In this document: one piece after another, positions 1 to 33,645 of the stretch
How the letters are laid out: every line of letters begins with the position of its first letter
Position numbering within the stretch: position 1 is the stretch's first letter
The notes under the pieces: generated by a model
The model's database searches: none
What the model was told of the DNA's origin: nothing
Seen by the model: only the letters and a program-made list of their open reading frames with translations
Translations under genes and position numbers: made by a program
Assembly: GCA_021771265.1 (NCBI GenBank)
Contig: JAETPK010000016.1
Location: forward strand, 1-33,645
DNA length: 33,645 nt
DNA from: Oscillospiraceae bacterium
Lineage (GTDB): Bacteria; Bacillota; Clostridia; Oscillospirales; Oscillospiraceae
Direction: 5' to 3'

Positions 1-495
1 ATCCCGGGTCACCACAGACCCGGCCGCGATGACACTGCCGCTGCCGATGCGCACGCCGGGGCATACCACGGTGTTTCCGCCCAGCCAGACGCTGTCTCCG
101 ATGGTGATGGGGCGGCCGAACTCCAGACCGGTGTCCCGGACCTCCGGTACGGTGGGGTGACCGGCGGTGTACAGGCACACCCGGGGACCCAGCAGCACAT
201 GACTGCCGATGACGATGGGTGCCACATCCAGAAAGATGCAGTCATAATTGGCATAAAAAAAGTCGCCGATGGTGATCTGCGTGCCGTAGTCGCAGCGGAA
301 GGTGGGCTCGATACAGCACGCCTCCCCCACGGCGCCCAGCAGCTGGCGCAGAATATCCCGCCGCTCCTCCAACTGCCCGGGGAAGGTGTCGTTATAGCGG
401 CGGCACAGGGTCTGGGCCCGCAGGCGGGCGGCGGAAAGGTCCTCGTCCTCCGCCAGGTACAGGCGGCCGGACAGCATATTTTCAAGCTCGGTCAT
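1..495 (-). CDS. maa: Maltose/galactoside O-acetyltransferase, partial (3' end outside window)
   Basis: The 165 visible codons read in a frame with no stop and run off the left edge. The protein starts MTELENMLSGRLYLAEDEDL, the typical opening of the Maa/LacA sugar O-acetyltransferases, which move acetyl from acetyl-CoA to a hydroxyl of maltose, glucose or galactosides. It continues into left-handed beta-helix hexapeptide repeats (DYGTQITIGDFFYANYD, then VIGSHVLLGPRVCLYTAGH with the catalytic-type His, then ITIGDSVWLGGNTVVCPGVRIG). Members are about 185-200 residues, so some 20-35 residues are missing. ATG at 495 is chosen because AAGGAGGC lies at 501-508. It has its own promoter and seems monocistronic. 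The substrate cannot be told from sequence. Confidence 0.9.
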   Translation of the reverse strand, partial: MTELENMLSGRLYLAEDEDLSAARLRAQTLCRRYNDTFPGQLEERRDILRQLLGAVGEACCIEPTFRCDYGTQITIGDFFYANYDCIFLDVAPIVIGSHVLLGPRVCLYTAGHPTVPEVRDTGLEFGRPITIGDSVWLGGNTVVCPGVRIGSGSVIAAGSVVTRD

Positions 496-532
496 AAAAA
501 GCCTCCTTCGCGGGCGAAATGGCGTTTTATTT

Positions 533-562
533 AGTAAAGCAGGCAAAGAGGTGGTTTGTCAA
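533..562 (-). promoter_or_regulatory. Sigma-A promoter for the O-acetyltransferase gene
   Basis: On minus, TTGACA at 562-557 is followed after 18 bases by TTTACT at 538-533. Transcription would begin near 526, about 30 bases before the ATG at 495. The -35 is perfect and the -10 matches four of six. Confidence 0.5.
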
Positions 563-656
563 GGAAATTCCTTGCAATTTTCTGGGAATTTGATATAGTA
601 AGTATCGGCTTTCGCGAAACAGCCTGCTTGCGGGAAAATGACCGCCGGAGTGGGAG

Positions 657-694
657 AAAAACAGGAAGCAAAGTCCACGGACTTTGCTTCCTGT
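657..694 (-). terminator. Intrinsic terminator of the NSS symporter gene
   Basis: A perfect 16-base inverted repeat (661-676 with 679-694) begins about 40 bases after the symporter stop codon. On minus it is followed by TTTTC at 660-656, giving a hairpin with a short U tract. The rest of 496-735 holds only the neighbouring promoter and no gene. Confidence 0.75.
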
Positions 695-735
695 TGCGAA
701 AACAATGGCGATGATCGATTTTTCGCGGTATACTA

Positions 736-2292
736 TCAACGGGACCGCTCTTTCCGCTTGGGAGAGGTAAAGGCCGCGATCCAGGCTGCCGCCACAATGA
801 GAGCGCCGATGCCGTAGCCGATATAATAGACCGTCTGGCCCTGGGTCTCAGGATCTGTGGTGAAATAGTCACCGATCTGGCCGCCCAGGATGAAGGCCAT
901 GGCCAGGGGCACCACGAACATGAGGCAGAAGGTCAGGAACGTGTCCACCCATTTGGCGGAGTTGCCCTTGTGGATCTCCTCCAGAACGGTTTTGGCGCCG
1001 ATCTCCCAGCCCACCATGATGCTCATCAGCAGGGCGCCCAAAGGCATGGCAAGGCCTTCGGACAGGCAGTCCATGAAGTCCAGCCAGCAGTCGTTGAAGC
1101 TGCCCACTACGCCCAGGGTCTTCTGGAAGGGCACCCAAATGTTCAGAACGTTTTCGCCCAGGCCGTCCACGGCCACGATAGTGGCCTCCACCATAATGGC
1201 CAGGCACACCAGCAGCACCACCCGGGGCCGGTTGCCGGACTTGCCCTTGGCGGCGGCCCGGTCCAGGAAGAACGTGACCACCACCTCGATGAGGGAAATG
1301 GCAGAGGAAATGGCCGCCACCAGCACCAGCAGGTAGAAAATGACGCCGAACAGGGGCCCCACGGCACCCATGGACTGGAACACATCCTGCAAAGTGATGA
1401 ACAGCAGCTTGGGACCGCTAAGGGCGGCGCTGGGGCCGTAGGTGGCCACGGCGGCGGGAATGACGGCGAGACCCGCCATCAGCGCCACGATGGTATCCGC
1501 CACCACGATGACGGCAGAGTTTTTCACCAGGTTTTCCTTTTTGTCCAGATAGGAGCCGTACGTGATCATAACGCCCATGGCCAGGGACAGGGAGAAGAAC
1601 ATCTGGCCGCCGGCGGTGGCCATGACGGAGCCGATGCTGGGCGCTTCCTCAATGAAGCCGGCCTCCACGGCGTAGCCGGGGACGAACATGAATTTCAGCC
1701 CCTCCACGGCGCCCGGCAGCGTCAAGGAGCGGATAATGATGATGACCAGCATGACGAACAGGGCCGGCATGCCCACATTGTTGAATTTCTCGATGCCGCC
1801 GGAGATGCCGCCCCGGTTGATGAGGTAGCAGATGATCATGAACAGCAGTGTGAACATGACGCAGCCGAAGGGATTGGTCAGCATGGAGCCGAACAGGTCG
1901 GAGCCTGTTTTCACCTCCGCCCCGGCGAAGGCCAGGTTGCTGAGATTCAAAGACATGTACTCAATGCAGTAGCCGCCCAGAACGGAGTAAAAGCTCATGA
2001 TGACGAAGGGGGCGAACACCGCCAGCCAGCCCACCCACTTGAAGCGGCTGGACAGGATGTGGTATGTGCCGATGGTGCCCTTGCCGGTCCTGCGTCCCAT
2101 GGCCAGCTCCGCCATCATGATGCTGAAGCCCACGAAAACGGCCAGCAGCAGATAGGCCAACAAAAAGGTGAAGCCGCCGGACTTGCCCATTTTGTAGGGA
2201 AATCCCCAAATGTTGCCAAGTCCCACGGCGGAGCCGATGGCAGCCAGCAAAAAGCCGATGTTGCTGCCCCAGGAGCCTCTCTCATTACTCAT
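736..2292 (-). CDS. Sodium-dependent transporter of the NSS (SNF) family
   Basis: A 518-residue integral membrane protein, the same size as the LeuT family, expected to take up an amino acid or amine with Na+. The start MSNERGSWGSNIGFLLAAIG and the following SAVGLGNIWGFPY are the TM1 signature of the neurotransmitter:sodium symporters, and about 11-12 hydrophobic segments follow. In TM1 the family consensus is WRFPY; here it is WGFPY, so the extracellular-gate arginine (Arg30 of LeuT) is replaced by glycine. A candidate partner aspartate, in the FMDCLSEG segment, is still present. ATG at 2292 follows GAGAGGG on minus. It is a single-gene unit with promoter at 2376-2348 and terminator at 694-657. 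The substrate cannot be assigned. Confidence 0.93.
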   Translation of the reverse strand: MSNERGSWGSNIGFLLAAIGSAVGLGNIWGFPYKMGKSGGFTFLLAYLLLAVFVGFSIMMAELAMGRRTGKGTIGTYHILSSRFKWVGWLAVFAPFVIMSFYSVLGGYCIEYMSLNLSNLAFAGAEVKTGSDLFGSMLTNPFGCVMFTLLFMIICYLINRGGISGGIEKFNNVGMPALFVMLVIIIIRSLTLPGAVEGLKFMFVPGYAVEAGFIEEAPSIGSVMATAGGQMFFSLSLAMGVMITYGSYLDKKENLVKNSAVIVVADTIVALMAGLAVIPAAVATYGPSAALSGPKLLFITLQDVFQSMGAVGPLFGVIFYLLVLVAAISSAISLIEVVVTFFLDRAAAKGKSGNRPRVVLLVCLAIMVEATIVAVDGLGENVLNIWVPFQKTLGVVGSFNDCWLDFMDCLSEGLAMPLGALLMSIMVGWEIGAKTVLEEIHKGNSAKWVDTFLTFCLMFVVPLAMAFILGGQIGDYFTTDPETQGQTVYYIGYGIGALIVAAAWIAAFTSPKRKERSR

Positions 2293-2347
2293 AATATCCC
2301 TCTCTCACAGTAAAATTTTGAATACCCCCTATTCAAATCACTCATAT

Positions 2348-2376
2348 ACCATACGCTATTTTTCTGCTCCTGTCAA
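2348..2376 (-). promoter_or_regulatory. Sigma-A promoter for the NSS symporter
   Basis: On minus, TTGACA at 2376-2371 and TATGGT at 2353-2348 are separated by 17 bases, placing the RNA start about 45-50 bases before the ATG at 2292. It lies in the 153-base divergent gap with the plus-strand gene at 2446. I saw no equally good plus promoter there. Confidence 0.55.
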
Positions 2377-2445
2377 GGGAACAGATGGAAATTTGTCTGT
2401 TTGCAAAAGACATTTATTTCACGAAGAAGAACAAGGAAGGGAACT

Positions 2446-3849
2446 ATGTTACAGTTCAAATCAGTGACAAAACAGGACGGACCAAAGCTGCGGCGCTATT
2501 ACAAGGACTGCGATTACGGCCTTTGCGAGTATTCCGTGGGCACGAAGCTCATGTGGCGGAACACGCTCCACCCCTCCTGGACGGAGACGGCAGGCTGTCT
2601 GGTGGTGCGCAACAACATCGGCGGGCAGGTGGTGTTTGACTATCCAGTGCCCGGCCCGGAGGGCGACGAGGACCAGGCCCTGACGGAGATCGAGGCCTAT
2701 TGTCTGGAGCAGGGCATCTCCCCGGTGATCTCTGTGGTGCCGGAATGCAAAGCGGCCCGGCTGCTGTCCCGTTATCCGTATGTGCAAGTCAGCGATGTGC
2801 GGACCTGGCGGGATTATGTGTATTACCGGGAGGACCTGCAGTTCTTTTCCGGACGCCGGTATTCCGGCCAGCGCAACCACATCAACAAGTTCCGCTCCAA
2901 GTGGCCGGAGGCCGCTTTCCGCCCTCTGACAGCGGAGGACCGGGACACCATCGACGCCTTCTGGCGGGACTATGAGGCGGAGTTCCCCAAGGGAAACAAC
3001 GCCAAGGCCCGGGACGAGCTGGAGCTGGCTAAGAAGATGCTCCGGATGGTGGACAAGAACTGGTTTGTGGCCGGTGGCATGTTTGACGGGGACAAGCTCA
3101 TTGCTCTCTCCCTGGCGGAGCGGTGCGGCGGCACCCTCATCATCCACATTGAAAAGGCCTTGTATTCCTATACCGGTGTGTATCCCACCCTGGTGCAGGC
3201 CTTTGCCGACGCCTTCGGCGGCGACTGCCAGTGGCTGAACCGGGAGGACGACGCGGCGGACAAGGGCCTGCGGACTTCCAAGCTGCAATACGGTCCCGCC
3301 AAGCTGGCACCCAAGTACCGCTTTGAGCCTCAGAACGAGCTGCTGTCCCATGTCAACGCCATTCCGGAACTGAAGACGGAGCGGCTGACCCTCTCCGCCC
3401 TGACGGAGGCGGATATCCCCGCCTACAACGCCCTGGTGCTGGACGGGGACCGCAACCGCTGGTGGGGCTATGACGATGTGGCCGGTCTGGAAGGGCCTGT
3501 GGAGGAGCGGAGCTTTTTCGAGGTGGCCCGGCGGGACTTTGAAAACCGCCTGGCGGTGAACTTCGCCGTCCGGCTGGACGGAACGCTCATCGGTGAGGCG
3601 GTGCTGTACCGCTTTGACTGCCGGGGCGGTGCGGAGCTGGGCTGCCGCATCGACAGGGCCTACGCTGGGGAGGGCTACGGCACGGAGGCCTTTGCCGCCG
3701 TGGCAGACTGGGCGCTGTACAAGGTCCATCTTTCCAGAGTGGTGGCCAAGTGCTTCAAGGAGAACCAGGCGTCCTACAAAATGCTCTCTTCCTGCATGCG
3801 GAAAAACGGAGAGGACGAGACGTTCTTCTACTTTGAAAAATTGGTGTAA
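2446..3849 (+). CDS. DUF2156 (phosphatidylglycerol lysyltransferase C-terminal-like) and GNAT acetyltransferase fusion protein
   Basis: A soluble protein of 467 residues with two acyltransferase-fold parts. Residues 1 to about 290 resemble the DUF2156/LPG_synthase_C fold, the cytosolic aminoacyl-transfer half of MprF: note the run around GQRNHINKFRSKWP and the later ALSLAERCGGTLIIHIEKA. There is no membrane domain. From about residue 310 (LKTERLTLSALTEADIPAYN) a RimJ/RimL-type GNAT domain follows, with a central strand LGCRIDRAYAGEGYGTEAF that includes the acetyl-CoA loop, and FKENQASYKML near the end. The upstream in-frame ATG at 2401 has no ribosome binding site. ATG at 2446 has AAGGAAGG at 2433-2440, so I place the start there. 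It stands alone between two minus-strand units. The substrate is unknown; aminoacylation or acetylation of a small molecule or lipid is possible. Confidence 0.85.
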   Translation: MLQFKSVTKQDGPKLRRYYKDCDYGLCEYSVGTKLMWRNTLHPSWTETAGCLVVRNNIGGQVVFDYPVPGPEGDEDQALTEIEAYCLEQGISPVISVVPECKAARLLSRYPYVQVSDVRTWRDYVYYREDLQFFSGRRYSGQRNHINKFRSKWPEAAFRPLTAEDRDTIDAFWRDYEAEFPKGNNAKARDELELAKKMLRMVDKNWFVAGGMFDGDKLIALSLAERCGGTLIIHIEKALYSYTGVYPTLVQAFADAFGGDCQWLNREDDAADKGLRTSKLQYGPAKLAPKYRFEPQNELLSHVNAIPELKTERLTLSALTEADIPAYNALVLDGDRNRWWGYDDVAGLEGPVEERSFFEVARRDFENRLAVNFAVRLDGTLIGEAVLYRFDCRGGAELGCRIDRAYAGEGYGTEAFAAVADWALYKVHLSRVVAKCFKENQASYKMLSSCMRKNGEDETFFYFEKLV

Positions 3850-3910
3850 AATATTATATTTATCATAGGAAACGGTCTGCAAGCACGGATTCATCACCTT
3901 TGAAGGCCGC

Positions 3911-3948
3911 AAGCAGCGCCCCCGGACACGGGCCCGGGGGCGCTGCTT
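3911..3948. terminator. GC-rich hairpin between convergent genes, probable terminator
   Basis: A 15-base perfect stem (3911-3925 with 3934-3948, loop 8) lies just past the stop of the ABC gene on minus and about 60 bases past the DUF2156-GNAT stop on plus. Neither side has a good U tract, so termination is likely but not certain. Confidence 0.5.
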
Positions 3949-3951
3949 CGT

Positions 3952-5841
3952 TCAGTCCAGTTCCATCTGGCCTGTATAAAGTTGATAATACCTTCCCCGC
4001 TGGGCAATGAGGTCCTCATGGTCGCCCCGCTCGATGATCTCTCCCTGCTCCAGGACCATGATGGCCTTGGCATTGCGGACAGTGGAGAGCCGGTGGGCGA
4101 TCACGAACACCGTGCGTCCCACCATAAGCCGGTCCATGCCCTTTTCGATGATCCTCTCCGTGCGGGTATCGATGGAGCTGGTGGCCTCGTCCAGAATGAG
4201 CACCGGCGGATTGGCACAGGCTGCCCGGGCAATATTCAAAAGCTGCCGCTCGCCCTGGCTGAGGTTGCCGCCGTCGCCGGAGAGCACCGTCTGGTAGCCG
4301 TGGGGCAGATGGCGGATGAACGCATCAGCCCCCGCCAGCCGGGCCGCCGCCTCCACTTCCTCGTCCGTGGCCTCCAGCCGACCGTAGCGGATGTTGTCCG
4401 CCACGGTGCCGGTGAACAGGTGGGTATCCTGCAGTACCACGCCCAGGGAGCGGCGCAGGGAATCCTTTTCAATATCCCGCACGTCGATGCCATCATAGGT
4501 GATGGTGCCGGACTGGATCTCGTAAAAACGGTTGATGAGGTTGGTGATGGTGGTTTTGCCGGCGCCGGTGGAGCCCACGAAGGCGATCTTCTGGCCGGGC
4601 TTCGCAAAGAGGGAGATGTCGTGGAGCACGGTCTTGCGCGGGTCATAGCCGAACACCACATGGTCGAAGCGCACGTCTCCCCGAACAGGCACCAGCTGCC
4701 CGCCGGGCTTTTTCCAGGCCCAGGCGCCGGTGTCAAAGTCCGCCTCTTTCAGCTGGCCGGAGCGGTCCTCCGTGACCCGCACCAGCGTCACCTTCCCCTC
4801 GTTGGGTTCCGGTTCCTCCTCCATGACCTCAAAAATGCGCTCGGCGCCGGCCACGGCGGAGAGAATGGTATTCACCTGCTGGGAGATCTGGGTGATCGGC
4901 TGGCTGACCTGCCGGGTATACTGCAAAAACGCCGCCAGACCGCCCAGATCACCACTGCGGATAGCCAGCAGGCCGCCCACGCAGCAGGTGATGGCATAGT
5001 TGATATGGCTGAGGTTGCCCATGGCGGGCATCATCATGCCGCTGTAGCTCTGGGCCAGGGTGCCGGCCTTGCGGTAGGCCTCGTTTCGCTGGCGGAAGCC
5101 CGCCTTGGCGGCTTCCTCATGATTGAAGACCTTGATGACCTTCTGCCCCTCGATCATCTCCTCGATATAGCCATTCACCTCGCCGATGGCCTTTTGCTGG
5201 GCGGCAAAGTAGCGACGGCTGCGGCTGCCCACCGTCTTCACCACCAGCAGCATGACCGCCAGCATCAAAAAGGTGATGGCTGACAGGAGGGGATTCAGCA
5301 CGATCATCATGGAAATAACGCCCAGGAACGTCAAGGAGCAGGAGATGAGGCTTGCAAAGCTGTTGTTCAAGGCTTCGGATACCGTGTCAATGTCATTGGT
5401 ATAGCGGCTCATCAGTTCGCCGTGGGTATGGGTGTCGAAATACCGCAGCGGCAGCCGCTGCATCTTGTCGAACAGGTCCTCCCGGAGCTTGGCCACGGTG
5501 TTTTGGGACACATGGACCATGATGCGGGCATAGCTATAGGAGCAGGCGGCACCGGTCACATAGACCGCCGCCATGACGCACAGCATTTTGGCAAGGCCCG
5601 GGAAATCACCGGGAAGGATATAATTGTTGATGAGGGGTTTAAGCAGGTAAGAACCGCCCACGCTGCAGGCCGCGCTGATGACGATCAACCCCGCCACCAG
5701 GATCAGCAGCGCCTTATATCGTCCCAGATAACGCATCAGCTTGCGCAGGGTGCCCCGCAGGTCCTTGGGCTTTTGGAAGCCTCCCCGGGGACCGCGGCCG
5801 GGGCCGTGCATGCCGGAACGAACGGTTTTATTCTCAGCCAC
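3952..5841 (-). CDS. ABC exporter half-transporter (permease-ATPase), subunit with consensus ATPase residues
   Basis: A 629-residue type-1 ABC exporter half. A charged, Gly-rich N-terminal tail (about 35 residues) precedes six membrane helices (to about 330), then a nucleotide-binding domain. The latter has Walker A GSTGAGKTT (about residue 425), an LSQGE signature, Walker B VLILDEATS with the catalytic Glu, and IAHR with the switch His. The signature departs from the LSGGQ consensus. A linker insert of about 40 residues before the ATPase domain (around TEDRSGQLKEADFD) is longer than usual. The start is GTG at 5841, overlapping the upstream ABC gene by 8 bases, with AAGGAG ahead of it. Third gene of the MarR-ABC-ABC operon, so it almost surely forms a heterodimer with its neighbour. 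Drug or lipid export is inferred. Confidence 0.93.
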   Translation of the reverse strand: MAENKTVRSGMHGPGRGPRGGFQKPKDLRGTLRKLMRYLGRYKALLILVAGLIVISAACSVGGSYLLKPLINNYILPGDFPGLAKMLCVMAAVYVTGAACSYSYARIMVHVSQNTVAKLREDLFDKMQRLPLRYFDTHTHGELMSRYTNDIDTVSEALNNSFASLISCSLTFLGVISMMIVLNPLLSAITFLMLAVMLLVVKTVGSRSRRYFAAQQKAIGEVNGYIEEMIEGQKVIKVFNHEEAAKAGFRQRNEAYRKAGTLAQSYSGMMMPAMGNLSHINYAITCCVGGLLAIRSGDLGGLAAFLQYTRQVSQPITQISQQVNTILSAVAGAERIFEVMEEEPEPNEGKVTLVRVTEDRSGQLKEADFDTGAWAWKKPGGQLVPVRGDVRFDHVVFGYDPRKTVLHDISLFAKPGQKIAFVGSTGAGKTTITNLINRFYEIQSGTITYDGIDVRDIEKDSLRRSLGVVLQDTHLFTGTVADNIRYGRLEATDEEVEAAARLAGADAFIRHLPHGYQTVLSGDGGNLSQGERQLLNIARAACANPPVLILDEATSSIDTRTERIIEKGMDRLMVGRTVFVIAHRLSTVRNAKAIMVLEQGEIIERGDHEDLIAQRGRYYQLYTGQMELD

Positions 5842-7570
5842 CGATGCTCACTCCTTCCTGCTGGGACTCATACACTTCCCGATAAATATCACAGCTGTCC
5901 ATCAGCTGCCGGTGGTTGCCCTGGGCCACCACCCGGCCGCCGTCCATCACCAGGATCAGATCCGCGTCACAGACAGACGTTACCCGCTGGGCGATAATGA
6001 TTTTGGTGGTATCCTTCAGCTCATTGGCGAAAGCCGCGCGGATCTTTGCGTCTGTGGCGGTGTCCACGGCGCTGGTGGAATCGTCCAGAATGAGCACCTT
6101 GGGCTGCTTCAAAATAGCCCGGGCAATACACAGCCTCTGCTTTTGCCCGCCGGAGACGTTGACGCCTCCCTGCCCCAGGTCGGTATCCAAGCCATCTGGC
6201 ATCCGCTCCAGGAACTCATCGGCGCAGGCAGCCCGGCAGGCGGCCCAGAGCTGCTCCTCCGTGGCGTCGGCGTCGCCCCACAGGAGATTTTCCCGAATGG
6301 TCCCGGAAAACAAGGTGTTCTTTTGCAGCACCACGGAGACCTCCTCCCGCAGATGCTCCAGGCAGTAATCCTTCACTGGACGGCCGCCCACGGACACGAT
6401 GCCCTCGTCCGCCTCATACAGGCGGGGGATCAGGGACACCAGAGTGGTCTTGGCGCTGCCGGTGCCGCCCAAGATGCCTACCGTCTGGCCGGAGGCAATG
6501 TGGATGTCCACATCCCGCAGGATCCACTCCGGGCTCTCCGCGCTGTATTTGAAGGAAACATGATCGAAGTCAATGCTGCCGTCGGCCACCTGGGCCTCCC
6601 GGTCGGCAGACCCATCGGTAATGGCGGGGACCTCGTTCAGCACCTCCACGATACGCTTTGCGCAGGCCACGGAGCGGCTCATCATCATGAACATCATGGA
6701 GACCATCATCAGCGACATCATGATCTGGGTGATATAGGTGAAATACGTCATGAGCTTGCCGGTCTCCAGCGTGCCGGCGTAGACCATTTTGCCGCCGAAC
6801 CACATGACGGCGATGATGGTGCCGTAGACGATGAGCATCATGATGGGCATGTTGATGACCACCATGCCGTAGGCTTTTTGAGAAGTCTCCTTCAATCCGT
6901 GATTGCGTTTTGCGAATTTCTCCCGTTCGTGGTCCTCCCGGACAAAGGATTTTACCACCCGAATGTCCGTCAGATTCTCCTGGACCACCAGGTTCAGCGC
7001 GTCTGTCCGCTCCTGAAGGGAGCGGAACAGGGGGCTGGCCTTGGAGAGGATCAGGGCCACCGCTGCCGCCAGCAGCGGCAATGCCACCAGGAACACGTTG
7101 CTCAGCTGGATGCTGATGCGGATGGACAAGATCAGGGCGGAGACCAGCATCACCGGTGCCCGCACCAAAAGGCGCATGCCCATCATCAGCGTCATCTGCA
7201 TACTGTTGACATCGTTGGTCAGGCGGGTCACCAAAGACGCCGTGGAAAATTTCTCAATGTTGGAAAACGCGAATTCCTGGATATGGTCATACTCCGCGGT
7301 GCGGAGGTTTGCGCCGAAGCCCTGCCCCGCTATGGCGGAAAAGGAAGCGGCCCCAAGGCCGAAGGCCAGGGAGATGATGGCCATGAAGACCATAAGCGCC
7401 CCCTTCCTCAGAATATAGGACTGGTCGCCGGAGGCGATGCCCACATCCACGATATCGCTCATGACCAGCGGGATCAGCAGCTCGAAAACCGCTTCGGCGG
7501 CACTGCATACGACGCCTGCCAATATCCACATCCGGTACTGCCTTGCGTAAGGCCACAGTTTTTTCAGCAT
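5834..7570 (-). CDS. ABC exporter half-transporter, subunit with degenerate ATPase residues
   Basis: A 578-residue type-1 ABC exporter half with six membrane helices and an ATPase domain. Walker A is GGTGSAKTT and the signature is NVSGGQKQR (canonical). Walker B reads VLILDDSTS, with Asp in place of the catalytic Glu, and the switch-loop His is Gln (IIAQRVTS). This pairs with the partner's altered signature: the family knowledge from TM287/288, BmrCD and LmrCD is that one composite ATP site is weak and one is competent. ATG at 7570 overlaps the marR stop as ATGCTGA, and GGAGG lies just ahead, so translation is probably coupled. It is the second gene of the operon. The exported substrate is unknown; multidrug export is inferred. 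Confidence 0.93.
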   Translation of the reverse strand: MLKKLWPYARQYRMWILAGVVCSAAEAVFELLIPLVMSDIVDVGIASGDQSYILRKGALMVFMAIISLAFGLGAASFSAIAGQGFGANLRTAEYDHIQEFAFSNIEKFSTASLVTRLTNDVNSMQMTLMMGMRLLVRAPVMLVSALILSIRISIQLSNVFLVALPLLAAAVALILSKASPLFRSLQERTDALNLVVQENLTDIRVVKSFVREDHEREKFAKRNHGLKETSQKAYGMVVINMPIMMLIVYGTIIAVMWFGGKMVYAGTLETGKLMTYFTYITQIMMSLMMVSMMFMMMSRSVACAKRIVEVLNEVPAITDGSADREAQVADGSIDFDHVSFKYSAESPEWILRDVDIHIASGQTVGILGGTGSAKTTLVSLIPRLYEADEGIVSVGGRPVKDYCLEHLREEVSVVLQKNTLFSGTIRENLLWGDADATEEQLWAACRAACADEFLERMPDGLDTDLGQGGVNVSGGQKQRLCIARAILKQPKVLILDDSTSAVDTATDAKIRAAFANELKDTTKIIIAQRVTSVCDADLILVMDGGRVVAQGNHRQLMDSCDIYREVYESQQEGVSIGG

Positions 7571-8004
7571 ACCATTTGGTCCTCCTCAAGATTTTGCGTG
7601 ATCCGGTCCAGCAGAGTTCGGAAAGTCTCCAACTCCTCCTCGGTCAGGCCCCGGCTGATGACAGACTCCACCACCTGAAAGCTTTGGCAGGACTGCTCCT
7701 GACGGGCGATCCCCTTTTCCGTGATGGTGATGAGCCGGCGGCGGGCGTCGCTGCCGCTGACCGTCCGCTCCACCAGCCCCTTATCCACCATGCGGTCCAA
7801 AATGCCGTTGGCGGTGGAGGGCTTTACCCGCAGATGCGCCGTCACGTCACATTGAGGTGCCTGCCTGCCATGGTGGCAGAGATACATCAGCACATGATTC
7901 TGGGCCGGCGTGATCTCATATTGAGACATGCGGGCATCCATGCTGGCCCGGGCCAGATGGGCCGCCCGGCCCAGCGCCGGTCCCAGCGCGTCACCGCAAA
8001 CCAT
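7564..8004 (-). CDS. MarR-family transcriptional regulator
   Basis: A 146-residue winged-helix regulator. The core motifs are visible: ITPAQNHVLMYLCHHG leading into the helix-turn-helix, then RVKPSTANGILDRMVDKGLVER (recognition helix), then the wing GSDARRRLITITEKG with the family's DxRxxxxxLT pattern. Long N- and C-terminal helices would form the dimer. It heads an operon with the two ABC exporter halves, the usual arrangement in which the ligand of the regulator is a cargo of the pump. ATG at 8004 has AAGGAGGT at 8020-8013. The promoter region carries two inverted repeats, consistent with autorepression. Confidence 0.93.
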   Translation of the reverse strand: MVCGDALGPALGRAAHLARASMDARMSQYEITPAQNHVLMYLCHHGRQAPQCDVTAHLRVKPSTANGILDRMVDKGLVERTVSGSDARRRLITITEKGIARQEQSCQSFQVVESVISRGLTEEELETFRTLLDRITQNLEEDQMVC

Positions 8005-8024
8005 ACGCGCTTACCTCCTTTTTG

Positions 8025-8082
8025 TTTTAGGGTACTAAAAGTTAGCATGCTAAATATTAACACGTTCCACCCATCCTGTCAA
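8025..8082 (-). promoter_or_regulatory. Promoter and putative twin operator of the marR-ABC-ABC operon
   Basis: On minus, TTGACA (8082-8077), a 17-base spacer and TAATAT (8059-8054) form a near-consensus sigma-A promoter. Directly downstream of the -10 is the perfect palindrome TTAGCATGCTAA (8042-8053), followed by TTTTAG-N4-CTAAAA (8025-8040). Their centres are about 15 bases apart. Repressor binding at either would block RNA polymerase. The assignment to the MarR product is inferred from position. Confidence 0.7.
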
Positions 8083-8176
8083 TGTGCAGATCGGTGATAT
8101 TTTTTGAATGATTTGTGAACAAAATTGCGAATTTCCCCGGGATTGTAAATAAATTGTGAAGTTTGGCTTCTCACTG

Positions 8177-8205
8177 TTGACTTTCGCTTTTTCTGCTTGT
8201 ATGAT
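8177..8205 (+). promoter_or_regulatory. Orphan sigma-A promoter on the plus strand
   Basis: TTGACT (8177-8182), 17 bases, TATGAT (8200-8205). No plus-strand gene follows; the next feature is the hairpin at 8265-8308. See the candidate small RNA. Confidence 0.45.
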
Positions 8206-8211
8206 GAATGC

Positions 8212-8312
8212 AACAAGCAGGAACGCTTGTGATCCAAACATTTTCCCTCTCCTTTCTCTATATCATACAGGAAAGCGGGTGGCCGAATGGTCACCCGCTT
8301 TCCTGTATTTCC
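8212..8312 (+). ncRNA. Candidate small RNA of about 100 nt
   Basis: Begins at the predicted start point of the orphan promoter. It opens with a 6-base-pair hairpin ACAAGC-AGGAAC-GCTTGT (8213-8230), passes through a pyrimidine tract CCCTCTCCTTTCTCT (about 8244-8258) that could pair with AGGAGAGGG-type ribosome binding sites, and ends in a very stable hairpin (17 perfect pairs, 8265-8281 with 8292-8308). The U tract after the hairpin is poor (TTTCC). The 3' end abuts the 3' end of the SDR gene in antisense. Prediction from sequence only. Confidence 0.3.
8265..8308. terminator. Long hairpin at the SDR 3' end, probable terminator
   Basis: A 17-base perfect stem that extends to 20 pairs with one G-U, with loop GAAT. 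It begins 8 bases past the SDR stop on minus. There is no U run on minus and only TTT on plus. Confidence 0.5.
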
Positions 8313-8316
8313 GCGT

Positions 8317-9126
8317 TTAATAGTTTGTATCGTATTCCCAGGGTGCGCCGCCGCACAGGCAGCCGCCGTCGATATGGTACGCCTGTCCGGTCATATAGGA
8401 CGACGCGTCAGACGCCAGCAGGATCGCCATGCCCACCAGCTCCTCCGGCATACCGGGGCGCTTCATGGCGATGCGCTCCCGCAGCCAGGGTGCCCGGGTT
8501 GGATGGTCCCAGGTCACCTGAGTCAGCTCTGTCAGAATGTGTCCGGGACTGATGGCGTTTGCCCGGATGCCGTACTGGGCAAATTCCACCGCCATGGCCC
8601 GGGTCAGGGCCACCACGCCGCTTTTGGCCGCGCCATAGACGGAGCAGCCGCCCAGCATCCCCTCGTCGTTATGGGAGCCGATGTTCACGATGCTTCCGCG
8701 CTTCCGCTTGTACATCTCCCTGGCCACTGCCTGGCTCATGAAAAACAGGCCTTTCAGATTCGTATCCATAATGCGGTCATAGGTGGACTCCTCAACGTCC
8801 AGAAGTCCCTCCCGCTTATTGATCCCCGCGACATTGAACAGCACATCGATCTTGCCGTAGGTCTTTACCACTTCATCCACGCAGGCGTGGATGCTGTCCA
8901 AGCGGGTGATGTCCAAATGATGGACCGTGGCCCGGCCGCCGGCAGCATTGATGCGGTCCGCCAAGGGCTGGCATTTGGATACCGTGCGGTTGCACAGCGC
9001 CACTTCCGCTCCGGCATTGGCCAGGCCTTCACTGATGGCCAGTCCGATGCCGCCGCCGGCGCCGGTGACCAGGGCCGTCTTTCCCTTCAGGCCAAAGACG
9101 GAGTTCAGGTATGCGTTCTGTTCCAT
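8317..9126 (-). CDS. Short-chain dehydrogenase/reductase (SDR), gluconate 5-dehydrogenase-like
   Basis: A 269-residue classical SDR that should oxidise or reduce a hydroxyl or keto group with NAD(P). The coenzyme-binding TGAGGGIG is at 21-28, NVAG at 98-101, and the catalytic set Asn123, Ser151, Tyr164 and Lys168 (YGAAK) is complete. The C-terminal part has ISPGHILTELT and the ending SSYMTGQAYHIDGGCLCGG. Layout resembles gluconate 5-dehydrogenase and sugar-acid SDRs, but the substrate is not fixed by sequence. ATG at 9126 has AAGGAGA. It lies 48 bases after the IclR gene on the same strand, and co-transcription is likely. Confidence 0.9.
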   Translation of the reverse strand: MEQNAYLNSVFGLKGKTALVTGAGGGIGLAISEGLANAGAEVALCNRTVSKCQPLADRINAAGGRATVHHLDITRLDSIHACVDEVVKTYGKIDVLFNVAGINKREGLLDVEESTYDRIMDTNLKGLFFMSQAVAREMYKRKRGSIVNIGSHNDEGMLGGCSVYGAAKSGVVALTRAMAVEFAQYGIRANAISPGHILTELTQVTWDHPTRAPWLRERIAMKRPGMPEELVGMAILLASDASSYMTGQAYHIDGGCLCGGAPWEYDTNY

Positions 9127-9174
9127 ACGTTTCTCCTTGTCTCCATGTTCATCCCTGCCATCCGCAGGTATTTT

Positions 9175-9942
9175 TCAATTTCGGAAGCCCATCAGCCGGG
9201 AGATATTTTCCGCTGTCTGGCAGACCTCCCGGATCATAAGTGTCTCGTCTTCCTTCATCCGGTAATCGGGACCGGAAATGCTGACCGCCGCCAGGATCTT
9301 CCGGTTCATATCATAAATGGGCGCCGCCACGCAGATAAGTCCCGCCTCGATCTCGCCATTGTCCATGGCGTAGCCTTTCAGCCGGGCCTGGACCAGCTCG
9401 CCCCGCAGCTGTTCCGGGTCCGTGATGGTGTTTTCCGTCAAGGACTTCGCCTTCCGGCGCATCCAATCGCAGTAGTCATCGATGTACTCCGCCTTCTGTC
9501 CCGCCAGCATGACCTTGCCGCTGCTGGTGGCATAGGCCGGCGCCCGGCCGCCGATCTGGGTATTGCAGACAATGGAGCGGTGGGTCTCCACCTTATCCAA
9601 ATAAAAGATATCGTGCTCCAGCAGCACGCTGAGATTAATGGTCTCCTGCACCGTGTCGCTGAGATGCTCCAGCTCCGGGCGCGCCACCCGGCGCAGGTCC
9701 GACTGGCCCAGAATGGCGCTGGCCAGCAGCATCAGCCGTGGTCCCACTCGATAGCTCTTACGGACGGGGTCCTGCACCAGATACTGGCGGTCCGCCAGCG
9801 TGGACACCTGACGGTACACCGTGGTGGTGGGCAGGTCCAGGTGGTCCACCAGCTCCTTCAGTGTCCATTCGGTCTCTCTATCCATAAAACACTCCAGGAT
9901 CTGCAAGGCACGGAGAATACTGGATACTTGCTCTTTCGCCAT
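9175..9942 (-). CDS. IclR-family transcriptional regulator
   Basis: A protein of 255 residues. The winged helix-turn-helix (about 1-65) reads SSILRALQILECFMDRETEWTLKELVDHLDLPTTTV, followed by the effector domain with GRAPAYATSSGKVMLA and the late AAVSISGPDYRM. IclR proteins respond to small organic acids or sugars. The long frame opens upstream at 10005, but ATG at 9942 is used because AAGGAAGAG sits at 9958-9950. It precedes the SDR on the same strand and is divergent from nifJ, so it may control either. The ligand is unknown. Confidence 0.92.
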   Translation of the reverse strand: MAKEQVSSILRALQILECFMDRETEWTLKELVDHLDLPTTTVYRQVSTLADRQYLVQDPVRKSYRVGPRLMLLASAILGQSDLRRVARPELEHLSDTVQETINLSVLLEHDIFYLDKVETHRSIVCNTQIGGRAPAYATSSGKVMLAGQKAEYIDDYCDWMRRKAKSLTENTITDPEQLRGELVQARLKGYAMDNGEIEAGLICVAAPIYDMNRKILAAVSISGPDYRMKEDETLMIREVCQTAENISRLMGFRN

Positions 9943-9987
9943 AATTTTCTCTTCCTTTCGTGCAAAATGCTCATTTTTCAAAGTTGC

Positions 9988-10027
9988 TTGACAAATACTT
10001 GACAAATAACAGGGGACAGTCTATGAT
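9988..10027 (+). promoter_or_regulatory. Sigma-A promoter of nifJ with a tandem TTGACAAATA repeat
   Basis: TTGACA (9999-10004), 17 bases and TATGAT (10022-10027) form a near-consensus promoter. A second copy of TTGACAAATA begins 11 bases earlier, at 9988, about one helical turn. The predicted RNA start near 10034 leaves a leader of about 150 bases. A second TATAAT (10092-10097) lies inside that leader without a good -35. Confidence 0.65.
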
Positions 10028-10181
10028 GAGTATACCACAAGACTGGTAGCTTGTGAATATTTTTATCACATTTATGTGGAATTTCATTCCGTATAATGGA
10101 AAACCCCAGTCATCACGTGCTTCCTCTCTCCTTGCCAGCCGCGGCGCCGGCTGAACTATGATTTCAGAAAGGAAATGAAAC

Positions 10182-13727
<3,546 letters not shown>

Positions 13728-13744
13728 CCGTTCGTTCTCTTTTT

Positions 13745-13789
13745 AAGCGCGTCCGCCCCGGGCTGTTGCCCGGAGCGGACGCGCTTTTG
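13745..13789 (+). terminator. Intrinsic terminator of nifJ
   Basis: AAGCGCGTCCGC (13745-13756) pairs with GCGGACGCGCTT (13775-13786). The inner arm CCGGGC/GCCCGG extends the stem, and TTTTG follows. It starts 17 bases past the stop codon. Confidence 0.85.
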
Positions 13790-13880
13790 CAACACCCGGT
13801 TGGGGCGGTGGAAAAACTCCCGGAAAAAGTGATGTTTTCCGGTGGCAAAATACGGTATACTGCTGGTGGGAGGGAACCAT

Positions 13881-14699
13881 ATGAACCACGATTTTGCACA
13901 GAATCTGCTGCGCCTGCGGAAAGCCCGGGGGCTGACCCAGGAGCAGCTGGCGGGACAGCTGGGCGTTTCGCCCCAGTCCGTTTCCAAATGGGAAAACTGT
14001 CAGTCTTATCCGGATATTGAGCTGCTGCCCCACCTGGCGGCCTTTTCCGTCAGGATCGACGCCCTGCTGGGCTACCAGTCGGAAAAGCTCCGTACCTCCC
14101 AGTACGAGAGCAAATACCGGGACCCGGCCTATTACTGGGGCAATGATGTCTGGAGCGGCTGCTACGAGGTGCTGCGGCTCATGCCGCCGGTGCGGCCCCT
14201 GCGGCTGCTGGACGTGGGCTGCGGCGAGGGACAGGCGGCGGTGTTCTTCGCCCGGAACGGCTATACCGTCTCCGCCTTTGATGTGACCACCAGCGGTATT
14301 GAAAAAGGCCGGCAGCTGGCGGAACTTCACCGGACGGAGGTGGATTTCTTCCAGGCAGACCTGCTGAACTACCAGCCGGAGAGCGATTTCGACATCGTCT
14401 TCTCCAGCGGCGTCCTCCAGTACATCCCCCGCGGGGAGCGCCGCCGGGTGCTGGAGGGCTACAAGGCCCACACCGCCGTGGGCGGCATCCACGTGCTGAA
14501 CGTGTTCGTGGACAAGCCCTTTTTGCCGGTGCCGCCGGACTGGGAGGAGCAGGAGGATTTCTGGTCCTCGGGAGAGCTGCTCTCCTGCTATGCCGACTGG
14601 AAGGTGGAGCAGCTGGAGGAACGGATCTTCGACTGCGACAGCAGCGGCATCCCCCACCAACACTGCATGGATGTGCTCATCGCCCGCAAAATGGTATAA
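13881..14699 (+). CDS. XRE helix-turn-helix domain fused to a class I SAM methyltransferase
   Basis: A protein of 272 residues. Residues about 5-62 form a Cro/C1-type DNA-binding domain (LLRLRKARGLTQEQLAGQLG, then VSPQSVSKWENCQSYPDIELLP). From about 85 a class I methyltransferase follows, with motif I LLDVGCGEGQAAVFFARNGY, motif II acidic Asp in AFDVTTSGIEKG, and later DIVFSSGVLQYIP. It resembles TehB-like enzymes. DNA binding and methyl transfer in one chain suggest a regulator that modifies a small toxic compound or uses it as a signal, but this is inference. ATG at 13881 has GGGAGGG at 13868-13874. The earlier ATG in frame at 13842 has none and would lie upstream of the -10 (TATACT, 13856-13861). 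Confidence 0.9.
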   Translation: MNHDFAQNLLRLRKARGLTQEQLAGQLGVSPQSVSKWENCQSYPDIELLPHLAAFSVRIDALLGYQSEKLRTSQYESKYRDPAYYWGNDVWSGCYEVLRLMPPVRPLRLLDVGCGEGQAAVFFARNGYTVSAFDVTTSGIEKGRQLAELHRTEVDFFQADLLNYQPESDFDIVFSSGVLQYIPRGERRRVLEGYKAHTAVGGIHVLNVFVDKPFLPVPPDWEEQEDFWSSGELLSCYADWKVEQLEERIFDCDSSGIPHQHCMDVLIARKMV

Positions 14700-14702
14700 G
14701 GC

Positions 14703-14735
14703 AAGGAGGCCCGCGGCATAGCCGTGGGCCTCCTT
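14703..14735 (+). terminator. Probable terminator of the XRE-methyltransferase gene
   Basis: AAGGAGGCCC pairs with GGGCCTCCTT (14726-14735), and four or five inner pairs around an ATA loop (14718-14720) extend the stem to about 15. It begins 4 bases past the stop codon. The following tract (CTGCTTCGCTTT) is only weakly U-rich. Confidence 0.6.
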
Positions 14736-14867
14736 CTGCTTCGCTTTCAGGCATTCTGCCAGTCCATATTTCTGATAAAAGGCAGCGCATACATGCAGCA
14801 AACTGCACAGATATACGCGCCTGGTACGTCTGCATTTTATCAGTTCCTTTAGAAGCAGAATGGTGGG

Positions 14868-14905
14868 TTGACTCTGCCCGCTGTTTTTATATAACATATT
14901 GTTAT
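14868..14905 (+). promoter_or_regulatory. Promoter and palindromic operator candidate upstream of the methionine gamma-lyase
   Basis: TTGACT (14868-14873), a 16-base spacer and TATAAC (14890-14895) form a plausible promoter. Overlapping the -10 is a perfect inverted repeat ATAACA-TAT-TGTTAT (14891-14905), which would place a bound repressor on the start point. No regulator gene in the window is obviously its partner. Confidence 0.45.
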
Positions 14906-14960
14906 AATTCACTATCAGTGTTTTCGATATATTATTTCAACAGAAAGAAGGATCTTCCCC

Positions 14961-16157
14961 ATGAAGCATTTACAAGGCGCGGGTTTCGCCACCCGCCAGA
15001 TCCACGCCGGCAAGGAGAAAAACAGCGCCGGTGCCCTCTCCACCCCCATTTACCAGACCTCCACTTTCGCCTTTGACACGGTGGAGCAGGGCGGCGCCCG
15101 TTTCGCCGGCCAGGAGGGCGGCTACATTTACACCCGCCTGTCCAACCCCTCCCTGCTCCAGGTAGAGGAGAAACTGGCGGCTCTGGAGGGCGGCGAGGCC
15201 GCTCTTGCCACCGCCTCCGGCATGGGTGCCGTGTCCGCCACCCTTTGGAGCCTGGTGGAAGCCGGTGATGAGATCGTGGCTGACGAGACCCTGTATGGCT
15301 GCACCTTCACTCTGCTGACCCACGGTCTGACTAAGTTCGGAGTGAAAGTCACCCTGGTGGATATGTCCGACCCGGAGAATGTGAAAAAGGCCTTGACCCC
15401 CAAGACGAAGGTGGTCTATTTTGAGACCCCCTGCAACCCTACCTTGAAGCTGGTGGACATTCAGGCCGTGGCCGAGGCCGCCCACGCCTATAACCCCGCC
15501 ATCCAGGTGGTGACGGACAACACTTTCTGCTCTCCCTACCTGCAGCGGCCCCTGGAATTGGGCGCCGACATTGTGGTCCACAGCGCCACCAAGTACATCA
15601 ACGGCCACAGCGACGTGATCGCCGGCTTCATCGTGGGCACCCGGAACTTCATTGAAACCTGCCGCTCCACCGGCCTGAAGGACATGACCGGCGCCGTCAT
15701 GAGTCCCTTTGACGCATTTCTGATCGCCCGTGGCCTGAAGACCCTGGACATCCGCATGGACCGCCACTGCGCCAACGCCCGGAAGGTGGCGGAGTTCTTC
15801 CGCAGCCATCCCGCCGTGGACAAGGTCTACTATCCCGGTTTTGAGGACTTCCCCGGCCACGACATCGCCAAAAAGCAGATGAAGGATTTCGGCGGCATGG
15901 TCTCCATTGAGCTGAAGGCCGACCGCGCCGCCACCGCCGCCGCTTTGAACAAGCTGGAGCTGTGCACCATCGCCGTGTCCCTGGGCGGCGCCGAGACCCT
16001 TGTGGAGCACGCGGCCTCCATGACCCACTCCACCTATACCCCCCAGGAGCTGGCCGCCTCCAACATCTCTGAGGGTCTGGTGCGCATCAGCATTGGCCTG
16101 GAGGACCCCGAGGATGTGATCGCCGATTTCAAGCAGGCTCTGGACACCCTGCTGTAA
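14961..16157 (+). CDS. megL: L-methionine gamma-lyase (PLP-dependent)
   Basis: A 398-residue enzyme of the Cys/Met metabolism PLP family. It should break methionine into methanethiol, ammonia and 2-oxobutyrate. The N-terminal GFATRQIHAG, the PLP Lys211 in SATKY, and the segment SEGLVRISIGLEDPED are shared with the family. The active-site Cys114 in LYGCTF is the residue that separates methionine gamma-lyases from the related cystathionine enzymes, and Lys211 has the number found in the Pseudomonas enzyme. ATG at 14961 has AAGGA at 14948-14952. It appears monocistronic. Methionine gamma-lyase is the best call; a homocysteine or cysteine desulfhydrase side activity is possible. Confidence 0.92.
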   Translation: MKHLQGAGFATRQIHAGKEKNSAGALSTPIYQTSTFAFDTVEQGGARFAGQEGGYIYTRLSNPSLLQVEEKLAALEGGEAALATASGMGAVSATLWSLVEAGDEIVADETLYGCTFTLLTHGLTKFGVKVTLVDMSDPENVKKALTPKTKVVYFETPCNPTLKLVDIQAVAEAAHAYNPAIQVVTDNTFCSPYLQRPLELGADIVVHSATKYINGHSDVIAGFIVGTRNFIETCRSTGLKDMTGAVMSPFDAFLIARGLKTLDIRMDRHCANARKVAEFFRSHPAVDKVYYPGFEDFPGHDIAKKQMKDFGGMVSIELKADRAATAAALNKLELCTIAVSLGGAETLVEHAASMTHSTYTPQELAASNISEGLVRISIGLEDPEDVIADFKQALDTLL

Positions 16158-16176
16158 AATCTCCCCTATTTGTCCG

Positions 16177-16200
16177 GTGCCGGCGCAAAAGCGCCGGCAT
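16177..16200 (+). terminator. Probable terminator of the gamma-lyase gene
   Basis: TGCCGGCGC (16178-16186), AAAA loop and GCGCCGGCA (16191-16199) form a perfect 9-pair hairpin about 20 bases past the stop, followed by TCTTCTCTC rather than a clean U run. Confidence 0.6.
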
Positions 16201-16246
16201 CTTCTCTCATACCGGCACTCTCTTTTTTCATGTTTATAAAAATGAA

Positions 16247-16274
16247 TTGACTTTTTTGCATGGCACAGTATAAT
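16247..16274 (+). promoter_or_regulatory. Sigma-A promoter of the ThrE-type exporter operon
   Basis: TTGACT (16247-16252), 16 bases, TATAAT (16269-16274). RNA should start near 16281, about 47 bases ahead of the ATG at 16328. Confidence 0.7.
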
Positions 16275-16327
16275 AATCGGCGTAACACGCCGCCCAGTGC
16301 GGCAGCAAGAGCAGGAGCGTATCTGCC

Positions 16328-17101
16328 ATGAAGACAGAGAACACGGAACAATTTTTAAATTTTTGCTGTGAGACCGGCCGGCAGCTCATACAAAACGGCG
16401 CTGAGATCTACCGGGTGGAGGAGTCCATTGACCGCCTCATGGCCGCTTACGGCTACACGGACACGGAGGTGTTCGCCATCCCCTCCAGCGTCATTTTAAA
16501 TATTCTGGACGGTGGCCATAACTATACCAAAGCCATCCGCATCCGCTCCTCCTTCATCAACCTGGACAAGCTGGAGCGGCTGAACAGCCTGTGCCGTCAG
16601 GTCTGCCGGGAGACACCGCCGCCCGACCAGGCGCTGGCGCAGCTCCGGGCTGTCGCCGCAGTCCCCGGCTATCCCCAGTGGAGCAGTTACCTAGCCCACG
16701 GCTTTGTGGCGGTGTTTTTCACGCTGTTCTGGGGCGGTGTTCCTCTGGACGCCTTCTTCGCCTTCGCCTGCGGTGTGGCCGTCAAGGCGGCCTCCAGCTC
16801 CCTGAGCCGGATGAACACCAATATTTTCTTCACCTACGTCTGCGCCAGCATGGCCATGGTGCTGCCGCCGCTGGTGCTGGTCCATCTGGGTGTGCCGGTG
16901 CATATGGACAAGATCGTCATCGGCGCCATCATGCTGCTGGTGCCCGGCATTGCCATCACCAATGTGATCCGGGATGTGCTGGCCGGCGACTTTCTGACGG
17001 CGCTGACCAAATTCGCCGAGGTACTCATCATCTCCATGGCGCTGGCGCTGGGCATCGCCATTCCCGTGGGTATGGCGCGGCTGTTTCTGGGGGTGATCTG
17101 A
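16328..17101 (+). CDS. Threonine/serine exporter, N-terminal half (ThrE/DUF1212, YjjP type)
   Basis: A 257-residue membrane protein. The N-terminal 110 residues are soluble and contain the conserved GRQLIQNGAEIYRVEESIDR and FAIPSSVILNI of the ThrE family. Hydrophobic segments follow, including FVAVFFTLFWGG and VIGAIMLLVPGIAITNVIRD, the latter a pore-region motif of the family. In corynebacterial ThrE both halves are one chain; here the second half is the next gene, as in the YjjP/YjjB pairs. Those pairs export succinate in Escherichia coli, so the substrate may be an amino acid or a dicarboxylate. The two genes are 1 base apart. AGGAG lies 10 bases ahead of the ATG. Confidence 0.88.
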   Translation: MKTENTEQFLNFCCETGRQLIQNGAEIYRVEESIDRLMAAYGYTDTEVFAIPSSVILNILDGGHNYTKAIRIRSSFINLDKLERLNSLCRQVCRETPPPDQALAQLRAVAAVPGYPQWSSYLAHGFVAVFFTLFWGGVPLDAFFAFACGVAVKAASSSLSRMNTNIFFTYVCASMAMVLPPLVLVHLGVPVHMDKIVIGAIMLLVPGIAITNVIRDVLAGDFLTALTKFAEVLIISMALALGIAIPVGMARLFLGVI

Positions 17102-17102
17102 T

Positions 17103-17540
17103 ATGCGGTTTTTGCCTTGCCTGTACGCCTTCCTGGGCTGCATCAGCTTCTGTTTTATTTTTCAGGTGCGCAAGCCTCTGTTCATTTTCCTGTGCAGCGC
17201 CATCGGTGCCGTTTCCTGGGGTGTGTACCTGCTGGCGGAGCCTTTGGGCTCCGACGCGGTGCGGTGCTTTGTTGCCACCATCGTGGTGTCCGCCCTGGCG
17301 GAGCTGCTGGCCCGGCTACTGAAGGCCCCCGCCACCATCTTCCTGGTCATCGGCATCATTCCCCTGGTGCCCGGCGGCGGACTGTACTACACCATGGACT
17401 ACCTGCTGGATAAAAATTTCCCCATGTTTTCCCAGGTGGGGCTGCAGACCGCCTCCACTGCCGCGGCCATCGCCGTGGGCGCCTCCATGGTCACCTCCAT
17501 CGTCCGGATGCTCACCTGGCGCAGACATCCCCAGGCCTGA
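17103..17540 (+). CDS. Threonine/serine exporter, C-terminal half (DUF3815/ThrE_2, YjjB type)
   Basis: A 145-residue protein with four hydrophobic segments. It carries the family pattern VIGIIPLVPGGGLYYTMDYLL, the equivalent of the LVPG motif in its partner. It follows the first half after one base (TGA-T-ATG), so the two are surely translated together and should form one transporter. A strong terminator follows at 17548-17587. Confidence 0.88.
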   Translation: MRFLPCLYAFLGCISFCFIFQVRKPLFIFLCSAIGAVSWGVYLLAEPLGSDAVRCFVATIVVSALAELLARLLKAPATIFLVIGIIPLVPGGGLYYTMDYLLDKNFPMFSQVGLQTASTAAAIAVGASMVTSIVRMLTWRRHPQA

Positions 17541-17547
17541 AACAATT

Positions 17548-17587
17548 GATCCTCCGTATAGCCCGGACCATACGGAGGATCTGTTTA
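17548..17587 (+). terminator. Intrinsic terminator of the ThrE-type operon
   Basis: A 12-base perfect stem (17548-17559 with 17570-17581, loop 10) followed by TGTTTATGT. It starts 8 bases past the stop codon. The rest of 17588-17740 has a weaker hairpin near 17636-17668 (CGCACG/CGTGCG with an inner CTTCCC/GGGGAG arm) but no gene. Confidence 0.7.
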
Positions 17588-17741
17588 TGTCTGATTTTCA
17601 AGCTCGCCGGCAGGGACGGATGAAGCGGTTCAGGACGCACGGTGCTTCCCACAGGGGAGTATCGTGCGCCCTTCTACTTCCAAAGGGTCTTGCAGCATTC
17701 CGACAAATCGGGAGCTGCTTGTTCACGTGACACCAAAACAG

Positions 17742-17780
17742 AAAAATGCCCGAAGAAGTCTACGCTTCTTCGGGCATTTT
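17742..17780. terminator. Bidirectional intrinsic terminator after the aldolase gene
   Basis: A perfect 16-base inverted repeat (17743-17758 with 17765-17780, loop TCTACG). The arm ends are A-run and T-run, so both strands get a U tract. It lies 25 bases past the aldolase stop codon on minus. Confidence 0.8.
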
Positions 17781-17804
17781 CAAATACTGTCTTGCAGGTG
17801 CCGA

Positions 17805-18470
17805 TCAATAGCCGGTCTTCTTGGCGCCCGGCTGGCCGTAGCTCTTGAAACGCTCCATAACATCCGCCATCTCCTCGTCGGAGAGGATGTTGGGCTTGCC
17901 GATGCACATGGCCCGGTATTGGAGCTCCGCGATATACTCCATATTACAGGCCAGACCGTAAGCACCCTTGATGTCCTTGCCGCAGGTCACCAGGCCATGG
18001 TTGCCCAGCAGCACGGCATTGCTTTCGCCGCAGACCTTAATGGCAGCCTCCGCCAGCTCCAGCGTGCCGAAGGGATAATAGGGTGCGCAGGGCACTGTGG
18101 CCACGCCGGTATCGCCGATGACATAGTGAACGGCCCGGATGGGCTGGCCCAGAACGGCAAAGGTGGTGCAATACATGGAGTGGGTGTGGACCACTGCCCG
18201 GGCCTCGGGCTTATGCTTATAAAACGTGGTGTGCAGGCCCCATTCGCTGGAGGGCTTGCGGGCACCGTCCACGATGTTGGCCTCCAGGTCGGTGATGACC
18301 ACATCCTCGGGCTGAGTGGAAAAATAATCCATGCCGGAGGGGCTGATGGCCATGAGGCCCTTTTCCGCGTTATAAATGCTGATATTGCCGCTGGTGCCGG
18401 TGCTCAGCCGGGCGGCGCTCATTTTCTTGCCGTATTCAACGACCAGTTCTCTCTCTTCCTGCATCAACAT
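17805..18470 (-). CDS. Class II aldolase (fuculose-phosphate/5-deoxyribulose-phosphate aldolase type)
   Basis: A 221-residue zinc aldolase with the L-fuculose-phosphate aldolase layout. Visible are GTSGNIS (25-31), SPSGMDY (43-49), catalytic Glu76 in SSEWGLH, and the zinc His pair 95/97 in VVHTHSMY. A third zinc His is in the later GNHGLVTCG. It should cleave a ketose 1-phosphate to dihydroxyacetone phosphate and an aldehyde. It lies 37 bases downstream of an MtnA-like isomerase on the same strand, which points to 5-deoxyribulose 1-phosphate or methylthioribulose 1-phosphate as substrate rather than fuculose phosphate. The ATG at 18470 has AGGAGG 8 bases ahead; a second ATG at 18464 is possible. 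Confidence 0.88.
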   Translation of the reverse strand: MLMQEERELVVEYGKKMSAARLSTGTSGNISIYNAEKGLMAISPSGMDYFSTQPEDVVITDLEANIVDGARKPSSEWGLHTTFYKHKPEARAVVHTHSMYCTTFAVLGQPIRAVHYVIGDTGVATVPCAPYYPFGTLELAEAAIKVCGESNAVLLGNHGLVTCGKDIKGAYGLACNMEYIAELQYRAMCIGKPNILSDEEMADVMERFKSYGQPGAKKTGY

Positions 18471-18507
18471 ATTCCGTTCCTCCTATCATTTTGCAGCGGG
18501 GAAAATC

Positions 18508-19560
18508 TCAATAGAACACTTTGGCTTCCGTGTCAAAGTACTGGTCCAGCACATAGGGCACATACACGCCCTTGTCTGTGACCACGCCGGAGATCAGGTG
18601 GGGCGGCACCACATCGAAGGAGGGGTAGATGGCCTTCACCTGGGGCACGGTGTTGGGGATGCCCCGGTAGGAGAGGACCTGGCCGGGGTCCCGCATCTCG
18701 ATGACGATGTCGTCCTTGCTCTTCTTATCGCGGTCGGGGATGCCGGTGACATAGTAGGGCACGCCAAAGTACTTGGCCAGGATAGCAATCTGGAAGGTGC
18801 CGATCTTGTTGGCGATGTGGCCGTCCCGGGCGATGGAGTCCGCCGCGGAGGTGAACACGTCGATGTGCTCCCGCTCCATGGAGTAGGCCACCATGTTGTC
18901 GGTGATGACCGTGGTGTCAAAGCCCATCTGGGCAAAGCAGCTGGAGGTCAGCCGGGCGCCCTGGAGATAGGGCCGGGTCTCCGCGCAGAATACCCGGAAG
19001 TCCTTGTTCTGCTTGCGGGCGGCACGCATAACGGTGCCGATGATGGTCTCGCCGAAGCACTGGGTCAAAATGGTGCCGTTGTTGGGGATAAGCTCTGCCA
19101 GCCGGTCGCCCACGATCTGCATGGTGCTGTACCGGCGGTTCAGGGACTCCACCGTATTTTCCACGATGGCGCTGATGGGGTCTCTCCCCTCCGCCAGGGC
19201 CTGGGCCGCCACATCCACGCAGCGGTTGGTGATCTGGCCGTAGCGATTGGCAGTGGTGGGCCGGGCGTGGGACAGGTCATAGGAGGCCTGCTTCAAAAAG
19301 GCCACCTGCTCCGCCTCCACCTTGTCCCGCACCTGCCAGGCGGCCAAGGCCATGCCCATGCCCACAGCGGTGTAAGGACCGGCGCTCTGGGTCACCATGT
19401 CGGTGATGGCCTGGGCCACCTCCCGGTAATCCGTGCACTCCACAAAGCGCACCTCCGTGGGATAGACCCGGCGGTCCAGGATGCGGACCTTGCCTCCGTC
19501 ATACCACGCCACGTTTTCATACTGCAGCAGGAAGGGCATGTCATTGTCCATGCGTACCAT
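18508..19560 (-). CDS. MtnA-like aldose-1-phosphate isomerase (eIF-2B alpha/beta/delta family)
   Basis: A 350-residue protein with the MtnA fold: ETRPYLQGARLTS is the family signature. The catalytic-type Cys168 (ILTQCFG) and Asp221 (ITDNM) are kept, and the ending YPSFDVVPPHLISGVVTDKG matches MtnA C-termini. MtnA isomerises 5-methylthioribose 1-phosphate to the ribulose form; close relatives do the same on 5-deoxyribose 1-phosphate. The Cys is followed by FGE where methylthioribose enzymes typically have N-[TA]-G, so the substrate may differ. ATG at 19560 has GGAGAT on minus. It is first in a two-gene operon with the class II aldolase; no kinase or phosphorylase gene is in the window. Confidence 0.85.
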   Translation of the reverse strand: MVRMDNDMPFLLQYENVAWYDGGKVRILDRRVYPTEVRFVECTDYREVAQAITDMVTQSAGPYTAVGMGMALAAWQVRDKVEAEQVAFLKQASYDLSHARPTTANRYGQITNRCVDVAAQALAEGRDPISAIVENTVESLNRRYSTMQIVGDRLAELIPNNGTILTQCFGETIIGTVMRAARKQNKDFRVFCAETRPYLQGARLTSSCFAQMGFDTTVITDNMVAYSMEREHIDVFTSAADSIARDGHIANKIGTFQIAILAKYFGVPYYVTGIPDRDKKSKDDIVIEMRDPGQVLSYRGIPNTVPQVKAIYPSFDVVPPHLISGVVTDKGVYVPYVLDQYFDTEAKVFY

Positions 19561-19728
19561 ATCCGTATCTCCTTTACTATAAATGTGGCGCGGAAACTCT
19601 CCTCCCGCGTCCTATACCGCCAAGCACGCCGCTGTTTTGCGGCAGCCAGCCGGCGGTCTCTGTGTTGTCCATTTTATTTTCCAATTTATGTGGACATACA
19701 AATATTACAACAACTTTGGACATTTTTC

Positions 19729-19743
19729 AACAGAATATCTGTT
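19729..19743. promoter_or_regulatory. 15-base palindrome, operator candidate for the isomerase-aldolase operon
   Basis: AACAGA-ATA-TCTGTT is a perfect inverted repeat in the AT-rich upstream region of the isomerase gene. Function inferred only from symmetry and position. Confidence 0.3.
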
Positions 19744-19920
19744 CTTTTTCATATTTTTTTCAGTTTCACCGCTGATTGTTTATTTGTTTTTTGATTTTGT
19801 GTTCTCTTTTGTTGTTTTTTGTTGATATGTTGGCTGATTTGTCGTTTTTGTGATTTTGAACACCTGTTTCAGCCGAAGTTAATCGTTTTCGACAAGTTTT
19901 CTCTTTCTTAAAGAAGCTCC

Positions 19921-19970
19921 TTGACATTCCGCGCCCCGAATTGTATAGTCGAAAGTAATCGGTTAACCGA
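19921..19970 (+). promoter_or_regulatory. Promoter and putative operator of pfkA
   Basis: TTGACA (19921-19926), 17 bases, TATAGT (19944-19949). A perfect palindrome TCGGTTAACCGA (19959-19970) covers the first transcribed bases, a typical repressor position. The leader of about 100 bases has a weak hairpin (19988-20014) followed by six T (20018-20023), which could be an attenuator. Confidence 0.6.
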
Positions 19971-20058
19971 ACAGCTCCCCATACCACCCTTGCGGCTTGG
20001 CAGCTTTGCGCAGGCGGTTTTTTCAACGGGGGGACCAGTAGAAGGATGGAGGTACATC

Positions 20059-21066
20059 ATGGAAAATCAGATCAAGCGCATCGGTGTTCTGACCAGCGGC
20101 GGCGACGCGCCCGGCATGAACGCCGCCGTTCGCGCGGTGGTGCGGTCCGCGGTGGGCCGCGGCATCGACTGCATCGGCATCCGCAGAGGCTGGAACGGCC
20201 TTATCAACAGCGATTTCATCCACATGAACGCTTCCAGCGTCAGCCACATCATCAATAAAGGCGGCACCATGCTGTATACCGCCCGCAGCGAGGAATTTAT
20301 GGATCCCTCCGGCCGGGCCAAGGCGCTGGCCACCTGCAAGCTGCTGGGTCTGGACGGTATCGTGGCCATCGGCGGCGACGGCACCTTCCGGGGCGCCCTG
20401 GCTCTCAGCCGCCAGGCGGCAGAGTCCGGCCACTCTCTGCAGGTGGTGGGTGTGCCCGCCACCATCGACAACGACATCGGCTGCTCCCATTACACCATCG
20501 GCTTTGACACCGCCTGCAACACCGCCGTGGAGTGCATCGATAAACTGCGGGACACCATGCAGTCCCATGAGCGCTGCTCTGTGGTGGAGGTCATGGGCCG
20601 TCACGCCGGCTATCTGGCTTTGTATGTGGGCATCGCCGTAGGCGCCACCGCCGTCCTCATTCCGGAGCGGGAGCTGGACTTTGACCGGGACATCGTGGAA
20701 AAGATCCGCCGTGCCCGCCTGGCCGGCACCACCCATTACATGATCGTGGTGGCCGAGGGCGTCGCCAGCGCCATGGATATTGCAAAGCGCATCCACGACG
20801 AAGTGGGCATTGATCCCCGTGTCACGGTGCTGGGCCACATCCAGCGGGGCGGCTCTCCCTCCGCCCGGGACCGGGAGACCGCCAGCCGCATGGGCTATGA
20901 GGCTGTGAAGGTCCTGGCCGAAAGCCGGGGCAACCGCATCGTTGCCACGCAGGACGGCCGCATCGTGGACCTGGACATGGAAGAGGCCCTTCAGATGACC
21001 AAGGCGTTCAACATGGATCGCTATCAGGTGCTGGAAGCTATGACCAACTGCAAGGACATTCTGTAA
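20059..21066 (+). CDS. pfkA: ATP-dependent 6-phosphofructokinase
   Basis: A 335-residue PFK that phosphorylates fructose 6-phosphate with ATP. The start ENQIKRIGVLTSGGDAPGMN is the ATP/Mg loop. GGDGT (about 105-109) has Gly, the residue of ATP-using rather than PPi-using enzymes. The catalytic Asp137 is in TIDND, MGRHAGYLAL and GHIQRGGSPSARDR follow. A small oddity is PATIDND where bacterial PfkA has PGTIDND. The frame is open from 19921, but ATG at 20059 has GGATGGAGG ahead of it and is downstream of the promoter. It is monocistronic. A weak hairpin with a T-rich tail (21081-21124) may end it. Confidence 0.95.
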   Translation: MENQIKRIGVLTSGGDAPGMNAAVRAVVRSAVGRGIDCIGIRRGWNGLINSDFIHMNASSVSHIINKGGTMLYTARSEEFMDPSGRAKALATCKLLGLDGIVAIGGDGTFRGALALSRQAAESGHSLQVVGVPATIDNDIGCSHYTIGFDTACNTAVECIDKLRDTMQSHERCSVVEVMGRHAGYLALYVGIAVGATAVLIPERELDFDRDIVEKIRRARLAGTTHYMIVVAEGVASAMDIAKRIHDEVGIDPRVTVLGHIQRGGSPSARDRETASRMGYEAVKVLAESRGNRIVATQDGRIVDLDMEEALQMTKAFNMDRYQVLEAMTNCKDIL

Positions 21067-21248
21067 GCAGACCCTCGAAAGCCGCAGGGCAGCACATCCC
21101 ACAAAGTGCGGCGCCGTATTTTATCAAAACGCCGGGGACACATGTGCCCCCTGTCAAGCGGCTGTCTTTCCCTCCAGCAGACCTTCATGAAAGAGATCGT
21201 TCATGATAAATCCGGCTTTTTTCATAGATTCACACAGTTTATATAAGA

Positions 21249-21287
21249 AAAGGACACCCCGGCCCCACAGCGGCCGGGGTGTCCTTT
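21249..21287. terminator. Bidirectional terminator after nrdG
   Basis: A perfect 16-base stem (21249-21264 with 21272-21287, loop CCACAGC), rich in GC inside with A/T ends. It begins 15 bases past the nrdG stop codon and is followed by TTTTCTTAT on minus. Confidence 0.75.
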
Positions 21288-21301
21288 ATCCATATTCGAT
21301 C

Positions 21302-21832
21302 TTACCGCTTTCCCTCCGGCAGCAAGCGCACCTCCCCCGTCTCACGGGTGGCGTTCAAATCGATGAGCCGCTGGTTGCTGCTGCCCCGGAACCGCAGGGA
21401 AATGTCCTTCAGCGCCTCCACAAAGCGGCCGTCCACCAGTACATCCAGCAGGGACAGCAGCTCGTCCGTCACCTCACACCGGGGATGGCTGCCATCGGTC
21501 AGCAGGTCCTCGTAAGTAAAGCCGGTGTAAGCCCAGATGTTCTTTTTCGGCAGCGCCCGCCGCACCCGTTTTACAAACGGCAGCAGCGCCCGCTGATTGG
21601 CAGGCTCAAAGGGCTCGCCTCCCAGCAGCGTCAGCCCGTTGATATAGGACGGGGAGAGCATGGTGAGAAGCGTGTCCTCCGTCTCCTCCGTAAAAGGCTG
21701 GCCGTAGGTGAATTCCCAGGTCTGGGGCTGGAAGCAGTTTTTGCAGTGGTTGGTGCAGCCGGAGACGAACAGCGTCACCCGCACGCCCTCGCCATTGGCG
21801 ATATCGCAGTTTTTGATCTCTCCATAGTACAT
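21302..21832 (-). CDS. nrdG: Anaerobic ribonucleotide reductase activating protein (radical SAM)
   Basis: A 176-residue radical SAM activase that puts the glycyl radical on NrdD. CTNHCKNC (Cys26, 30, 33) is the CX3CX2C [4Fe-4S] motif, and LTLLGGEPFEPANQ is the GGE SAM-binding motif of the family. The tail LDVLVDGRFVEALKD and FRGSSNQRLIDL are typical of NrdG. ATG at 21832 (MYYGEIKNCD) has CGGAG 8 bases ahead; a longer frame would need a TTG at 21859. It is separated from nrdD by an opposite-strand gene, whereas the two are often adjacent. Confidence 0.94.
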   Translation of the reverse strand: MYYGEIKNCDIANGEGVRVTLFVSGCTNHCKNCFQPQTWEFTYGQPFTEETEDTLLTMLSPSYINGLTLLGGEPFEPANQRALLPFVKRVRRALPKKNIWAYTGFTYEDLLTDGSHPRCEVTDELLSLLDVLVDGRFVEALKDISLRFRGSSNQRLIDLNATRETGEVRLLPEGKR

Positions 21833-21936
21833 GAAAACATCTCCGATCAGTCTCCGCAAAGCAGGAAATCAACCAGCAGTTTGGTGATTTTTTGCGGGAC
21901 AGGTGGTATCATGAAAAGCAAAAGGGGGATAACGGC

Positions 21937-22824
21937 TTGGATATTTTGAAAACCGGGGCTTTTATCAAGAAGTTGCGCAAGGAAAAGAATATGACACAAA
22001 AGGAGCTTGCCCAAAAGCTCCATATCACAGACCGGGCAGTCTCCAAATGGGAGCGGGGCCTGAACGCGCCGGACATTGCCTTGTTGGAACCGCTGGCGGA
22101 GGCGCTGGATGTTTCCGTTTCCGAGCTGATCCAGGGAGAACGGGCAGAAGCCCTGCCGGAGGACAGCACGAAAAGCCTGCTGGAATACTCCAAAGAGGAA
22201 ATCGCCCGCAAGGTCGGTGGACTGCGAAAAAAGTACGCCGGGCTGCTGTGTGCCTGTCTGGCCCTGGCGCTGCTAGCCGGCGGAACCCTCCTGTGGCGGA
22301 GCGGGGTGCTGTTTCTGCTGGACACAAAGCCCTCGCCGGATGGAGAAATCGTCATCCGGGTGTACGACAAGAAGTGGGACTTCTGGCCTCTGCATTTTAC
22401 CTTGGAGGATACTGTCCAGACCATTGAGGAGTTCAGCGGGGCATCGGGGCGCGGCACCGGCTACATCAGCTATGGAGACAGCAGCTATGAGGGCCTGTGG
22501 TGGGCACCGGACAGCAGAAAGTACGTGGTTTCGGTTCGGGGTACGGAGGGGACCTGGCTGGTCCTCCGGGACCTGGAGCGGAATACAGGGCGGAACCTGA
22601 ACGCTGTCGTGAACCTCTACGACTGGCTGCGCCAGCAGGGCCTGGCCCCCAAAAGGCTGGAACCGCCCCAGATGGAATACCAATTCCTGCAATGGGGAAA
22701 AGACAGCGCCTCCATGCTGCTCTATTATGCCTTTGAGGACGGGAACGGCCTCCACGAAGGCTATTTCTGGTATAACTGCGAAAGCAATGAAGTCAGCGGC
22801 ATTTTGGAACTGGACGTGAAATAA
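21937..22824 (+). CDS. XRE-type regulator with membrane anchor and C-terminal extracytoplasmic domain
   Basis: A protein of 295 residues. Residues about 5-62 are a Cro/C1 helix-turn-helix (FIKKLRKEKNMTQKELAQKL, then ITDRAVSKWERGLNAPDIALL). One hydrophobic segment (YAGLLCACLALALLAGGTLL, about 110-130) follows, then about 160 residues of an unnamed domain, with SYEGLWWAPDSRKYVVSVRG and EYQFLQWGKDSASMLLYYAF. The layout is a one-component membrane sensor. The start is TTG at 21937, with AAGGGGGAT ahead and the family-type opening LDILKTGAFIKKL; the in-frame ATG at 21892 has no site. It sits between nrdG and nrdD on the other strand, possibly sensing through the outer domain. The target is unknown. 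Confidence 0.88.
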   Translation: MDILKTGAFIKKLRKEKNMTQKELAQKLHITDRAVSKWERGLNAPDIALLEPLAEALDVSVSELIQGERAEALPEDSTKSLLEYSKEEIARKVGGLRKKYAGLLCACLALALLAGGTLLWRSGVLFLLDTKPSPDGEIVIRVYDKKWDFWPLHFTLEDTVQTIEEFSGASGRGTGYISYGDSSYEGLWWAPDSRKYVVSVRGTEGTWLVLRDLERNTGRNLNAVVNLYDWLRQQGLAPKRLEPPQMEYQFLQWGKDSASMLLYYAFEDGNGLHEGYFWYNCESNEVSGILELDVK

Positions 22825-22853
22825 AAGGGGACGGGCTTTGCCCGCCCCCTTTT
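22823..22853. terminator. Bidirectional terminator between the XRE sensor and nrdD
   Basis: AAAAGGGG-A-CGGG stem (22823-22835) pairs with CCCG-C-CCCCTTTT (22841-22853), one mismatch, ending in T/A runs on both strands. It serves the converging XRE gene (plus) and nrdD (minus, stop at 22862). Confidence 0.75.
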
Positions 22854-22861
22854 CAAACGGC

Positions 22862-25060
22862 TTACAGGTGCAGGACCCGGTCCCGGATCTCCTGGGTACG
22901 GCCCTGGTTCCAGAATTGGGTGCCGATATAGCCGCAGGTGCGGCGGGCCACGTTCATCTTGTCCTGGTCCGTGTTGCCGCACTTGGGGCACCGCCAGACC
23001 AGCTTGCCGTTCTCCTCCACGATCTGGATCTCGCCATCCCAGCCGCAGACCTGGCAATAGTCGCTTTTGGTGTTCAGTTCGGCGTAAATGATATTGTCGT
23101 AGATGAACTTCATCACCTGCAGGACCGCTTCCAGGTTGTTCTGCATGTCCGGCACCTCCACGTAGCTGATAGCGCCGCCGGGGGACAGGTGCTGGAACTG
23201 GGCCTCGAATTTCAGCTTGTCGAAGGCGTTGATGTTCTCAGACACATGGACGTGATAGCTGTTGGTGATATAGCCCTTGTCCGTGATGCCCTCGATGACG
23301 CCGAAGCGGCGCTGGAGGCACTTGGCGAACTTGTAGGTGGTGGACTCCAGAGGTGTGCCGTAAAGGGAGTAGTCAATGTTTTCCGCCTTCTTCCACTGGG
23401 CGCACTTGTCGTTCATCTTCTGCATGACGCTCAGGGCGAAGGGGGTGGCGGTAGGGTCGGTGTGGCTCTTACCGGTCATGTATTTCACGCACTCGTACAA
23501 GCCCGCATAGCCCAGGGAGATGGTAGAGTAGCCGTTGTACAACAGCTTATCAATGGTCTCACCCTTTTTCAGGCGGGCCAGAGCGCCGTACTGCCACAGG
23601 ATGGGGGCCACGTCGGAGACGGTGCCCAGCAGCCGTTCGTGACGGCAGCGCAGGGCCCGGTGGCACAGCTCCAGGCGCTCCTCAAAAATACGCCAGAACT
23701 TTTCCAGGTTGCCGCCGGAGCTGAGGGCCACATCCGGTAGGTTGATGGTGACCACGCCCTGGTTGAAGCGGCCGTAGTATTTGTGCTTTCCCGGCTCGTA
23801 GTTGCCGGCGTTGGCGATGTTGCCGATGCCGGCGTCGGTGAAGCGGTCCGGCGTCAGGAAGGAGCGGCAGCCCATGCAGGTGTACACGTCGCCCTTCAGC
23901 TCCAGCATCTTCTTTTCGGAGATGTAGTCGGGCACCATCCGGCGGGCGGTGCACTTGGCCGCCAGCCGGGTCAGATAGTAATAGGGGGAGCCGTCGTGGA
24001 TGTTGTCCTCCTCCAGCACGTAGATAAGCTTGGGGAAGGCAGGGGTGATCCACACGCCGTCCTCGTTCTTTACGCCCTCGTACCGCTGCTCCAGCGTCTC
24101 CTCAATGATGAGGGCCAGGTCCTTCCGCTCCTGGTCGTTCTTGGCCTCGCCCAGGTACATGTACACCGTGACGAAGGGGGCCTGTCCATTGGTGGTCAGC
24201 AGAGTCAGCACCTGGTACTGGATGGTCTGCACGCCCCGGCGGACCTCGTCCCGAAGGCGGGCCTCCACCAGTTCAGAGATCTTCTCCTCGCCGGGGTCCG
24301 TGCCGATGGCGGCCATCTCCTGCTCCACCACCTTCCGCAGCTTTTTCCGGCTCACATCCACAAAGGGCGCCAGATGTGCCAGGGAGATGGACTGTCCGCC
24401 GTACTGGTTGGAGGCCACCTGGGCGATGATCTGGGTGGCGATGTTGCAGGCGGTGGAGAAGCTGTGGGGCCGCTCGATGAGGGTGCCGGTGATGACAGTG
24501 CCGTTTTGCAGCATGTCCTCTAAATTCACCAGGTCGCAGTTATGCATATGCTGGGCATAGTAATCCGTGTCATGGAAGTGGATGATGCCCTCCCGGTGGG
24601 CCTCCACGATGTCGGCAGGCAGCAGGAGCCGCTCGCTGATGTCCCGGGACACCTCGCCGGCCATATAGTCCCGCTGGGTGGAGTTCACCACAGGATTCTT
24701 ATTGGAGTTCTCCTGCTTGGCCTCCTCATTGCAGCACTCGATGAGGCTCAAGATCTTTTCGTCGGTGGTGTTGCTTTTGCGGACCAGGGAGCGGGTGTAG
24801 CGGTAGGTGACATAGTTCTTCGCCACCTCGAAGGCACCGTGGGCCATGATCTGGTATTCCACCAGGTCCTGGATCTCCTCCACGGAGGGGGAGCGGTTCA
24901 TTTTTTGGCAGGCCAGGTCCACAGACTCCGCGATCCGCTGGATCTGAACGGGCGTCATTCGGGCGCTCTCCTCAATGCTCTCATTGGCCTTTGTAATGGC
25001 GGCGATGATCTTGGTGATGTCAAAATCGACCTCCGTGCCGTTTCTCTTGATAACGATCAT
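22862..25060 (-). CDS. nrdD: Anaerobic ribonucleoside-triphosphate reductase, class III
   Basis: A 732-residue glycyl-radical enzyme that makes deoxynucleotides without oxygen. An ATP-cone lies at the N-terminus (IVIKRNGTEVDFDITKIIAA, 1 to about 90), giving allosteric control. The core contains HNCDLVNLEDML, the finger-loop CMGCRSFL, GNIANAGNYE and ISYVEVPDMQNN. The C-terminus has the zinc cysteines CQVC and CPKC, and RRTCGYIG carries the radical glycine. Length and order match NrdD. ATG at 25060 has GGAGGGG 6 bases ahead. Two candidate NrdR boxes lie upstream. NrdG lies beyond a gene on the other strand. Confidence 0.97.
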   Translation of the reverse strand: MIVIKRNGTEVDFDITKIIAAITKANESIEESARMTPVQIQRIAESVDLACQKMNRSPSVEEIQDLVEYQIMAHGAFEVAKNYVTYRYTRSLVRKSNTTDEKILSLIECCNEEAKQENSNKNPVVNSTQRDYMAGEVSRDISERLLLPADIVEAHREGIIHFHDTDYYAQHMHNCDLVNLEDMLQNGTVITGTLIERPHSFSTACNIATQIIAQVASNQYGGQSISLAHLAPFVDVSRKKLRKVVEQEMAAIGTDPGEEKISELVEARLRDEVRRGVQTIQYQVLTLLTTNGQAPFVTVYMYLGEAKNDQERKDLALIIEETLEQRYEGVKNEDGVWITPAFPKLIYVLEEDNIHDGSPYYYLTRLAAKCTARRMVPDYISEKKMLELKGDVYTCMGCRSFLTPDRFTDAGIGNIANAGNYEPGKHKYYGRFNQGVVTINLPDVALSSGGNLEKFWRIFEERLELCHRALRCRHERLLGTVSDVAPILWQYGALARLKKGETIDKLLYNGYSTISLGYAGLYECVKYMTGKSHTDPTATPFALSVMQKMNDKCAQWKKAENIDYSLYGTPLESTTYKFAKCLQRRFGVIEGITDKGYITNSYHVHVSENINAFDKLKFEAQFQHLSPGGAISYVEVPDMQNNLEAVLQVMKFIYDNIIYAELNTKSDYCQVCGWDGEIQIVEENGKLVWRCPKCGNTDQDKMNVARRTCGYIGTQFWNQGRTQEIRDRVLHL

Positions 25061-25088
25061 GTCATTCCCCTCCGTAAATACCCATTCA

Positions 25089-25137
25089 CCACAATATCTT
25101 TTGCATTATATGTATCTTAGCACACAAGATATAGATT
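25089..25137 (-). promoter_or_regulatory. Two candidate NrdR boxes and a -10 upstream of nrdD
   Basis: Compared with the NrdR consensus (ACACWATATATWGTGT), CCACAATATCTTTTGC at 25089-25104 matches 12 of 16 and ACACAAGATATAGATT at 25122-25137 matches 13 of 16 by eye. They start 33 bases apart, about three helical turns, the usual spacing. A TATAAT on minus (25110-25105) lies between them. Confidence 0.5.
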
Positions 25138-25540
25138 ATCTAGTTGCATTTGCCACTCTACACAGAAACTTCCGGAAAACCGTGCGATGTCTATCATCGC
25201 AAAGGATCCGCCATTTGTAAATAGGAAAATTTCATAGAAATTTCTTGTTTTTTTCTCCGACTTTTCTGATTGACAAAAAACGCCGCCTGAAGGCCCTGCA
25301 TGCCGCCCCCTTTCGCCCCCTCCCCGCGCATTCGACGCGCATATGCGCCATCGAAAACCAAGCCGGCGAAAAATGCTCATGTGCCATAAAGTAACACACA
25401 TGGATTTGATAGACAGCAGCCCATACTATTCCGAAAATGTTAAAGCTTCTTGACATTTACCCGTCTTATGGTGTCATAAAAATGTAAAGAGATTTTAATA
25501 TTCTAAGAGCCGCTTTCATACTAATTGGGGAGGTAACACT
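25138..25540. other. AT-rich intergenic stretch upstream of the small membrane protein
   Basis: Noncoding as far as I can see; the short frames here lack ribosome binding sites. It contains a TTGACA at 25450-25455 and, 19 bases on, CATAAA (25475-25480), a loose promoter for the gene at 25541. Base composition drops compared with the chromosome on both sides. Confidence 0.5.
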
Positions 25541-25873
25541 ATGAAAAGAATGGACGAGATGGATAGAAACATTCAGCTTCGTTCGGAGGAGTGGGGTTAT
25601 AGAGCTGCTTTGTTGACTTTGAGTGCATGGACGCTATTTAACTGTTATCAAACGCTTGTGAATGATGTGAAGCATAACCCTTTGCCTTCTCTAATTTTGT
25701 GCTTTGCGGTATGTCTTCAATCATTTTCTCAAATGGCTATGAAGCAGAAAATGGTTGCTGGAGATGAAGAGTATCGGGAGCCCAATAAACTCTTACGGAC
25801 AATAATATCCTCTATTGTCGCAGTTGTGCTTATTCTGTCGGTTGCAACTTACCTCACGGTAAGAATGTCTTGA
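25541..25873 (+). CDS. Small uncharacterised membrane protein
   Basis: A protein of 110 residues that I do not recognise by name. A charged N-terminus (MKRMDEMDRNIQLRSEEWGY) is followed by three hydrophobic segments: AALLTLSAWTLFNCY, LPSLILCFAVCLQSF and IISSIVAVVLILSVATYL. The loop before the third is charged (KMVAGDEEYREPNKLL). The ribosome binding site is strong (GGGGAGGT, 6 bases ahead) and a terminator hairpin follows, so the gene looks real. Codons are AT-richer than the neighbours, suggesting a different origin. I saw no partner regulator next to it. Confidence 0.75.
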   Translation: MKRMDEMDRNIQLRSEEWGYRAALLTLSAWTLFNCYQTLVNDVKHNPLPSLILCFAVCLQSFSQMAMKQKMVAGDEEYREPNKLLRTIISSIVAVVLILSVATYLTVRMS

Positions 25874-25874
25874 A

Positions 25875-25900
25875 CTTGCAATAAAAATTGCAAGATTATT
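25875..25900 (+). terminator. Terminator of the small membrane protein gene
   Basis: CTTGCAAT (25875-25882), AAAA loop, ATTGCAAG (25887-25894), then ATTATT. It starts one base past the stop codon. Confidence 0.65.
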
Positions 25901-26023
25901 AAAGCTTTATGTAGATGAAATTTTCTTTTTAGATGACTGATAAATAGCAAAGCCAGCCGAGCCATCGGGCGGTCAAGAGGAACGAACTGCGCCCGCCGTT
26001 GACAGCCCCGCCTGTTTTCGCAG

Positions 26024-26143
26024 TTAAGCAATCAAGGAGCGACAACCCAAAGTGCTTCCGTACCGGAAAAGACTGGCCGGCTTGATGCCTACCAGCGTGG
26101 GGGCACACTGCTCCACCATCAGCAATTCAAAACTACGGTCCAT
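26024..26143 (-). pseudogene. Truncated DUF3793 gene remnant
   Basis: On minus an ATG at 26143, with AGGAGGAG just ahead, opens a 39-residue frame ending at 26024. Its first part LLMVEQCAPTLVGIKPAS followed by LFRY is the N-terminal signature of DUF3793 proteins, which have about 150-200 residues. After about residue 28 the match stops (GSTLGCRSLIA, then stop), and I found no convincing continuation in other frames downstream. The family function is unknown to me; relatives are seen near flavodoxin and iron genes. A copy of the GTTAG-N6-CTGAC repeat lies 36 bases upstream. Probable decayed gene; the short peptide could still be made. Confidence 0.6.
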
Positions 26144-26178
26144 AAGCTCCTCCTGTACTTTAGTTTCTGTAAGCTTTG

Positions 26179-26194
26179 GTTAGTTTTAACTGAC
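26179..26194. promoter_or_regulatory. Operator-like repeat, copy 1
   Basis: GTTAGTTTTAACTGAC: arms GTTAG and CTGAC (one mismatch) with a 6-base spacer. It is 36 bases upstream of the DUF3793 remnant start. Confidence 0.45.
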
Positions 26195-26301
26195 TATCAA
26201 GGTGAAAAACCAGCCGATGTCCATGGAGCGGGCCGTGTCCTTTTTCAGGCGCAGCATCTGTATACGCTCCAGATAATCTTCGTGGATTCGTGAATGTTCA
26301 T
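26186..26301 (-). pseudogene. Frameshifted and truncated DtxR-family metalloregulator
   Basis: On minus, ATG at 26301 (AAGGAGGG ahead) reads MNIHEST and then leaves frame. If one base is restored after the Thr-Glu junction, the line continues EDYLERIQMLRLKKDTARS then MDI, the N-terminal helix of DtxR/MntR-type metal-dependent repressors (typical HES-x-x-x-YLE start, RSIDIA). After MDI homology ends (GWFFTLIVS, stop at 26186), so the rest of the HTH, metal-binding and dimer parts, some 90 or more residues, is gone. Both a frameshift and a deletion are therefore present. It is divergent from feoA, the normal place for an iron regulator of this operon. See findings. Confidence 0.65.
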
Positions 26302-26338
26302 AAATGCGCCCTCCTTACAGGCAGGCATCCATTCGCAG

Positions 26339-26354
26339 GTCAACACAAACTAAC
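26339..26354. promoter_or_regulatory. Operator-like repeat, copy 2 (degenerate)
   Basis: GTCAACACAAACTAAC: one clean CTAAC arm, the other degraded, same 16-base span. It is 38 bases upstream of the DtxR remnant start. Confidence 0.35.
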
Positions 26355-26383
26355 CAAATTTGCAAGTTTTTCAAAACCCGGTC

Positions 26384-26412
26384 TTGACACCGGCAGTTAG
26401 TGGTGTTAAACT
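26384..26412 (+). promoter_or_regulatory. Sigma-A promoter of the feo operon
   Basis: TTGACA (26384-26389), 17 bases, TAAACT (26407-26412). Both operator-like repeats of feoA lie just downstream of the expected start point near 26419. Confidence 0.65.
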
Positions 26413-26427
26413 AAAGCCGATTCAAAG

Positions 26428-26443
26428 GTTAGTATACGCTAAC
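26428..26443. promoter_or_regulatory. Operator-like repeat, copy 3 (feoA)
   Basis: GTTAGTATACGCTAAC; with the flanking G and C the arms GGTTAG/CTAACC are perfect. Lies about 10-25 bases past the start of transcription, where a bound repressor would block. Confidence 0.6.
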
Positions 26444-26462
26444 CCGAATTTTTCACAAGAAA

Positions 26463-26478
26463 GTTAGCTAAAGCTAAC
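26463..26478. promoter_or_regulatory. Operator-like repeat, copy 4 (feoA)
   Basis: GTTAGCTAAAGCTAAC: 15 of 16 bases in symmetric pairs, directly ahead of the feoA ribosome binding site and 35 bases from copy 3. Confidence 0.6.
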
Positions 26479-26495
26479 CAAAAAGGAGCGATGGT

Positions 26496-26708
26496 ATGAT
26501 GCCGCTGACAATGGCCAAAACGGGAGAGACGGTCACCATTCGCAAGATCACCGGCAAAGATGATGTGCGCCAGCATCTGGCAGAGCTGGGCTTCGTGGTG
26601 GACAGTGACGTGACTGTGGTGAACGAGATCGCCGGCAATCTGATCCTGCAGGTAAAAGACAGCCGAATCGCCCTGGACCGGACCATGGCAAACCGCATCA
26701 TGATTTGA
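26496..26708 (+). CDS. feoA: FeoA-family ferrous iron transport protein (first copy)
   Basis: A 70-residue SH3-like FeoA protein: AKTGETVTIRKITGKDDVRQHLAELGF, then VVDSDVTVVNEIAGNLILQVKDSRIALDRTMANRI. FeoA is a small cytosolic partner of FeoB. AAGGAG lies 7 bases ahead of the ATG. It opens the feoA-feoA-feoB run. It differs from the second FeoA, so the pair is not a recent tandem copy. Confidence 0.93.
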   Translation: MMPLTMAKTGETVTIRKITGKDDVRQHLAELGFVVDSDVTVVNEIAGNLILQVKDSRIALDRTMANRIMI

Positions 26709-26811
26709 AACACCTCCCTGTTCCCAAGACAAGGGCAGGGCTTTCATGCGGTGGGGCATGCATGCTGTTGTGTTCGTATGAAGGAAAAATTCAGGCAGGA
26801 GGAGAGCAAAT

Positions 26812-27033
26812 ATGAAAACGCTGAAGGATGTCAAGGTGGGTGAAACCGCTGTCGTGGTAAAACTCCACGGCGAGGGCCCGGTGAAGCGCCGGATCATGGA
26901 CATGGGTATCACCAAGGGCGTGGAAATCTTCGTCCGCAAGGTGGCGCCGCTGGGTGATCCCATGGAGCTGAATGTGCGCGGCTACGAGCTGAGCGTGCGC
27001 AAGGCAGATGCCGAGATGATCGAAATTGTATAG
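26812..27033 (+). CDS. feoA: FeoA-family ferrous iron transport protein (second copy)
   Basis: A 73-residue FeoA: MKTLKDVKVGETAVVVKL, then GPVKRRIMDMGITKGVEIFV with the family's RR-I-DMG-GxxI pattern and ELNVRGYELSVRKADAEMI. The match to FeoA is closer than that of the first copy. CAGGAGGAGAG stands ahead of the ATG. It lies 103 bases after the first feoA and 254 bases before feoB, in the same direction. Confidence 0.95.
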   Translation: MKTLKDVKVGETAVVVKLHGEGPVKRRIMDMGITKGVEIFVRKVAPLGDPMELNVRGYELSVRKADAEMIEIV

Positions 27034-27253
27034 GTGGGACGTTGTCCCCCCTATATACGGATTTTTGGGCCTTGCCCAAAAATCCGATACCCCCTCACCT
27101 TTGCACAGCAAAGGCGTCACCGCGGTGGACAGAAGTGTTTTGGCGGAAGTGAATTCCGCCAAAACGAAATGGCCGCCGCAGCAAAAATGATTTCACAGAT
27201 TTGCCGCAGAACGGCAAAGGAGCGGTGCGAGGCCGCTTTTGTTCAGCATCCAG
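27034..27253 (+). repeat. Array of back-to-back inverted repeats between feoA and feoB
   Basis: Consecutive hairpins: CGGATTTTTGGGC/GCCCAAAAATCCG (27058-27086, loop CTT), CCTTTGC/GCAAAGG (27098-27114), a CACCGCGGTG palindrome (27118-27127), GTTTTGGCGGAA/TTCCGCCAAAAC (27137-27165), TTTGCCG/CGGCAAA (27200-27218) and AGCGG/CCGCT (27221-27237) with TTTTG behind. No gene fits here. Confidence 0.6.
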
Positions 27254-27269
27254 GTTAGTTGAAGCTAAC
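27254..27269. promoter_or_regulatory. Operator-like repeat, copy 5 (feoB)
   Basis: GTTAGTTGAAGCTAAC, perfect 5-base arms, 6-base spacer, 18 bases ahead of the feoB ATG. Its presence suggests feoB has separate control. Confidence 0.6.
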
Positions 27270-27287
27270 ATTCGAAAGGAGAGCGCT

Positions 27288-29501
27288 ATGGAACTCAAGA
27301 TCGCGCTGGCGGGCAATCCGAACTGCGGAAAAACCACCCTGTTCAATGCTCTGACTGGCTCCAACCAGTACGTGGGCAACTGGCCCGGCGTCACGGTGGA
27401 AAAGAAGGAAGGTAAGCTGAAAGGCCACAAAAATATCATCATTCAGGACCTGCCGGGTATCTACTCCCTGTCCCCTTACACCTTGGAAGAAGTGGTGGCC
27501 CGGAGCTTTCTGGTGAATGAAAAGCCCGACACCATTTTGAACATTGTGGACGGCACCAACATCGAGCGGAACCTGTACCTCACCACCCAGCTCATTGAGC
27601 TGGGCCTGCCGGTGGTGGTGGCGGTGAACATGATCGACCTGGTGCGGAAAAATGGCGACACCATCGACCTTGGCAAGCTGGGCGCGGCCTTGGGCTGCGA
27701 AGTGGTGGAGATGAGCGCCCTGAGGGGCGAAGGCGGCCTGGAGGCCGCCGAGAAGGCGGTGGCCCTGGCCCAGGGCCACAAGGCCGGGGAACTGCCCCAC
27801 GTCTTCACCGGCAGCGTGGAGCACGCCCTGGCCCACATTGAGGAATCCATTCAGGGCAAGGTGGACGAAGGGTATCTCCGCTGGTACGCCATCAAGCTCT
27901 TTGAGCGGGATGAAAAGGTCCTGAAGGAACTGGACCTGGGCAATGCTCTGGCGGAGCATCTGGAATCGCACATCGTCGACTGTGAAAAGGAGCTGGATGA
28001 TGACGCCGAGAGCATCATCACCAACCAGCGCTATGCCTACATCAACAGCGTGGTCAGCAAGGCGGTAAAGAAGAAAGCTCCCAAGGGCAGTCTCTCCGTC
28101 TCCGACAAGATCGACCGGATCGTCACCAACCGCATCCTGGCCCTGCCCATCTTCGCAGTAGTCATGTTCTGCATCTACTCCATCGCCATGGGCGCCTCCC
28201 CCGCCGACGGCGGTGTGGGCATTGGCACCTTCGGCACCGACTGGGCCAACGACGTGCTGTTCGGGGAGATGGTCCCCGGCTTCTTTGACGGTATTCTGAC
28301 CTCCCTGGGTGTCAGCGGCTGGCTGTACGGCCTCATTATGGACGGAATCGTGGCCGGTGTGGGCGCGGTGCTGGGCTTTGTGCCTCAGATGCTGGTGCTG
28401 TTTTTCCTGCTGGCCATTTTAGAGGACGTGGGCTACATGGCCCGCGTGGCCTTCATTATGGACCGGATCTTCCGCCGCTTCGGCCTGTCTGGCAAGAGCT
28501 TCATTCCCATGCTGGTGGCCACCGGCTGCGGCGTGCCCGGCATCATGGCATCCCGGACCATTGAGCAGGACCGTGACCGGAAGCTGACCATCATGACCAC
28601 CGGCTTCATCCCCTGCGGCGCCAAGATGCCCATCATTGGCCTGTTTGCCGGCGCTGTGTTCGGCGAGTCCCCCTGGGTGGCCACCTCCGCCTTCTTCATC
28701 GGCATTGCCGCCGTGGTCATCTCCGGCATCATGCTAAAGAAGTTCCAAGCCTTCGCCGGGGAGCCCGCCCCCTTCGTCATGGAGCTGCCCACCTATCACC
28801 TGCCCTCCGCCGGCAACGTCCTGCGGGCCACCTGGGAGCGGGGCTGGAGCTTCATCAAGCGGGCCGGTACCGTCATCCTGCTAAGCTCCATCATTCTCTG
28901 GTTCCTGATGGGGTACGGTTTTGTGGACGGCGTGTTTCAGGCTGTGGAGGATAATAACGACTCCCTGCTGGCCGCCATTGGCAGCGCTGTCGCCTGGATC
29001 TTCTATCCCTTGGGCTGGATGGGCGACATGGCCTGGAAGGCCACGACTGCCACCTTTACCGGTCTCATCGCCAAGGAAGAAGTGGTCAACTTCTTCGGCA
29101 TTGCCTATCACTACGCCGGCGATGCCGACCTGTTGGAGGATGCCAGCGCCATCTACGCCGCCATCGGTGCGGACTTCGGCGCTGTGACAGCTTACAGCTT
29201 CATGATCTTCAACCTGCTGTGCGCCCCCTGCTTCGCTGCCATGGGCGCCATCAAGCGGGAGATGAACAACACAAAATGGACCCTGGGGGCCATCGGCTAC
29301 ATGTGCGGCTTTGCCTATGTGGTGTCCATGATCGTCTATCAGTTGGGCGGCCTTGTCACCGGCGAGGCGGTGTTCAGCCTGTGGACGGTGGTGGCCATTG
29401 CCGCTTTGGCCGGTATCCTGTACCTGCTGTTCCGCAAGGGCTATCAGGGTGAGCATGAGACCCACAGCCTCACCTCCGTGGCCGCCGCGGCCGCGAAGTA
29501 A
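27288..29501 (+). CDS. feoB: Ferrous iron transport protein B (Fe2+ transporter GTPase)
   Basis: A 737-residue FeoB. The cytosolic G domain starts at once (MELKIALAGNPNCGKTTLFN, G1 at 9-17; DLPG is the G3; the G4 NMID appears as VAVNMIDL). The inner-membrane domain has many hydrophobic segments, with the paired pore motifs ATGCGVPGIMASR and IPCGAKMPI (Cys residues). It moves Fe2+ into the cell. The frame is open upstream to 27201, but ATG at 27288 has AAAGGAGAG ahead. It is last of the large genes of the operon and is followed after 15 bases by the small Cys-rich gene. Length is normal (700-800). Confidence 0.97.
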   Translation: MELKIALAGNPNCGKTTLFNALTGSNQYVGNWPGVTVEKKEGKLKGHKNIIIQDLPGIYSLSPYTLEEVVARSFLVNEKPDTILNIVDGTNIERNLYLTTQLIELGLPVVVAVNMIDLVRKNGDTIDLGKLGAALGCEVVEMSALRGEGGLEAAEKAVALAQGHKAGELPHVFTGSVEHALAHIEESIQGKVDEGYLRWYAIKLFERDEKVLKELDLGNALAEHLESHIVDCEKELDDDAESIITNQRYAYINSVVSKAVKKKAPKGSLSVSDKIDRIVTNRILALPIFAVVMFCIYSIAMGASPADGGVGIGTFGTDWANDVLFGEMVPGFFDGILTSLGVSGWLYGLIMDGIVAGVGAVLGFVPQMLVLFFLLAILEDVGYMARVAFIMDRIFRRFGLSGKSFIPMLVATGCGVPGIMASRTIEQDRDRKLTIMTTGFIPCGAKMPIIGLFAGAVFGESPWVATSAFFIGIAAVVISGIMLKKFQAFAGEPAPFVMELPTYHLPSAGNVLRATWERGWSFIKRAGTVILLSSIILWFLMGYGFVDGVFQAVEDNNDSLLAAIGSAVAWIFYPLGWMGDMAWKATTATFTGLIAKEEVVNFFGIAYHYAGDADLLEDASAIYAAIGADFGAVTAYSFMIFNLLCAPCFAAMGAIKREMNNTKWTLGAIGYMCGFAYVVSMIVYQLGGLVTGEAVFSLWTVVAIAALAGILYLLFRKGYQGEHETHSLTSVAAAAAK

Positions 29502-29516
29502 AAAGGAGGCATCACG

Positions 29517-29675
29517 ATGTCTGGTATTTGGGGAAACGTGATCGTTCTGGCAGTGTTGGCCGTTGTTGTGGCCCTGGCTGTCCGCTCCCTGTGGCGTTCC
29601 CACAAGTCCGGCGGCCACTGCAATGGAGACTGCGGCTCCTGTGGTGAGTGCCACGGCAGCTGCCGCTCCAAATAA
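29517..29675 (+). CDS. FeoB-associated Cys-rich membrane protein
   Basis: A 52-residue protein. One membrane segment (NVIVLAVLAVVVALAVRSLW, about 7-26) is followed by a positively charged turn and a C-terminal Cys-rich tail with HC, CGSC and CHGSC (five Cys). This is the P12669-type FeoB-associated protein, found just after feoB in many Firmicutes; a role in handling iron or metal at the membrane is inferred. AAAAGGAGG stands ahead of the ATG, 15 bases after feoB stops. Confidence 0.92.
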   Translation: MSGIWGNVIVLAVLAVVVALAVRSLWRSHKSGGHCNGDCGSCGECHGSCRSK

Positions 29676-29694
29676 AAGCATAGACGAAAACACG

Positions 29695-29723
29695 AAAAAA
29701 GGACCGCTGAGCGGTCCTTTTTT
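29695..29723. terminator. Bidirectional terminator between feo and malic enzyme genes
   Basis: AAAAAAGGACCGC (29695-29707), loop TGA, GCGGTCCTTTTTT (29711-29723). The hairpin ends in six T on both strands, serving the feo operon (plus) and the malic enzyme (minus, stop at 29746). Confidence 0.92.
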
Positions 29724-29745
29724 GCTGCATGTATCGTAATGGAGC

Positions 29746-30918
29746 TCAAACGCGGGCGACGCCGGAATCATGGGCGGCCTTGCACACGGCACTGGCCACC
29801 GCGTCCTTCACGCGGGGATCGGTGGCGTCGGGAATGATGTAGTCCGCATTCAGCTCCTCATCGGAGATCAGTCCGGCGATGGCATGGGCGGCGGCGATTT
29901 TCATGGCGTCATTGATGTCGCTGGCCCGGGCGTCCAGGGCGCCCCGGAACACGCCGGGGAACACCAGAACGTTGTTGATCTGGTTGGGGTAGTCGCTGCG
30001 TCCGGTGGAGCAGACAGCGGCGCCGCCGGCCTTGGCGTCCTCAGGGAAGATCTCCGGGGTGGGGTTGGCGCAGGCAAAGATGACGGCGTCCTTGTTCATG
30101 GTCTTGACCATGTCGGTGGTCACGGCATTGGGGGCGGACACACCGATGAACACATCGGCCCCCACCAGCATGTCGGCCAGGGAACCGGCCCTTTTCTCCA
30201 GATTGGTGACCTGGGCCATCTCCTCCTTGATCCAGTTCAGACCCTCGCGGCCGGCATAGATGGCGCCCTTGCGGTCACACAGGGTGACATTCTTGGCGCC
30301 GGCGGTCAGCAGCAGCTTGGTGATGGAGATGGCGGCGGCACCGGCGCCGTTGAGGACGATGCGCACATCCTCCAACTTCTTGCCCACCACCTTCAGCGCG
30401 TTGGTCAGGCCCGCCAGGGTGATGATGGCGGTGCCGTGCTGGTCATCATGGAAAATGGGAATGTCGCACTTTTCCTTCAGCTTCCGCTCGATCTCAAAGC
30501 AGCGGGGCGCGGCAATATCCTCCAGATTCACGCCGCCGAAGGAGCCGGACAGCAGGTACACGGTGTTGACGATGTCATCCACATCCTTGCTCTTGACGCA
30601 CAGGGGGATGGCGTCCACATCACCGAATGCCTTGAACAGGACGCACTTGCCCTCCATGACCGGCATGCCGGCCTCGGGGCCGATGTCGCCCAGGCCCAGG
30701 ACGGCGGTGCCGTCGGTGACCACGGCCACGGTGTTCCAGCGGCGGGTCAGCTCATAGCTCTTGGAAATATCCTTCTGGATCTCCAGGCAGGGCTGGGCAA
30801 CGCCGGGGGTGTAAGCCAAGGCCAGATCCTCCTTGCTGCCCACAGGCGCCCGGGGCGTGACCTCCAGCTTTCCCTTCCATTCCGCGTGCAGGCGCAGAGA
30901 TTCCTTTGCGTAATCCAT
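29746..30918 (-). CDS. Malate dehydrogenase (oxaloacetate-decarboxylating), malic enzyme
   Basis: A 390-residue malic enzyme of the short bacterial type: malate plus NAD(P) gives pyruvate and CO2. Visible motifs are YTPGVAQPC (substrate Tyr), LGLGDIGPEAGMPVMEGK, FHDDQHGTAIITLAGL (metal-binding Asp) and the nucleotide-binding GAGAAAISI. Residues DRKG after the Rossmann strand hint at NAD, but this is not decisive. The frame is open far upstream; ATG at 30918 has AAAGGAG 9 bases ahead. It lies 62 bases downstream of the LarA-like gene on the same strand, likely one operon under the larA promoter. Its product pyruvate would feed nifJ. Confidence 0.94.
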   Translation of the reverse strand: MDYAKESLRLHAEWKGKLEVTPRAPVGSKEDLALAYTPGVAQPCLEIQKDISKSYELTRRWNTVAVVTDGTAVLGLGDIGPEAGMPVMEGKCVLFKAFGDVDAIPLCVKSKDVDDIVNTVYLLSGSFGGVNLEDIAAPRCFEIERKLKEKCDIPIFHDDQHGTAIITLAGLTNALKVVGKKLEDVRIVLNGAGAAAISITKLLLTAGAKNVTLCDRKGAIYAGREGLNWIKEEMAQVTNLEKRAGSLADMLVGADVFIGVSAPNAVTTDMVKTMNKDAVIFACANPTPEIFPEDAKAGGAAVCSTGRSDYPNQINNVLVFPGVFRGALDARASDINDAMKIAAAHAIAGLISDEELNADYIIPDATDPRVKDAVASAVCKAAHDSGVARV

Positions 30919-30980
30919 AATTGCAGTCTCCTTTTCCATTTTTATGATGTATACTTCCAGTCCGGCGCGCCGGACAATGT

Positions 30981-32240
30981 TCACGCTTCCAGGTCTCCCG
31001 TCCAGGGCAGGGTGGAGCCGCCGTACGGCATGGCCAGCACCGCGGCGTCCGGACCGCACTTGGCCGACGCGGCCGCGTAGGCCTCCTCCACCGTGTGGTA
31101 CGGCATCATGAACAGCTTCCGCACCAGCTCGTCCGGCAGGTCGCTGACCAGATAGATATCCGCGTTTTCCAGCACCATGGCGATGGCGGCGGCCTTGTGG
31201 CCGCCCAGGCGGAACTCCCGCTGGATGCGGTCGATGAGGGAGTGGGCGGTGGGGGCGGAGGTGATCCACTCCTCAAAGGTCTTCTCCCCCAGTCCCTCCT
31301 TGCAGGAGCCCACCAGCACGATGACGCCGCCGGGCTTCACCGCGTGCTTGGCATTGTCCAGCGCCTTTTGGGTCTGGTACAGGTTCAGGTCTTTGGGAGC
31401 GCCCCCCTGGCTCACCAGCACGATGTCCGCCCGCCGGGGCAGCTCCTTGCGGTACAGAGTATCCAAAAACGCGCAGCCCGCCCGATGGGCGGCGGTAACA
31501 TCCCCCGCCACGGCGCGGATGATCTCCTTGTGGGCATCCAGCACCACGTTGAGAATGAAATCCACCCCCACCATGGCCGCGGCCTCTTCGATATCCTCCC
31601 GGACGGGATTGCCCTCCAGGCGTCCGGCACAGGCGGCACTCTCCACCATGCGGCTGTGGTTGGCCTGAATGGCCATTCGGGTGGACACGCCGGGCATGAT
31701 GGCCTTGGCGCCGCCGGAATAGCCGGCGAAATAGTGGTATTCGATATTGCCCAGGCAGATGCGGCGGTTCGCCTCCGCCACCCGGCGGTCAATGTCCACC
31801 GGGGTACCCCGGGAGGTGGTGCCGATATGGACGCAGTCCTCCACGTTCAGATCCACGCAGGCGATCTCCCGCCAGGCCCGCGCTCCGGCCAGATGGGCCT
31901 TTTCCGCCTCCGTCTGGCCCCGGTGGCTGCCCAGGGCAAACACCAGGGTAATATCCTCCGGCGCGGCGCCGGCATCGTACAGCTCGTCCAGCAGGGCGGG
32001 CATGACGGTCCAGGTGGGCATGGGCCGGGTGATATCGCTGGTAACAATGGCGATCTTTTCGCCGGGATGGATGATGTCCCGCAGCCGGGGCGTGCCGATG
32101 GGCTCCGCCAGGGCCTGGCGGACAGCAGCCTCGCCGGTAAGCTCCGTCTGGATCTCATTGGGCTCCAAAACGCCCAAAAGGTCCTTCTCCGGCACGTCCA
32201 CCGTCTGGGTCCGCTCCCCGATTTTGAACGTCAGTTCCAT
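30981..32240 (-). CDS. LarA-type nickel-pincer 2-hydroxyacid racemase/epimerase
   Basis: A 419-residue LarA homologue (DUF2088 family). Residues equivalent to the active site of Lactobacillus plantarum LarA are present with the same spacing: Arg72 (DITRP), His106 (GSHRG), His169, Lys179 (SGGAKAIMPG, the covalent link of the nickel-pincer cofactor in LarA) and His195. The substrate may be lactate or another 2-hydroxyacid. The cofactor-making genes larB, larC and larE are not in the window. ATG at 32240 follows an AGGAGG stretch on minus. A perfect-spaced promoter stands upstream, and a divergent LysR gene lies beyond. Malic enzyme follows on the same strand, so a role in 2-hydroxyacid use is likely. 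Confidence 0.85.
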   Translation of the reverse strand: MELTFKIGERTQTVDVPEKDLLGVLEPNEIQTELTGEAAVRQALAEPIGTPRLRDIIHPGEKIAIVTSDITRPMPTWTVMPALLDELYDAGAAPEDITLVFALGSHRGQTEAEKAHLAGARAWREIACVDLNVEDCVHIGTTSRGTPVDIDRRVAEANRRICLGNIEYHYFAGYSGGAKAIMPGVSTRMAIQANHSRMVESAACAGRLEGNPVREDIEEAAAMVGVDFILNVVLDAHKEIIRAVAGDVTAAHRAGCAFLDTLYRKELPRRADIVLVSQGGAPKDLNLYQTQKALDNAKHAVKPGGVIVLVGSCKEGLGEKTFEEWITSAPTAHSLIDRIQREFRLGGHKAAAIAMVLENADIYLVSDLPDELVRKLFMMPYHTVEEAYAAASAKCGPDAAVLAMPYGGSTLPWTGDLEA

Positions 32241-32267
32241 GGCCGCACCTCCTTTTTCTTCGTTTTC

Positions 32268-32296
32268 ATTGTATGGGCAGACCGCCGGATTGTCAA
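32268..32296 (-). promoter_or_regulatory. Sigma-A promoter of the larA-malic enzyme operon
   Basis: On minus, TTGACA (32296-32291), 17 bases, TACAAT (32273-32268). Close to consensus. The start point is expected near 32261, about 20 bases before the ATG. Confidence 0.7.
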
Positions 32297-32308
32297 ATAT
32301 AGTTTTTC

Positions 32309-32337
32309 TTGATTTTTATCAATTATTTTTATATTAT
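32309..32337 (+). promoter_or_regulatory. lysR promoter and candidate LysR operator
   Basis: TTGATT (32309-32314), 17 bases, TATTAT (32332-32337). The -35 overlaps the palindrome TTGAT-TTTT-ATCAA (32309-32322), which fits the T-N11-A pattern of LysR-type sites and lies between the two divergent promoters. Confidence 0.55.
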
Positions 32338-32371
32338 AAAAGAAATCCTTGTATTTTGGAGGTTTTGCCGG

Positions 32372-33247
32372 ATGAAATTGCAGCAGCTGCGGTATTTTGA
32401 AGCCACCTGTCGCCTGGGCAGCATTTCCCGGGCGGCGGAATCCCTGCACGTGTCCCAGCCCTCGGTATCCATGGCCATCCGGGACCTGGAGCGGGAGTTC
32501 GGTGTATCCCTGATTGCCCGGCGGTATCAGGGCTTTTCCCTGACGGAGGAGGGGACCATTTTGCGGGAAATGGCGGAGAGCCTGCTGCGCCACGCGGACC
32601 ATGTATCCAACCGGATGCAGGCCCTGGGCCGGCAGCGGCGGCCGGTGCGCCTGGGCGTACCGCCCATGATCGGCACCACCCTCCTCCCCGCCCTTTACCG
32701 CCAGCTGGCCGGCCGGTATCCGGATCTGCTGCTGGCCACGGAGGAGCTGGGCACGAAGACCCTCATCCGGGATCTGCGGGAAAATGTGCTGGACGTGGCC
32801 TTCGTCTCCCACCACGCGCCCCTGCCCCCGGAGTTTGACGCGGTGCCCGTCACGGACATGGAGATCGTCTGGTGCGCCCTGCCGGGCCATCCCCTGGCCG
32901 GGGAGAGCCGCATCTCCATCCCGCAGCTGGAGGATGAGCCGCTGGTATTTTTTCAAAGTAATTTTTCCCTGCGGGAGCGGGTCATGCAGCAGTTTGAAGA
33001 TGCCGGCGTCACCCCCCATATTCTCCACGCCACAGAGCAGCTGTCCACAGTCCAAAGCCTGATCCGCAGCGGTACCGCCACCGGCTTTTTGCTGCGTCCT
33101 CTGGCGGCCACTATGCCGGACCTGGCAGTCCTCTCCCTGGACCCTCAGGTCTTTGTGCACGTGAGTCTCGTATGGCGCCGCAGTCAAAAGCCCTTCCGGG
33201 ACATGAACCGCCTCATTGAGCTGTGCCGGCAGGTACCGGTTCTGTAA
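32372..33247 (+). CDS. LysR-family transcriptional regulator
   Basis: A 291-residue LysR regulator. The N-terminal helix-turn-helix is clear (MKLQQLRYFEATCRLGSISR, then AESLHVSQPSVSMAIRDLE), and the effector-binding domain follows (RRPVRLGVPPMIGTTLLPAL onward). ATG at 32372 has GGAGG at 32358-32362; a longer frame starts at 32309 inside the promoter. It is divergent from larA and probably controls it. The DASS transporter lies convergent on the other side. The effector may be malate, lactate or another hydroxy acid; this is inference. Confidence 0.93.
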   Translation: MKLQQLRYFEATCRLGSISRAAESLHVSQPSVSMAIRDLEREFGVSLIARRYQGFSLTEEGTILREMAESLLRHADHVSNRMQALGRQRRPVRLGVPPMIGTTLLPALYRQLAGRYPDLLLATEELGTKTLIRDLRENVLDVAFVSHHAPLPPEFDAVPVTDMEIVWCALPGHPLAGESRISIPQLEDEPLVFFQSNFSLRERVMQQFEDAGVTPHILHATEQLSTVQSLIRSGTATGFLLRPLAATMPDLAVLSLDPQVFVHVSLVWRRSQKPFRDMNRLIELCRQVPVL

Positions 33248-33277
33248 AAGTCCCTCGAAGGAAGAACTTCATCATAC

Positions 33278-33316
33278 AAGAAAAGGTCCCTGGCAAAAGC
33301 CGGGGACCTTTCTTGG
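33278..33316. terminator. Terminator between lysR and the DASS transporter
   Basis: AAAGGTCCCTGGC (33282-33294), loop AAAA, GCCGGGGACCTTT (33299-33311), one T-G pair. A/T-rich ends on both strands, so it likely serves both converging genes. Confidence 0.75.
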
Positions 33317-33345
33317 TAGAAACTCTGTATGTAGTGTCTTTGGGA

Positions 33346-33645
33346 TCAGACACCAATGTGGAAGATACCCATGGTCACGCCATACAGCATGATGGGGAAC
33401 ACCACCAGGGCGATGAGCTTCAGGCCAAAGCCACATTTGACCAGGTCCTTCATCTCGATCTCGCCGGTACCATAGGCGATAGCATTGGGGGGAGTGGCGG
33501 GGGGCAGCATAAATGCGAAGTTGCAGGACAGCATGGTGGCGATCATCATGGCGAAGGGGCTGACACCGATGGCCTCACCGACACCAGCCAGAACGGGGAT
33601 GAAGGCGGCCACGACCACGGCGTTGGTGGTCAGCTCGGTCAGCAG
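33346..33645 (-). CDS. DASS-family (SLC13-type) sodium:anion symporter, C-terminal part only
   Basis: The 100 visible codons are the end of a membrane transporter whose start lies beyond the window. LLTELTTNAVVVAAFIPV corresponds to the second sodium-binding repeat, and FMLPPATPPNAIAYGTGE is the family signature (LPVATPPNAIxxGSG). The final helices end at IFHIGV. Such proteins take up di- or tricarboxylates with Na+. It is convergent with lysR, and near malic enzyme and the LarA-like gene, suggesting uptake of malate or a similar acid. Confidence 0.9.
   Translation of the reverse strand: MLTELTTNAVVVAAFIPVLAGVGEAIGVSPFAMMIATMLSCNFAFMLPPATPPNAIAYGTGEIEMKDLVKCGFGLKLIALVVFPIMLYGVTMGIFHIGV

Follow-up and report, generated by a model that had tools for sequence, protein, structure and literature searches.

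The analyzed window is a stretch of 33,645 nucleotides that makes up contig C10 of the draft genome of an Oscillospiraceae bacterium (genome G000; 2.31 Mb in 161 contigs, approximately 95% complete). It hosts an operon composed of two feoA genes and a full-length feoB, followed by the gene of a FeoB-associated Cys-rich membrane protein. On the opposite strand, divergent from feoA1, lie the remains of two further genes together with operator-like dyads (Table 1). Contig C78 of the same genome carries a second feo locus, whose FeoA scores 77.4 bits with PF04023. A search of the whole window with Rfam at gathering thresholds returned no known structured RNA. The window also contains, at positions 25541-25873, a 110-residue open reading frame with hydrophobic stretches that matches nothing in NCBIfam or Pfam.

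Table 1. Features of the feo locus and of the facing relics, with the strict box of the second feo locus
Feature	Position	Strand	Description
DUF3793 (PF12672) relic	26024..26143	-	Start and approximately 28 homologous codons, followed by unrelated residues up to a stop
Operator-like dyad before DUF3793 relic	26177..26196	.	TTAG-N6-CTGA, one half-site off consensus
DtxR-family repressor relic	26186..26301	-	Start codon and approximately 30 codons of homology over two frames; remainder missing
Translatable product from intact start	26245..26301	-	18 codons and stop
Ribosome-binding site of dead dtxR	26310..26316	-	AAGGAGG, intact
Operator-like site of dead dtxR	26337..26356	.	Degenerate, score 5.1
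feoA operator 1	26426..26445	.	Matrix score 23.2, full dyad
feoA operator 2	26461..26480	.	Matrix score 25.7, full dyad
feoA1	26496..26708	+	PF04023, 65.3 bits
feoA2	26812..27033	+	PF04023, 73.8 bits
feoB-proximal operator	27252..27271	.	Matrix score 23.1, full dyad
feoB, full length	27288..29501	+	TIGR00437, 530 bits
FeoB-associated Cys-rich membrane protein	29517..29675	+	PF12669, 53.5 bits
Strict DtxR-type box of second feo locus	Contig C78:4693-4708 (L213:1194-1209)		Directly before FeoA gene

According to the original prediction, a minus-strand frame divergent from feoA begins like a DtxR-type repressor (MNIHEST), keeps its ribosome-binding site and has lost the rest of the protein after a frameshift. 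Our analysis agreed on each of these points, and the coordinates were exact. The frame of the start codon breaks less than ten codons from the ATG and gives 18 codons before its stop. The DtxR-like continuation, EDYLERIQMLRLKKDTARSMDIG, is found in a different frame (26281-26213), and homology runs out near codon 30; the stop of this second frame closes the relic at 26186. The second-frame piece aligns with the N-terminal part of intact DtxR proteins, of which many are encoded at the same place and divergent from feoA. Its best relative reached an E-value of 7e-4 over 22 residues, in a database of 114 fetched loci and the window with composition correction off. Homology is detectable also in the DNA, where blastn alignments span the feo promoter, the start codon and the gene (74% over 245 bp with locus L013, E-value 2e-31; 70% over 231 bp with L014, from the promoter into dtxR).

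Intact relatives encode DtxR proteins of approximately 120-130 residues with two Pfam domains, namely the N-terminal winged-helix DNA-binding domain PF01325 (46.8 bits in L151) and the metal-binding/dimerization domain PF02742 (53 bits in L151, 53-58 bits in the three intact relatives that were scanned). With its approximately 30 codons in two frames, the stub does not amount to a PF01325 domain. The 31-residue second-frame piece is unmatched in Pfam, and a DtxR profile gives the stub 18 bits, or 12.2 bits (E-value 0.26) in the search of the whole genome. The stub is short and family libraries are blind to it, and its putative identification as dtxR rests on position and alignment. It agrees with the feo-divergent DtxR/MntR regulators of Oscillospiraceae that bear both domains (for example L014, L013, L017, L020 and L021) in start, N-terminal residues, ribosome-binding site, position and orientation, and differs from them in its broken frame and in the lack of the DNA-reading helix. 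Position, orientation, the promoter-to-gene alignment and the place of L014 as sister in the FeoB tree all point to descent from an intact feo-divergent dtxR. Judged from the sequence, the stub is a relic of a DtxR/MntR family member and not a working member. Its predicted product cannot be a repressor, because it ends ahead of the DNA-reading part and is without the metal-binding/dimerization domain.

The decay covers two genes and goes beyond the frameshift. Approximately 70 bases beyond the dtxR stub lies the start of a DUF3793 gene, which the original prediction had overlooked. Over its first 28 or so residues, this second stub matches intact DUF3793 proteins at their N-terminus (a profile built in this analysis scores it at 45.6 bits); PF12672 itself gives 18.2 bits (E-value 0.0025, profile positions 1-21), below its cut-off of 25.1. 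Most of the gene is absent from the window, as the stub lacks the remaining 160 or so residues of the intact proteins. In L014/L151, feoA, a divergent DtxR gene and a DUF3793 gene on the DtxR strand are intact and follow the same order and orientation as the window stubs. The dyad in front of the DUF3793 relic also has a counterpart at the same place in L151, where it is a full dyad. From codon 29 or so of dtxR to the start of DUF3793 there are approximately 620 bases in L014 compared to approximately 70 in the window; therefore approximately 0.5 kb is missing here, including the rest of dtxR. A search for DUF3793 in the window genome returned no match, and control genomes were equally without a match in that search. 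In another locus (L154:8012-8861), a second, paralogous DtxR gene beside DUF3793 is found in two pieces in different frames.

As expected from the original prediction, relatives carry an intact DtxR gene in the same slot, including L014. We surveyed the 900 bases upstream of feo in 71 distinct feoA-feoB loci, the window included. An intact divergent DtxR gene was found in 25 loci and a relic in three, 38 showed none and five were short, with less than 600 bases available upstream. The relic labels were set by hand for the window, L019 and L133. The L133 relic was detected by eye and by its start-codon pattern and was missed by the profile, so that short relics may escape among the 38 loci counted as having none. 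The gene is truncated in L019, with a stop at codon 18, and in L133 approximately nine codons are left, after which the same strand continues with the frame of a P-type ATPase (PF00122). The boxes in the promoter region of the L133 relic (L133:3-712) now stand ahead of this ATPase frame.

In a tree of 61 FeoB rows, the sister of the window is L014, from Dysosmobacter sp. (support 97/86), on a long branch. Together with L006 and L007, in which no DtxR gene is seen at feo, the window and L014 make up a four-row clade that is supported. L014 is the putative sister by the tree only, and by plain FeoB identity L005 (91%), L007 (90%) and L006 (89%) are nearer to the window than L014 (84%); the L005 contig stops short of feoA. 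The intact state changes 12 times on the tree when four short rows are treated as not intact, and 11 of these changes are forced by well-supported branches. The three relics sit at three separate places. What we observe is the ordinary decay of a gene whose kind is known, in a slot that has often changed state. One further row, L008 (NZ_LT904908.1), is titled Collinsella provencensis and groups among Oscillospiraceae rows, with a FeoB 87% identical to that of the window, which may reflect mislabeling or transfer.

The original prediction also held that the operators had been kept when the local repressor was lost, and three full dyads indeed face the feo genes. Boxes were scored with a matrix built from 153 strict sites in relatives (consensus AGGTTAG-N6-CTAACCT), from which the window was left out; only the scores of the window are independent of the matrix. 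In 68 of the 71 loci a box scoring more than 9, and in 64 one scoring more than 15, lay no further than 200 bases from feoA, compared to 0.4 and 0 of 71 in shuffles of the same composition. Boxes above 9 were detected in 24 of the 25 loci with intact dtxR, 37 of the 38 with none seen, all three relic loci and four of the five short ones. The feo genes are therefore preceded by a conserved dyad of the kind expected for a DtxR-type operator. Genome-wide, the strict pattern GTTAG-N6-CTAAC occurs four times and its reversed-pattern control never. All four sites are at the two feo loci, three in the operon of the window and one directly before FeoA of the C78 locus. The looser TTAG-N6-CTAA is uninformative (six sites versus seven reversed controls in the genome).

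PMC8464063 gives the IdeR/DtxR boxes of Actinobacteria as TTAGGTTAGSCTAACCTAA and proposes a one-dimer form, TTAGGNNNNCCTAA. The boxes of the window share with the latter the TTAG and CTAA half-sites at 14-bp spacing. They differ from the actinobacterial boxes in following AGGTTAG-N6-CTAACCT, with no inner GG/CC, and in standing as separate single boxes, all of them predicted sites. If they behave as in the DtxR/IdeR family, DtxR dimers loaded with metal would bind these dyads and shut off feo transcription when metal is plentiful. The site in front of the dtxR relic scores 5.1 in the window versus 13.4-14.4 in L013, L014, L017, L021 and L133. Taken alone, this weak box does not indicate decay, because the site before intact dtxR in L012, L020, L027 and others scores below 0 and hence lower than in the window.

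In the search of the whole genome, no DtxR over cut-off was found in the draft, and two Fur-family proteins are present. The PF02742 domain has no match anywhere in the draft genome at an E-value of 0.001 or less, and PF01325 has none over its cut-off, with two partial matches below it (24 and 23.8 bits). A 22-row DtxR profile searched at E-values up to 10 returned solely the stub (E-value 0.26) and one chance-level match. Neither of the Fur-family proteins appears to be a clear iron Fur, because their model scores are below the NCBIfam cut-offs. One scores best with PerR models (89.5 bits) and adjoins rubrerythrin (PF02915); the other reaches 60.4 bits with the Fur model and 43.3 with Zur, and adjoins an ABC-transporter ATPase.

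In the genus, we considered a DtxR as full at approximately 130 bits or more, whereby G008 (131 bits, cut by a contig end) qualified and G079 (39 bits) did not. Among the 31 genomes with a completeness of 90% or higher, a DtxR match with an E-value of 0.01 or less is present in 29 and is full or nearly full in 28. The three without a full DtxR (G000, G027 and G079) compare to 1.6 expected from incompleteness. When all 61 genomes are considered, 14 are without a full DtxR versus 8.6 expected, a moderate excess. Genomes without a full DtxR have fewer strict boxes (median 1.5 versus 5; P-value 0.005, Mann-Whitney test, which ignores completeness and kinship). In G027, FeoB matches are weak (best E-value 6.8e-8) and strict boxes are absent.

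The position of the DtxR gene varies among these genomes. Both G007 and G088 have a relic at feo and an intact DtxR elsewhere. In the sister genome (G065, which also appears as G085), the sole DtxR match is the feo-divergent copy, that is the one that is dead in the window genome, while in G084 and G086, the other two members of the FeoB clade, the sole match lies away from feo (on contig 22 and contig 7, respectively). The dtxR of Pseudoflavonifractor phocaeensis, a culturable relative, is likewise at a distance from feo. Within the stretches seen, some of them truncated by contig ends, none of the members of a second DtxR clade (28 of 76 tree rows) lies next to feoA. In 11 stretches around DtxR genes away from feo, no neighbor family occurs in more than three, except for DtxR itself and a frame that overlaps it.

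Relatives also encode a short DtxR/MarR-like winged-helix protein after feoB (L117:3832-4227, L145:2852-3217 and equivalents), which has PF01325 and not PF02742 in the two cases scanned. The L117 protein scores 41.5 bits with PF01325 and 30 bits with MarR. With a profile built from relatives in which its gene follows feoB, matches above 130 bits to this feoB-linked protein are found in 22 of the 61 genus genomes, and the window genome has no match. G079 (98% complete, 4% contamination) bears nine strict boxes, feoB and the feoB-linked protein.

We consider it very probable that a dtxR-DUF3793 pair formerly stood opposite the feoA1-feoA2-feoB operon and that the region is what decay has left of it. 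The frame is disrupted near the start of dtxR, and the 0.5 kb and most of DUF3793 are missing. This reading is supported by the 25 loci whose intact gene occupies this slot in the same direction and by the succession of DtxR and DUF3793 in L014/L151. Homology from the promoter into the stub, the DUF3793 stub and the two further relics point in the same direction, as do the restriction of all strict boxes to feo loci and the draft with no DtxR by PF02742 or, beyond the stub and one chance-level match, by the 22-row profile. Against it stand the 38 loci with no DtxR in the slot, among them L006 and L007, which are among the nearest by FeoB identity, the shortness of a stub unseen by family libraries and the two partial PF01325 matches elsewhere in the genome. 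A sequencing or assembly artifact of an intact gene could explain a frame break alone, and the draft is fragmented; yet such an error would not account for the segment missing between the stubs in comparison to L014 and for most of DUF3793, and comparable relics occur in two other assemblies. We regard an artifact as very improbable.

Once the local copy is taken as dead, the feo boxes may be read in trans by a DtxR missing from the draft, or they may have been recently orphaned, with feo derepressed. The former has an even chance or slightly better. A DtxR within the unassembled few percent would control feo from elsewhere, as suggested by the two genomes with a relic at feo and an intact DtxR, by the second DtxR clade with no member seen beside feoA and by the presence of boxes near feoA whatever the state of the slot. 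The draft itself shows no DtxR, and a priori only approximately 5% of its genes are missing. That every DtxR has been lost is a serious possibility, at somewhat below an even chance. It fits the profile searches, the two Fur-family proteins and the sister genome with the feo-divergent copy as its sole DtxR match. It is weakened by the incompleteness of a draft in 161 contigs, by the only moderate excess of absences over those expected in the genus, by the persistence of the feo operators as full dyads and by the DtxR away from feo in two of the three other members of the FeoB clade. Genome-wide loss is unproven, because the draft is approximately 95% complete and both other genomes with relics hold an intact DtxR elsewhere. 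More speculatively, and in our opinion unlikely, the lineage could be without any DtxR and its four strict feo boxes could have been taken over by a different, unrecognized regulator, with G079 as a would-be second case. A slightly less likely variant, which overlaps with total loss, is that the boxes are served by another regulator such as the feoB-linked winged-helix protein and that the dtxR stub is irrelevant. The L117 protein, with its PF01325 and MarR scores, and G079, rich in boxes and with so weak a DtxR match, speak for it, but the winged-helix protein is unmatched in the window genome too, and the half-sites and spacing of the boxes are those of the one-dimer IdeR/DtxR consensus in PMC8464063.

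In titles and opening lines of abstracts on DtxR with feoAB or feoB, Clostridia, DUF3793, regulator loss, Faecalibacterium, Dysosmobacter, the DtxR box and pseudogenes, the locus is not described. The decayed dtxR-DUF3793 pair clearly illustrates how one operon lost its local metal repressor and kept that repressor's type of binding site, in a slot that changed state many times in the group. For annotation, the relic accounts for an otherwise meaningless intergenic stretch, and it suggests that DUF3793 belongs to the feo regulon in this lineage. More pointed is the question of what maintains the four strict feo boxes when no DtxR is visible in the genome. If it is true that the genome is without DtxR, it would provide a natural test of the cost of unregulated ferrous-iron uptake to a gut anaerobe.
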